Assembly: GCA_018334675.1 (NCBI GenBank)
Contig: JAGXLL010000008.1
Coordinates: 1 to 64,000, forward strand
Source of the DNA: Bacteroidales bacterium
GTDB taxonomy: Bacteria; Bacteroidota; Bacteroidia; Bacteroidales; UBA12077
Length of the DNA: 64,000 bases
Direction of reading: 5' to 3'
The notes under the pieces were generated by a model, which had not been told where the DNA came from, ran no database searches, and worked only from the letters and a program-made list of their open reading frames with translations. Position numbers and translations under genes: made by a program. Position 1 is the first letter of the stretch; each line of letters starts with the position of its first letter. Below are positions 1 to 64,000 of the stretch, piece by piece.

Positions 1-400
1 CCCACCGACCGATAAAGCCCAACGGCAACTTATAGGTTACCTCATCGGTCATCTTCACCCCATTCTCCGTCTCCTCTAAAAAATGCTTATGATGCCAGAA
101 CCGGTAAGGACCAAAACGTTGCTCATCGACAAAATACCATCCCTCCTTCACATGGGTAATCTCGGTGACCCAGGAGGTTCGGACCCCCTTGAAGGGCGAC
201 ACGTAATAGGTGATGATCTGGCCCGGGTACATCTTACCAGAGCTTACGGGCGAAGTCACCTGAAAACCCATATCCCCCGGGGTGATCTCAGTGAGATTCC
301 CGGGTTGGGAAAGGAATTCCCATAACTCCAACCTGCCAACGGTCAACTCCTGCTCGACCAAAAGGGTATGAACCCCCGAATGATTATAGAATGCTGTCAT
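1..400 (-). CDS. SRPBCC family (START-like ligand-binding) protein, 3' end cut by window edge
   Basis: Reverse-strand ATG at 400 opens MTAFYNHSGVHTLLVEQELTVGRLELWEFLSQPGNLTEITPGDMGFQVTS... and stays open to base 1; SRPBCC-like pattern. Confidence 0.75.
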   Translation of the reverse strand, partial: MTAFYNHSGVHTLLVEQELTVGRLELWEFLSQPGNLTEITPGDMGFQVTSPVSSGKMYPGQIITYYVSPFKGVRTSWVTEITHVKEGWYFVDEQRFGPYRFWHHKHFLEETENGVKMTDEVTYKLPLGFIGRW

Positions 401-868
401 TTAAACCAAACTTTTTATATGTTCGATGGCCTCCTGCACATGACGGGATGACCGAAACTGAGAATTGAAAACGTGCTGAATGATGCCTTCTCGATCGACC
501 ACATAAGTGACACGACCGGGGATAAGTCCCAGAAAGCTTCGGGGAACACCAAATTTTTTGCGAACCTGATCTTCAGGGTCACTCAGAAGGGTAAAAGGCA
601 GCCGGTGCTTCTCCGCAAAATTTTTATGGCTCTGTATGCTGTCGGAACTGATGCCGATCACTTTTACGCCCTGATCTGAGAAATCTTCATACTGGTCACG
701 GAAACTGCAGGCTTCAGCTGTACAGCCAGGGGTATCATCCTTGGGGTAAAAGTAAATAACCATTGGATATTTACCAAGATGCTCTTTAAGTCTGAAAAGC
801 CGGCCATTTTGATCATCCAGTTCAAAATCAGCTACTTCGTCACCTACTGATATACGTTCTGTGGACAT
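401..868 (-). CDS. bcp: Thioredoxin-dependent peroxiredoxin (BCP type)
   Basis: 155 aa; YFYPKDDTPGCTAEACSFRD peroxidatic Cys motif. Confidence 0.95.
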   Translation of the reverse strand: MSTERISVGDEVADFELDDQNGRLFRLKEHLGKYPMVIYFYPKDDTPGCTAEACSFRDQYEDFSDQGVKVIGISSDSIQSHKNFAEKHRLPFTLLSDPEDQVRKKFGVPRSFLGLIPGRVTYVVDREGIIQHVFNSQFRSSRHVQEAIEHIKSLV

Positions 869-1165
869 CTCTGCTCTTTTTAACTATAAACCCATCCAAA
901 AAGACTTTGTTTAATTATTAAACTAAAAATATTAAACGTTCAATGGCCCAATTGAAAGAGAAAAATTCAAAAATAACCGCATAAACAAGATCCGGATGTT
1001 TATACAGCCACGCAAAGAAATTTGACACCGGATGAAAGATTCATTAGCTTTGATGTGGCAAACCTGTTAAAAATCATGTTCAGGCGATAAACATTTCGGC
1101 GCCTGTCAGGTTAGAACCCCTGGAAAAATCCAGTAAACAATTATTAACCCAGAAAAAACCACAAG

Positions 1166-2104
1166 ATGAAATTAGGAATCATAGGAAGCGGATTTGTAGG
1201 TGCTACGGCCGCCTATGCCATCATGCTCAAAGGCGGAGCCAGTGAGATCGTATTGATCGACAAGAATAAGGAACGGGCTGAAGCGGAAGCCGCTGACATC
1301 CGTCACGCCAGTCCTTTCGTACATCATGTAAAAGTCTATGCAGGTGATTACTCCGACCTGAAGAATGCCAACATGGTGATCATAACAGCCGGTATCAGTC
1401 AGAAGCCGGGCCAGAGCCGTCTTGAGCTTTTGAACCAGAATGCCGCCATCCTGCGCGACATCATGGACCATATCATACATTATGCCAAAGAGAGCCTGAT
1501 CCTGGTAGCCACCAATCCCGTGGACATCATGACGCACATTGCCTCCAAATACGCCCAGGACAAGGGACTTGATGCCAAAAAGGTAATCGGTACGGGCACG
1601 ACCCTGGATACGGCCCGTTTCAGAACCCTGCTGGGCGATCACCTGGGAGTAGACCCGGCCCATGTCCACGGTTATGTCATTGGGGAACACGGCGATTCGG
1701 AAGTGCTCACCTGGTCCATCATCGACATTGGAGGCTTACCCCTGCAGGAATTTGCCAGTCTGCGAGGGGTAGAGATGGGACAAAAGGAGCAGGACATCAT
1801 TGACGATCAGGTGCGCCATGCCGCTTACCATATCATACAAGGGAAAGGCTCCACCTACTACGGTGTGGGCGGGGCTATATCCCGCATCGTGGATATCATT
1901 GAACACGATCACCGCGCCTTTATAACCATCTGTGCGCCTGTCGAGGAAATCGTGGGAGTAAAAAACGTTACCCTTTCTCTGCCCCACCTGGTGGGCGGCA
2001 AAGGGGTAATGGCGCAACTTCCCTTTAAGCTGAGCCCCGATGAAACAAAAGCGCTCAAAAACAGCGCCCAGATACTGAAAGAACAGATCGAAAACATGGG
2101 GTGA
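1166..2104 (+). CDS. ldh: L-lactate dehydrogenase
   Basis: GxGxxG N-terminus, TNPVDIMT, GEHGDSE active-site motif. Confidence 0.9.
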   Translation: MKLGIIGSGFVGATAAYAIMLKGGASEIVLIDKNKERAEAEAADIRHASPFVHHVKVYAGDYSDLKNANMVIITAGISQKPGQSRLELLNQNAAILRDIMDHIIHYAKESLILVATNPVDIMTHIASKYAQDKGLDAKKVIGTGTTLDTARFRTLLGDHLGVDPAHVHGYVIGEHGDSEVLTWSIIDIGGLPLQEFASLRGVEMGQKEQDIIDDQVRHAAYHIIQGKGSTYYGVGGAISRIVDIIEHDHRAFITICAPVEEIVGVKNVTLSLPHLVGGKGVMAQLPFKLSPDETKALKNSAQILKEQIENMG

Positions 2105-2116
2105 TAACACATGCAG

Positions 2117-2150
2117 AAAAGGGCCCGGATCGATATAGGCCCTTTCCTTA
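2117..2150 (+). terminator. Putative intrinsic terminator after ldh
   Basis: AAAGGGCC ... GGCCCTTT inverted repeat just after the ldh stop. Confidence 0.6.
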
Positions 2151-2173
2151 CAAAAACCAGCTAACCTGCTCCG

Positions 2174-3394
2174 TCAATCCTTCAGGGGAAAAGTCTGTTG
2201 CTTCTTTCTGAGCCGGGCAAAGGGGCAGCAATCAGGAAAAACATTGTCCACGCCCCTGATTACAAACGCAATCAACAGGGGGACCAGGGAAAGGTTCAAA
2301 TGTTGAGGCAGCCATGCCCAGCCGACCAGGTTGAAAGCCAAAAAAACCAGAATAATCGCGTACACCACACCGGCCCGGCTCATCTGATTCCGGACAGCAA
2401 AGTAGAAAAAAACCAGGCCCAGGGGATTGGCCCAGAGCAGGTTGAGGTTCCAGTCCATCTGCTGATGATTGGTGGCAGACCACATGAAAAGAAGCAATAC
2501 TCCCAGCAATCCTATGATCAGTAAAAGAGCAGCATCCAACCACCGTTTAAATCTTTTCCCTCCCCAAAAGGTAATAGCAGCCAAAACAATCCCAACCAGG
2601 GTGAACACCACCACGGGCGTGAAAAAAGGCTTCTCCACACCCGACAGGGCCTCGTTTTTCTTCAGAATAACCTCTTCCGGGGCCATCAGCTGCTGCTTGC
2701 TCCCTGAAGAGTCCAAACGGTATGTATAGCTCATGTTCCTGGAGAGAAAATCGGGGAGATACATCTGTTGCTTAAAACTGGCGATCTTATCGGCGGGCAT
2801 CCCGAGCAGCAAGTCAATGCCCAGCTTCGACCAGGGAACATCATCCAGGTAGATATACAACAAGTCCCGGAAAGAACGAGCCATATAAACAGAGGTATCG
2901 AACATCAGGCTGTCATCGATCTGTCCCTCTGCCACATCCCATATCTTGGTGGAGCAATTGTTATAAAAAAAATCATACAAATAATAGCGGTTCTCGGGCC
3001 GGTAATTGTTCCTGAGAAAAGAAATGATCCTTCTCTTCTCCTCTTGGGTGAGCCGTAGCTTCTCCTCCTTGATCGATCGTCCTTCAGCAGCATAGGCGCG
3101 CACGAAATTGTCCATCCGCTGTATGGCCAGCCGGTACTGCAACTTACCCTTGATAAACTTCCAGTAGAAATTGGGCGTGTTGAAATCGAATACCCCGTAA
3201 TTAAAAATCAAATCGGTGCCACTGGTGGAATCGTTCACCCGGATGGCGCTGTGACCGAAAACAGAGTATAATTCACTTCCCGGGGAACAGGTGATCAGGC
3301 TGATCTCGGCACGGGATGAGAAATATTGGGCATGACCCTCCACCTGGGTAAACAAGGCAAGGGTCAGAATGGTCAAGAGCTTTATTCTCCTCAA
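2174..3394 (-). CDS. DUF4105-like membrane protein
   Basis: Signal peptide, SPGSELYSVFGHSAIRV and NCSTKI motifs, C-terminal TM segments. Confidence 0.8.
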   Translation of the reverse strand: MRRIKLLTILTLALFTQVEGHAQYFSSRAEISLITCSPGSELYSVFGHSAIRVNDSTSGTDLIFNYGVFDFNTPNFYWKFIKGKLQYRLAIQRMDNFVRAYAAEGRSIKEEKLRLTQEEKRRIISFLRNNYRPENRYYLYDFFYNNCSTKIWDVAEGQIDDSLMFDTSVYMARSFRDLLYIYLDDVPWSKLGIDLLLGMPADKIASFKQQMYLPDFLSRNMSYTYRLDSSGSKQQLMAPEEVILKKNEALSGVEKPFFTPVVVFTLVGIVLAAITFWGGKRFKRWLDAALLLIIGLLGVLLLFMWSATNHQQMDWNLNLLWANPLGLVFFYFAVRNQMSRAGVVYAIILVFLAFNLVGWAWLPQHLNLSLVPLLIAFVIRGVDNVFPDCCPFARLRKKQQTFPLKD

Positions 3395-3640
3395 GTTCGA
3401 TGGATTTTAATGATTTGGCCTCCAAATATAACAAGCTTTGGCAATATATACAAAATAGCTCCTGTTTGGCACCGGTGGATAAAGAAGAAAGCCACTTCGA
3501 TTGCGAAACGGTAACATAAAAAATATTTCAAAACGGTCTGGCTCTGAGCCTTCCATATTCCTTTTCCGGGAAAATTCGTATACCATTCCGGGCCGAAAAA
3601 ACTTAACCCCCTTAAAATGAATGAATTAAACAAAATTGGC

Positions 3641-4708
3641 TCAGCCATTCCTGAACCAATACAATCGGGTATCCTTCAATTCGGTGGTCTCATAGGAAGC
3701 CACAGCAGGAAAAGAGGGAGCCTTCACCCCTGAATGAAACATCCGGTTCCCCATGAAAACACGGGCCTCATCCCATTGACCTGTGTCAAGGAAACGATGC
3801 AGGGTGTACCTGCCGCCTTCCACAAACACAGAAAGGATCTTCCGCTGATACAGGTAATCAAATATCTGAGGAATGGGGTCGGTTTCAAAATCCAGCCGTA
3901 CCACTTCCACCTTGTATCGTGAAAGTTCCTGCTCCCTGGCATCATCGCTGTTTTGACCGGTGAAGACCACCAGCGGCAGCTCATCATGCACCATCCGGTA
4001 TGTTTCATCGATCTCCAGGTCCCGGTCGATCAAAAGCCTTAGTGGATCCTTCCCGTGCCATTCGCGGACATTGAGGGAGGGATTGTCTTTAAGAGCCGTT
4101 CTCGAGCCCACCAGGATGGCCTGTTCCTCGGAACGCCATTTATGCACCAGGTGCCGCGAAACATCATTGGTGATCCAGATGGGCTGGATGGGATCTTCCT
4201 TCCTTCTTTCCTTATCGAGGAACCCATCCACGGTTTGTGCCCACTTGAGTATGACGTAGGGCCTTTGCCGCTCATGATAAGTGAAAAACCGGCGGTTCAG
4301 ATAACGGCAGGGCCCCTCCAACACTCCGGTTCGCACCTCGCATCCCCCCTCTTTCAGGATTTGGATGCCCCTGCCCGAGACGCGGCTGGAAGTATCTATA
4401 CTGCCAATCACCACCCGGGGTATCCCTTCCTCAACAATGAGCTCGGAACAAGGAGGCGTGTTGCCGTGATGCGAACAGGGCTCCAGGTTCACATACAGGG
4501 TAGACGCAGGAAGCAGGGAGCGGTCCTTTACCGAACGAATGGCGTTGGCCTCAGCATGGGCCTGCCCGTATAGCTGGTGATAGCCTTCACCGATGATTCG
4601 TCCCTGATGCACCACCACCGAACCTACCATGGGATTGGGAGCCGTATTGCCCGAAGCAAGCTGAGCAAGTTCCAGACACCGTTTCATATATTTTTCTTCC
4701 GCACGCAT
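3641..4708 (-). CDS. ribD: Bifunctional diaminohydroxyphosphoribosylaminopyrimidine deaminase / 5-amino-6-(5-phosphoribosylamino)uracil reductase
   Basis: APNPMVGSVVV, HAEANAI, EPCSHHGNTPPC deaminase motifs plus reductase domain. Confidence 0.95.
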   Translation of the reverse strand: MRAEEKYMKRCLELAQLASGNTAPNPMVGSVVVHQGRIIGEGYHQLYGQAHAEANAIRSVKDRSLLPASTLYVNLEPCSHHGNTPPCSELIVEEGIPRVVIGSIDTSSRVSGRGIQILKEGGCEVRTGVLEGPCRYLNRRFFTYHERQRPYVILKWAQTVDGFLDKERRKEDPIQPIWITNDVSRHLVHKWRSEEQAILVGSRTALKDNPSLNVREWHGKDPLRLLIDRDLEIDETYRMVHDELPLVVFTGQNSDDAREQELSRYKVEVVRLDFETDPIPQIFDYLYQRKILSVFVEGGRYTLHRFLDTGQWDEARVFMGNRMFHSGVKAPSFPAVASYETTELKDTRLYWFRNG

Positions 4709-4763
4709 TCTGAATATAAACAATTTCTTAAATTTGAAATATCATTCTTCCGGCCGTTGACCC

Positions 4764-5639
4764 ATGAAAAAAGACAAAACCATTCGTGACCTGGTCCATG
4801 AAATGCACTCCGAGCTCAGAGATGTATATCCCGAAAGGGAGCTTAACAGCCTCATCAAGATCGTATTGACCGCCATCACCCATCTGAAAAAACGCCACCA
4901 TCTGCACATCTACCAGGATCAAAAAGCCGATGCGGAACATATCCGGCAAATCAAAGATATAACAAAACAGTTGAAATTGGGTAAACCCATACAACAGATC
5001 CTAGGAGAAACGAAGTTTTATGATCTGACCATCAAAACCTCCCCTGCGGCTCTTATTCCCCGGCAGGAGACAGAAGAACTGGTGGACTGGATGATCAGCG
5101 ATTTGAAAGGCACCCGGGCCAGGATCCTGGATATAGGAACCGGCACGGGCTGCATAGCCATCGCCCTGGCCAGGCATCTGAAAAACGCCCAGGTAGAGGC
5201 ACTCGACATATCCCAGGAAGCACTGAAGCTGGCCCGTGAAAATGCCCGGTTGAACGGGTCCAACATCCGTTTTCTGCAGGCCGATATCTTCAAAGCCCCC
5301 TCTCCTGAAATGCATCCTACCTCGGGCACCTACCAGGTACTGGTAAGCAATCCTCCTTATATCAGGGAATCGGAAAAAATAAGGATGCACCCCAATGTAC
5401 TGGAGCATGAGCCTGGTGAGGCCCTGTTTGTAAGCGATGAAGAACCCCTGATCTTCTACCGTCAAATCCTGGAATTCGCCGATCATTACCTGGATCAGGC
5501 AGGCCTGATCTGGTTTGAGATCAATGAAGCTTTCGGCAAAAAGATGATCAGCCTGCTGGAAGACAAAGGCTACCACAACATCCACCTGAGAAAGGACATC
5601 AACGATAAAGACCGTATGATCAAAGCTCAAAAACCATGA
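4764..5639 (+). CDS. prmC: Peptide chain release factor N5-glutamine methyltransferase
   Basis: IPRQETEELV, DIGTGTGCIAIALA, SNPPYI motifs. Confidence 0.95.
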   Translation: MKKDKTIRDLVHEMHSELRDVYPERELNSLIKIVLTAITHLKKRHHLHIYQDQKADAEHIRQIKDITKQLKLGKPIQQILGETKFYDLTIKTSPAALIPRQETEELVDWMISDLKGTRARILDIGTGTGCIAIALARHLKNAQVEALDISQEALKLARENARLNGSNIRFLQADIFKAPSPEMHPTSGTYQVLVSNPPYIRESEKIRMHPNVLEHEPGEALFVSDEEPLIFYRQILEFADHYLDQAGLIWFEINEAFGKKMISLLEDKGYHNIHLRKDINDKDRMIKAQKP

Positions 5640-6118
5640 CAGAAGAAGAATACAACAATTACATGGCGAAGGCCGGCAGCCTTTGTGCCAGAAATGAAAA
5701 ATGTGAACAGGACCTGCGGAAAAAACTCTTCCAATGGGGTATCTCAGATGATAACGCCAAAAAGATCATCGAAGAACTAAAAGAATCAGATTTCATCAAC
5801 CATCAGCGCTATGCCATATCCTTTACCCGCGATAAACTCCGGTTCAATCACTGGGGAAAAAAGAAGATCGCCTATGCACTGAAAAATAAAGACATCGAAG
5901 ATCCCTACGTCCGGGAAGCCTTGGAGCAAATACCTGAAGAACAGTATGATAATATCCTGCAGGAAGAGCTGAGAAAAAAGGACCTTGCCCTTAAAACACG
6001 CGATCCAAGGGAAAGAAAGAACAAACTATCCCGGTTCCTGATTCAAAAAGGTTTTGAATCTGGCAAGGTTTTTGAATTTGTTGATACAAGGATGAGAGAG
6101 CAAGACAAAAATGAATGA
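5636..6118 (+). CDS. recX: Regulatory protein RecX
   Basis: RecX helical repeats (LRKKLFQWG, FINHQRYAISF); ATGA overlap with prmC. Confidence 0.85.
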   Translation: MTEEEYNNYMAKAGSLCARNEKCEQDLRKKLFQWGISDDNAKKIIEELKESDFINHQRYAISFTRDKLRFNHWGKKKIAYALKNKDIEDPYVREALEQIPEEQYDNILQEELRKKDLALKTRDPRERKNKLSRFLIQKGFESGKVFEFVDTRMREQDKNE

Positions 6119-6271
6119 CATGACGGTCTGCACAAATTAAAAACCTGCCGACAGTGAAACTTTTAAGGATTCACCCCGTTTGAGGCAACATATACCGGTA
6201 TCGAAAACAAAAAACAATGAAACAGCACAATCCAACTGAAGCATTACCATTATGGCAAATAACCGAACCCT

Positions 6272-7675
6272 ATGAGCCGATTACCGCAACATAGCGAAAA
6301 AGCGATCCTTCTGCTGCTGATCTTCGCCCTGTCTGCCTGCTCTTCAACCAACGTTGGCAGAAGCAGCGGTAAGAAACCCGGATGGGTCCTGGAGCAGCCG
6401 GTGAACGATGCCTACTATACCGGGATAGGGGTAGCTTCCACCAGTCGGGCCAACTATATGACGGTAGCCAAAAACAATGCGCTCACCGACATGATTTCGG
6501 AGATATCGGTAACAATATCCGGCAACTCCGTGTTACATCAGCTCGAAGATGAAGCTGGCTTCCGGGAGGAGTTTGAATCTTTTACCCGAACCTCCCTCAA
6601 GGATCAACTCGAAGGCTATGAAATGGTAGACAGCTATAAGGGCAAAGACAATTACTGGGTGTATTACCGGTTGCCCAAACAGAAATATCAAAGGCTCAAA
6701 CGTGAAAAACTGGAGCGTGCGAAGGAACTAGCGAAAAATCTTTATGAAAAGGGCATGGAAGCCGAATCCTCTTATGACATTCACCAGGCGCTCAATTACT
6801 ATGGGAAAGCCTTTGACGCCATCAAACCGCATCTCGATGAAGACCTCTCCATCTTTGTGCTCAACCGGGGAAGGATCAACCTGGGCAACGCCCTCTACGA
6901 GAGCATCCAGGAACTATTCAGCTCCATCCGGGTGCAACCCGATCAGGAGGTGTTCCAAATCCGGGCCCTCTCAGGCGATAACGAACCGGTAACGGCCACG
7001 GTCTACTATCAGGGCAACGAAAAGCCGCAACCCGCGGAAGATCTGCCTTTCACCTTCTCGTTCCCCGATCTCAACATCGGGCAAACCGAGTCGGTTCAAA
7101 GCAACGCTTCCGGTAATATAACCTGCAACATCGCTAAGATGGCACCCAAAGGCAAACAGCAAAGAATACAAGCCACCCTGAACACCGATGTCTATTTTGG
7201 TGAAAATTCGGAAGGCACCATCCTGCCCCGGCTGTTTGATGCACAAGGATCCCTGCCCCTGGGATATCTGACTGTTCAGGTCAGGGAGCTTCAGGCCTAT
7301 TTTGAAGCGGAAGAACAAAGCTTTGGCCGCCCGGGCTCATCCCATCCAATAACGGATATCTTCAGGCAGGCCCTGACAAAAAACTTCTTCTCCCTGGTGG
7401 AGGACCGTTCAAAAGCCGATGTCATCGTCAAGGTAAAGGCCAACACCACCAAAGGCAAATTCATGGAACAGTACGACCTGTATACGGCCTGGCTGAACTG
7501 CAACATCAGCGTGATCCATGCCAGTAAGCAAACCAACGTATACAGCACCGGCCTTCAGAATATCAAAGGCATGAAAACCGGGGGATACGATATGGCGGCA
7601 AGAGATGCCCAAAGCAAAGCCAAAGAACAAATACAACAGAAAATCATACCCGAACTTCGAACAATCATCTTTTAA
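6272..7675 (+). CDS. LPP20-family lipoprotein
   Basis: Lipobox LSACSS; GWVLEQP...YYTGIGVASTSRANYMTVAKNNAL pattern. Confidence 0.75.
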   Translation: MSRLPQHSEKAILLLLIFALSACSSTNVGRSSGKKPGWVLEQPVNDAYYTGIGVASTSRANYMTVAKNNALTDMISEISVTISGNSVLHQLEDEAGFREEFESFTRTSLKDQLEGYEMVDSYKGKDNYWVYYRLPKQKYQRLKREKLERAKELAKNLYEKGMEAESSYDIHQALNYYGKAFDAIKPHLDEDLSIFVLNRGRINLGNALYESIQELFSSIRVQPDQEVFQIRALSGDNEPVTATVYYQGNEKPQPAEDLPFTFSFPDLNIGQTESVQSNASGNITCNIAKMAPKGKQQRIQATLNTDVYFGENSEGTILPRLFDAQGSLPLGYLTVQVRELQAYFEAEEQSFGRPGSSHPITDIFRQALTKNFFSLVEDRSKADVIVKVKANTTKGKFMEQYDLYTAWLNCNISVIHASKQTNVYSTGLQNIKGMKTGGYDMAARDAQSKAKEQIQQKIIPELRTIIF

Positions 7676-7694
7676 CCACTAAACGCTCACTACT

Positions 7695-8294
7695 ATGAAA
7701 GCAAATGCCTACAAATCAATTTATTTACTGACAGCCGCCGCATTTATTCTCAGTGTCGGCCTGTCAGGATGCGGATCTAAGAAGAAAGCCACCAACGTGG
7801 CCGCTGAAGAAGAGGAGTTGATCACCTATTACTGCAGCGGCCCCGACTATCGCACCGATAAAAAACATTTCCGCTCCAATGCCATCGGAGAGAGCAACGA
7901 TCAGATGGTTGCCCGCAAAAAAGCCATGAGCAATGCCAAAGCTGCCCTGGCCGGTCAGATCGAGACCGTCATCAAAGGCACCACCGACAACTACGTAAAC
8001 TCCCGTGAGTTCAACAACGTGGAAGAAGTGGAGGAACGCTTTGAGACCCTCAACCGCGAGGTGGTCAACCAGCAACTCAACAACCTGAAGACCATCTGCC
8101 AGAAGCACACCCGCACCAAGAGTGGCAAATACAAAACCTACCTGGCCGTCGAAATGGGTGTGGATGCACTGGAAGAAGCCATGAAACGCAGACTCTCCAG
8201 AGACAAACAGCTGAAGATCGACTACGACTACGAGAAGTACAAGGAGACCTTCGAAAAAGAAATGGAAAAACTGGAAGAACAGGGAACCTATTAG
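7695..8294 (+). CDS. Lipoprotein related to LPP20, paired with the upstream gene
   Basis: Lipobox LSGCGS; MVARKKAMSNAKAALAGQIE pattern; 19 bp after preceding gene. Confidence 0.65.
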   Translation: MKANAYKSIYLLTAAAFILSVGLSGCGSKKKATNVAAEEEELITYYCSGPDYRTDKKHFRSNAIGESNDQMVARKKAMSNAKAALAGQIETVIKGTTDNYVNSREFNNVEEVEERFETLNREVVNQQLNNLKTICQKHTRTKSGKYKTYLAVEMGVDALEEAMKRRLSRDKQLKIDYDYEKYKETFEKEMEKLEEQGTY

Positions 8295-8310
8295 AAAATT
8301 TTCAGCGAAA

Positions 8311-8345
8311 TTTTCAGCGCTTAGCGCAGCGCTAAGCGCTGAAAA
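8311..8345. repeat. AGCGCTTAGCGC palindrome family, copy P1 (perfect 17-bp arms, 1-nt centre)
   Basis: TTTTCAGCGCTTAGCGC-A-GCGCTAAGCGCTGAAAA. Confidence 0.95.
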
Positions 8346-8363
8346 TGTGCGAAAACGAACACT

Positions 8364-8402
8364 GAAAATGGGTTGCCCCCTGGATTGGGGCAGCCCATTT
8401 TC
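8364..8402 (+). terminator. Putative intrinsic terminator of the lipoprotein operon
   Basis: GAAAATGGGTTGCCCC-ctggatt-GGGGCAGCCCATTTTC. Confidence 0.75.
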
Positions 8403-8445
8403 TAATCACAACTATTTTAGTGCTTAGTTTTTTTTAACTTTTTTT

Positions 8446-8472
8446 TAGTGCTTAGCGCTGCGCTAAGCGCTA
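8446..8472. repeat. AGCGCTTAGCGC palindrome family, copy P2
   Basis: TAGTGCTTAGCGC-T-GCGCTAAGCGCTA, one arm mismatch. Confidence 0.9.
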
Positions 8473-8535
8473 GGTTAATCTAATTGCTGGGTTAATTCAA
8501 AGATATTTGTTAGATTTGCAAAAAATCGTTCAATC

Positions 8536-9625
8536 ATGATCGCAACCGAAGACATACAGCAAATCGAAGAGCGCCGCGACGCGCTGAGGAGGTATCTTTG
8601 ACATCGATAACCTGAAGATACGCATCGAAGAAGAAGAAGAGAAAACCCAGGCTCCGGATTTCTGGGATGATCCGCAAGCCGCCGAGAAAAAACTCAAATA
8701 CATCGCCGAACTGAAGGAATGGACCCAGGCTTTCGACCAGATCGAAACCAACCTGGAGGAGCTCCGCGTATACCAGGACCTCTATAGTGAGGGGGAAGCC
8801 GGCGAGGAAGAGGTGAACAGCCAGTATCGGAAGACTCTCAGGCTGATCGAAGACCTGGAGCTCAAGAACATGCTCGGCCAGGAGGAGGATATATATGGGG
8901 CCTACCTGCAGATCAACCCCGGTGCCGGGGGCACAGAGAGTCACGACTGGGCCGAGATGCTCATGCGCATGTACATGCGATGGGGAGAGATCAACAACTA
9001 TAATGTGAAGGAGATCTACTACCAGCCGGGCGACGAGGCAGGTATCAAGTCCGTCACCCTGGAATTTGAAGGCAAATATGCCTATGGCTACCTGAAGAGC
9101 GAAAACGGGGTACACCGCCTGGTGCGCATATCACCCTTCGACTCCAACAAACGCCGCCATACCTCTTTCGCCTCGGTCTTCGTATCGCCCGTGGTGGAAG
9201 ACAACATCGAGATACATGTGAATCCTTCCGACATAGAATGGGAAACTTTCCGGGCAAGCGGAGCGGGTGGCCAGCACGTGAACAAAGTGGAAACAGCCGT
9301 GCGTCTGAAACACCTGCCCAGCGGCATTACCATAGAAAATCAGGAGACGCGTTCGCAAAACAAGAACCGCGAAAAAGCCATGCGTATGCTCCGCTCACAG
9401 CTCTACGAGATAGAGATGCGCAAGAAGCAGGAAGAAAAAGACAAGGTGGAAGGAGAAAAGAAGAAGATAGAATGGGGCTCGCAGATCCGCAGTTATGTGC
9501 TGCATCCCTATAAGATGGTCAAGGACCTGCGCACCAATCATGAAACCTCTAATGTACAGGATGTGCTCGACGGCCACATCAACGATTTAATCAAGAGCTA
9601 CCTGATGGAATACGGAGGAGAATAA
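8536..9625 (+). CDS. prfB: Peptide chain release factor 2, programmed +1 frameshift at 8596-8601
   Basis: ATG at 8536 reads in frame to AGG-AGG-TAT-CTT-TGA-C; +1 shift joins [15 protein letters not shown]... to the ORF with [14 protein letters not shown]. Confidence 0.95.
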
Positions 9626-9643
9626 ACCCCAAAGCCTTTACAT

Positions 9644-9985
9644 ATGAAAATCTATCATTTCCCCAGATGCAGTAAAAGCCGTGCCGGCTTAAAATACCTA
9701 CAGGAAAAAGGGTATGAACCCGAGATCATACAATATCTGAAAGATCAGCCCATCACCGAAGCAACCCTCCGGAATGTCCTGATGAAACTTAACAAAAAGC
9801 CACAGGACATCATACGCACCCAGGAAAAGACCTACAAGGAGAACTTTAAAGGCAAGCAATTCAACGAAGACGAATGGATAAGGATCCTGGTGGAAAATCC
9901 CCGCCTGCTGAAGCGTCCCATCGTCGAGACCCGCCACAAGGCGGTAATTGGTAATCCTCCCGAAAATATTGACGCCTTGCTATAA
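9644..9985 (+). CDS. ArsC/Spx-family protein (arsenate reductase-like)
   Basis: MKIYHFPRCSKSRAGLKYL and RPIVETRHKAVIGNPPE motifs. Confidence 0.85.
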   Translation: MKIYHFPRCSKSRAGLKYLQEKGYEPEIIQYLKDQPITEATLRNVLMKLNKKPQDIIRTQEKTYKENFKGKQFNEDEWIRILVENPRLLKRPIVETRHKAVIGNPPENIDALL

Positions 9986-10100
9986 TTTTTGTATCTTATT
10001 GCTGTGTTTGGCAGGATCACATGCCTGACAAAGATCTTATATGCCAGGCATTGCCTGTATAATCATACTTACCATCATGTAAACCCTAAACCAAAGTCCT

Positions 10101-11717
10101 ATGTCAACTCCGGAATTCAAGTACCAAGACCCTTTCCCGCTGGGGAAAGACAAGACCGAATACTATCTGCTCACCAAAGATCATGTTTCTGTCACTCAGT
10201 TTGACGGGAAGGAAGTCCTGAAGGTGGATCCCGAAGGCCTGACCATGCTTGCAGAGGCGGCTTTTCACGACACCAACTTCATGCTGCGCAGCGAACATCT
10301 GCAGCAGGTGGCCGACATCCTCAAGGATGATGAAGCCAGTGAAAACGATAAATATGTAGCTCTGACGATGCTTCGCAATGCCGAGGTCTCCTCAAAAGGC
10401 AAGTTGCCCTTTTGCCAGGATACCGGCACAGCCACCGTTGTAGCCAAAAAAGGCCAGCAGGTCTGGACCGGAGGAGGCGACGCCGAAGCCCTCTCCAAAG
10501 GGGTCTATAACACCTATACCCGCGAAAACCTGCGGTACTCGCAGACCGTTCCCCTGGACATGTACAAGGAAAAAAACTCCGGCACCAATCTGCCCGCCCA
10601 GATCGACATCCATGCCACCGACGGCGACGAGTACAACTTCCTTTTCGTGGCCAAGGGCGGAGGCTCGGCCAACAAAACAGCCCTTTACCAGCAGACCAAA
10701 GCCCTGCTCAATCCCGCCAAACTGGAAAATTTCCTGGTGGAAAAACTCAAATCGCTCGGCACAGCTGCCTGTCCCCCCTACCATGTGGCCTTCGTTGTAG
10801 GTGGCACCTCGGCTGAAGCCAACCTGAAAACCGTCAAGCTGGCCTCCACCAAGTACTACGACAAACTGCCCACCCAGGGCAATGAGGGCGGACAGGCCTT
10901 CCGCGATACCGAGCTGGAAGACAAGATCCTTAAAGCTGCCTACAACCTGGGTATTGGCGCACAGTTCGGCGGCAAATACTTCGCCCTGGACATCCGCATC
11001 ATCCGGCTCCCCCGGCACGGTGCCTCCTGCCCCGTAGGCATGGGTGTTTCCTGCTCGGCCGACCGGAACATCAAGGCCAAAGTCAACAAAGAAGGTATAT
11101 GGCTGGAAAAGCTGGAAGAGCATCCGGGACGATTCATACCCGAGGAATACCGAAGAGAAGAGGAAGACGGGGCGGTAACCATCGACCTGAACCAGCCGAT
11201 GAAAGATGTGTTGGCCGAGCTAAGCAAACATCCCGTGGGCACCCGCCTGTCACTGAACGGAACCATCATCGTGGCCCGCGACATCGCCCATGCCAAGCTG
11301 AAAGAACGCCTCGACAACGGGGAAGGGCTACCCGAATACTTTAAAGAACATCCGGTTTATTACGCCGGACCGGCCAAAAAACCTGAAGGCATGCCTTCAG
11401 GCTCCTTCGGACCTACCACGGCCGGGCGCATGGATCCCTATGTCGAACCCTTTCAGAAACACGGCGGAAGCATGGTGATGATCGCCAAAGGCAACCGCAG
11501 TCAGCAAGTCACCGATGCCTGCAAGAAATACGGAGGCTTTTACCTGGGGAGCATCGGCGGACCGGCTGCCATCCTGGCCCAGGAAAACATCACCAATGTA
11601 GAGCTCCTGGAATACCCCGAACTGGGCATGGAAGCCATCTACCAGATAGAAGTCAGGGACTTCCCGGCCTTCATCCTGGTCGATGACAAAGGCAACGATT
11701 TCTACAAATTAAGTTGA
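10101..11717 (+). CDS. Fumarate hydratase, class I (Fe-S)
   Basis: 538 aa; [35 protein letters not shown] motifs. Confidence 0.92.
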
Positions 11718-11872
11718 AGCGTTGAATGTTCAAGAGTTTCAGTTAAAAGTTGAAGCTTGAAATTGTTGAATTGTTCTAAATTGTTGTTAAAGGCCAAGGC
11801 AGAGGCTAAGGCTAAGAAAGAAGAAAGAACAAATAATTAAGCATAAAGACATAAACCTTCAAGTTAAGATTT

Positions 11873-11920
11873 GCCTGACCCAGGTCGAGCAGGTTGCCTG
11901 CGGATTTGGGTCAGGCTTTT
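11873..11920 (+). terminator. Putative intrinsic terminator after class I fumarase
   Basis: GCCTGACCCA ... TGGGTCAGGC followed by TTTT. Confidence 0.65.
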
Positions 11921-12276
11921 ATCATTCAGATCTGAAAACCTTCGACCCTGAAACATTCAACATTGAGTCCCGTCCGAAAAATAAATTTTGAGTCCACTAC
12001 AAAAGTCTGTTTAATAAAAAAACATGAATCTTTGACTGGTCAAAACTATTTCTAGCAGCGTATTAAAAAAATAAAAGGCTTTATTCTCCAAAAAATTAGT
12101 TTTCGGAGGGGGATCAATTTTTGAAAATTCGCGTCTTTACATCTTTATAAGATATTGATAAAGAGAACGTTCAACGTTCAACATTCTAACATTCAACCTT
12201 CCAAATTATAACATCCAACCTTATAGAACCAGAAACCATTTTGTGCGCTCGTTTGTTGGTAATGTAAAAAACAGCC

Positions 12277-13665
12277 ATGCATTACCGAACCGAATACGAC
12301 ACCCTGGGTCCGGTGGAAGTTCCCGCCGACAAATACTGGGGCGCACAGACCCAACGGTCCATCGAAAATTTCAAGATCGGCCCCCGGGCCTCCATGCCGA
12401 TAGAAGTGATCCATGCTTTTGGCTACCTGAAAAAAGCGGCAGCCATCATCAATCATGAGCTGGGGGTGCTCCCGGCTGAGAAAAAAGAGTTGATCACCCG
12501 GGTGTGCGATGAGATCATCGCGGACGAGCTGGACGATCACTTCCCACTGGTTGTCTGGCAAACCGGATCGGGTACCCAGTCGAACATGAATGTGAACGAG
12601 GTGATCGCCAACCGGGCCCATGTATTAAATGGCGGAAAAATCGGACAAGGGGAAAAAACCCTGCATCCCAACGACGATGTGAACAAATCCCAGTCCTCCA
12701 ACGACACCTTCCCCACGGCCATGCACATTGCCGCATACACCATGCTCATGAAAAACACCATCCCCTCCCTGGATACCCTGTGGAGGGCCTTGCGTGACAA
12801 AAGCCGGCAATTCCGAGACATCACCAAGATCGGCCGCACCCACCTGATGGACGCCACCCCGCTGACCCTGGGCCAGGAATTCTCCGGGTTTGTTTCCCAG
12901 ATTGACCATGGCCTGCGTGCCCTGCGTAACACCCTTCCCCACCTCGGTGAACTGGCCCTGGGAGGTACAGCCGTCGGAACCGGACTCAATGCACCCCAGG
13001 ATTTTGACGTGAGCGTAGCCCGGGAAATCGCCAACCTAACAGGATTACCCTTCCAAAGTGCAGAAAACAAATTTGAGGCGCTGGCTGCCCACGATGCCAT
13101 CGTGGAAGCCCATGGAGCCCTCAAGACCCTTGCCGGCAGCCTGATGAAAATAGGCAACGACATCCGGATGCTCGGTTCAGGCCCCCGGGCAGGTATCGGG
13201 GAGATCACCCTCCCCGCCAATGAACCGGGCTCCTCCATCATGCCCGGTAAAGTGAACCCCACCCAGGCCGAAGCACTTACCATGGTCAGTGCCCAGGTGA
13301 TGGGCAATGACGTGGCCATCAACTTCGGAGGCGCCAACGGACACTATGAACTGAATGTGTTCAAACCTATGATGATCAGCAATTTCCTGCACTCAGCCCG
13401 ACTCATAGGCGACGCTTCCCGCTCCTTCAGCAAGAAATGCGTGGAAGGCATACAAGCCAACAAAACCCGGATCGAGCAGCATCTAAAAAACTCCCTGATG
13501 CTGGTCACCGCCCTCAACAACCACATCGGTTATGAAAAAGCCGCAGAGATAGCCACGAAAGCCCACGATGAAAACAAAACCCTCAGGCAGGCGGCCATCG
13601 AAACTGGCTATGTAACTGAGCAACAATTCGACGAATGGGTAGACCCCGCTAAAATGACCCAATAA
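12277..13665 (+). CDS. fumC: Fumarate hydratase, class II
   Basis: [39 protein letters not shown] signature. Confidence 0.96.
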
Positions 13666-13888
13666 TCACACATCCGATCAACCCATACATAATGCCGGCT
13701 ATAAAGATCAAAATCAGCTCATAAGATATCAGACCTGCTGATCTGTTTTGCAACATTTTTCCGTTCAAAAAATATCTTGCTATGGAACTCTGTGAGAGGG
13801 TATCACGTATAAATTGAAAAAACAAACCGGCGGTTTCCAACATCAGGAGCTACCGGTTGCCATTCAATCCATCAAAACCCCGGTCACC

Positions 13889-14167
13889 ATGAAAACAGCA
13901 AAAACAAGAAAAGAAGCCATCAACCTCGCCCTCAGATCCATACGCGGTATCTATGAGGCGGTTCGCGAAGGGAGCATCTCCCACTACTATGGGAAAAAAT
14001 TAGCCCATTACTACTGGGAAAAGCTCAATCACACATCATCGCTCCATTGGCTTTCAGGCCGCAAGAAACATGAATATCTTTTTGCCCTGAAATATTTTGG
14101 ACTGATCAGCCCGGAAGAAAGCCGCGGATTGCAAAAGAAGCGGCGTACCGGACAACCGGCGGCATAA
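13889..14167 (+). CDS. Small hypothetical basic protein
   Basis: MKTAKTRKEAINLALRSIRGIYEAVREG...; no family recognised. Confidence 0.5.
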   Translation: MKTAKTRKEAINLALRSIRGIYEAVREGSISHYYGKKLAHYYWEKLNHTSSLHWLSGRKKHEYLFALKYFGLISPEESRGLQKKRRTGQPAA

Positions 14168-14222
14168 GGGGCTCATCCCGGCGGCTGGAGGCTATCGGCC
14201 GGCGGGCTTAAAAAGGACCCTT

Positions 14223-16697
14223 CTATAAAGGATCCACATCAAAATGAATCTGGAGGCTGCGGAAAGCCGGATCTTTTTTCAGATCGTCGGCCTTTTTCAG
14301 GATAATCTGCTTGGAGCGGGCCAAAGAACGCTCCTTTTCGATCTTCAGGATGACATGCTTGAGGTAGTAGTTTTGTATGCGTCCTACGATGGGATCCTGC
14401 GGACCCAGCACCCGGTAACCGAACACCTGCTTGAGCCTGTCAACCAGTGAGCGGGCTGCATCGTTCAACACATCGGTCTTCTTGTGCTTCATCAGCACCC
14501 GTATCATCTTGTAATAAGGCGGATACATGAACTCTTTGCGTTCCTGCAGCTGACTCCGGTACATCTCCTCATAATCGTTGTCGATCACCTGTTTGATGAT
14601 GGGGTGTGAAGCCTGGCTGGTTTGAATGATCACCTCCCCCCGTTTCTTCTTCCTGCCGGCGCGGCCACTCACCTGTGCCATCAGCTGATAACCCCGCTCA
14701 AAAGCACGAAAATCGGGAAAGTTCAGCATGTTATCTGCATTCAAAACACCAACCACACTCACATGATCGAAATCAAGTCCCTTCGTCACCATCTGGGTAC
14801 CTACCAGAATATCGATCTCCTGATCCTCGAAGGCATGTATGATCTTCTCGTAGGCATGGCGGGCCCGGGTTGAATCCAGATCCATCCTCCTGATGCGGGC
14901 ATCGGGAAAATAAATTTGTATCTCATCTTCCACTTTCTCCGTACCAAACCCGCGGGTGATGATGTTATGGCTGCCGCACGAGGGACAGGTATCAGGTATC
15001 CTCTGTGCATAGCCACAATAATGGCATACCAGGTTTTTTGACTTCCGGTGATAGGTCAGGCTCACATCGCAGTGTTTGCACTGGGGTATCCAACTGCAGT
15101 CGGCACATTCCATGTAAGGTGCAAAGCCGCGGCGGTTCTGAAACAGGATAACCTGCTCGTGGTTCTCGAGGGCTTTTTGCATATGCTCCAGCAGCAGGGG
15201 TGTGAAATGGCTGCTCATCTTCTTTCTGCGCCGGGCCTCCAGCACATCGCCAATCAGTATCTCGGGAAGCTGAATATCGAGGTAGCGGGTGAACAATTCC
15301 ACCAGCCCATACTTGCCCCTGCGGGCATTGTAGTAGCTTTCTATGGATGGAGTAGCCGTTCCCAGCAGGGTCCCGGCCCGGTGCATGCTGGCCAGTACAA
15401 TAGCCACATCGCGGGCATGATAACGGGGCGCCGGATCGAACTGTTTGTAGGTGTTCTCGTGTTCTTCATCGACAATCACCAATCCCAGGCGCGAAAAAGG
15501 AAGGAATACAGAAGAACGCACACCCAGGATCACCTGATAACGGTTCACATTGGAGGCATCCAGCAGCTGATTGTATATCTCCACCCGTTCACTGTCCGGA
15601 AATCTCGAATGGTAGACGCCTACCTGGTCGCCGAAGACGGCTTTCAAACGATGGATGATCTGGGAAGTCAGGGCGATCTCGGGTAGCAGATAGAGCACCT
15701 GGTAGCCCTTCTCCAGTTGCTCCCGTATCAGATGGATGTATAGTTCTGTCTTACCCGATGAAGTTACTCCGTGCAGCAGTACCACGCCCTTCTCCCGGAA
15801 CTGCTGTTGAACGGATTGAAAGGCTTGCTGCTGGGCGTCGGTAAGTCCCTTCGCCGCTTCACCTTCTCCTTCACCTTGCTGAAGCCGGCTTACCTCCTGC
15901 TCCTGCTCAAGGAGGATGCCTTTATCGATCAAAGATTTTAACACCGAGGAGCTCACCGATACCTGCCTGAGCAGCTGCTGCTTCTTGATCATCAGGTCCT
16001 GCCCATTGTTGCCGGACATCCGGATCATCTGCATCACCAGCTCCACCTGCCTGGGCGCATTTTTCAGCTTTTCAAAAACCCGATTCAACGCCTCTTCGTC
16101 CTGCGGAGAGAAATTCAATGAAACAAAAGAGGCTTTGCGGGGTTTATAGGCATCCCTCAGCCTCTCCTCCACCGACAAGGCACCCTTTTGCATCAGGGCA
16201 TGAACAATGGGCAAGACATCTTTGCGGCCGGTCTTCTCGGTGAGATCCTTCAGGCCGGTTACCTGCCTTTCTTTCACCACCTCCAGCAGAAGGGCCTCCT
16301 TCTCGGTCAGCGAAACCTGTTCGGGTTGAAAAGAAGGCCGGTACACCACCCGGGTCTCGCTCTCCAGCTTCAGTCCCGAGGGCATGGCTGCCTTGTATAC
16401 ATCGCCCATAGAACACATATAATAATCCGAGAGCCACTCCCACAACTTCAGTTGAAAAGCGTTGATCACAGGCTGGTCATCCAAAACCGTCTGAACAGGC
16501 TTGGTACGGTATCCGGTGGGTTGATCCCGGTGTACCCGGTATATGATGGCCGAATAGTACTTGCGGCGCCCGAACTGAACGATCACCCGTTTGCCGGTGA
16601 CCACACGATCCTGCTGTGTGGGTGGAACATGGTAGGTAAAAGCACCCGGCAGGGCCAGGGGCAACAAAACATCCACATATAGGTCGTTTCCTTTCAC
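14223..16697 (-). CDS. priA: Primosomal protein N' (PriA helicase), GTG start
   Basis: LLHGVTSSGKTELY Walker A, DEEH, GTATPS, zinc-binding cysteines CADCSWIPQCKHCD. Confidence 0.96.
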   Translation of the reverse strand: MKGNDLYVDVLLPLALPGAFTYHVPPTQQDRVVTGKRVIVQFGRRKYYSAIIYRVHRDQPTGYRTKPVQTVLDDQPVINAFQLKLWEWLSDYYMCSMGDVYKAAMPSGLKLESETRVVYRPSFQPEQVSLTEKEALLLEVVKERQVTGLKDLTEKTGRKDVLPIVHALMQKGALSVEERLRDAYKPRKASFVSLNFSPQDEEALNRVFEKLKNAPRQVELVMQMIRMSGNNGQDLMIKKQQLLRQVSVSSSVLKSLIDKGILLEQEQEVSRLQQGEGEGEAAKGLTDAQQQAFQSVQQQFREKGVVLLHGVTSSGKTELYIHLIREQLEKGYQVLYLLPEIALTSQIIHRLKAVFGDQVGVYHSRFPDSERVEIYNQLLDASNVNRYQVILGVRSSVFLPFSRLGLVIVDEEHENTYKQFDPAPRYHARDVAIVLASMHRAGTLLGTATPSIESYYNARRGKYGLVELFTRYLDIQLPEILIGDVLEARRRKKMSSHFTPLLLEHMQKALENHEQVILFQNRRGFAPYMECADCSWIPQCKHCDVSLTYHRKSKNLVCHYCGYAQRIPDTCPSCGSHNIITRGFGTEKVEDEIQIYFPDARIRRMDLDSTRARHAYEKIIHAFEDQEIDILVGTQMVTKGLDFDHVSVVGVLNADNMLNFPDFRAFERGYQLMAQVSGRAGRKKKRGEVIIQTSQASHPIIKQVIDNDYEEMYRSQLQERKEFMYPPYYKMIRVLMKHKKTDVLNDAARSLVDRLKQVFGYRVLGPQDPIVGRIQNYYLKHVILKIEKERSLARSKQIILKKADDLKKDPAFRSLQIHFDVDPL

Positions 16698-16798
16698 AAG
16701 ATTATTTTTATTATTGTTATGGCCTTGTGTAACTTACCATGACAAAATAATCATCTCCTGTTGTGATATTAATGATTATTTTGTCATGGACGTTTCAT
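16695..16798 (-). repeat. 5'-leader structured element, copy E1 (priA)
   Basis: ATGAAACGTCCATGACAAAATAATCAT...ATGATTATTTTGTCATGGTAAGTTACACAAGGCCATAACAATAATAAAAATAATCTTGTG; GTG is the priA start. Confidence 0.85.
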
Positions 16799-16844
16799 AA
16801 TAAGATGTTCGCCCTTACAACAGGCTGGTTGGCAGTCAACGGGT

Positions 16845-17825
16845 TTATATGGAGAGGATATCCTGTATATCCACCAGTCGCCGGTTCACATCCTTATGAT
16901 GCTTAATGGTCCGGTTGAAAGGCACGTGAACCACTTCGCGGTTCATCAGACCGACCATAACGCTCTTTTGGTCATCCATTAAGGCTTCGACAGCCGCTAC
17001 ACCCAGCTGGCTGCCGATCACCCGGTCGAAGGCCGAGGGCGATCCACCCCGCTGAATATGTCCCAACACGGTCACCCGGATGTCATACCCTTCGAACTCC
17101 TCCCTGACCTGTTCGGCAATGTTGAAAGCCCCGCCGGTTTCATCCCCCTCAGCCACCAGGATGATGTTGGAGAGCTTGCGGCGTTTGTAATCGGCTTCCA
17201 GGTGCTCACGCAGGGTAGCAGTATCGCGGTTGATCTCGGGGATAAGGATCGCCTCGGCCCCGCAAGCAATGCCACTGCGCAGGGCCAAAAAACCGGCATC
17301 TTTACCCATCACCTCAATAAAAAACAACCGGTTATGAGAGCTGGCCGTGTCCCGAATCTTATCCACCGCCTCCACAATGGTATTTAAGGCGGTATCGTAT
17401 CCGATGGTATAATCCGTTCCGTAAAGGTCGTTGTCGATGGTGCCGGGAATTCCCACCAGGGGCACATCATACTCCAGGGAAAATATCCGGGCACCTTTGA
17501 ACGTGCCGTCCCCCCCTATCACTACTATCCCGTCAATGTCTTCGGCTTTGATCATCTCATAGGCCTTCTGCCTTCCTTCTTCCTTTCTGAACTCATCACT
17601 GCGGGCACTCTTGAGCATGGTCCCTCCACGCTGGATGATATCGCCGACCATATGCGATTTCAGCTGCTTGAAATAACCGCCGATCATACCCTGGTAACCA
17701 TTCTGTATGCCCACTACTTCTATGCCATGATAGAGCGCAGTTCGCGTGGCTCCACGTATAGCCGCATTCATCCCCGGAGCATCGCCCCCGGATGTTAAAA
17801 CACCAATTTTCTTCATCTTAGCCAT
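16845..17825 (-). CDS. pfkA: ATP-dependent 6-phosphofructokinase
   Basis: GGDGTFKGA and PGTIDND (ATP-type residues), LGHIQRGGSPS. Confidence 0.94.
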   Translation of the reverse strand: MAKMKKIGVLTSGGDAPGMNAAIRGATRTALYHGIEVVGIQNGYQGMIGGYFKQLKSHMVGDIIQRGGTMLKSARSDEFRKEEGRQKAYEMIKAEDIDGIVVIGGDGTFKGARIFSLEYDVPLVGIPGTIDNDLYGTDYTIGYDTALNTIVEAVDKIRDTASSHNRLFFIEVMGKDAGFLALRSGIACGAEAILIPEINRDTATLREHLEADYKRRKLSNIILVAEGDETGGAFNIAEQVREEFEGYDIRVTVLGHIQRGGSPSAFDRVIGSQLGVAAVEALMDDQKSVMVGLMNREVVHVPFNRTIKHHKDVNRRLVDIQDILSI

Positions 17826-18067
17826 AATCAAAACAATTAATCATTCACCATCTGTCATGGATCACGCCGGGAACACGCCTCCAGGAAAACAAGCCCCTGT
17901 TCGGGCGATCCTTCAGCAAACCATTGTTCCAATGCCCTTCATCGGGATTCGGTGGGCATTCCTGTCAGCTTACAAGGAGCGCGGCCTGATTGTTTTTCAT
18001 CTGTGCAGGCCATTGGAACTGCAAAGATAAAATCAATATAGAACAAAACATATGATCGGGCCACAAA

Positions 18068-18781
18068 TTAACCCGTTGTTTTGCCCGTTTTTTCCTCTAT
18101 GATCTGAACAGCCTTCTGCAATTGCTGGTGCCGCGTGAGGTGGCTGTTGTCAATAACAATGGCATCCCCGGCCTTTCTCAGGGGGCTCTCTTCCCGGGTC
18201 TCATCAACATGGTCACGTTCTTCCACGTTTCTTCTCACCTCCTCCAGCGACACGTGGTAACCTTTTCCAAGGAGTTCGTCGTAACGGCGCCGGGTGCGTA
18301 TCTCTGCCGAAGCCGTCATGAAGATCTTCACATCGGCCCCGGGAAAGACCACCGTACCGATATCCCTTCCATCCATCACCAGGCTGTCGCGGCGGGCAAA
18401 AGCCCTTTGCTTGTCCACCAGCTTACGGCGAATAAAACCATACCGGCTGATCATACTCACCGATTGGCTCACCTCCATCTGACGTATCTCCTGTTCCACA
18501 TTCTCCCCGTCCAGCAAAACGTATTGCTGATGGTTCTGCGGATCAACCAGAAAATCGATATCGATCTGCTCCAGGGCCTCCCTCAGCCTCTCCTCATTGA
18601 GCTGATCCCTGACCGGGTCATACAGCTTTCGCCGCAGCGCAAATAAGGTGACTGCCCGGTACATCGCCCCGCTGTCGATGTATTTGATGGCATAATGCCG
18701 GGCAATGTCCCTGGCCAGGGTGCTTTTTCCCGTGGAAGAATAGCCGTCCACCGCAACAATCATTGTATTCCTTTCCATCAT
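18068..18781 (-). CDS. cmk: Cytidylate kinase
   Basis: VAVDGYSSTGKSTLARD, YIDSGAMYRAVT, DGRDIGTVVFPGADVKIF. Confidence 0.95.
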   Translation of the reverse strand: MMERNTMIVAVDGYSSTGKSTLARDIARHYAIKYIDSGAMYRAVTLFALRRKLYDPVRDQLNEERLREALEQIDIDFLVDPQNHQQYVLLDGENVEQEIRQMEVSQSVSMISRYGFIRRKLVDKQRAFARRDSLVMDGRDIGTVVFPGADVKIFMTASAEIRTRRRYDELLGKGYHVSLEEVRRNVEERDHVDETREESPLRKAGDAIVIDNSHLTRHQQLQKAVQIIEEKTGKTTG

Positions 18782-18790
18782 AGAGCGCCT

Positions 18791-19864
18791 TTAAAATTCA
18801 TTCAGATTGGCCCGGATGGAAAAATGATGGGTTCCACCCGCCAGATGATAGCTCCCCCTTCCGTAATTCAGATAAAGCTTGAAGATCCTGATGCCGAAAC
18901 CCCAGGAGAAACCAACAGTGGACACTTTGGAGCCTACCTTCAGCTCCTGCCTCCTTCGGTAGTTGTATCCGCCCCGAATATAAAAATGTTCCAGGGGAAT
19001 AAATTCGATGCCAAAGATCATATGACGCATCACCTGATCCAGGAAACCGGTGTCAGCGGCATCACCCTGATAATAAGTGTAAATCAAATCATTGTTATCG
19101 GGTCTTCTGTAACCGAGCTTGGGTGTCTCCAGATGCTGGGCCACAGCCAGCAGGCGAAAAGGGGCATGGCGGAGTTTCAGGGAGGCGCCAAGCTGGATCT
19201 CGAAGGGCAACGACTCATAATGGCCACTGCGATAAGCCATGATCTGGGTTCCCAGGTTCCTGACGACCAGGGCAGCGGTGAACAGGCGGCTGCTGTCGGT
19301 ATAGGTGACGCCCCAATCGGTGGCTATACCCAGGCTCTGGTATTGGTAAAGATCAGAATAGATGGGTTTCAGGTTGACTCCCACCCGCCAGTTGGTATCG
19401 AGCTGCATGGAGGCAGTCAGGTTCAGGGCATACTCGGCTGCACGGAACTCTCCATTCCGGATGCCCTTCTCGTCGGCCCTCTGAAAGGTACCATAATTCA
19501 AATAATGCAGGCCCGCCGAATATTGCAGTGGGCCCTCCGACCGTGGGGCATAGGCAGCGTATCCATACTGTATGCCCGCAAAATAGCTGACATAATTCAA
19601 CGCCAGGTGGTGCTGGGTGCGTTCATTCAGCAGGGCCGGGTTATAATAGGTTAGACTCAGGTCATCATCGTTGATGGCAATGGTTTTGGAGCCCAGTGAG
19701 ATGGCCCGGGCCGAAGTAGTGAGATCCAGAAACCCGTATGTATGCTCCCCGCCTACCTGCGCCATGGAGCTGAAGGGCATCACAGCCATCCACGCCCCGA
19801 GCAGAACCATGCACCATACCGGGGCTGGCCCCACACCATTCCTCAACTTTGCGGAGATATCCAT
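18791..19864 (-). CDS. porQ: Type IX secretion system protein PorQ
   Basis: YGFLDLTTSARAISLGSKTIAINDDDLSLTYYNPALL; beta-barrel pattern; next to cmk. Confidence 0.85.
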   Translation of the reverse strand: MDISAKLRNGVGPAPVWCMVLLGAWMAVMPFSSMAQVGGEHTYGFLDLTTSARAISLGSKTIAINDDDLSLTYYNPALLNERTQHHLALNYVSYFAGIQYGYAAYAPRSEGPLQYSAGLHYLNYGTFQRADEKGIRNGEFRAAEYALNLTASMQLDTNWRVGVNLKPIYSDLYQYQSLGIATDWGVTYTDSSRLFTAALVVRNLGTQIMAYRSGHYESLPFEIQLGASLKLRHAPFRLLAVAQHLETPKLGYRRPDNNDLIYTYYQGDAADTGFLDQVMRHMIFGIEFIPLEHFYIRGGYNYRRRQELKVGSKVSTVGFSWGFGIRIFKLYLNYGRGSYHLAGGTHHFSIRANLNEF

Positions 19865-20024
19865 AAATCGTCTGTTCAGTATTTGAATCTGGTGGACCCT
19901 TCCTCCTGGATTGCAGGAGCGAGCCGCCAACCGTATTCAAAAATAACAAGTTGTGGGGTCAAATCAAAGTGCCGCTGTTTTTTTCAATGTTTTTTTCACA
20001 CGAATCATACCGGGCGGGATGCTT

Positions 20025-20086
20025 GTTCGTTTTCGAACATTTTCAGCGCTTAGCGCAGCGCTTGGCGCTGCGCTAAGCGCTGAAAA
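20025..20086. repeat. AGCGCTTAGCGC palindrome family, copy P3 with GTTCG mini-hairpin
   Basis: GTTCGTTTTCGAAC then perfect 22-bp arms TTTTCAGCGCTTAGCGCAGCGC-TTG-GCGCTGCGCTAAGCGCTGAAAA. Confidence 0.95.
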
Positions 20087-20100
20087 ACGCTGAAAAATTC

Positions 20101-22302
20101 CTACGAGACCTCCGATTCGGTCATGCTGAAATTCGAGAGCTCATCGGTCACGGTGAAGTCATATCCGGGATATTCATAAACAGGCATGCGCTCCTCAGTC
20201 TCGCCCATAGAATAACCCCACAGATCAACATATTCCCTGACATCCTCGCCCATATCCTCCAATTGCTTCATATAATCGGAGATGGATTTGGACTCGACGA
20301 TGGTGATCTTTCCCATCTTGTTGACTACCGGGCTGTGGCGACGGGTGGCATCGTGGTCGAATTCCAGTATTCGCCGGCCTTCCCTGGTCAGCCCTATGGT
20401 CCGGAAAGTAGAGCTTTTTCCCACTCCGGGCATATTCAGCACATTGCGGTCGGTACCCAAAAAGGGTTTGTCCTCATCTTTCAACAACTGTTGCACCTGT
20501 TCGGGCATCTCAGTGGCACGTTCGGTGAAATGGCGGATGGTACCGAAATTCCTGCGGGATACCTCGCCCAGACGCTTCTCTTCCATCTGCTCCTGCACTG
20601 AACGGGCATTGGTGGCGAAGTTGTGGTAGTTCTCCATGAACCCTTTAACCGAAAAGGTATAATAAGGCAGCACGCCTATCTCATTGAGTACTTTTCGCAG
20701 CTTGGCAGTATGGCCTCTCCTGGAGGCAGCAGCAGTAAATACCTGCTGGTTGGTCACCACCCAACCGGCCTCAATCAGCTTATGCACTGCCTCACGCGAT
20801 TCAGGTGTCACCTCCATGGCCGTTTCAAAATGGGTTTGAATCACAAACTGCCGGATGCCAATGGCAGTGGCTTTCTCCTTAAAATCGTAGAGCATCTGGA
20901 TCAGCTCACCGGTAATGCGTTGGGGCAGGTAAATAGGCAACCGCGTGCCAAGACGCACCCGCAGCATCTCGGCATACTTCTCACCATCCGCACGCGAATG
21001 GTTGTCCTCCTTTTTCTGGCGGGCCATCTCATAAACCGCATCCAGTATTCGTTGCAGCGACTTGTCGGAGCTCATCAGGGCATCTCCTCCGGTGATAAGA
21101 ATATCCCGAAGCTGGGTATCGTTGCGGAAATACTGCATCAGCCGATCCAGCTTATGCGGCCAGGTCTCCCTGGGCTTGAGCTTATCCAGGTTGAAATTCA
21201 GATTGCCACTCTGAAAATCATACATCCGCTGACAGGAAGTACAGAGACCGCCACAGGCCCTTCCCATGGAATCAGGTATCAGTATGGCCACATCCGGATA
21301 ACGCCGGTGAATGTTGTGGCCTTCAGGCAGCAGCCAGCCAGCTGCATTGGGTTTGCCCGGCTCTACCATATCTTCCTTCTCCCAGGCAACAATATGTCCG
21401 AACTCATCCACCAACTGCCTGCTGTAAAGTATATAATCGCGTATCGGCAGGTCGGCACCCACATAAGAGGTGGCTTTGCGCGTATTTAACAGGGAAAGAT
21501 AATACGGATTGACAAAGAAGGGAATACCCGCTTCCCGGGCCTGATAAAGAATATCCATGGTATCGGTATCCAGGGAAAAACCGAGCATCTCATTGAGCAA
21601 TTCCGGTGATCGGATGGCAAACTTCAGATGAAACAACCTGGAATCCCACCATTCAACCATCTTATTATATTTCTCCTGCTCACTCCAGGATGGATCGAAA
21701 ACAAAGACCGTTGAAGTGATCTCTCCCTCATCCATCTTCCTGATCAACGTGCGAATGATGCGCTCCTTATTTTCCTGACGCATCTTCACCATCTGCTCAT
21801 CCAACCCGGAGGGATGGCGGTCCATCCACTCACGCACCTTCTGATCATCAGGTATATTGTGCTGCGACTTGCCATTAGCCTGCCGGAACAAATGCAACAT
21901 ATCTTCGAAAAAAGCAGGCTTGGCTCCGCCTTTTCCATAACGCACGGCCAGCCATAATATCCGGAAGGGATGGTTGTAGTAACGCTCCTCCCTAAGATTG
22001 GGGTCTACATACTCCACACCTTCATGATCAATGTAATCCAATATCCGTATGGCGGCAAACTCGCTCCAATCCACCTGCTTATAGGCTTTGCGGCCGGTAA
22101 CACTCCCGGAATAATAACTCAGGGCAATCGAATCATCATCTACCTGATCCAGGATCCACTTCCTCAAACCGGCATACACCTCACGTTCATCATCCGCTTC
22201 GGTAAATATCTTTTCCACCTCAGGATTTTCACTGAGAAAGAGGTTTACCAGCCTTTGGGACCTGGCATCAATTTTCACCGACTCAAAACTGTTTTTCTTG
22301 CT
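20101..22302 (-). CDS. KamA-family radical SAM protein (lysine 2,3-aminomutase-like)
   Basis: CGGLCTSC (CxxxCxxC), GGDALMSSD, about 733 aa. Confidence 0.88.
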   Translation of the reverse strand, partial: SKKNSFESVKIDARSQRLVNLFLSENPEVEKIFTEADDEREVYAGLRKWILDQVDDDSIALSYYSGSVTGRKAYKQVDWSEFAAIRILDYIDHEGVEYVDPNLREERYYNHPFRILWLAVRYGKGGAKPAFFEDMLHLFRQANGKSQHNIPDDQKVREWMDRHPSGLDEQMVKMRQENKERIIRTLIRKMDEGEITSTVFVFDPSWSEQEKYNKMVEWWDSRLFHLKFAIRSPELLNEMLGFSLDTDTMDILYQAREAGIPFFVNPYYLSLLNTRKATSYVGADLPIRDYILYSRQLVDEFGHIVAWEKEDMVEPGKPNAAGWLLPEGHNIHRRYPDVAILIPDSMGRACGGLCTSCQRMYDFQSGNLNFNLDKLKPRETWPHKLDRLMQYFRNDTQLRDILITGGDALMSSDKSLQRILDAVYEMARQKKEDNHSRADGEKYAEMLRVRLGTRLPIYLPQRITGELIQMLYDFKEKATAIGIRQFVIQTHFETAMEVTPESREAVHKLIEAGWVVTNQQVFTAAASRRGHTAKLRKVLNEIGVLPYYTFSVKGFMENYHNFATNARSVQEQMEEKRLGEVSRRNFGTIRHFTERATEMPEQVQQLLKDEDKPFLGTDRNVLNMPGVGKSSTFRTIGLTREGRRILEFDHDATRRHSPVVNKMGKITIVESKSISDYMKQLEDMGEDVREYVDLWGYSMGETEERMPVYEYPGYDFTVTDELSNFSMTESEVS

Positions 22303-22385
22303 CATAATCAGTAGTTTATAAAGACATGCGGGTCTTATTGCCAGAGCGCAAAGATAAGAAAATTTTTGCAAAAAAGCGGAAACCC

Positions 22386-22997
22386 CTAGGGACTCCTGGC
22401 ATGATACCGCTCAATATCAAGATCATAAGTGTCCACCACGTGATCTATGATCTCCGGAAAGAACCGGTGGAAGTTGCTATTGATCAAATCATAATGGTCT
22501 GCCAAAACTTTCATGGCTGCATCGGTTTTCTCAGGCAGCGAAGAATAACGCGCCATAAGAGAAAGGGCTTTTTCAATCCCCTCGAGCCGTTTATAGGAGC
22601 AAAGCCTGTTGTGTTGAATCATACGGGGCACAAACTCCTGAACCCGCTCCGGAAGCACCTCGAAATAATCTTCCAGGATGCGGTAAAAATCACCCACAAA
22701 TCCGGACAATGAAAAGCGGGAATATTCATCCCAGCTGTTGGCCAGGAAATGGTCGTAAAAAACATCCACCACAATCCCCGCATATTTCCTGTAATAAGGC
22801 CGGAGAAGCGCTTTTACATGCCGGGGCAGGGCATTGTGATCGGTGAATGAATCAATGGTTCGGTGCAGCAGGATGCCTTTCCGGATCATCGCCGGATATC
22901 TGCGGTATCCGCTTCCCTTGACGTAATCCCCGATGAAATTCCCTACCTTAACCGGTTCATGGCTTCCTGAAAGGTATATGTGGGCAAGTAGATTCAT
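22386..22997 (-). CDS. ACP phosphodiesterase (AcpH) family
   Basis: MNLLAHIYLSGSHEPVKVGNFIGDYVKG...LHRTIDSFTDHN. Confidence 0.85.
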   Translation of the reverse strand: MNLLAHIYLSGSHEPVKVGNFIGDYVKGSGYRRYPAMIRKGILLHRTIDSFTDHNALPRHVKALLRPYYRKYAGIVVDVFYDHFLANSWDEYSRFSLSGFVGDFYRILEDYFEVLPERVQEFVPRMIQHNRLCSYKRLEGIEKALSLMARYSSLPEKTDAAMKVLADHYDLINSNFHRFFPEIIDHVVDTYDLDIERYHARSP

Positions 22998-23290
22998 GAT
23001 TGAACTTGAGCTTCTTCTTATCTTAGACCTGAATTTAACCAAATTGTTTGAAGCTCTTTTAGGAATTCATATCGTCCGCGCCTTGCACATGTTTCTAAAC
23101 ATTTCATAAAAGCCAGGCAGCGCCCTTTTTCAACAAGCTGAAGATGAACAAAATTGTTGGTCGGCGCATCAGAAAAGATCTCTTCAGAAAGATTGTAAGC
23201 AAATGGGTATAATTTCAGCCGAATAATATAAATTTGTGCGACAGCATTCCATAATTCAATCATTAATTAATCAATCAAAAAAATAACATT

Positions 23291-24634
23291 ATGGCAAAAA
23301 GAAATGTAATCATTCTTGGAGCAGCCGGAAGGGATTTTCACAACTTCAACACATACTTCCGCGGAAACAGTGATTTCAATGTGGTCGCCTTCACTGCAGC
23401 TCAAATCCCCGATATTGAAGGAAGGAAATATCCTGCAAGCCTCGCCGGAGAAGACCTCTATCCTGAAGGAATCCCCATCTATGCAGAAGAGAATTTGCCA
23501 GGTCTGATCAAGGAACTCAAGGTGGACGACTGTGTGTTCTCATACAGCGACGTACCTTACAAACATGTGATGAGCGTCAGCTCCATTGTTCACAATGCCG
23601 GTGCCAACTTCATGCTGCTTGGACCCCAGGACACCATGATCAAGAGCACGAAACCCGTTATCTCTGTTGGTGCGGTTCGTACAGGCTGCGGAAAGAGCCA
23701 GACTTCCCGCAAGGTCATCGAAACCCTCATGGAAAAAGGGCTGAAAGTGGTAGCCATCCGTCACCCCATGCCTTATGGTGATTTGGAAAAACAGAAGGTA
23801 CAGCGTTTTGCCACGCTGGATGACCTGAAGAAGCATGACTGCACCATCGAGGAGATGGAAGAGTATGAACCCCATATCGTTCGGGGCAACGTCATCTATG
23901 CCGGTGTCGACTACGAAGCCATCCTGCGGGAAGCTGAAAATGATCCCGATGGATGTGATGTGATCCTCTGGGACGGAGGAAACAACGACTTCTCCTTCTA
24001 CAAACCCAACCTGACCATAACCGTTGCCGATCCCCACAGGGCCGGCCACGAACTGAATTATTTCCCCGGTGAAGTGAACCTGCGGATGGCCGATGTGGTG
24101 GTGATCAATAAGATCGACAGCTCCTATCCCAACGACATACAAACCGTAAGGGAAAACATAGCCAAAGTAAACCCCAACGCCACAGTGATTGACGGCGCCT
24201 CCCCCATCACGGTGGATGATGTTTCCGTGATCAAAGGCAAAAGGGTGTTGGTGGTGGAAGACGGGCCTACACTCACACATGGTGAGATGAAGATCGGTGC
24301 CGGTACGGTAGCCGCACAAAAATTCGGTGCTGTAGAGATCATCGACCCCCGTCCTTACACGGTCGGCAGACTCAAGGATACCTTCAAGACCTATCCCAAC
24401 ATCGGCGCACTGCTGCCGGCAATGGGATACGGAGATGAACAGATCAAAGACCTGGAGAAGACCATCAACAAAACCGATTGCGACAGCGTGATCATTGGCA
24501 CCCCCATCGATCTGAACCGGGTGGTCAACATCAAGAAGCCCAATACCCGGGTATACTACGACCTGGATGAGATAGGCAAACCCGACATGAATGAAATGAT
24601 CCAGGAGTTCATTCAAAAACACAACCTGAAATAA
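23291..24634 (+). CDS. Cyclic 2,3-diphosphoglycerate synthetase-like GTPase
   Basis: MAKRNVIILGAAGRDFHNFNTYFR, GAVRTGCGKSQTSRKV, WDGGNNDFSFY, DPHRAGHELNYFPGE. Confidence 0.85.
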   Translation: MAKRNVIILGAAGRDFHNFNTYFRGNSDFNVVAFTAAQIPDIEGRKYPASLAGEDLYPEGIPIYAEENLPGLIKELKVDDCVFSYSDVPYKHVMSVSSIVHNAGANFMLLGPQDTMIKSTKPVISVGAVRTGCGKSQTSRKVIETLMEKGLKVVAIRHPMPYGDLEKQKVQRFATLDDLKKHDCTIEEMEEYEPHIVRGNVIYAGVDYEAILREAENDPDGCDVILWDGGNNDFSFYKPNLTITVADPHRAGHELNYFPGEVNLRMADVVVINKIDSSYPNDIQTVRENIAKVNPNATVIDGASPITVDDVSVIKGKRVLVVEDGPTLTHGEMKIGAGTVAAQKFGAVEIIDPRPYTVGRLKDTFKTYPNIGALLPAMGYGDEQIKDLEKTINKTDCDSVIIGTPIDLNRVVNIKKPNTRVYYDLDEIGKPDMNEMIQEFIQKHNLK

Positions 24635-24653
24635 TCTTATTTTAAGGGACCAT

Positions 24654-24688
24654 TAAAAAGCGGTTTTCTTTGAAAGCCGCTTTTTTTT
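24654..24688 (+). terminator. Intrinsic terminator
   Basis: AAAAAGCGGttttctttgaaagCCGCTTTTTTTT. Confidence 0.8.
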
Positions 24689-24725
24689 GGGCACAATTTT
24701 TCCTGTTTCAGCGAAAGAAATATTT

Positions 24726-24755
24726 TTGTGAATACAATGGAATGATGTAATTTTG
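24726..24755 (+). promoter_or_regulatory. Bacteroidota-type promoter
   Basis: TTG (24726-24728) - 19 nt - TAATTTTG (24748-24755). Confidence 0.6.
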
Positions 24756-24775
24756 TGAATTCTATCCCCGATATT

Positions 24776-25453
24776 ATGATGGCAAAACTTATATTAACCG
24801 GTATTTGTGCAGGATTATTAGCCATGCCCTTCATTACCCGGGGCCAAACCGAAAACCCGACCTCTCCGGACAGCATCAATCAGGCTTCTGCAGATACCAC
24901 CGCTCCAAAAAAAGAGCACGAAGACCTCCCCGAAAAATACCGGAAAAGCCTTCAGCAATCTCATCTCGATACAGTATACTTTTTTGACCGGGAAACAATA
25001 TATGTAAACGTGATGAAGATCACTTACGACAGCATTCTATACCGGGAACCGGGGGAAACCGATCTCAAATCAATGGGCAAGGATCCGGTCAACAAAATCA
25101 AATATAACTGGGGCCGGCTGGAGATCCTGAATGAAGAGCCTCCTAAGCGGCAAAAAAGATATGACTGGCGCAAAGTCGAATTCCTGAAAAACGAAAGCAA
25201 GGCTTCCGGCATGCAACAGGTCAAAGAGATCATTGCCCAAACCAAAGGATCAGGCAGGGGGTTTGAAACGCCCAAATCGCTTGAAGTCAAAGCGAAAACC
25301 ATACTCAGGAAAAAAGCTGCCAACGTGAACGCGCAGTATGTGCTGATCACCAACAAAACCATCAACACTGCTTTCGGAGAGATACCCAGCGCCACCCTCA
25401 CAGGCATCGCCTATTCAACGCAAAAAAACCAGGAGAAAAAATCCGTGGATTAA
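24776..25453 (+). CDS. Hypothetical exported protein
   Basis: Signal-peptide-like N-terminus; no family recognised. Confidence 0.6.
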   Translation: MMAKLILTGICAGLLAMPFITRGQTENPTSPDSINQASADTTAPKKEHEDLPEKYRKSLQQSHLDTVYFFDRETIYVNVMKITYDSILYREPGETDLKSMGKDPVNKIKYNWGRLEILNEEPPKRQKRYDWRKVEFLKNESKASGMQQVKEIIAQTKGSGRGFETPKSLEVKAKTILRKKAANVNAQYVLITNKTINTAFGEIPSATLTGIAYSTQKNQEKKSVD

Positions 25454-25461
25454 TCCTGGTT

Positions 25462-26523
25462 TCAGGTCGCCACCTTCCGCAAACAGCTTTCTATCTCATC
25501 CCATTCTATGAACTGGTCTATCAGCGGCTTGCTGATATTCTCCAGCAGGGTGAAATTGATGCTTTCATGGGCATTCTTCTTATCCTGCATCAGAAACCTG
25601 CGGATCACAGGGAAATCATCTGCCCTTACCTGCAAATTCGGATAGTATTTGCTTACATGGCTCCTCAACTGCTGATAAGGGGTAGGCTCGGCACCCAACA
25701 ACTTCATGGACAAGCTGTATTCGCAAATCAGTCCGTGAACCACTGCTTCGCCGTGGAGCAGGGTCTGGTTTTTTTCCATGGCCAGGCTCTCCAGGGCATG
25801 ACCCAGGGTATGGCCAAGATTCAGCACCTTTCGGATGCCTTTGTCATAGGGATCGCTGGCGATATAATAGTTTTTGATGTCCACCGAGTCCCGGATCAAA
25901 AGGGCCATCTCACCATCAGGCAGGTTATCGGGCCGGGTCATCATCAGGCGCTCGAAATGACGTTGCGACTGGATCATACCGTGTTTGACCATCTCGGCCC
26001 AGCCTGAATATAGCTGACGATGGTCCAGCGTCTTAAGAAATGCAGGATAGATAAACACATAGTCCGGAGCCCGGAAAACCCCGATGTGGTTCTTATAGCC
26101 GTTGAAGTTGATGCCTGTCTTACCTCCTACCGAAGCATCCACCATGGAAAGTAATGTAGTGGGAACATGGATCAAGGGGATGCCCCTTTTAAAAGTCCCG
26201 GCAGCAAAACCAGCCACATCCAGCAGCATGCCCCCTCCCAGGGCTATGACCAGGCTTCGGCTGTCAGCCCCTTCCTCCTGCAGGTGGTTCCATATCTGTA
26301 CCACTGTCTCCAGCCGTTTGTTGGCCTCTCCCTGACCGATGACGGTTTCGTGAACCTTTTGTCCGCTCAGGAGTTCTTCTATCAAAGGCAAACACTGCGT
26401 ATGGGTGTTCTCATCGCTGACCAGGAAAATGCGACTGGGCGCCAGCGAGTCAATAGCTTCTGAAAGGCCCGCGCCAATGGTTGGCTCGATGAAAATTTTG
26501 CTATTAAATGAATTTATTTGCAT
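25462..26523 (-). CDS. aroB: 3-dehydroquinate synthase
   Basis: GGGMLLDVAGFAAGTFKRGIPLIHVPTTLLSMVDASVGGKTGIN. Confidence 0.96.
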   Translation of the reverse strand: MQINSFNSKIFIEPTIGAGLSEAIDSLAPSRIFLVSDENTHTQCLPLIEELLSGQKVHETVIGQGEANKRLETVVQIWNHLQEEGADSRSLVIALGGGMLLDVAGFAAGTFKRGIPLIHVPTTLLSMVDASVGGKTGINFNGYKNHIGVFRAPDYVFIYPAFLKTLDHRQLYSGWAEMVKHGMIQSQRHFERLMMTRPDNLPDGEMALLIRDSVDIKNYYIASDPYDKGIRKVLNLGHTLGHALESLAMEKNQTLLHGEAVVHGLICEYSLSMKLLGAEPTPYQQLRSHVSKYYPNLQVRADDFPVIRRFLMQDKKNAHESINFTLLENISKPLIDQFIEWDEIESCLRKVAT

Positions 26524-26546
26524 ATTTAGCTAAAATTTTTTTACTC

Positions 26547-27713
26547 ATGGTAGATTTCGAAAATACAAAGATAGCATTTCAAAGCAAAAGTAATAACGAC
26601 CTGCGACAGTCACATTTTCTTTTTAATACCCTGGCCCGACCAATAGTCGTGAAAACCGGAAAGTTTTTCCTGAATATTGCCCTGAAGATCAACTTTCCCA
26701 TCAAGTGGATCGTAAAACCCACTGTTTATAAGCATTTCTGCGGCGGCGAAACCATTTCCGAATGTGATCCGGTGGTAAAAAAGATGGCCCAATACGGTGT
26801 GGAATCCATTTTGGACTATTCGGTGGAAGGAAAGGAGAATCCCGAAGACATCCAGGCGGCCCTGGAAGAGACCCTTAACACCATCGACAACGCGGCCCAA
26901 AACGAAAACATCCCTTTTGCCGTATTTAAACCCACGGCTTTTGCTCCCAGCAAGGTACTGGAAACAGCCAGCACCAATAAAGAGCTGAACGATGCGGAAA
27001 AGCAGGAATTGGTGCGTTTCCGCGAGCGAATCCAAACCCTGTGCGAACGCGCCTACCAAAATGATGTGCCCATCCTGATCGATGCTGAAGAAGTCGGCTA
27101 CCAAGCCATCATCGACGAGGTGGTAAGGGAAAACATGAAGAGGTATAACCAGGAAAAGGCCATCGTTTACAACACCTTGCAGATGTACCGCTGGGACCGC
27201 CTCGATTTCCTGCGCAAGGAGATAGAAACAGCAAGGAAAGAAGGCTATATCTACGGTGTCAAATTTGTACGGGGAGCCTACATGGAAAAGGAAAGGGAGT
27301 GGGCTGCCTTGTATGGTTACACCGATCCCATCCAGCCCGATAAGGAAAGCACCGACCGCGACTACGATGGAGCCCTCAAATATTCGGTGGAAAACATCGA
27401 TCAGGTGGCCATCTTCAACGGTACCCACAACGAAAAGAGCTCCCGCTACCTGACCGAGCTAATGGAACAGCACCACATCGCCAAAGAGGATCCCCGCTGC
27501 TATTTCTCACAGCTCTATGGGATGAGCGATCACATCAGCTTTAACCTGGCCCATCACGGCTACCGGGTGGCCAAATATCTTCCTTACGGACCGGTGAAAA
27601 ACGTAATGCCCTACCTGATTCGCAGAGCCGAAGAAAATACAGCCGTTGCCGGTCAAACCAACCGCGAGGTGGGTCTGATAAAAAAAGAACTTAAAAGAAG
27701 GAAATCCAAATAA
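26547..27713 (+). CDS. Proline dehydrogenase family protein
   Basis: LDYSVEGKE, RWDRLDFLRKEIETA, GVKFVRGAYMEKER, FNGTHNEKSS. Confidence 0.93.
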   Translation: MVDFENTKIAFQSKSNNDLRQSHFLFNTLARPIVVKTGKFFLNIALKINFPIKWIVKPTVYKHFCGGETISECDPVVKKMAQYGVESILDYSVEGKENPEDIQAALEETLNTIDNAAQNENIPFAVFKPTAFAPSKVLETASTNKELNDAEKQELVRFRERIQTLCERAYQNDVPILIDAEEVGYQAIIDEVVRENMKRYNQEKAIVYNTLQMYRWDRLDFLRKEIETARKEGYIYGVKFVRGAYMEKEREWAALYGYTDPIQPDKESTDRDYDGALKYSVENIDQVAIFNGTHNEKSSRYLTELMEQHHIAKEDPRCYFSQLYGMSDHISFNLAHHGYRVAKYLPYGPVKNVMPYLIRRAEENTAVAGQTNREVGLIKKELKRRKSK

Positions 27714-27725
27714 AACCCGCTTCCG

Positions 27726-28196
27726 ATGGAAATAGAAAACACGAAAAAATCGGTCCGGATCAATCAGATCCAATACATCAGCATCATCAGCTTTATGGTG
27801 CTGGTGATCGTATTGGTCACCACCGATCTGGTCCGCCACGAATTCCTGGGCCTCAACAAGTATCATTGGGCCGTTGTTGTTGCCCTGGCCTACATCCTGG
27901 AAAATATATATGAATATCTTAAGGACTTCAACTACATCTATTTCAGCGACGGGGGCGAAAAACTGCTTTTCCGTTACGCATCACTCAGGCCTTTCCACAA
28001 TAAGCGCTATTCCATAGAAATAGACAAGAATAAGTATCAGGGCTATAAAATCCTGAGAAAACCCTTGAAACAAAAAATCGTATTTTATGTGAAAACCCCA
28101 CAGGGTACGGCCAAATACCCGCCGGTGAGCATTACCGGGCTAAAGGAGGAGGAGCTCAATCAATTGAAACACGCATTGAATCAGTACGCCAAATAG
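27726..28196 (+). CDS. Hypothetical membrane protein
   Basis: TM segments plus PH-like basic domain; 12 bp after proline dehydrogenase. Confidence 0.55.
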   Translation: MEIENTKKSVRINQIQYISIISFMVLVIVLVTTDLVRHEFLGLNKYHWAVVVALAYILENIYEYLKDFNYIYFSDGGEKLLFRYASLRPFHNKRYSIEIDKNKYQGYKILRKPLKQKIVFYVKTPQGTAKYPPVSITGLKEEELNQLKHALNQYAK

Positions 28197-28198
28197 TA

Positions 28199-29269
28199 TT
28201 ATACCACTTTTTTGGCAATATACTGGGAGCTCAGAATGGTAAGTGCACCCATATAATTGATCTTGAAGGCAAGCAGATCCCCAACCTTATAATTTGGCTT
28301 CTCCGTGCCCAGATCCACCACGATCATATCGGAACTGGCGCCGGTTATTTGGACCCCTTCATCGAGTGGCTCAATATTCTGAGGATCAATATCCAGCAGG
28401 CCAATATCCAGGATCGCCCGGTAGGAAGTCTTACCATAATTATCCTCATTGAATTCCTTGACTTCCCCTGCTACATTCTCACCGATCTCTCCGGTAGGCA
28501 CCACGGGTTTCTCCGTGAGCTCAATGATCTCAGCATTCAACTTGAAGATCTCCTGCTCCATCTCATCAATCTTCTCTCCGGTGAACAGGTTGTTGCCGAA
28601 AAACAGCGTCTCTCCTATACGGAAATGGCTGATCCCCTCCGGAAGCACATTCTTGTAGATCAGCTCCAGGGCAACGGACGAGCCGCCCGACACATAAGGA
28701 ATATTGCGCTTGAAGCGGGCTTCGATCAACTGCTCGTAAAGGCTTAGCTGAATGAGCTTATCATGACTGGGCATCACCCCATTCAGGCAGTTCAGGTTGG
28801 CGCCAATGCCCACCACTTCGATGTTGGGCAACCTGAAGATCCCGGCGTAGAAATCCATAAACTCCTCACCAAGCACGCCTTCCCGCAAGTCCCCCATTTC
28901 AATCATAATAATGATCTTGTGGGTTTTGTTCTGACGCCGGGCTTCCTCGGAGAGCAGCTGGATGGTGTAATATTCGGTATTGAAACTGATGTCGGCATAT
29001 TGAACCACGCTTTTGATGCTCCTCTTGGAGGGCGGCCGTATATAAGCCGTTTCAATGCTCTCATCAAGGCTTTTAACAGCTTTGAGGTTGTACATGCGCG
29101 AATCCAGTATATGATCAACGCCCATATCTATGAGTACTTTCAAAAAATCCTTGTTGCCGCATAGCACCTTGGAGACAACCCCCAGCCGGATATCATGGTC
29201 TCCCAGCATGCCCTTCAGGTACTCGTAATTATGATGTAACTTCTTTTTATCCAGTTCTACAAATGCCAT
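28199..29269 (-). CDS. Alanine/ornithine racemase-family PLP enzyme
   Basis: LGVVSKVLCGNKDFLKVL, EMGDLREGV, SGGSSVALELI, FRIGETLFFG. Confidence 0.85.
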   Translation of the reverse strand: MAFVELDKKKLHHNYEYLKGMLGDHDIRLGVVSKVLCGNKDFLKVLIDMGVDHILDSRMYNLKAVKSLDESIETAYIRPPSKRSIKSVVQYADISFNTEYYTIQLLSEEARRQNKTHKIIIMIEMGDLREGVLGEEFMDFYAGIFRLPNIEVVGIGANLNCLNGVMPSHDKLIQLSLYEQLIEARFKRNIPYVSGGSSVALELIYKNVLPEGISHFRIGETLFFGNNLFTGEKIDEMEQEIFKLNAEIIELTEKPVVPTGEIGENVAGEVKEFNEDNYGKTSYRAILDIGLLDIDPQNIEPLDEGVQITGASSDMIVVDLGTEKPNYKVGDLLAFKINYMGALTILSSQYIAKKVV

Positions 29270-29337
29270 AAATCTGTTTATTTTTTCATTTTCAATGGTC
29301 AGATGGAACTTACCCCGCTAAGGCGGGGACGTTTCAT
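29267..29337 (-). repeat. 5'-leader structured element, copy E2 (racemase)
   Basis: ATGAAACGTCCCCGCCTTAGCGGGGTAAGTTCCATCTGACCATTGAAAATGAAAAAATAAACAGATTTATG. Confidence 0.8.
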
Positions 29338-29338
29338 T

Positions 29339-30493
29339 TCATTGGTTAATAATCTGCCTGGGTATATCCAGGGGCAGCCGGGCAAGCAACTCATAGTTCA
29401 GCTGATTGTTAAAATCAGCAAAAGAGGCCAGGGTGATGGTTACCCCATCCTGGTCGCCTATAAGTACTACCTCATCACCTTTTTTCACATCTGGTACCTG
29501 GGTGACATCGGCAATGAGCATGTTCATGTTCACAATGCCTATGACAGGTACCCGGTGGCCGTCGATCAGCACCCTTCCCTGGTTGCTCAGCGAGCGGCTG
29601 TATCCATGGGAATAGCCAACGGGCACGATGGCAATGGTTTTCTCTTCCTGAGCCATGTAATGGGTGCCATAACTGACAAATTCCCCGGGTTTGACATTTT
29701 TGATGGTCATCACCTGGCTTTTCCAGCTGAGCACCCGCTTAAGCACCTCGGATTTCTCCATCCGCTTATGGACGAAATGGATAAAAGTCTCAGGGCTGGG
29801 CCAAAAACCATACTGCAGGATCCCTATACGCACCATATCCATGCGTGTGCGGGGGTAGGTCACTGCTGCAGCAGAGCAGGCCGTATGCCGCAGCTCAGGT
29901 TGTATACCCCGGTTGGTGATCCACTTGTAAATGCGGTTGTACTTTTTGATCTGCTTCTGTAAACGTACATGATTGGCGATGCTTTCAGCCCCGGCATAGT
30001 GTGTACACAGGCCACGGACCCTGAAATATTGCTCATTGCCTGTTATGATCTTAACTACTTTATGGAGGGCTTGCTGAGAGAAGCCGGTTCGGTTCATCCC
30101 GGTTTCAACCTCCAGGTGTATGATGGCCCTTGTGTTGTATTGCCGGGCATAAGCCAGGGCAGCCTCCAGTTTCTCCAGCTCAAAAACAAAAAATTCCACT
30201 CCGTTCTTCACCGCCCATTCCAGCTCTTCGTCGCTCATCCAACCCATCACCATCACGTCGGTCGCCTCCTTCTTGATCTTAAAAACCCGCTGTGCCTCAT
30301 CACCACTGAAAACAGAAAAATGATCCACACCGGCGGATTCCGCTATGGGAACAAACTGCTCGATACCGTGACCATAGGCATTGGCCTTGACCACCGAGGA
30401 TATCTTCACATCCGTGCCCAGGTAATTATGCAGAAACGTCAAATTATGGATCAATGCCGATTGATTGATCTCTATTCGGGAAGTTCCGGCCAT
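29339..30493 (-). CDS. alr: Alanine racemase
   Basis: VVKANAYGHG PLP motif, GMNRTGF, VRIGILQYG, SYGTHYMA. Confidence 0.95.
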   Translation of the reverse strand: MAGTSRIEINQSALIHNLTFLHNYLGTDVKISSVVKANAYGHGIEQFVPIAESAGVDHFSVFSGDEAQRVFKIKKEATDVMVMGWMSDEELEWAVKNGVEFFVFELEKLEAALAYARQYNTRAIIHLEVETGMNRTGFSQQALHKVVKIITGNEQYFRVRGLCTHYAGAESIANHVRLQKQIKKYNRIYKWITNRGIQPELRHTACSAAAVTYPRTRMDMVRIGILQYGFWPSPETFIHFVHKRMEKSEVLKRVLSWKSQVMTIKNVKPGEFVSYGTHYMAQEEKTIAIVPVGYSHGYSRSLSNQGRVLIDGHRVPVIGIVNMNMLIADVTQVPDVKKGDEVVLIGDQDGVTITLASFADFNNQLNYELLARLPLDIPRQIINQ

Positions 30494-30502
30494 AATGCTG
30501 CC

Positions 30503-31645
30503 TTATTTTAATAAATGCTGATAAATGCCATAAAAAACTCTGATTCCCTGATCCAGGATCTCCTCTGGAAAGTCATAATCCGGATTGTGCAATTGAGGGG
30601 TGTTTTCGCCGGAGCCCAATCCAAACAACGCCCCGGGATATTTTAGCGTAAAGTTGGAAAAATCTTCGGACCATCGCAAAGGTTCATCAATAAAAATGGT
30701 TTGATTACCTGTCTCCTCCGCCACACGGTGAATCAGATCCACCGATTCGGAATCATTGACAGTGGCAGGAAACTCCTCGGTCCAGGAAACCTCTTTCCCC
30801 AGTCCATGGTCATGGGCGTGGCGTTCTACCGTGGCTATGGATTGCCGGGTCAGCTTTTCCATATCCGCGTTGGAGTAGGTTCGAAGGGTGGCCATCACTT
30901 CCGCATAACCCGGGGTTGTGCCAAAGGCGATCTCTCCCAGCCGGGCATGGATAACGGTGATAAGCGCATAATCATTCAGGGAGAGATTGCCGGGCATGTG
31001 GGTCAGCTCCTCCACGATGCGGGCCATTGCCAATGCCGGGGTGCGTCCGTTCTCGGGCTCCCCGGCATGGGCCGTCTTGCCATGCAACTTGTTGATCATC
31101 CCTTTGGAGGCCGCAGCAAAGGTTCCCTTCCTCAGGATCACCGACCCGGGCGGATAGCCGGGTAGATTATGCAGGGCAAAAACCCGGTCGGGCCGGATCT
31201 GCTCAAATTGATCGTCTTCCAGTACCTTTACGGCACCCTGTCCATTCTCCTCGGAAGGTTGATACAAAAGTACAACCCGGCCTCTTTCCGGCCTGTTATT
31301 TGAGATCACCTGCGACAAACCGCTCATGATCGTCATATGACCATCATGCCCACATTTATGGGCGGCTCCGGGATACTGGGAACGATACGCAAAGGCATTG
31401 ACCTCTTCAATGGGCAAAGCATCCAAATCACACCGGAACAGCACCGTCGGGCCCTCCTGCTTACCCTCATAAACAACAGCCAGACCCGTTCCCCCCAAAT
31501 CGCCTATAATCCGGTCCGGTTGGTGCCTGCTAATATACTCCCGGATCATTTCGGCTGTATGATACTCCTGTCCAGACAATTCCGGATATTGATGCAGCTT
31601 TCTTCGTAAGGCTACCAGCTTATCCTTGTCATAATAAATATCCAT
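30503..31645 (-). CDS. M20-family amidohydrolase/peptidase
   Basis: LRRKLHQYPELSGQE, AHKCGHDGHMTIMSG, PSEENGQGA. Confidence 0.93.
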   Translation of the reverse strand: MDIYYDKDKLVALRRKLHQYPELSGQEYHTAEMIREYISRHQPDRIIGDLGGTGLAVVYEGKQEGPTVLFRCDLDALPIEEVNAFAYRSQYPGAAHKCGHDGHMTIMSGLSQVISNNRPERGRVVLLYQPSEENGQGAVKVLEDDQFEQIRPDRVFALHNLPGYPPGSVILRKGTFAAASKGMINKLHGKTAHAGEPENGRTPALAMARIVEELTHMPGNLSLNDYALITVIHARLGEIAFGTTPGYAEVMATLRTYSNADMEKLTRQSIATVERHAHDHGLGKEVSWTEEFPATVNDSESVDLIHRVAEETGNQTIFIDEPLRWSEDFSNFTLKYPGALFGLGSGENTPQLHNPDYDFPEEILDQGIRVFYGIYQHLLK

Positions 31646-31955
31646 TCAGATGCTTTTTTCATTTTCCCTTCCCCTTGCCAACCATTACACATCATGCATG
31701 TTCATAAAAAAATATTGAGTTCATTACATATAGTCTGCTTGATAAAACCCATTTTTTCAGTGCATTTCAAAACCATAAAATTGCCCGGGTTTCAATAAAA
31801 TTATTTTTATCAGGAGACTCAATATTAAAAAATATATCCAAAATGCTGGCTATAAATCAATGAACAAAACATTACCAAAATGTTTCTGCACAACAAAATT
31901 AAAGCTAAAATCTTCCCGGTGAAAAAAGAGCCATGCCCTGGGGGCATCACAGCGA

Positions 31956-32483
31956 TTAGAGCCGGTCCTCCACGGTGATAACCGGGGAAGCATCCACATC
32001 ATCAATGCCCAGATAATCAATGATCAAATCAAGGGCTTCGCTAATGCCGCTTGTATGGTCATCGGGAACATCCTCCAACCTTTTGGACAATTTCTCGTGC
32101 AGAAGATGTGGGGTGTTCTTTAGCAAATCCGAACCCTTGGAAGTCATCACAATGTGGGTGGTTCGCTTATCTGCCCTTTTGGGAAGACGCGCAATATAGC
32201 CTTTACGTTCCAACCGTTTGATAATCCCCGATACGGTACTGGAATTCAGATTCAGATAATCCCGGAGTTCTTTTTGAGTGGATTGATAATTCTCCGAGCG
32301 ATTCAGATATTCCAGGCACAATATCTGGGGGATGCTGACACCATACTCTTTTTGTATTTTTTTTGATTCCAGGTTAATCGAGCGTACAATCTTTCTGATC
32401 TTAATCAGTATTTCATTGGAATCGGTACCCATAGTTCTATAATTATAAAAAATATTAGGTTTAAAAGAATGTAAATTTAACAC
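31956..32483 (-). CDS. MarR-family transcriptional regulator
   Basis: Winged helix STVSGIIKRLERKGYIARLPKRADKRTTHIVMTSKG. Confidence 0.9.
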   Translation of the reverse strand: MLNLHSFKPNIFYNYRTMGTDSNEILIKIRKIVRSINLESKKIQKEYGVSIPQILCLEYLNRSENYQSTQKELRDYLNLNSSTVSGIIKRLERKGYIARLPKRADKRTTHIVMTSKGSDLLKNTPHLLHEKLSKRLEDVPDDHTSGISEALDLIIDYLGIDDVDASPVITVEDRL

Positions 32484-32578
32484 AATTTATCCAAAAATGT
32501 TCTACGAAACTTATTTAGTATTTCCTTGGTCTAAATTATTTTTTTGGGATATTTGTGCCGTTAAATCGATGCCGAAAC

Positions 32579-33502
32579 ATGAAAAAAGAGCTGATAACCG
32601 CCTACATCAGTGTCATCCTGGCCATGACCTTCTGGAGCCTCACCTATGTGTGGTACAAGATGGCATTTGAGACCTACCGTCCCATCACCACTGTTTTCCT
32701 AAGGCTGGTGCTTTCCTCGGTGATCCTGGTAATGTTGATGGGTCCCTTCAGACAACTGCAGAAGATAGACCTGCAGCACGATCTGAAATATTTTTTCCTG
32801 GTCACCCTGTTTCAGCCTTTTCTCTATTTTTTATGCGAAAGCTTTGGAGTCAGCCTGGTTTCTTCCACCATCTCGGCAGTGATCATTTCCACTATACCGC
32901 TTTTCAGCCCGTTTGCAACTTCCTATTTCTTCAGAGAGAAGATCATGCGTTTTAACATCATTGGAATTGTAATATCGATCATCGGTGTGGGATTGGTGAT
33001 CTTTGAGCGCGGAGAGGACGTGGAGGCCACTCCGCTGGGTGTGTTGCTTCTTTTCCTGGCTGTGGCAGCGGGGATAGGATACAGCATCGTGGTAAAAAAA
33101 TTATCCGGGAAGTACAATGCGGTAAGCATCGTCACCTATCACAACATCATAGGCATCTTCTTTTATCTGCCTCTCTTTTTGATCTTCGACTGGAAACATT
33201 TTATTTCAGTGGGCTTTCAGCCCCAGGCGGTGCTTCCCCTATTGGAGCTGGCAATTTTTGGATCTTCCCTGGCCTTCATCTTCTTCACATTCTCCATCAA
33301 CAAGATCGGGGTCACCAAATCCAATGCCTTCACCAATGCCATCCCGGTGCTAACGGCCATATTTGCCTTCTTCCTGTTGGGAGAGACCCTGACGGTAATC
33401 AAGATGGGCGGCATCGCACTGGTTATAGCGGGATTGTTCATGTCACAGATCAAACGCATGCCCAAACTCAGGAAAAAAACCGTCATCCGTCCCAGTGAAT
33501 AA
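32579..33502 (+). CDS. DMT/EamA-family transporter
   Basis: About 10 TM helices, EamA repeat pattern. Confidence 0.9.
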   Translation: MKKELITAYISVILAMTFWSLTYVWYKMAFETYRPITTVFLRLVLSSVILVMLMGPFRQLQKIDLQHDLKYFFLVTLFQPFLYFLCESFGVSLVSSTISAVIISTIPLFSPFATSYFFREKIMRFNIIGIVISIIGVGLVIFERGEDVEATPLGVLLLFLAVAAGIGYSIVVKKLSGKYNAVSIVTYHNIIGIFFYLPLFLIFDWKHFISVGFQPQAVLPLLELAIFGSSLAFIFFTFSINKIGVTKSNAFTNAIPVLTAIFAFFLLGETLTVIKMGGIALVIAGLFMSQIKRMPKLRKKTVIRPSE

Positions 33503-33989
33503 ACCTGCATTACATAATTTGCGCCAACGGGCCGCCCAGGCTGAGCCGGAAACACGTAGCTTCATCCGCAAGCTTAGCAAAAAAAAGAAACACCGGCTGG
33601 ATGAACAGGTCCATGAGCTGCATGAGCAAGCTTTCAGCCAGTTCAGCTGCCTGGATTGCGCCAATTGCTGCAAGAGCATCTCACCCATCATCTATGAAAG
33701 GGATATCGACCGCATCGCCCGGCATCTGCAAATGAAGCCTTCCGCTTTCACCGAAAAATACCTGAAAGTAGATGATGAAGGAGATTACGTCTTCCGCCAA
33801 ACCCCCTGCCCCTTCCTGATGCCCGGCAACTACTGCTCGATATACCCCAAACGGCCCCGTTCCTGCCGCGATTACCCCCACACCAACCGAAAGAACTACC
33901 ACCAGATCCTCGATCTCGCGGTCAGGGATACCTATATCTGCCCGGTGGTGTTTGAGATCATGGAGGAGCTGAAAAAATCTCAGCTCTAA
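33495..33989 (+). CDS. YkgJ-family cysteine cluster protein
   Basis: CLDCANCCKSISP and CPFLMPGNYCSIYPKRPRSCRDYPH; overlaps upstream stop. Confidence 0.88.
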   Translation: MNKPALHNLRQRAAQAEPETRSFIRKLSKKKKHRLDEQVHELHEQAFSQFSCLDCANCCKSISPIIYERDIDRIARHLQMKPSAFTEKYLKVDDEGDYVFRQTPCPFLMPGNYCSIYPKRPRSCRDYPHTNRKNYHQILDLAVRDTYICPVVFEIMEELKKSQL

Positions 33990-34026
33990 GACCAGAAGTT
34001 TCTTTGAAGATGACCGTGCAGGGCTT

Positions 34027-34065
34027 GTTCGTTATCGAACATTTTCAGCGCTTAGCGCAGCGCTG
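34027..34065. repeat. AGCGCTTAGCGC palindrome family, copy P4 (truncated) with GTTCG mini-hairpin
   Basis: GTTCGTTATCGAACATTTTCAGCGCTTAGCGCAGCGCTG. Confidence 0.85.
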
Positions 34066-34090
34066 GATATTCGCTGGATATTTCTCCCCA

Positions 34091-34125
34091 CAAAAAAAAC
34101 CGCTCAGCGATTGCCAAGCGGTTTA
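34091..34125 (-). terminator. Intrinsic terminator of the exbB-exbD cluster
   Basis: Minus strand AAACCGCTTGGCAATCGCTGAGCGGTTTTTTTT. Confidence 0.75.
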
Positions 34126-34154
34126 AGTAAAGATGTTTATTGCCGTAAGGTACG

Positions 34155-34646
34155 CTAATAGACCCGGTCGACCTCCAGGGCCGAATAGTTGATCTTTAGC
34201 GCACTGGCTTTTCGCAGGGCATATTTCACTTCACTGACGACCCCCATTTTGGTGTCCACATCCACTTTCAGGGAAGTAGTCATCTTGGGTCGCTCGCTCT
34301 CATCGAGCTGCTTGCGTTCGGTGGAAATATAATCCCTGATATCATCTACTTTTGCAAAAGAATCGTTCAACTGGATCCTGGGCTCGGTTCCATACATATC
34401 CTGAAACTGACGTTTCGGCTTACCAATGTAGATGTAACTAACCAGGTCTTTGCGTTCCAGTTTCTTAACCTCTGTAGCGCCGGGTACTTCATTATTCACC
34501 ATCAGCTGTGTTTCACGGATGGTTGTACTCACCATAAAGAAGAAGATGAGCATAAAAATGATGTCCGGCAACGAGGCGGTCGATATCTGTGGAATCGTTT
34601 TCTTTCCTTCTTCTCTGAATTTAGCCATATTAGTTGCCTCCGACAT
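34155..34646 (-). CDS. exbD: ExbD/TolR biopolymer transport protein
   Basis: ISTASLPDIIFMLIFFFMVSTT. Confidence 0.88.
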   Translation of the reverse strand: MSEATNMAKFREEGKKTIPQISTASLPDIIFMLIFFFMVSTTIRETQLMVNNEVPGATEVKKLERKDLVSYIYIGKPKRQFQDMYGTEPRIQLNDSFAKVDDIRDYISTERKQLDESERPKMTTSLKVDVDTKMGVVSEVKYALRKASALKINYSALEVDRVY

Positions 34647-35211
34647 TTTTAGGTTCAGCTTCCGAGATGATCATCGGGTAGATGTCACCGATGGCGTCTT
34701 TCTGCTCTTCGTTCAACTCCGAATAGTGCTGCCCGAATTTCTGCATCGCCAGGTCGTCATGCAGCTCGTTGTAGGCAGCGGTCAGCTCATTTTGCACCTT
34801 GATGTACATCTCATACGAAGTACCCCGGTCGTTCTGAAGCGAGATGATACCTTTGGTCGTCTCGGTCTGACCAAAGAATGGCACCTCCTTCATCTCCATT
34901 TCCGGAAGGTCCTCCTTATTGCGGGGATTGGCAATGAACTCTTTTGCGGACTCCCGCAAATTGCTGATGTTCATTGGCTCACCTTCCACCAGTAGTTGGT
35001 CACTGGAGTTAATCAGCACCTCAAAGACGTTTCTTTCCTTGATCTGCTTATCCTCTTGTTGCCTTTGCTGCTCTTCATCGGGGATGGGGGGTAACTTCCT
35101 CATAATCCCTGTGTCGACATCAAATGTGGTGGCAACAAGGAAAAAGATCAGAAGCAAGAAAGCAATGTCTGCCATTGGGGCTGCATTAAATTCACCGCTA
35201 GGTCTTGCCAT
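34630..35211 (-). CDS. exbD: ExbD/TolR biopolymer transport protein (second copy)
   Basis: FNAAPMADIAFLLLIFFLVATTFDVDTGI; overlaps next exbD. Confidence 0.88.
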   Translation of the reverse strand: MARPSGEFNAAPMADIAFLLLIFFLVATTFDVDTGIMRKLPPIPDEEQQRQQEDKQIKERNVFEVLINSSDQLLVEGEPMNISNLRESAKEFIANPRNKEDLPEMEMKEVPFFGQTETTKGIISLQNDRGTSYEMYIKVQNELTAAYNELHDDLAMQKFGQHYSELNEEQKDAIGDIYPMIISEAEPKNVGGN

Positions 35212-35281
35212 AATTTTCCTTTTTATTTTTTAAGTGCGCCGTATCCGCTTTTAAGAACGGATACCACCCACCAAATATTTT

Positions 35282-35701
35282 CTACTTGAATGATTTAGAG
35301 ATCTCAGTAAAGAGAATGGCCACCAGCCCGATTCCTACCAAAAGATACATGGTGATCAGTCCGGCACCTGAGTTCTTCAATACTGTGGGTACATTATTGG
35401 GGTTGGGTGTAGTGAAATTCAATGGTTCGGGTGAAGCCAGTCCATATGCAATCAATACAACCACAACCAACGCCACGATACCAATGAGGGTTCCTTTACC
35501 CCGTGCGGGTTGCATAATAATCTGTGCCAATGGGAACAGCAATGACATGCCGGCTGCAAGTATTGCCAGGATGGCTGCCCATATGAGAATATGGTTCGTG
35601 TAAACGGGTTCTCCTCCAGCCATCTCGCCACCTGTGTAATACATGATGCCGAGGACTAAGGAGATCACCCCTAATATTATGATAATCAGTTTCCTTAACA
35701 T
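35282..35701 (-). CDS. Hypothetical four-TM membrane protein in exbB-exbD cluster
   Basis: Hydrophobic profile; lies between exbB and exbD. Confidence 0.65.
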   Translation of the reverse strand: MLRKLIIIILGVISLVLGIMYYTGGEMAGGEPVYTNHILIWAAILAILAAGMSLLFPLAQIIMQPARGKGTLIGIVALVVVVLIAYGLASPEPLNFTTPNPNNVPTVLKNSGAGLITMYLLVGIGLVAILFTEISKSFK

Positions 35702-35733
35702 AACTTATCTGGTTTTTAGGCTTTTGCGATTAC

Positions 35734-36555
35734 TTATTTTCTCTTACCATACTTGTAAATCAGGTCGACCAGTGAGATGGAAGCATCTTCCATGTCATTC
35801 ACGATGCTGTCGATCTTGGATACAATATAATTGTAGAAGAGCTGAAGAATAACCGCAACGATCAAACCTGAGGCTGTAGTAATAAGAGCCACACTAATAC
35901 CACCTGCAACAACAGAGGGTGAAATGGTACCGGCAGCTTCAATGTTTTCAAATGCCTGGATCATACCGATAACCGTACCAAGGAATCCGAGCATCGGTGC
36001 AATAGCGATGAACAGGGAAATCCAGGTCAGGCCTTGTTCCAGCAACCCGGCTTGAACACTGCCGTAGGAAACAACGGATTTTTCAGCTACGTCAACACCT
36101 TCATCGGCACGGTCCAGCCCCTGGTAGAAGATGGAGGCAACCGGTCCGCGGGTGTTGCGGCAAACTTCCTTGGCTGATTCAATACCGCCTTCTTCCAGGG
36201 CGTCTTCAACCTTCTTCAGGAGTTTGCTGGTATTGGTGGTTGAAAGATTCAAATAAATAATCCTTTCAATGGAAACAGCTAAACCAAAGATCAGTGCCAG
36301 GAGTACAATACCCATAAAAGCAGGTCCACCATCGATGAACTTTTGCTTGACTTGCTTGTGCAAAGAACTGGTCTCTTCTGCAGCTTCCTCTTCTTCGGCA
36401 GCTCCGGTCTCAGCAGCAGCTGTGTCAGCTGCAGCCATCGCTGTGTCTTGCTGTACAGATGTGTCGGCTTGTCCTTCCTCTTGAGCCACGGCGAACGTAG
36501 AAGTACCCAAGATTACTAATCCGATTACTGCGATAGTTGTGAATAATCTTTTCAT
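35734..36555 (-). CDS. exbB: MotA/TolQ/ExbB proton channel protein
   Basis: LGFLGTVIGMIQAFENIEAAGTISPSVVAGGISVALITTASGL. Confidence 0.93.
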   Translation of the reverse strand: MKRLFTTIAVIGLVILGTSTFAVAQEEGQADTSVQQDTAMAAADTAAAETGAAEEEEAAEETSSLHKQVKQKFIDGGPAFMGIVLLALIFGLAVSIERIIYLNLSTTNTSKLLKKVEDALEEGGIESAKEVCRNTRGPVASIFYQGLDRADEGVDVAEKSVVSYGSVQAGLLEQGLTWISLFIAIAPMLGFLGTVIGMIQAFENIEAAGTISPSVVAGGISVALITTASGLIVAVILQLFYNYIVSKIDSIVNDMEDASISLVDLIYKYGKRK

Positions 36556-36631
36556 GGTTTGTCTTCTGTTTTGATTAATGAATTGTTGGTTAAAAGTACT
36601 AAAAATTTTTCATTTCCTATTTCTCCTCAGC

Positions 36632-36718
36632 GGAGAAGGAGGGATTCGAACCCTCGAACCGCTTTTGACGGTTACACGCTTTCCAGGCGTGCGCCTTAGG
36701 CCACTCGGCCACTTCTCC
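36632..36718 (-). tRNA. tRNA-Ser(GGA)
   Basis: GGAGAAGTGGCCGAGTGG...CACGCCTGGAAAGCGTG...GGTTCGAATCCCTCCTTCTCC: paired acceptor, GGA anticodon, long variable arm. Confidence 0.95.
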
Positions 36719-36777
36719 CTATAGAGTTGCCTCAAATTTGCGGCACAAATTACAAAAAAATCTAATTCATAAAATAT

Positions 36778-37815
36778 TTACATACTAATTTCTCCCCTCA
36801 GCGACTTATTTAAATAAGATCTAATCTCCTGTTTGCCAGTTCTCATTCCCAGAAGGAACATCAACTTGGTTAAACCGGCCTCTGTTGTCAGGTCATAGCC
36901 GTTCATGACACCGGCTTCCAGCAGTTTCTGACCATTCTCATATTTGGTCATATCCACCTTGCCGGCAAGGCATTGGGTGATGTTTACCACCACTTTTCCA
37001 TGTTTTACAGCATCCTCTATGCTCTGCAGGAACCAGCTTTCGGTGGTGGCATTGCCCGATCCATAAGTCTCCAGTATCACGGCTTGGGTCTGCTTGTTCT
37101 CCATCACTGCACGGACAATGTTCTCGCTCATGCCCGGATAAAGCTTCAATATGGCAATGTTGGTCTCCAGGTTCTGATGAATCCTCAAGGGCTTGACAGA
37201 AGTGGGATAACGGATCGCCCCGTAATTATATTTTATGTTTATCCCGATCTCGGCCAGCGGGGGGTAGTTGGGCGATGAGAAGGCGTTGAAATGCTCGGAG
37301 CTGGTTTTGGTGGTACGGTTGCCGCGGTAGAGCCTGTTCTCAAAATAAAGGGCCACTTCCGGAACCAGGGGCTGACCGTCTTTTTGGGCAGCGGCGATCT
37401 CAATGGCGGTGATCAGGTTCTCCTTGCCGTCGGTGCGCAGGGTACCAATGGGCAACTGGCTGCCGGTCAGGATCACGGGTTTCTGGAGATTCTCCAGCAT
37501 GAAGCTCAGTGCCGAGGCAGTATAAGCCATGGTGTCCGTGCCATGCAACACGATAAAACCATCATACTGCTCATAATGCTCCTCTATGATGCGCACCATC
37601 CTCACCCAGAATTCCGGTTTGATGTCGGAAGAGTCGATCAATGGTGAGAAGGTGATGGTGTCGATGCGGCATCCAAAGCTCCTGAGTTCGGGCACCTGAT
37701 CCTGAACATGGGAGAAATCAAAAGGATGCAATGCCCTGGTAACCGGATCCCGCACCATTCCAATGGTCCCTCCGGTGTAGATGATCAATATCGCTTCCTC
37801 TTCTTTTGGCTTCAT
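36778..37815 (-). CDS. ansA: Type I L-asparaginase
   Basis: IIYTGGTIGM, VLHGTDTMAYTASALSFML. Confidence 0.93.
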   Translation of the reverse strand: MKPKEEEAILIIYTGGTIGMVRDPVTRALHPFDFSHVQDQVPELRSFGCRIDTITFSPLIDSSDIKPEFWVRMVRIIEEHYEQYDGFIVLHGTDTMAYTASALSFMLENLQKPVILTGSQLPIGTLRTDGKENLITAIEIAAAQKDGQPLVPEVALYFENRLYRGNRTTKTSSEHFNAFSSPNYPPLAEIGINIKYNYGAIRYPTSVKPLRIHQNLETNIAILKLYPGMSENIVRAVMENKQTQAVILETYGSGNATTESWFLQSIEDAVKHGKVVVNITQCLAGKVDMTKYENGQKLLEAGVMNGYDLTTEAGLTKLMFLLGMRTGKQEIRSYLNKSLRGEISM

Positions 37816-38582
37816 CAGATAAGAAAAATGTTTTTTGCGTTGCGGGTCGTCACCGCCGCCACCTCTTCTACCGGAAGGTGCTTCACCTCCGCAATCTTCT
37901 CTGCCACATAACGCACCCAGGCACTTTCATTGCGTTTGCCTCTTCGGGGCACAGGGGCCAGAAAGGGAGCATCGGTCTCCACCACCAGCCTGTCCAGGTC
38001 TATGTCGCGCACCACCTGATCCAGGGTAGCGTTCTTGAAGGTAACGATGCCATTGATGCCAATGTAAAAACCCAGGTCGATGATATGGCGGGCTTCTTCA
38101 GGAGTGCCGGAGAAACTGTGAAATATCCCGTGCAGGGTGCCGTCATTCACCTCGTCGATCACATCGAAGATCTCACGAAAGGATTCCCTGGAGTGGATCA
38201 CGATGGGCATATTCTTATTCATTGCCCATTGAAGCTGCGTTTTGAATGCCTCCTGCTGCTGTGTGAACCGGCTCTTATCCCAATACAGGTCGATGCCGAT
38301 CTCGCCGATGGCAGCAAATTCTCTTTGACCAAGCCATTCCCCGATCGATTCAAGTTGCCCGGTGTAGCCTTCATCCACAGAAGTGGGATGAAGCCCCATC
38401 ATCGGACGGAAAAGCTGTGGATCGCCATCGCACAACTCCAACATATCCCCAATGGTTTCGGTATCGATGTTGGGCAGGTATATTCTGCTTAACCCTGCTG
38501 CCCGGGCATTTTCAGCAACCTGATCCCGGTCGCCGTTAAAATTCTCCAGATATATATGGGCGTGTGAATCAATTAATTCCAT
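37815..38582 (-). CDS. TatD-family hydrolase
   Basis: MELIDSHAHIYLENF, GEIGIDLYWD, HSRESF, VETDAPFLAP. Confidence 0.94.
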   Translation of the reverse strand: MELIDSHAHIYLENFNGDRDQVAENARAAGLSRIYLPNIDTETIGDMLELCDGDPQLFRPMMGLHPTSVDEGYTGQLESIGEWLGQREFAAIGEIGIDLYWDKSRFTQQQEAFKTQLQWAMNKNMPIVIHSRESFREIFDVIDEVNDGTLHGIFHSFSGTPEEARHIIDLGFYIGINGIVTFKNATLDQVVRDIDLDRLVVETDAPFLAPVPRRGKRNESAWVRYVAEKIAEVKHLPVEEVAAVTTRNAKNIFLI

Positions 38583-38633
38583 ATGTCATGCAGGGATTGA
38601 TAAACATCTGCAAACTTGATAAAAATTTATCAA

Positions 38634-38661
38634 AATAAAAAAGAGGGGCCCGGGCCCCTCC
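38634..38661 (-). terminator. Intrinsic terminator of gdhA
   Basis: Minus strand GAGGGGCCCGGGCCCCTC followed by TTTTTT. Confidence 0.75.
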
Positions 38662-38691
38662 TGTGCATTCAAAGATTCACAAAGCGGAAGA

Positions 38692-40041
<1,350 letters not shown>

Positions 40042-40241
40042 TTAGTTTGAAAATTTCGGTTTAGGTATAAGATGATGGTAAACAAACTTAGGTAAAAATT
40101 TGGATCATCAAAACAATTTTTGCTCACAGACAACTAACACAGAATCAGTCTAAGTCAATCTTTTCTCAATTATCATCTGTTTATAAAGGCAATGAGCAGT
40201 CCAGCGAGGGGGTTATGTTCTACAACATCAGCTGACACATG

Positions 40242-41366
40242 TCATTCTCCAAGCGACAACATTTTATAGCGGCTTCCAGGCAGGCAACGCACCATACCCT
40301 TGAGCTCCAGGTCCAGGAGCATAGGCGAAATACGACTGACAGGACATTGACAAAACGTGCTGAGCTCATCAATGGAGAGTTCTCCCTTTTCCCTGAGATG
40401 GTCGACAATCTCACGTGCTTCAGGCTCCAGTTGATGAAACAACCGGCCCTGAACCGTCTTCTGCTTTTGGCGTTTGATCTCCCATCCCATGATGTATTGC
40501 AGGTCGGCGGCTCCTTCTATCAAAGAGGCTTTGTTGGTTTTGATCAGATGGTTGCAGCCCTTTGACCGGGGATCGCTCACACGGCCGGGAAAAGCGAAAA
40601 CATCCCGGTTGTATGAATTGGCTATATCGGCCGTAATAAGTGCCCCGCCTTTTTCTCCCGACTCCACCACCACGGTGGCATCAGCCAAACCAGCGATGAT
40701 CCGGTTGCGGCTTACAAAATTGCCCCTGACAAAAAGGGTTTGACTTGAAAACTCACTGATCAGAGCTCCCTGGCGGGTGATCTCTGCTGCCGTTTTGCGA
40801 TGAACAGAAGGATAGATGGTATCCATACCATGACCCAACACAGCCAGGGTGGTCAGGTTGTTTTTAAGGGCAGCCCGGTGGGCACATATATCAATGCCAT
40901 AGGCCAGTCCGCTGGCAATAACAAGATCCGGGCTGCTCCGGGCAAGATCATCCACCAGCCGGCTGCATAGATCTACCCCACGATCGGTGGCCCTTCTCGT
41001 GCCCACCACGCTCAAGACTTTGCGATCCTCAATATTCAGATCCCCCCTGACATATAATAGTATGGGAGCATCTTCACAGTTGCGCAGCCGCCCGGGATAT
41101 GCAGCATCCTGATAAAAAAGAGCACGTATCCCGTAACGCTCCATGAAAGCCAATTCCCGCTCCGCCTTTTCAAATATCTCCTTATCCTTCAAAGCCGCTA
41201 TCAGTTGCGCACCTATATGAGGAACCTTCATCAACCTGCCCTTGCCCTCTCGAAAAACACCTTCAGCACTCCCCGTATAACTGATGAGCCGCCGTGCCAA
41301 CACCGGCCCAATTTTGGGTATCATGCTCAGGGCAATTTTATAAAACAACCCCTCGTTTTGTGTCAT
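40242..41366 (-). CDS. dprA: DNA-processing protein DprA
   Basis: VVGTRRATDRG, VIASGLAYGIDICAHRAAL, GRVSDPRSKGCNHLI. Confidence 0.95.
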   Translation of the reverse strand: MTQNEGLFYKIALSMIPKIGPVLARRLISYTGSAEGVFREGKGRLMKVPHIGAQLIAALKDKEIFEKAERELAFMERYGIRALFYQDAAYPGRLRNCEDAPILLYVRGDLNIEDRKVLSVVGTRRATDRGVDLCSRLVDDLARSSPDLVIASGLAYGIDICAHRAALKNNLTTLAVLGHGMDTIYPSVHRKTAAEITRQGALISEFSSQTLFVRGNFVSRNRIIAGLADATVVVESGEKGGALITADIANSYNRDVFAFPGRVSDPRSKGCNHLIKTNKASLIEGAADLQYIMGWEIKRQKQKTVQGRLFHQLEPEAREIVDHLREKGELSIDELSTFCQCPVSRISPMLLDLELKGMVRCLPGSRYKMLSLGE

Positions 41367-41621
41367 CGGGAAAAAGGATAAACAGTATGTTAAATAAAAT
41401 AAAACTTTCCTGAGTGGTTTGCGTAGATCCCCATCAGCAATTGAAAGATAAACTTTTAAATCAACAATAGCAAGTAAACAGAAGGAAACGACTGCCAGGT
41501 GGGTTAAAAAAAGTTTAGCAATTTATCAAAAAATTTCGTTCCTTTGTAAAATTTACCACTTCTTTTTGCGTTTATCACAAAGGATTAATTATTTGGAACT
41601 TAGAAAAAATCAGATGCCCAG

Positions 41622-42482
41622 ATGAGACAATTAAAGATCACAAAATCGATTACCAACAGGGATAGTTCGTCGCTGGAGAAGTATTTGCAAGAAGTTGGAA
41701 AAGAGGAGTTGTTAACACCAGATGAAGAAGTGGAGTTGGCCCAGAGGATCAGGAAAGGCGACAAGACGGCGTTGGAAAAACTGACAAGAGCCAATTTGCG
41801 ATTCGTGATTTCGGTAGCCAAACAATATCAATTTCAAGGACTGAGCCTGCCCGACCTGATCAACGAGGGGAACCTCGGCCTGATCAAGGCTGCAGAGCGC
41901 TTCGACGAGACCAAAGGATTCAAATTCATTTCATATGCTGTATGGTGGATCAGACAATCCATCCTGCAAGCCATTGCTGAACAATCCAGGGTTGTGCGTT
42001 TGCCATTGAATAAAGTGGGGTCCATCAACAAACTGCACAAGGCTTATTCCAAGCTGGAGCAGGAAAATGACCGGACACCTACTTCAGAGGAGCTGGCCGA
42101 AATGGTAGACCTGCCCAAGGAAAAAGTGGAAAAAACCTTGCAGCTCTCCGGCAAGCCCCTATCCATGGATGCACCCTTTGATGATGACGAAGACGGCAGC
42201 CTGCTGGATGTGATGGAGAATTCGGACGCTCCCGATGCCGACGGCACCCTGATGAACGAATCCCTGAGCCGGGAGATCGAAAGAACCCTCAGTGTGCTGC
42301 CGGAAAAGGAAAAGGCCGTGATCAAATACTTCTTTGGTCTGGGCGTGGCTGAAATGTCACTGGAGGAGATTGGTCAGAAACTGAACCTGACGCGTGAAAG
42401 AGTACGCCAGATCAAGGAAAAAGGCATCCGTCGACTCAGACATTCTTCCAAGAACAAGCTTCTCAAGAAATACCTGGGATAA
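41622..42482 (+). CDS. RNA polymerase sigma-70 (RpoD/SigA family)
   Basis: [46 protein letters not shown]; region 4 [18 protein letters not shown]. Confidence 0.95.
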
Positions 42483-42499
42483 TCAGCCCTCCCTGTATG

Positions 42500-42531
42500 A
42501 AAAGCTGCCCCCGCCGGGCAGCTTTTTTTTT
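42500..42531 (+). terminator. Intrinsic terminator of the sigma gene
   Basis: AAAAGCTGCCC-ccgcc-GGGCAGCTTTTTTTT. Confidence 0.85.
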
Positions 42532-42674
42532 ATGCCACCAAGTACCGGAAGAGAGGCTGGAAGAGTTTTATGAAGCGGTGTAACCCGATAACAAGGAATA
42601 GCTCCATGAACAATACCGGGCTTTTTGCGGTAGTTAAGTGTACAACATCCAGGGACACATAAAAAGACAATAAC

Positions 42675-44207
42675 ATGGGAACCCTATACCAGGCTGCCCG
42701 GGAAAGGATCAGGAAGCTGCTGATGGAGGTCTATCCGGAAGAACACATTACCGGTGATTATCTGGAAAAAATTTACCAATTGATCGAAGAAAACCTGCAG
42801 GAGGTAACCTGCAGCCTGACCAAGTGGGATGAGGCCGACACGGTCTTGATCAGCTATGCCAACAGCATCATCAGTGACCGGCAGCCCCCCCTGCAAACCC
42901 TCCATGCTTTCCTGAAGCAACATCTGATCAACGAAATCCGCAGCGTGTATATCCTCCCCTTCTTCCCCCATAGCTCAGACGAGGGATTTTCCGGGATCGA
43001 CCATTACCAGGTTGATCCCAAACTGGGAAACTGGCAAGATATAGAGAAGATCGGGCAGGATTTTGACTTGATGGCCGACCTGGTCATCAACCATGTATCC
43101 ACACACAGTCAGTGGTTTCAAAACTCTCTGAAGGGCGAATCACCGGACAAAGACTATTACATTGAGATGCTGAAGGTTCTGTTCTTCTATATCAACCGGG
43201 GCATCCGCATCATCCGGCTGCCACAGGCACCACGCATCGTCAAGCTCTTCCGGGAGCTGGCCGAGCTGATCCATCCCGACTGCGTCATCCTGACCGAGAC
43301 CCACGTATCCGACGGCGAGAACCTTTCCTATTTCGGGGACAAAGGCAATGAGGCCCACATGATCCACCAGTTACCTCTTCCGCCTCTGATTCTGTATACC
43401 CTGCATACAGGCTCTTCCAAACACCTAAGCCAATGGGCCCGGAAGATACCGGAACCGGGAAACGAAGCCACCTTTTTCAACTTCACCGCCTCACACGACG
43501 GCATCAGGGTACGGCCGGCAGAAGGGCTGATCCCCCGGGAAGAAATGGATCAGATGGTAGAAAAGATGCAGGATTTTGGAGGCCACCTCAGCACGAAGAT
43601 CAATGCGGATGGCTCTGAGAGCCCCTATGAGATCAACATCACCTGGTTTGATGCCCTGAAAGGCACCCACCGCGGGAGCGATGATCTGCAAACCGAGCGT
43701 TTCCTCTGCTCGCAAACCATCATGATGAGCCTCCGGGGCATCCCCGGCTTCTACATCCATTCGCTCACGGCCACGGAGAACGATCAGGAAGGGGTGGAAC
43801 AAACAGGAAAAAACAGAAGCATCAACCGCAAAAAGTGGGACTGGCAAGAGCTGATGGAGAAGCTCAACGATCAGGGGGATCCAGCCCATCGCGTGTTCAG
43901 TGAAACCAAAAGGCTGATGGGCATCCGCACCAGCCAGCCTGCTTTTCATCCCGATAGCCCCCAGGAAATTCAGGACTTAGGTGAATCGTTCTTTGCCCTT
44001 AAAAGAAGCCATGAGACGGGCGAGGCCATCCGGAGCCTGTCGAACATCACCAACCGGCAGCAGGAATTCGACCTGACCCGGCTGGATAACTCCGGGGACC
44101 TGCACGATTTGATCAGCGGAAGAGACTTTGGGGCCGACGAAAAAACCACCCTGGAACCCTATCAGACGGTTTGGTTGAAATCAAACCAACGCTTAGCGCA
44201 GCGCTAA
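42675..44207 (+). CDS. GH13_18 (sucrose phosphorylase-like) glycosidase with internal in-frame deletions; probably inactive
   Basis: VYILPFFPHSSDEGFSGIDHYQVDP, DLVINHVSTHSQWF, VILTETHVSDGENLSYFGD, NFTASHDGIRVRPAEG; nucleophile block missing. Confidence 0.8.
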   Translation: MGTLYQAARERIRKLLMEVYPEEHITGDYLEKIYQLIEENLQEVTCSLTKWDEADTVLISYANSIISDRQPPLQTLHAFLKQHLINEIRSVYILPFFPHSSDEGFSGIDHYQVDPKLGNWQDIEKIGQDFDLMADLVINHVSTHSQWFQNSLKGESPDKDYYIEMLKVLFFYINRGIRIIRLPQAPRIVKLFRELAELIHPDCVILTETHVSDGENLSYFGDKGNEAHMIHQLPLPPLILYTLHTGSSKHLSQWARKIPEPGNEATFFNFTASHDGIRVRPAEGLIPREEMDQMVEKMQDFGGHLSTKINADGSESPYEINITWFDALKGTHRGSDDLQTERFLCSQTIMMSLRGIPGFYIHSLTATENDQEGVEQTGKNRSINRKKWDWQELMEKLNDQGDPAHRVFSETKRLMGIRTSQPAFHPDSPQEIQDLGESFFALKRSHETGEAIRSLSNITNRQQEFDLTRLDNSGDLHDLISGRDFGADEKTTLEPYQTVWLKSNQRLAQR

Positions 44208-44256
44208 GCGCTCAAAAGTCGCAAAAGAAAGCGCTAAGCGCTGCGCTTAGCGTTGG
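44186..44256. repeat. AGCGCTTAGCGC palindrome family, copy P5 (double palindrome forming one large hairpin)
   Basis: CCAACGCTTAGCGCAGCGCTAAGCGCT-17 nt-AGCGCTAAGCGCTGCGCTTAGCGTTGG, 25 of 27 arm positions pair; overlaps both stop codons. Confidence 0.95.
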
Positions 44257-45260
44257 TTGGTCTTCGCATACTTCTTAAAGCCCTCCGGGATCTGCTGATA
44301 ATGGTCAGTGGCGGCAGGCACCAGCGAAGGCTGGCCGTTCCTTTCCATGATCGCCATTCCCTTGTCGCTGGTGAGCAGAAAATGCATGAACTCCCGGGCT
44401 GCCTGGGGGTTGGGGGCATCCTGTATTAGGGTGACCCCGTAGATCATAGGCTCCCCTTTCATGGTAAGGGTGTCGCCCGGTTTGCTGCCGGCGATGTTCA
44501 CGGTAACCCCGGCATAATGCTCCTCCAGCCCGGGATTGCCCAGGTTGATGGCGTCGGGCAGGGTAATATAAGGCAAGCCATGCTGCTCAGCCACAGAACG
44601 GTATAGAAAAGCATAATCGAGGGCGCCCGATTCCAGCAGGGCCAGCAGGTCGGTCTCCTTAGGCCGTATGAAACGCTGGTCCTTGGCCTGCAGCTGGCTC
44701 GCCATCCCCGGCTTGTCATAGTGCTGCTCGGCCAGCCTGAGTGTCAGCACCGTCCGATATCCGCAGGGGTCGGAATCCGGGTTCGAGCGTCCATAATACA
44801 CCCCGTCGCGCATCAGGTAATCCGGCCAGTTTTCAGCCGAGACCTCCCCGCTGTAACGCGAGCGGCCATGGTAGACCAGCACCATCTCATTGGCGGCAAA
44901 AGGGATGAGCCAACCGGTATGATCGGGGATGAGCAGCTTATCGATAACCCGGTAATCGGCCGAAGCCATGATGTCGCATTCGCGTTTGAGCTCGGTGATC
45001 TTCCGGGCACAATCTACACTGCCGGCTGCTTCCAGCTTGACATCCACGTTGGGGTGCTGCTGGCCGAAAGAATCGGCCACCTCCCGGAAGGGCACCGAAA
45101 GGCTGCCGGCATGAAAGAGGATGAGTTCATTCGTAGCCATCTCGTGTTCTTTTTGTTGGGTGTTCTGGTGACAACCACTTAGAAGTAAAAAAAAAAGGAG
45201 GGCCAGGGTTGGGCCCCGGCCTCCGGCATATCCTCTGATAAAATGATAGTTGGGTATCAT
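44247..45260 (-). CDS. WtpA/ModA-like tungstate/molybdate-binding lipoprotein
   Basis: Lipobox LLLSGCHQ; LILFHAGSLSVPFREVADSF...AAGSVDCARKITEL...GRSNPDSDPCGYRT. Confidence 0.85.
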   Translation of the reverse strand: MIPNYHFIRGYAGGRGPTLALLFFLLLSGCHQNTQQKEHEMATNELILFHAGSLSVPFREVADSFGQQHPNVDVKLEAAGSVDCARKITELKRECDIMASADYRVIDKLLIPDHTGWLIPFAANEMVLVYHGRSRYSGEVSAENWPDYLMRDGVYYGRSNPDSDPCGYRTVLTLRLAEQHYDKPGMASQLQAKDQRFIRPKETDLLALLESGALDYAFLYRSVAEQHGLPYITLPDAINLGNPGLEEHYAGVTVNIAGSKPGDTLTMKGEPMIYGVTLIQDAPNPQAAREFMHFLLTSDKGMAIMERNGQPSLVPAATDHYQQIPEGFKKYAKTNQR

Positions 45261-45388
45261 ATATAACCTTGCAATTCATCCAACCGGTTGCGCTGTAACA
45301 AATTATTCATTCAGGCCTTGCTGCAATGGAACCTGTCTAAAATCGGGGCTGGATCATCAAATATAGCTTTGCCGCAACATTTACCTCA

Positions 45389-48112
45389 TCAAATCTTTTC
45401 CACCTTACAAGCCGAATATTTATAGGGTGGTATTTTCGAAAAGGGATCCAGGTCGCTGCGGGTAAGCTTATTCACCTGTGCCTCGCTGTAATGGAACGGC
45501 ATGAACAGCTCCCCCTTCGACACTCCGTCGCTTTCGCGTATCTCCGTCTCCAGTTCCCCCCTTTTGTTGGAGATCTTCACCCGGTCACCATCTCTCAGGC
45601 CATTCTTTTTCAAATCGTCCGGGTTCATCAGCACATAGTCATCATTGGCAAAATCGTTGAGCGCCTTGCTTCGGCGCGACATGGTGGAGGTATGATACTG
45701 ATAGACTATCCGCCCGGTATTGAGCACGAAGGGGTATTCTTCAGAAGCCGGCTCACTTTGCGGTTTATAATCCACCGGGTTGAGTATGCCCAGGCCATGG
45801 GAGGTACTAAATTTCTCCAGGAACAGGGTGGGGGTACCAGGATGATCGGTGGTTGGGCAGGGCCACTGCAGACCCTCTTGCCCGATGCGCCCGTAGGTCA
45901 CGCCAGCCAGGATGGGGGTAGCTTCGCGTATCTCCTCGAAGATCTCCTTAGCCTTCCTGTACGTACCGATGTCATAGCCCATCTTCTCAGCGATGCGCAG
46001 GATGATCTTCCAGTCCTCCTCAGCCTGGCCGGGCTTCTCGACGGCCTTACGCACGCGGAGCACCCTTCGGTCGCTGTTGACAAACGTCCCGTCCTTTTCG
46101 GCATAGGAAGCCGCCGGCAGGATCACATCGGCAAAAGGCGTGGTCTCGGTATGGAAGATGTCCTGAACGACAAGAAAATCGAGGTTCTTCAGGGATTCTT
46201 CGGTGTGGTTCAGGTTGGGATCCGTCATCATCGGATTCTCACCCATGATGAACATGCCTTTGATCTGGCCATCGTAGGCGGCATTCATCAGCTCCACAGT
46301 GGTATAGCCCGGTTCAGAAGGCATCGACTCAAAGGGCACATTCCAAAGTTGGGCCAGCTTCCGGCGGTTCTCCTCATCGCCTACCGGGATGTATCCGGGA
46401 TAGTTGATGGGAGAGACACCGATGTCGGTTACCCCCTGCACATTGTTTTGTCCCCGCGGCGGGTCGATGCCGGCGCCCTCCTTGGCGATCTGGCCGGTGA
46501 CCAGCATCATGTTGATCAGTGAAAAAACCATGTTGGTGCCCACCTGCTGCTGGCTCAGTCCCATACCGGTGGCAATCATGGCGCGGGAAGCGCGGGCGTA
46601 AATCCTGGCCGCTTCCGTAAATTTGTCCCTGGGAACACCGGTAATGCGTTCGGTTTCTTCAGGGGTATAGGGTTCTACCAGCTCTTTCAGCTTCTCAAAC
46701 GATTCCATGCCGCCTTCCACTTTCTCCTCGATGAAGGTCGGATCGATCATATCCTCTTGGATGATCACGCGCACCATCCCGTTCAGAAGGGCTACATCGG
46801 TTCCCAGCCGGGGTTGCAACCAGATATCGGCATATTGAACCATCTTCGTCCACCGGGGATCGCATACGATGATCCTGTTTCCTTTATACTGACCGTTCTT
46901 GACAAAGGTGGCGGTTACCGGATGGGTCTCGATCATGTTGTTGCCGGTGATGAACAGGCAGTCGGCTTTAGCAAAATCCTCGATGGAGTTGCTGCCGGCG
47001 CCGCTGCCCAGCGATTTCAACATGGCTGTTACTGTGGAAGCATGGCACAGGCGTGTACAATAATCCAGGTTGTTGTTGCCAAAGACCACCCGGATGAATT
47101 TCTGGAAGATGTAATTGTCCTCGTTGGTGCATTTGGCCGAGCCATATCCGCCAAGGGCCTCACTCCCATGCTTCTCCTTGATCTCATTGAATTTGGTGGC
47201 GATCAGTTCGAGGGCTTCCTCCCATGTGGCCTCAACAAAGCTGCCGTTTTTCTTGATCAGCGGGGTCTTCAGGCGGTCGGGCGACTGGACATAGTCGTAT
47301 CCATAACGTCCCTTCACACAAAGCCTGCCATCGTTGGGCGCCACACCTTCCACCCCGTCGGAACGCACGATCTTTCCATCCTGCATATAAAGGAGGATCT
47401 GGCATCCCACCCCGCAATAGGGGCAGGTGGTACGTACCTGTTTCTCCACCTTATCCAGGTTGATCTCATCGCGGTGAAGTTTATCCACAAGGGCACCGGT
47501 GGGACAGAGCTGAACACATTCACCGCAGCCGTCACACTCCGAATCCCCCCATTTATCTATACCGGCCACGATATAGGAAGCCAGTCCGCGTTGACTGAAG
47601 GAAAGCACGTTCTTTCCCTGTACCTCATCGCAGGCTTTGATACACCGGAAGCATTTGATGCATTTGGTGCCGTCGTAGGAGAGGATGGGCGAGCTGTCGT
47701 CCACCGGATAGCGCATCTGCCTGTAGATGTTGGGATAACTCCGTTTGTCGCGTCGGTCCAGGTTATAATGCTGCACCCAATACAAAAACTCATCGTGATA
47801 AGTATTATCATGATGGTCGTTGTGCTCGGCCAACAGGTATTCCAGGGTCCGCCGGCGGGCCGATTCGATCTCCTCATCAAATGCCGTCACTTCCATGCCA
47901 TTCTCTACCGCCACGGTGCAGGACATGACCAGGCCGCTCTGGCCCTTGACCTTAGTCATACACATACGGCAGGCTCCTGTGGGCGACAGTTTCCGGTGAT
48001 AACACAGGTAGGGTATCTGTATACCATTGTCCAGGGCCACCTGCAGGAGGTTTTCCCCTTCACGCGCCTGAAATTTCTTTCCATCTATGGTGAGGTTAAC
48101 GAGCTTATTCAT
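45389..48112 (-). CDS. fdhA: Formate dehydrogenase alpha subunit (Mo/W-bis-MGD, Fe-S; Cys at active site)
   Basis: N-terminal 2Fe-2S and 4Fe-4S domains; CPYCGVGCQI; LDYCTRLCHASTV. Confidence 0.9.
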   Translation of the reverse strand: MNKLVNLTIDGKKFQAREGENLLQVALDNGIQIPYLCYHRKLSPTGACRMCMTKVKGQSGLVMSCTVAVENGMEVTAFDEEIESARRRTLEYLLAEHNDHHDNTYHDEFLYWVQHYNLDRRDKRSYPNIYRQMRYPVDDSSPILSYDGTKCIKCFRCIKACDEVQGKNVLSFSQRGLASYIVAGIDKWGDSECDGCGECVQLCPTGALVDKLHRDEINLDKVEKQVRTTCPYCGVGCQILLYMQDGKIVRSDGVEGVAPNDGRLCVKGRYGYDYVQSPDRLKTPLIKKNGSFVEATWEEALELIATKFNEIKEKHGSEALGGYGSAKCTNEDNYIFQKFIRVVFGNNNLDYCTRLCHASTVTAMLKSLGSGAGSNSIEDFAKADCLFITGNNMIETHPVTATFVKNGQYKGNRIIVCDPRWTKMVQYADIWLQPRLGTDVALLNGMVRVIIQEDMIDPTFIEEKVEGGMESFEKLKELVEPYTPEETERITGVPRDKFTEAARIYARASRAMIATGMGLSQQQVGTNMVFSLINMMLVTGQIAKEGAGIDPPRGQNNVQGVTDIGVSPINYPGYIPVGDEENRRKLAQLWNVPFESMPSEPGYTTVELMNAAYDGQIKGMFIMGENPMMTDPNLNHTEESLKNLDFLVVQDIFHTETTPFADVILPAASYAEKDGTFVNSDRRVLRVRKAVEKPGQAEEDWKIILRIAEKMGYDIGTYRKAKEIFEEIREATPILAGVTYGRIGQEGLQWPCPTTDHPGTPTLFLEKFSTSHGLGILNPVDYKPQSEPASEEYPFVLNTGRIVYQYHTSTMSRRSKALNDFANDDYVLMNPDDLKKNGLRDGDRVKISNKRGELETEIRESDGVSKGELFMPFHYSEAQVNKLTRSDLDPFSKIPPYKYSACKVEKI

Positions 48113-48200
48113 ATGATTATCTTTTTATTTATTATGGTCATATGTAACCCCCATGCATAAACATGTCCTTGTTGTGTAGGTTCCTGGATGGGGGTTTCAT
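48110..48200 (-). repeat. 5'-leader structured element, copy E3a (fdhA-proximal)
   Basis: ATGAAACCCCCATCC...CATGGGGGTTACATATGACCATAATAAATAAAAAGATAATCATATG; last ATG is the fdhA start. Confidence 0.85.
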
Positions 48201-48290
48201 GTGTTTATTTTTTATCTAATTAATTGGTCACATGGAACCCCCATACTTGCTCATGTTCTTGTTGTGAAGGTTGCTGGATGGGGGTTTCAT
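48198..48290 (-). repeat. 5'-leader structured element, copy E3b (tandem, distal)
   Basis: ATGAAACCCCCATCC...TATGGGGGTTCCATGTGACCAATTAATTAGATAAAAAATAAACACATG; last ATG is the first ATG of E3a. Confidence 0.85.
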
Positions 48291-48301
48291 AGGAGCTGAC
48301 T

Positions 48302-49546
48302 TTAAAATTCATTCTTGAAATACTGAACGGCACTACGGATGGGTATGATGGGTGACCCGCCCAGGGGACACAGGGAGGTCTCCTGCATATATTCCGCCTC
48401 TTCTTCCATCTTCTCCAGCATCTCAGTGCGGTTGCCATTCCGCCTCTGCCTTACGTCCTTCCACATGTTCACCAGCAAGGTGGTGCCCACACGGCAGGGC
48501 ACGCACTTTCCGCACGACTCATGGGCGAAAAAATCCAGGATGGAGGCCATCATATCATAGAGGGAGCGGGAGGGGTCCATCACCATCACTGCGCCGGAGC
48601 CGAGGGTAGCCCCCACTTCCTTGAGAGTGTCGAAGCCCATGGGGGTATCCAGCACGGAGGCATTGACAAAAGTGCCGGCAGCGCCTCCCAGAATAGCTGC
48701 CTGGAAGTCGGCTCCATCCTTCATTCCCCCGGCCAGTTCGATCAGCTCACGCAGGGTAGTACCCATCACCACCTCGTAGTAACCGGGCTTTTCAATGTCA
48801 CCCGAGATGGTGAAGATTTTGGTCCCCGGCGACTTTTCCGTGCCCATAGCCTTGAAGGCCTCTGAGCCTTCGGAGATGATCCAGGGCATCAGGGCAAAGG
48901 TCTCCACGTTGTTGATCAGGGTAGGCTTTCTGAAGACTCCTTCATTGGCAGGGAAAGGCGGTTTGATCCTTGGATAGCCCCGTTTGCCCTCCAACGATTC
49001 CAACAGGGTGAGCTCTTCGCCGCAAAGATAGGACCCGGCACCCAACCGCACTTCCAGGTCCAGGGAGAAATCGCTCCCTTTGATGTCCTTACCCAGATAA
49101 CCCTTATCATAGCTATTCTTCAGAGCCTGCTCCACTTTACGGATCGAATCTATGTACTCTCCCCGGATATAGATGTATCCCTTCTGCGCCTGAATGGCAT
49201 AAGCGGCGATCAACATCCCCTCGATCATGATATGGGGATCCTGCTCCATGATCACCCGGTCCTTATAAGTGCCGGGCTCACCCTCATCGGCATTGCAAAC
49301 AACATATTTCATTCCGTCGAAAGGCCGGTCGGCCTTGTCGGTGAATTTCACCTTCATGCCGGCAGGGAACCCGCCGCCACCACGCCCTCTGAGGCCGGAG
49401 GACTCCAGTTCGCTGATGACCTGTCCGGGATCCTGCCTCAGCGCTTTCTCAAAAGCCTGAAAGCCGCCGGCAGCTATGTAATCATCTATGCTCAACGGAT
49501 CAATCGATCCGGTATTACGGAGTGATATTTTGGTCTGTTGTATCAC
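48302..49546 (-). CDS. NuoF-like NADH-binding (FMN/4Fe-4S) subunit
   Basis: GLRGRGGGGFPAGMKV, NADEGEPGTYKDR, ESCGKCVPCRVGT. Confidence 0.93.
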   Translation of the reverse strand: MIQQTKISLRNTGSIDPLSIDDYIAAGGFQAFEKALRQDPGQVISELESSGLRGRGGGGFPAGMKVKFTDKADRPFDGMKYVVCNADEGEPGTYKDRVIMEQDPHIMIEGMLIAAYAIQAQKGYIYIRGEYIDSIRKVEQALKNSYDKGYLGKDIKGSDFSLDLEVRLGAGSYLCGEELTLLESLEGKRGYPRIKPPFPANEGVFRKPTLINNVETFALMPWIISEGSEAFKAMGTEKSPGTKIFTISGDIEKPGYYEVVMGTTLRELIELAGGMKDGADFQAAILGGAAGTFVNASVLDTPMGFDTLKEVGATLGSGAVMVMDPSRSLYDMMASILDFFAHESCGKCVPCRVGTTLLVNMWKDVRQRRNGNRTEMLEKMEEEAEYMQETSLCPLGGSPIIPIRSAVQYFKNEF

Positions 49547-50019
49547 GATTGTTGCTTTTTGAGTTCCTGTTCACGGATCTGACTAATTATTTCCTGCAAC
49601 CTGGCCTCATCAAGATGGAAATACACCTGATCATTGACCATCATCACAGGGGCTTTATCACAATGGCCCAAACATTCAGATGGCTCCAGGGTGAAAAGCA
49701 TATCGCTGGTGGTTTCACCCATGTGAATGGACAACTCTTTCTCCAGCGATTTCAAAACGTTGAAAGCACCCACCATTCTGCACAAAGGAGATTTGCAGAA
49801 ACGGATCACGAATTTGCCCCGTGGCGCCATGCTGAACATGGAGTAATATCTTACCACCCCGTATACAGAAGCGCTGGTGGTATTCAGGTATTCGGCTACC
49901 TGTCTGATATCCGCCGGGGTGATGTTGTTGCCCGGATTGTGCTGCTGGATCTCATGCAACATCAGAAGCATCTGATCCCTTTGCGGCAGATATTTCCGAA
50001 GGATTTCCTGTGTGCTCAT
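49543..50019 (-). CDS. NuoE-like 2Fe-2S subunit
   Basis: CKSPLCRMVGAFNVLKSLE and CLGHCDKAPVMMVND; 4-bp overlap with nuoF-like gene. Confidence 0.9.
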   Translation of the reverse strand: MSTQEILRKYLPQRDQMLLMLHEIQQHNPGNNITPADIRQVAEYLNTTSASVYGVVRYYSMFSMAPRGKFVIRFCKSPLCRMVGAFNVLKSLEKELSIHMGETTSDMLFTLEPSECLGHCDKAPVMMVNDQVYFHLDEARLQEIISQIREQELKKQQS

Positions 50020-50123
50020 AGCAATGATTTTTAACGAAATTTAAAGGTAGGGGTTTAGTGTATGGAAAGCAAGGGAACCTTTTTATCTAAACTGAATTTA
50101 CATAAGAGACCACCCCATTCGGT

Positions 50124-51137
50124 TTATTGATAGTGTGATTTCAGCCTTTTACGAAACAGCTCTTTATTGACCTGATTGATGTTGTCGACAATGGCGTTGA
50201 TCTGCCGGCGCCTTTCTATCTTTGTTCCGCGGGAGATCTGTTTGGCATCGCTGAAGACGATCCGGTCAACACGGTACCCGGTCTCGTCGAGGCTCATGGC
50301 AACGGCTGCATGGAAATTATCGAAGATGATCACCGAAGGCAGGCGGTCTTTGGAATAATCATTCACCGCCTTAAGCACCATCGTCTTGATATATTTGATC
50401 TGGGGCTTACCCAGGTAATAGGAACCCAGTAGCAATTTTACCAGGTCGATGCGGGCCACCTTTCGTTTGCTGCCTTTTTTGATCATCCGTTTGTATTCCC
50501 AGTTGCCGGTTTCTTTGAACAGCTGAATGAAATCCTCCGGTACATCACGTATCTCCCCCAGCTCCCGGTCGGACTTGCGTCTTCTGTATTCCCGGTGGGC
50601 GTGGCGTTGGTTCACCGGCACGTAATAATCCCATTTGCGGGTTCGGCGGTACGACGCGGTCATGGGATCGGGTTTCCATCGGGTGTCGGGGCGTTTCATC
50701 AAGGGTGCCTTCAAATCGAGATACCCTTTCTCCAGGGCATAGATCAGGGTATTGATAAAGTGGGGCCACCCTCCCCCGATCAAATTGTGCAGGGCACTCC
50801 AAAGCGTGGCATTGGTAGAGCTGTAATCCGGTTCATGAGCAGAGGTGTCGGCCTCCCGGATGGGAATCTTCTTAAGCTCGGCAATAAAATCCTCCGACAA
50901 CCGGGCCGGATAGTATGTATAGCGATCGGAAGGCTGTCCGTATTGACGGTTGGAATGAGGCAGCTGATTGACATCCAGCACATAACTGCTGTCATTGGAC
51001 AGCTCCAGGCTGATCTTCAAATTGGATCCCCATTTCATCGAACGAATGGAAGGCTGTTGTGCTATTGCGGGAATCACCCCGCCTGCCATGGCGGCCAGGA
51101 ATACCAGAAGCAAAGGAATGAATCTGCGTGTCGTCAT
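50124..51137 (-). CDS. Hypothetical secreted basic protein
   Basis: Signal peptide ending AIAQ; no family recognised. Confidence 0.6.
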   Translation of the reverse strand: MTTRRFIPLLLVFLAAMAGGVIPAIAQQPSIRSMKWGSNLKISLELSNDSSYVLDVNQLPHSNRQYGQPSDRYTYYPARLSEDFIAELKKIPIREADTSAHEPDYSSTNATLWSALHNLIGGGWPHFINTLIYALEKGYLDLKAPLMKRPDTRWKPDPMTASYRRTRKWDYYVPVNQRHAHREYRRRKSDRELGEIRDVPEDFIQLFKETGNWEYKRMIKKGSKRKVARIDLVKLLLGSYYLGKPQIKYIKTMVLKAVNDYSKDRLPSVIIFDNFHAAVAMSLDETGYRVDRIVFSDAKQISRGTKIERRRQINAIVDNINQVNKELFRKRLKSHYQ

Positions 51138-51509
51138 GTATTAGAGAATAATCGCCTTTTTCTCATGTAAAAGTAACCAATCTGACCAAAAATCGAAAAA
51201 TCCGCGGGAGATATTTTTAAAAGATGAAAACATACAAGCAGAAGCAGCGGCCAGGGTATGTGGTAAAAAATGAACCCCCCGAAAAAATGAAACACCTGGA
51301 TAATGAAACACTGAAAAAAACCAGGAAATCTGAATAATTAAACCACTGGATAATGACACCCTGAAAAAAGGAACCCTGAAAACCGAGATAATGAAACCCA
51401 AAACATAAAAACGAGCCATCGAAACATGGCTCAATTTCGCTGGCTCGTCTATAAATGAAAAGATTATATCCACACTTCCGGCAAAAAGCCGGTAAATCAT
51501 CTTACTGGT

Positions 51510-53672
51510 TTATTCCTCATCCACCATCACCTTGAGGATGCGTATAGCCGCCTCGGGGATGGGTGTTCCCGGGCCAAATACGCCCACTACACCGGCATCG
51601 TAAAGGAACTGATAATCCTGCGAGGGTATTACGCCACCTACAATTACCATGATGTCCTCTCTTCCGAGCTTCTTAAGTTCTTCCATCACCTGCGGAACAA
51701 GTGTCTTATGGCCCGCAGCAAGGCTGGAGATGCCCAGGATGTGCACGTCGTTTTCCACGGCCTGGCGGGCGGCTTCAGCGGGTGTCTGGAAGAGGGGACC
51801 GATGTCCACGTCGAAGCCCAGGTCGGCATAACCGGTGGAAACCACCTTGGCACCGCGGTCGTGTCCGTCCTGTCCCATCTTGGCTATCATAATACGGGGC
51901 TGACGTCCCTCCTGCCCGGCAAACTTCTTAACATATTCCTTGGCCTCACGGAACTGCTCATCATCGCTTGATTCGGATGAATACACACCGGTAATGGAAC
52001 GGGTAACAGCCGTATAGCGGCCCACCACCTTCTCACAAGCATAGGATATCTCACCCAGGGTGGCCCGTTTACGGGCAGCTTCAACCGATAGCTCCAGCAA
52101 ATTGCCTTCGCCGTTGCGGGCACATTCGGTGATCTTATCCAGGGCTTTCTGCACCTCCTCCTCGTTGCGTTCCTCTCTGAGCTTCTTGAGGCGCTTGAGC
52201 TGTGCTTCGCGTACAGCGGTATTGTCGACATCCAGAATCTCCATGGGTTCCTCCTTGTCGAGGCGATATTTGTTCACACCAACCCGCACCTCCTTACCGG
52301 TATCCAAACGGGCCTGTTTCTTAGCTGCGGCCTCTTCAATGCGCATCTTCGGGATGCCGGTCTCGATGGCTTTGGCCATACCTCCCAGTTCCTCGATCTC
52401 CTTGATATGCTCCCAGGCCCGGCGGGCGATCTGATCAGTGAGTTTTTCCACATAATAGGAGCCGGCCCAGGGATCGAGCGACCTGGTGATCTGGGTCTCT
52501 TCCTGCAGGTGGATCTGGGTATTACGGGCAATACGGGCAGAGAAATCCGTGGGCAGGGCGATGGCCTCATCCAGGGCGTTGGTATGGAGTGACTGGGTAT
52601 GGCCCAGTGCAGCGCCCATAGCTTCTATGCTGGTGCGCGCCACATTGTTGAAAGGATCCTGCTCGGTCAGGCTCCAGCCCGAAGTCTGGGAATGGGTGCG
52701 CAGGGCCATCGACTTGGGATTCCCGGGATCAAACTGCTTGACGATCTTGGCCCAAAGCATGCGGGCAGCCCGCATCTTGGCTATCTCCATGAAGTGGTTC
52801 ATGCCTATGCCCCAGAAAAAAGAGATGCGCGGGGCAAAAGAATCCACGTTCAGCCCGGCATTCATGCCTGCCCTCAGGTACTCCAAACCGTCGGCCAGGG
52901 TATAGGCCAGTTCAATGTCGGCGGTGGCACCGGCCTCCTGCATGTGATAACCCGAAACCGAGATGGAGTTGAACCTGGGCATATACTTCGAGGTGTACTC
53001 AAAAATGTCGGCAATGATCCGCATGGAGAAATCGGGCGGATAGATGTAGGTGTTGCGGACCATGAATTCTTTGAGTATGTCATTCTGAATGGTTCCACTC
53101 AGCTTTTCCAGAGGCACACCCTGTTCCAGTCCGGCCTGAATGTAAAAGGCCATCACCGGCAACACGGCACCATTCATGGTCATGGAAACGGTCATCTGGT
53201 CCAGCGGGATCTGGTCGAAGAGCACCTTCATATCAAGGATGGAATCGACGGCCACACCAGCTTTTCCAACATCACCCACTACACGGGGATGATCGGAATC
53301 ATAACCCCGGTGGGTAGCCAGGTCAAAGGCCACGGACAACCCCTTTTGTCCGGCCGCCAGGTTGCGCCGGTAAAAGGCATTGGACTCCTCTGCCGTCGAA
53401 TAACCGGCATACTGCCGGACGGTCCAGGGCCGCATGGCATACATAGTAGAATAAGGACCCCGCAGATAGGGCGGAATACCAGCGGCATATTCCAGATGCT
53501 CCAGGTTCTCCAGATCCTCCCGCGTATAAACCGGCTTAACCGAAATCTTCTCAGGAGTCTCCCAGTTCGGCTTGTCTCCGGCCCGATGGTCCTCTCCCTT
53601 GAGAGGGGAAAAGTCGGGCTGTATATTGTTGAAATTTGGTCTCATAGCTTTTTGATTTAATGAATTATTCAA
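51510..53672 (-). CDS. scpA: Methylmalonyl-CoA mutase large subunit
   Basis: [24 protein letters not shown]12 motif [13 protein letters not shown]. Confidence 0.96.
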
Positions 53673-55539
53673 TACCCAGCTCTTTCTGGAAACGGCTCAA
53701 GGTTTCGACCAGGTTGGACTTCACATGGATAAAATGCTTCAGGCCTTTCTCCTGGAGCATTTCGATGCTGTCTTTGGGATAACCCGCGACTACCACAATG
53801 GCCTGATCTTTCAGTTTCTGATAAACCTGGGGGGCCACCCGGGGATAGGCTTCATCGGAGCTGCAAACCACTACAATATCGGCTTTTTTATTTAAAGCTT
53901 CCTGAACACCCTCTTCAACGGTATCGAAGCCGATGTTGTCGATGATCTCAAATCCGGCTGCAGCAAAGAAGCTGGCAGAGAACTGGGCCCGGGCCCTTCT
54001 CATTTTGGCATCACCGATGGTGAGCATAAAGGTCTTAGGCCTGTCTCCGGTCTTTCTTTCGGTCTTTAACCGCATCTGCTCAATCTCTTCGGCACCACGG
54101 TATGGCTTGATGGGTTCAGCGATGGCACCGGATACCTCCTGGCTGTCGGTATGCAGGGTGGAAGCATCGTAACCGGATTCCATCACCTCCCGGGCATTGG
54201 GATACAGGTTGACACCTACGAGTGCCTCCTTTCTGCGGGCCAGGTTCAGGTTGCGTTGGTTGGCCACCTCCCTGATCTTCTCCTGTACGCTTCCATTCTT
54301 GAAAGTCGCAATGTATCCACCGTTATTTTCCGTATCCTGAAAGAGTCTCCAGGCGTGCTCAGCGATCGATTGGGTGAGGTTTTCTATATAATAAGCACCA
54401 CCTGCGGGATCCACCACCTTGTCGAAGTAGGCTTCTTCTTTCAGTATGATCTGTGTATTGCGCGACATGCGCTGTGCAAAATCGGTGGGCTTCTCAAAAG
54501 GCTTGTCGTAGGGGGTTACCGCCAGGGAGTCTGTTCCACCCAGAGCGGCCGACATGGCCTCGGTGGTTCCCCGCAGCATATTCACATAAGGATCGTATAC
54601 CGTTTGGTTCCAGCGGGAGGTTTCCGCATGGATTGTCATCTGGGTGGATGACTCCTCATCAGGCTCGTAAGCCTCTACGAGGCGGGACCAGAGCATGCGG
54701 GCGGCACGAAGCTTGGCCATCTCAAGGAAGTAAGCCGGTCCGATACCCAGCTTAAAGCGTATACGAGGCGCTATCTCGTCGACCGACAGACCCTGGTCGG
54801 TGAGCCGGGCAAGATACTCATTGCCCATGGCCAGGGCATAACCAAGCTCCTGAACGTTGGAGGCCCCTGCATTGTGCAGGGTGGAGCCATCCACCTCTAT
54901 CACGGCAAAATCGCCGAATCCCTGGCTTTGGCGGACCAATGCGGCGGTCTGATCAAAAGCCTTCTCATCGAGCCGGCCCTTGCGGTTCAGCTCATCAAGC
55001 GGCTTAAAATCTACACCGCCCTTGCACTCCCTGGCATCCGTGCCATCCTGCTTGAGCTTTTCTTTGAGGAATTCAACAACCTCCGCCGACCGGCTACCCG
55101 ACTCAAAATTCAGCTGAATGGCCGGTATACAAATGCCCTTCAGCAAAACATCCAGATCCTTCTTCTCTAAAGGCTTCGAATCATCCAAACGGAATGTCAG
55201 TGCATCTACACCACGGTTCAGCACACCCAGGGCCTTTTGGTTGGCCTGCCGGACATCATCGCGGGCATCGATGCCCTGCCAGATCCACCAGCTGTTGTCC
55301 CGGTCCTTCTTACTCCTTATCCATGGATATTGACCGGGATGAACACGCAGATGGGTGATGTGCTTCAGATCTTCCGACCTGTAATAGGGCCTCACACTAA
55401 AACCCTCTATGGTGCGCCAGATAAGCTTTTTCTGGTAATCAGCCCCCTTCAGATCTTCATGTATCTTCTCCTCCCACGCCTCGGTCGATGTAGGTGGGAA
55501 GTCATCGCGGAAACTGAGTTTGTCCTGTAGTTTATCCAT
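53665..55539 (-). CDS. mutA: Methylmalonyl-CoA mutase small subunit
   Basis: Mutase fold ([30 protein letters not shown]) without the B12 DxHxxG motif; overlaps scpA start. Confidence 0.93.
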
Positions 55540-55764
55540 AACAAATGTCTGTGTTGAATTCCCGTCAAAATTATAGTTTTTCAAAATAATATGAACCCAT
55601 CCCTGTATGATTTATGGCATAATTGACAGAGGGTGACCCTAAAACACTGTCTTTCGAGGGCTTCGGCACGCCATGGCGGACACAAAGATGCCGTAAAACA
55701 TTTGCGACAGCCTTTCCTTTACCATAAGTAAGCTGCAGGCGGTGTAAAAACGGCTGAAAAGGGA

Positions 55765-56808
55765 TCACTTAAGCTGGAAGCGGGCCCGGACGGGCTGATG
55801 ATCGGTATGTTGAAAATTCAGCTGCAGGGTTTGTACATCAAGCGGGGTAATATTGGGGGAAGCAAGATAAAAATCGATCACGCCCGTCTGGGTTTTAGCC
55901 TGGTAAGGGGCTTTCAGCGAACGGTTGGTGGGAGTGGCCGGATCATACACCCATTGCCACCCCCGGGGCATGAAATCTTCATCAATGGTGCGGGTTGAGG
56001 TTCTGCCGACAGGCGCCAGGGCCTCCTTACGCCGATGGATGCCGGGAGGAAACTGATTCCAGTCGCCTCCCACGATCAAATAGTTGCCTTTTTCATATTC
56101 CGAGAGCAGAAAGGACCTCAGGTGTCCCATCTCCTTTCTCTTTAAGGTACCCTGATCATAAGCAGAATGGTGGGTATTGACCACCACGAGCTCCTGTCCT
56201 CCCCTCACGGGGAAACGCAGGGTCATAAAACAGCGGTCGAGCATAAAAAGGCGCTTCGGCCAAGCATATCCGCCCGGCAAATCATGGCGCATCACCCGTG
56301 CCGGCACAAAGGAGGAGAAGCTGGCCAGTCCGCTCGTAACCTTTCCCAGGGGATTGGAAGGAGGGATAGGAACAAACTGTACCCGGTAGTTCAGCGCAAA
56401 ATACCCATTATAGGTTTGCAGGGCCGAGTGGATCTGCCGGAACTGATCGGTGTGGTAACTCCTTTTGGACGCTACATCCACTTCCTGTAACAGATAAAGA
56501 TCGGCCGGTTCATTCCGGGCCAGTTCCTCGGTGATCGCCTCCAAATTATGCCTTGTCTGCCTCCCGGAACTTCTTACCCGGTCCCCTCCGTCATAGAAAA
56601 AACTCATGTCAGCTCCTAAACCGGCATACCCAATGTTCCATATCATCAGCGAAAGGGTATCGGTTTCAATTACATCAGGAGAATCTTTGACGGCCAGGGT
56701 TTCAACCTCATCCGGCCGGTAATCAGTCAGGGTAAAATACACAAGAAAAACCGCCAACAGGATCGCCAGGGAAAGAAGTATATACAGCAATATTTTCAGA
56801 AAGCCCAT
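55765..56808 (-). CDS. Endonuclease/exonuclease/phosphatase-family protein
   Basis: MIWNIGYAGLG, LLQEVD, VVNTHHSAYD, GGDWNQFP, HTDHQPV. Confidence 0.85.
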   Translation of the reverse strand: MGFLKILLYILLSLAILLAVFLVYFTLTDYRPDEVETLAVKDSPDVIETDTLSLMIWNIGYAGLGADMSFFYDGGDRVRSSGRQTRHNLEAITEELARNEPADLYLLQEVDVASKRSYHTDQFRQIHSALQTYNGYFALNYRVQFVPIPPSNPLGKVTSGLASFSSFVPARVMRHDLPGGYAWPKRLFMLDRCFMTLRFPVRGGQELVVVNTHHSAYDQGTLKRKEMGHLRSFLLSEYEKGNYLIVGGDWNQFPPGIHRRKEALAPVGRTSTRTIDEDFMPRGWQWVYDPATPTNRSLKAPYQAKTQTGVIDFYLASPNITPLDVQTLQLNFQHTDHQPVRARFQLK

Positions 56809-56957
56809 AAAAAAGAATTTAACAGATCATCCTATACACACAAATGTAAGTTTTATTTTTAAAACACAGGGGCGTGTATTTGTCCTTAATTTTAATTTCT
56901 CTATATTTGAACCGTATAAATGGTTGCAGCAGGCATCAATATTAAAAATACGACTAC

Positions 56958-57060
56958 ATGAAACGTCCATGCCAAAATAATCATTAATATCACAAATGAG
57001 ATGATTATTTTGGCATGGTAAGTTCCATATGACCATAATAAATAATAAGATAATCATATG
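56958..57060 (+). repeat. 5'-leader structured element, copy E4 (purQ)
   Basis: ATGAAACGTCCATGCCAAAATAATCAT...ATGATTATTTTGGCATGGTAAGTTCCATATGACCATAATAAATAATAAGATAATCATATG; last ATG is the purQ start. Confidence 0.88.
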
Positions 57061-57759
57061 AAATTTGGAATTGTTGTTTTTCCGGGCTCAAATTGCGATC
57101 ACGATACTTTCTACGTTCTTGGCAACATTCTGAATCAGGAAGTGGTAGAATTATGGCACAAGGAACACGACCTGAAAGGGGTTGACGCGGTTATCCTTCC
57201 GGGAGGTTTCTCTTATGGCGACTACCTCAGATCGGGCGCTATAGCCCGTTATTCGCCTATCATGGAAGAAGTGATTGCCTTTGCCAACCGGGGCGGCTTT
57301 GTTTTTGGCATCTGCAACGGATTTCAGGTGCTCTGTGAAGCAGGTCTTTTGCCTGGCGCTTTGCTGCACAATGACAATCAGCGGTTCATTTGTAAAAACA
57401 TACACATCCTGCCCGACAACAACGGAAATGTACTCACCCGTGACCTGGACAAGCCGCGGCCCATCAAGGTCCCCATCGCCCATGGCGAAGGAAGATACTA
57501 CGCCAAAAAGAGCACCCTGCAGAAGATGAGGATGCAGGGTCAGATCCTCTTCCGCTACTGCAACCAATACGGCCAGATCACCACCGATGCCAACCCGAAT
57601 GGATCGCTGGAGAACATAGCCGGGGTATGCAACGAGAACAAAAATGTTTTCGGTATGATGCCCCATCCCGAAAGGGCAGGTGATGAGATGCTGGGTAACA
57701 CGGAAGGCAAAAACATCTTCGAATCCATCATCAACAACCTGGTGCCCCGCCCGGCCTAG
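57058..57759 (+). CDS. purQ: Phosphoribosylformylglycinamidine synthase subunit PurQ
   Basis: VVFPGSNCDHD, LPGGFSYGDYLRSGAIA, GICNGFQVLCEAGLLPGALL. Confidence 0.95.
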   Translation: MKFGIVVFPGSNCDHDTFYVLGNILNQEVVELWHKEHDLKGVDAVILPGGFSYGDYLRSGAIARYSPIMEEVIAFANRGGFVFGICNGFQVLCEAGLLPGALLHNDNQRFICKNIHILPDNNGNVLTRDLDKPRPIKVPIAHGEGRYYAKKSTLQKMRMQGQILFRYCNQYGQITTDANPNGSLENIAGVCNENKNVFGMMPHPERAGDEMLGNTEGKNIFESIINNLVPRPA

Positions 57760-57839
57760 GTACCCCTCTTACGCCAACCGTCCATAAGCCATACAGGCCC
57801 CCGTCTGCTTTTAATGCGCCGTGGCTTTGCAGTGGCCGG

Positions 57840-58241
57840 TTACACATACATCGAAGCAATCAGCTCCCTAAAGCACCACAAAAACAGCAATATCGATATA
57901 GATACATCGGCCGCGATCAGCCGTTTACTGCTATGGCGGGCATAGAGGATAAAAAAAAGCACCCGCAACCAAAACTGAACAAAGAAAAAACCGGACACTT
58001 CCAGGCTGTGTGCATTGTAATCCTCGGCCTGGCTGAAATCCAAACGCACAATAGAGGAGAAGGCCCGCGACATGCCTGTACTGGCTGTCGCTTTACCTTC
58101 CATAAGCTTGTATTGTGAAGGAATGGGATGTCCACCGTTCGACGGCGAAAAAAGGCCGGAATAGATGAATACCATCAAAATGACCCCGGCAAAAATGATA
58201 TGCAGAATCTGATAAGAGTCCCGCAGAGTGGCCTTATGCAT
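57840..58241 (-). CDS. Hypothetical membrane protein
   Basis: Four hydrophobic segments; no family recognised. Confidence 0.55.
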   Translation of the reverse strand: MHKATLRDSYQILHIIFAGVILMVFIYSGLFSPSNGGHPIPSQYKLMEGKATASTGMSRAFSSIVRLDFSQAEDYNAHSLEVSGFFFVQFWLRVLFFILYARHSSKRLIAADVSISILLFLWCFRELIASMYV

Positions 58242-58251
58242 GAAGGTCCGG

Positions 58252-58782
58252 CTATTTTTGGTCTTTCTCCTCTTTCAGCTTATCCAGCTCCTTTTCCGCC
58301 TCCTCGACATCAGCACTGTCTTCAGGTTTTTCCTGAGTCTCGACCTCTGTTTCTCCCTCCAGATCCTCCATCTTCTCTTCGAGGTCCTTCATATTCTCGT
58401 CGTTCATATCCTGCTCCATCCCTTCTATATCCTCTTCCAGATCTCTGCCTATATCTTCGAGTTGTTCGAGCTTATCGAACCAGCTCCCCCGGTCATGTAC
58501 GGCACCATGGAAGAAGGCACCCAGGAAGAAAAACCACAATACAGCAATCACCGAGCCAATGATCGAAACCACCAGGCCGGCCGTGGTGATCCCCTTGGCC
58601 CCCTCACTTTTCCGGGCCTGAGAAAGGCCAACAGCACTCAGAACGATCCCTACTGCACCAAAGAGCAGGGCAATGGCAAATGTACAGCCCATAATGGCCA
58701 GAGGAACGGAAATGATTCCCAGGACCAGTCCGGCTATACCGAGTCCCTGACCAGCGTTGGTTTTCTTTTGTTCAACTACCAT
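58252..58782 (-). CDS. DUF4190-like membrane protein with acidic C-terminal tail
   Basis: GLGIAGLVLGIISVPLAIMGC...GIVLSAVGLSQARK then Glu/Asp-rich tail. Confidence 0.65.
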   Translation of the reverse strand: MVVEQKKTNAGQGLGIAGLVLGIISVPLAIMGCTFAIALLFGAVGIVLSAVGLSQARKSEGAKGITTAGLVVSIIGSVIAVLWFFFLGAFFHGAVHDRGSWFDKLEQLEDIGRDLEEDIEGMEQDMNDENMKDLEEKMEDLEGETEVETQEKPEDSADVEEAEKELDKLKEEKDQK

Positions 58783-58930
58783 AACACATTGCAGATTTTA
58801 AGGTTCTTACCAAAAATACTAAAAAATCTTGATGTAATAAACCTTCTGTCATTTTTTCAGGCGATGGAGTGCCCCCGGGGGTTGTTTTTCTCCTGCTGAT
58901 CACTTATTTTTAATGGATCGTTATATAAAC

Positions 58931-59722
58931 CGAAGCATTATGAAACTACCCATATACCAGTTGGATGTATTTACCAACAACATTTTTGAGGGAAACCCGG
59001 CAGCCGTTGTGGTCATGGATGAATGCGTGGATCAGCAGTTGATGCAAAACATCGCCATGGAGAACAACCTTTCTGAGACAGCTTTCATTCATAAAGAAAA
59101 CGACTATTATAAGATCAGATGGTTCACCCCCACGGTGGAGGTCGACCTGTGCGGTCACGCCACCCTGGCTTCCGGGCATCTGGTGCTCTATATCCTGGAG
59201 CCCGCGTTGAATGAGGTCACCTTTCATTCAACCCAACACGAGCTGACGGTTAGGAAAGAGGAAGATTACCTGGCCATGAAACTGCCCGCGGGAAATTATG
59301 AAAAAGCCCACATGCCCGCGGAGCTGACGCAAGCCCTTCACAAAGAGCCGGCCGAACTGTATAAGGGTCAAGACTATATGGCTGTGTTTGAATCACAGAA
59401 AGACATCACTGAGATGGAACCTGATTTCACGTTGCTGAAAAAACTGGACACCCGCGGAGTGATCGTGACAGCCCCGGGTGTGCAGGCCGACTTCGTATCC
59501 CGCTTTTTTGCCCCTTCAATAGGGGTCAACGAGGATCCTGTCACCGGCTCAGCCCATACCCTGCTGACCCCCTACTGGTCAAAAAAACTCGGCAAGAAAG
59601 AGCTTTGGGCCGAACAACTATCTGCCCGCGGAGGCAGAATGAGATGCCGCGACCTGGACGAAAACATTGAATTGCTGGGCAATGCCAGGAACTACCTCAA
59701 GGGTCACATCTTCACCAAATAA
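58931..59722 (+). CDS. PhzF-family protein (epimerase/isomerase-like)
   Basis: VFTNNIFEGNPAAVV, ETAFI, WFTPTVEVDLCGHATLASG, DPVTGSAH. Confidence 0.92.
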   Translation, partial: RSIMKLPIYQLDVFTNNIFEGNPAAVVVMDECVDQQLMQNIAMENNLSETAFIHKENDYYKIRWFTPTVEVDLCGHATLASGHLVLYILEPALNEVTFHSTQHELTVRKEEDYLAMKLPAGNYEKAHMPAELTQALHKEPAELYKGQDYMAVFESQKDITEMEPDFTLLKKLDTRGVIVTAPGVQADFVSRFFAPSIGVNEDPVTGSAHTLLTPYWSKKLGKKELWAEQLSARGGRMRCRDLDENIELLGNARNYLKGHIFTK

Positions 59723-59836
59723 TTGCACCCCTTCGCGCCCGCTGCGGTTATTGAAATTCTGGCCTTGTTCCTTTTCAAAAAAGGATATATTGTGTATATT
59801 TAGCCCTTTGCATTGTATTATCCAAAACTAATTGCT

Positions 59837-61042
59837 ATGGCTACAACCAACAAGATCAAAGGCGTTATCGGTATATTAACAGGAGGCGGGGACGTTCCGG
59901 GTCTCAATCCTGCCATTCGTGCGGTAACCATCAGAGCGTTAAGAGAAGGCTACAAGGTTATTGGCATCCGGCGGGGCTGGGCTGGTTTGGTGGATCTCAA
60001 ACGGGATGCTGAAGACGAAGGCTGCCACTGTTACATGGAGCTCACGGAAAATGTGGTCAATAGGGCAGCCCGCACAGGGGGCACTTTTCTGCACAGCTCC
60101 AGGGTCAATCCCAGCAAAGTTCCCAAAGATAAAGTACCCACCCATCTTCAGGATACCTACCAGGAAGAGATGAACGACCTCACCCCGGAAGTACTTAAAA
60201 ATATAGATTATCTCAATATCGACTTCCTGATTCCCGTGGGGGGCGATGATACCCTTTCCTATGCCGTGCGCCTGTACCGGGAAGGGGTAAAAGTAGTAGG
60301 CATCCCAAAGACCATGGACAACGACGTGGCAGGTACGGATTATTGCATTGGCTTCAGTACCTGTGTAACCCGTACCATCATGATGACCAACATCCTGAGA
60401 ACCTCTGCGGGCTCCCACGAAAGGGTGATGATCCTGGAGGTTTTCGGGCGCTATGCCGGCTTCACTGCCATGCTGCCGACCATGGCCGGAGCTGCCGACA
60501 GATGCGTCATACCGGAACACCGCTTCGACATCGAACACCTCACCGACCTGTTGATGCATGACCGCGACAAACATCCCAGCAACTACTCGGTGGCACTGGT
60601 ATCAGAAGGAGCCATGTTCGGGGGGGGCGAAATGGTATATGAAAATCAGGAAAAAGATATGTATGGCCACGCCAAGCTGGGAGGCATAGGCGATCTGGTG
60701 TCCGACCAGATCAAGAAAATCTCTCCCAAATACAACAACGGCCAAAGGGTGGGCATCATCAACCAGAAACTGGGGTACCTGGTCAGAGGCGGCGACCCCG
60801 ACTCCATCGACTCGATCGTGCCGATGGCCTACGGCAACCTGGCCCTCGACCTGATACTCAACAACCTCCATGGCAGGCTGGTGGTACTCAAACATGGTCA
60901 TTACGATAATGTGCCCATCGAGGTGGTGGGAAGCAAAAGCAAAACAGTGAACGTGCAGCAACATTACAACATCGATCGCCTGCGCCCGCAATACAAGAGC
61001 TTCGCCATGAAACCCCTGTTCATCATGACCAGCGAGGTTTGA
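59837..61042 (+). CDS. Phosphofructokinase, predicted PPi-type
   Basis: GGGDVPGLN, PVGGDDTLSYA (Asp) and PKTMDNDV (Lys) donor-site residues. Confidence 0.85.
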   Translation: MATTNKIKGVIGILTGGGDVPGLNPAIRAVTIRALREGYKVIGIRRGWAGLVDLKRDAEDEGCHCYMELTENVVNRAARTGGTFLHSSRVNPSKVPKDKVPTHLQDTYQEEMNDLTPEVLKNIDYLNIDFLIPVGGDDTLSYAVRLYREGVKVVGIPKTMDNDVAGTDYCIGFSTCVTRTIMMTNILRTSAGSHERVMILEVFGRYAGFTAMLPTMAGAADRCVIPEHRFDIEHLTDLLMHDRDKHPSNYSVALVSEGAMFGGGEMVYENQEKDMYGHAKLGGIGDLVSDQIKKISPKYNNGQRVGIINQKLGYLVRGGDPDSIDSIVPMAYGNLALDLILNNLHGRLVVLKHGHYDNVPIEVVGSKSKTVNVQQHYNIDRLRPQYKSFAMKPLFIMTSEV

Positions 61043-61137
61043 ATTTCGAATAAGCACCAAGACGAATTGGCGCTCGCTTTAAAAACACTAAGCGCCGATT
61101 CGCCTTAAAGGTTTTTTATGTTTGTCAGAAAAACAAC

Positions 61138-61383
61138 TTATTCTTCCCGGGTCTCCTTCTTCTTTGAGGAGCCTCCCTTGCTCTTGGAACCGGAGGTCTC
61201 CTTCTTCTTCTCCTTCTCCTCTGCCTTGACCTCGCTCATCTTTTCCTTCAGCTCAGGGGCATTGTCCTGAGGGTTTTTCTCCAGCGCCTTTTTCTTCATC
61301 TGAGTTTTCTTCCGGGGCCTTCTCACTCCGTATGACTTACGGAAACGCTTGCCCTTTGCGGTTTTCATGTCTCCTTTTCCCAT
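61138..61383 (-). CDS. Ribosomal protein bTHX with extended charged tail
   Basis: MGKGDMKTAKGKRFRKSYGVRRPRKK then Lys/Glu/Ser-rich tail. Confidence 0.8.
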   Translation of the reverse strand: MGKGDMKTAKGKRFRKSYGVRRPRKKTQMKKKALEKNPQDNAPELKEKMSEVKAEEKEKKKETSGSKSKGGSSKKKETREE

Positions 61384-61492
61384 AAAAAAAAGAATTTGAG
61401 ATTTTAAATTTTCAATTTATTCAAAGTGCCTGCAAAGATACAAAATAATAGGGATCGCAAAAACCTAAACCCCATGGACTCCTGCAAATTCT

Positions 61493-61978
61493 TCACTGCC
61501 GGCGGTCCAGGGTGATCACCGAAAAAGGATACCGGTGTTTTTCATCTTTCTCATGCTCATACCGGTTTACCTCCTTCCACTGGTCCATATCCAGCTGCGG
61601 AAAAAAAGTGTCGCCCTCCAGCTCCACATGAACACGGGTGAGGTAAATGCGATCCACCCGGGGCAAAGCCATCCGGTAGATCTTCTCACCTCCTATGATA
61701 AAAGGCTCATCGTCATGATGTACCTGTCGCAAAGCTTCATCCAGCGAATGCACAACAATGCAGTCCTTCGCGTGATAATTGTCATTGCGGGTAATGATGA
61801 TGTTGGTCCGCCCGGGCAACGGCTTGCCATAAGATTCGAAGGTTCTGCGCCCCACAATCACATGATGCCCCCTGGTGGTTTGCTTGAAGTGCCTGAGGTC
61901 ATCCGGCAGATGCCACAACAAATCATTGTCCTTGCCTATAACATTATTCTCTGAAGCTGCTACGATTAATGAAAGCAT
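61493..61978 (-). CDS. folA: Dihydrofolate reductase
   Basis: MLSLIVAASENNVIGKDNDLLWHLPDDLRHFK. Confidence 0.96.
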   Translation of the reverse strand: MLSLIVAASENNVIGKDNDLLWHLPDDLRHFKQTTRGHHVIVGRRTFESYGKPLPGRTNIIITRNDNYHAKDCIVVHSLDEALRQVHHDDEPFIIGGEKIYRMALPRVDRIYLTRVHVELEGDTFFPQLDMDQWKEVNRYEHEKDEKHRYPFSVITLDRRQ

Positions 61979-61999
61979 AATGCGTCAATGACTTTGAAA

Positions 62000-62794
62000 T
62001 TAAACGGAGACTTTCCCTTTGATGGGCGGATGAGGATTATAATTCTCCAGGGTGAAATCGGAATAGTCGAAACCAAAAAGATCCTCTACCTGTGGATCAA
62101 TGCGCATGGTGGGCAGCTGCCTTGGTTCGCGGGAAAGCTGAAGCTTCACCTGCTCCAGATGATTCAGATAGATGTGGGCATCCCCCAGGGTATGAATGAA
62201 TTCATAGGGTTGCAAACCCGTCACCCGGGCCACCATCATCGTTAAAAGCGAATAAGAGGCAATGTTGAAGGGCACCCCCAGGAAAAGATCGGCACTGCGC
62301 TGGTAAAGCTGACACGAAAGCTTGCCGTCATGGACGTAAAACTGAAAAAGGATGTGGCAGGGCGGAAGATTCATGTTGTCCAGATCCCCTGCATTCCAGG
62401 CACTCACAATGTGTCGGCGCGAGTGGGGTTTGTTCCTGATCGAATCCAGCACCTGGCTGATCTGATCAATATGCCGGCCGTCAGGCGTGGGCCATGAACG
62501 CCACTGATATCCATAAATGTGACCCAGCTCACCGTTCTCATCGGCCCATTCGTCCCAGATGCGTACCTTGTTGTCCTTCAGATACCGAACATTGGTATCT
62601 CCTCTTAAAAACCACAACAACTCATATATAACGGACTTCAGATGGACCTTCTTGGTGGTCAGCAAGGGAAACCCTTCCTGCAGGTTGAAACGAAGCTGAT
62701 AGCCAAATGTGCTGATGGTTCCTGTGCCGGTACGGTCCGATTTACGGGCACCATTATGAAACACATGATCCAGTAATTCAAGATATTGTTGCAT
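62000..62794 (-). CDS. thyA: Thymidylate synthase
   Basis: [51 protein letters not shown]. Confidence 0.97.
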
Positions 62795-62882
62795 GAGCCA
62801 TTTTGCTTTTTGAAGTGTATAACGCCAGGTAAAATTAAAAAATCTGGGTGAAGTTACCCCTCCCAATCTAAAATTTGAACTT

Positions 62883-63077
62883 TTGAAAAAAATGTTCGAA
62901 AAATTTAGTGGGGAAAACATCAAGGACCACATCGTCCGCATCGCCAACCATATCTTCAGCAAGTTTGGATTCAAAAAGACGACCATCGACGATATTGCCC
63001 AAACCCTTGGGAAGGGCCTCTCACTGAAAGAAAAAGTAGCCCTGGCCAAAGAAACCGACCGGGTGTGCAGAAGGTGA
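62883..63077 (+). pseudogene. Truncated TetR-family regulator (N-terminal DNA-binding part only)
   Basis: [28 protein letters not shown], then canonical ligand domain absent and early stop. Confidence 0.65.
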
Positions 63078-63379
63078 TGGCCGCACAGTTCGAATCCTTC
63101 AAGGATCCTTTCATCATCATGATCGCCAAGCTCGAAGAAAACGGCCTAGAGGATTACCAGATCATTGAACAGGTACCCGCCAAAAATGTGCGGGGAGCCC
63201 CACGGCTCAACACAGCCGTATGGCCCAGCCACAATTCATCTATCCTGCTTCAGCTCAGCGATGATCAAAATGCCCGCAAAATACTGGAGGTGGTCCGGGA
63301 CTTCAACCACAAGGCCTACAACGAAAATGAACGGGTCACTGCCTGCAGCTGGACCCTGGATGACTATTTTTTTGAATAA
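63065..63379 (+). CDS. PG0541-type transporter-associated PII-like protein, N-terminus uncertain
   Basis: [59 protein letters not shown]. Confidence 0.6.
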
Positions 63380-63392
63380 AAATCCAGTAAAA

Positions 63393-63467
63393 ATCCAGCG
63401 CTTAGCGCAGCGCTAAGCGTTGGATCTGTTCGTTTCCGGACATTTTTCAGCGCTGCGCTAAGCGCTG
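63393..63467. repeat. AGCGCTTAGCGC palindrome family, copies P6a/P6b with GTTCG mini-hairpin between
   Basis: ATCCAGCGCTTAGCGC-A-GCGCTAAGCGTTGGAT, TGTTCGTTTCCGGACA, CAGCGCTGCGCTAAGCGCTG. Confidence 0.93.
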
Positions 63468-63508
63468 ATTTTTTTATTACTTTTGCCTCGCATTTGTTTG
63501 GCAAGACT

Positions 63509-64000
63509 ATGAAAACCATATTCATCACTTCCACCGGCCGCACAGGGACAGACTTTTTCACCACCCTGTTCAACGAGTATGTGGACAATGCCTGGAGCAT
63601 GCATGAGCCCAGGCCTGCCTTCAGAAGGCGCAGCCACCAGCTGATCACCCGCAGGCCCACCCTCTTCGAGAAACATTATTTCCGGTTGCCCAGGATCAAA
63701 AGACACCGCAAGCGGGCAGAGGAATGGTACGTGGAAACCAATTACCACCTGGCAGCGGCCATCGACTTTCTGAGGGAGGTTTTCCCCGAAGGATCGGTCG
63801 TCCATGTGATACGCGACGGAAGGTCGGTGGTCACCTCCTGGCTGAACAAATACCGGTACATCACCAACAATCATCTCCTGCCCGAACATGTGGAGGACAG
63901 ACAGGCACAGGAGCTCTGGGATAAGTGGAACCCCGTGCAGAAACTGGCCTGGTACTGGAAAACCATCAACCTGATGGCTGTGAGCAAACATCCCGATATA
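63509..64000 (+). CDS. Sulfotransferase-family protein, 3' end beyond window
   Basis: MKTIFITSTGRTGTDFFTTLFN (PAPS loop-like) and VVHVIRDGRSVVTSW; absent from ORF track because open at the edge. Confidence 0.75.
   Translation, partial: MKTIFITSTGRTGTDFFTTLFNEYVDNAWSMHEPRPAFRRRSHQLITRRPTLFEKHYFRLPRIKRHRKRAEEWYVETNYHLAAAIDFLREVFPEGSVVHVIRDGRSVVTSWLNKYRYITNNHLLPEHVEDRQAQELWDKWNPVQKLAWYWKTINLMAVSKHPDI

Follow-up and report, generated by a model that had tools for sequence, protein, structure and literature searches.

A probable family of mobile hairpins that inserts at gene starts in Bacteroidia

Five copies of one element lie in the window (the whole 64-kb stretch of DNA that was analyzed), at priA, purQ, a formate dehydrogenase gene (fdhA, two copies) and a racemase gene. 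They very probably belong to a family of non-autonomous mobile hairpins of about 95 nt that occurs in the Bacteroidia and inserts at gene starts, with a mobilizing enzyme that is not identified. The comparisons below establish the anatomy of the element, its covariation, its insertion junctions, its recent spread, its preference for start codons and its class-wide range. In the scheme we propose, the element would insert immediately 3' of an NTGAA pentamer, most commonly a gene's start codon with the two bases after it. It would terminate in an NTGAA of its own after an A-rich stretch, enabling the gene to regain an in-frame start, with the original start codon remaining upstream and usually opening a short ORF. 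The predicted unit has a variable stem 1, which includes conserved outer AA[CT]/[GA]TT pairs, and then a stem 2 of six pairs including the new start codon. By inference, an enzyme acting in trans would process both stems, probably as ssDNA, and translation may also be tuned by the hairpin that stem 2 places on the start codon.

Copies in the window and insertion junctions

The copy at priA (16693-16798, minus strand) runs from a host-derived ATGAA at 16798-16794 to an element-borne GTGAA at 16697-16693. The PriA ORF (14223-16697; PriA by NCBIfam) is predicted to start with the GTG at 16697. The arms of stem 1 (16737-16789, minus strand) lie at 16789-16772 and 16754-16737 and form 18 bp. In stem 2 (16695-16729, minus strand), CACAAG at 16729-16724 pairs with CTTGTG at 16700-16695, with the GTG start inside. 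On the plus strand, the purQ copy occupies 56958-57062 at the PurQ ORF (57058-57759; PurQ by NCBIfam), a position where a same-genus species has an empty site. Its stem 1 (56967-57018, arms 56967-56984 and 57001-57018) has a C-G pair where priA has A-T, and its stem 2 (57026-57060) pairs CATATGA at 57026-57032 with TCATATG at 57054-57060 around the ATG start (57058). Located 5' of this element on the same strand is TATATTTG (56902-56909), a candidate -7 box of what we take to be the Bacteroidetes-type promoter consensus; it is also present in the same-genus species.

The formate dehydrogenase gene (ORF 45389-48112) has a proximal copy at 48108-48200, for which a sister species has the empty site, and a distal tandem copy at 48196-48290, both on the minus strand; the 3' ATGAA of the distal unit is the 5' ATGAA of the proximal one. 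The fifth copy, at an ornithine-racemase-like gene (ORF 28199-29269), is shortened and diverged (29269-29337, minus strand). Its stem 1 is replaced by CCCCGC/GCGGGG and the gene start is 4 nt beyond the usual position. In four of the five copies a start codon lies within the 3' arm of stem 2. This codon is the gene's own for purQ, proximal fdhA and priA (GTG), and that of the next unit for distal fdhA. The racemase stem 1, CCCCGC-CTTA-GCGGGG, resembles a separate GC-rich palindrome, CCCCGCTAAGCGGGG, found as a tandem array in the same-genus genome G003, and judging from its sequence this copy is possibly a hybrid of two repeat families. A further repeat family in the window, made up of palindromes around CAGCGCTTAGCGCAGCGCTAAGCGCTG, has five or more separate sites (8308-8482, 20037-20092, 34039-34082, 44180-44223 and 63389-63466).

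Compared with orthologues lacking the element, the filled sites read host sequence ending in NTGAA, element ending in NTGAA, gene. At an MNHE-family gene the host genome (G000) has TGTAAT followed by ATGAA, the element and ACGTTATC (upstream context ACCGGAATGTAAT); the empty site in G003 has TGTAAT followed by ATGAAACGACATC (upstream context ACCGGCATGTAAT). At fdhA the first ATG lies 11 nt from the upstream stop in the host and in the sister species alike, and the first ATG of the array is therefore the ancestral start. The element is missing from the same-genus relative at the priA, C28 and C65 sites, and purQ is filled in the host and empty in G003. The reverse also occurs, with G003 carrying a copy at rpe where G002 has none, and G002 carrying one at cysK where G000 and G001 have none. 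The purQ leader of G002 is without this element and has other repeat-like sequence, which makes it a possible hot spot for insertion. At C65 the element apparently lies within the ancestral reading frame, a few codons in; what is targeted is thus an NTGAA near a start and not the initiator codon itself.

The NTG at the 5' junction varies independently of stem 2. Because only the 3' NTG covaries with stem 2, we assign the 3' NTGAA to the element and the 5' NTGAA to the host. As read from these junctions, the original start codon is left upstream and a new in-frame start comes with the element. The displaced host start opens an ORF of two to four codons in 30 of 57 diverse copies versus about 10 in shuffles, without correction for relatedness. 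These ORFs encode MK, MKRP, MKHP or MKCP before a stop and may limit interference or favor re-initiation.

Spread of the family and the search for a mobilizing enzyme

A covariance model built from 17 copies was used to search the host genome and found about 80 copies; model searches of three congeners gave 58-92. Several places with unrelated flanks carry units identical over 91 bases. Arrays of two or three units have an NTGAA common to the units at each joint. At the loci compared, sister species differ in their copies, the same gene being filled in one and empty in another. Recent spread is evident from sequence comparison; direct excision or transposition was not seen. With a broader model, the family was detected in 63 of 396 Bacteroidia genomes, representing 35 of 200 genera; this search counted no more than 10 copies per genome. 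The class-wide alignment has as its constants a left ATGAAA[CT], a middle [GA]TT[CA]CATNNG[AG], an A-rich stretch and a right NNNATGAA, while most of stem 1 varies in sequence.

A semi-conserved, unpaired-looking CACA-N(4-7)-ATGATTAT recurs inside stem 1 in distant subtypes of the 57-copy alignment, a pattern that suggests a protein-binding or structured core. The exact pattern of the host B/D subtype matched only two named genomes, both of uncultured Bacteroidetes (SRR6193124). A longer variant whose 3' tail differs, GGTTCCTCAAAACTCAAATGAA and then a shared GCAGTACTA.TTAATTC stretch, is identical at three sites in the host genome (C47:1941, C52:39746 and C139:62230), and its 3' end does not coincide with the start of a gene. 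Carriage on viruses or plasmids was dropped as an explanation after empty searches of viral contigs (two subtype-specific patterns), a phage collection (one copy as query) and a plasmid collection (two copies as queries).

It is possible, though we consider it rather unlikely, that the family is a derivative of the IS200/IS605/REP group, with ssDNA hairpins processed in trans by a Y1 (HUH) transposase, insertion 3' of NTGAA and a right end with the same pentamer. The element's pair of hairpins, its insertion on the 3' side of a short target and its right end resembling that target, with nothing else duplicated, fit the scheme of IS200/IS605 ends (PMC6006769). It also meets the insertion criterion for IS200/IS605 miniature elements, having NTGAA at both junctions with the 3' one its own. 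As in IS200/IS605 ends and the miniature elements derived from them, there is no ordinary target duplication, a hairpin lies near each end and the right end repeats target-like bases; the differences are the pentamer NTGAA, the long left hairpin domain and a transposase that was not found. Y1 genes are present in 16 of 17 high-copy distant genomes. However, several of 20 element-free genomes have them as well, and a search for Y1/RAYT transposases (PF01797) detected none in four carrier genomes (G000, G002, G003 and G236), two of which are at least 99% complete, although they are present in many other carriers. Searches beside the fetched Y1 loci with models R1 and R2 gave no confident element match. 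Flanking Y1/RAYT genes were thus rejected as the source, the element not lying beside the examined Y1 loci and no Y1 gene having been detected in four carriers. The best lead toward a mobilizer is RAYT subclass 2.6, which in Bacteroidetes is flanked by "atypical secondary structures" (PMC6006769).

The REP/RAYT system (TnpAREP; PMC6006769) likewise consists of short non-coding hairpins in many dispersed copies, clustered or tandem, and restricted to some genomes. Unlike REP, the element is inserted at start codons, carries a start codon, and is found in several carriers without a detected Y1. The hairpin foot in the 57-copy alignment is NTGAAA[CT]-NN, and the GT[AG]G foot of REP/RAYT is missing. 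CGTC-tagged palindromic repeats, among them the Rickettsia RPE families, are also reported from Bacteroidetes and have no dedicated transposase (PMC3733652). One subtype here opens with ACGTCC at the hairpin foot, but CGTC occurs only in the priA/purQ-like subtype, the others having GA, AT, CC, CT or AG, so an unpaired CGTC does not define the family. The two-hairpin architecture and the length of about 95 nt are further differences, and the term "start codon" is absent from the text of that paper. TAACTGA repeats of Beggiatoaceae, Cyanobacteria and Bacteroidetes (PMC4679880) also lie near start codons of functionally unrelated genes and spread without a known mechanism, but they are heptamer direct repeats, whereas the element here is structured and contains the start codon. 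Integron attC-type recombination, considered for the AAC/GTT that flank stem 1, was rejected; the fdhA junction is inferred to put the exchange within NTGAA and not at AA^C. No description of such an element was found in the open-access literature (subscription papers were not covered).

Gene starts as targets

To count arrays at gene starts, we used starts from ORF predictions and required 60 aa or more unless the ORF ran open to the contig end. In the host, such an ORF begins exactly at the 3' NTGAA in 38 of 64 arrays; the other 26 (about 40%) are not exactly at the start of a long ORF. A rough count for the host places 38% of non-coding ATGAA and GTGAA sites at starts. The excess at starts over non-coding sites (59% versus 38%; P = 0.0004) is modest, though significant. 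As 38% of the non-coding sites are already at starts, loss of insertions inside genes explains part of the association. In a closed distant genome, 19 of 20 copies are exactly on gene starts (P ~1e-6 versus that genome's own non-coding ATGAA sites, again a rough background). The bias reflects either a preference of the insertion machinery for start regions or the removal of copies inserted elsewhere. The 5' arm of stem 2 does not appear to act as a guide choosing the target: no association was found with bases -1 and -2 (17 of 49 versus 17.8 expected and 19 of 49 versus 15.9), and this candidate was rejected. The targets are unrelated and have no common pathway, coding for PurQ, PriA, formate dehydrogenase, CinA, a polyprenyl synthetase and others.

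We think it unlikely that the element is instead a cis-regulatory RNA (a riboswitch, an attenuator with a leader peptide or a protein-binding leader) that hides the start codon, spread by ordinary duplication and was kept for regulation. The start codon within stem 2 with its compensatory arms, the excess of very short ORFs opened by the host start, the start-codon excess in the closed genome and the candidate promoter retained 5' of purQ would all suit such a leader. The lack of a shared pathway among the targets is not what is expected of a riboswitch or attenuator, and the element is not retained at orthologous genes of sister species. Nor are the roughly 40% of host arrays away from gene starts expected of it. 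Rfam offered no match either: with Rfam 15 at the gathering score the window gives only a tRNA, four copies searched at E up to 1 gave sub-threshold chance matches only, and 20 distant loci had none. The first-pass annotation had framed the element as a leader. The structure it described holds, but the copies do not make up a regulatory leader conserved in front of a set of genes; they are those of an interspersed mobile family at start codons.

Pairing in the two stems

The arms first proposed for stem 1 are present letter for letter, CCATGACAAAATAATCAT/ATGATTATTTTGTCATGG at priA and CCATGCCAAAATAATCAT/ATGATTATTTTGGCATGG at purQ, and the A-T to C-G swap claimed between them is real and is one of several double changes in that stem. 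Within the priA/purQ subtype, whose stem 1 has 18 bp, position 6 changes from A-T to C-G in 2 of 15, position 7 from C-G to G-C in 4 of 15, and there are also swaps at position 8. The stem 2 arms were confirmed as well: CACAAG/CTTGTG at priA, CATATGA/TCATATG at purQ and proximal fdhA, CATGTG/CACATG at distal fdhA and ATCTG/CAGAT at the racemase gene. All window copies fold better than their shuffles do on average, strongly so for purQ (z = -6.2) and priA (z = -5.1) and with z = -2.2 to -2.6 for the others.

In a structure-free MAFFT alignment of 17 copies, 98.6% of cells pair, with nine double-change cells versus 1.2 in shuffles (0 of 500 reach 9). Shifting the partner by one to three columns lowers pairing to 19-42%. 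Among 60 distinct copies from the same genome, pairing is 96.6% with 76 double changes versus 18 shuffled. The 57 diverse copies from across the class keep pairing in 97.8% of the cells tested and show 99 double changes versus 25 shuffled (0 of 500). The latter two alignments were fitted to the model and lean towards its structure, and relatedness is uncorrected, so these numbers are descriptive. A direct count of stem 2 versions involves no fitting: CATACG/CGTATG occurs 31 times, CACAAG/CTTGTG 19, CATATG/CATATG 17, CATAAG/CTTATG 10, CATGTG/CACATG 5 and CATCTG/CAGATG 2, plus rarer ones. At least six versions are fully complementary, and a GTG start goes with a CAC 5' arm and an ATG start with a CAT 5' arm. 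The earlier inference, that pairing kept while the sequence changes means selection on structure, is supported with many more copies aligned; an absence of covariation, which would have refuted it, was seen in none of the three alignments. Palindrome-templated (quasipalindrome) mutation could produce correlated stem 1 changes without selection, and the priA/purQ subtype does have such changes in its stem 1, an almost perfect inverted repeat of 18 bp, but this is an improbable source of the paired changes given a stem 2 fixed at 6 bp with a loop of 20-25 nt, the same pair positions retained over many families and stem 1 sequences replaced wholesale with pairing retained.

The pairing may serve the mobility of ssDNA, the mRNA or both. 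Too few G-U and A-C mismatches occur in the stems to separate RNA from DNA selection, and folding energies of the top and bottom strands are confounded by loop composition. Since the copies are those of a mobile family at start codons, the element may be under selection at least partly as a DNA hairpin for mobility and not as mRNA. Stem 2, which encloses the start codon, folds only weakly (the 3' domain averages about -4.6 kcal/mol), making some translation gating plausible in the absence of experimental data. More tentatively, and short of an even bet, the family may be a previously undescribed Bacteroidia-wide mobile class, targeted to start sites by non-Y1 machinery, that overwrites essential-gene starts with a hairpin-gated start and combines mobility and translational control in the same paired structure. 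A sequence model is now available for seeking the mobilizing enzyme and for testing hairpin gating of translation.

Small palindromic repeats are usually seen as extragenic debris. This family enters the gene at the position where insertion should damage it most, and the protein remains intact by means of the element's own start codon. It would mean that many genes of Bacteroidia, some of them essential, have had their translation initiation regions replaced by a selfish element, with consequences for start-site annotation, expression engineering and the evolution of regulation in Bacteroidia.
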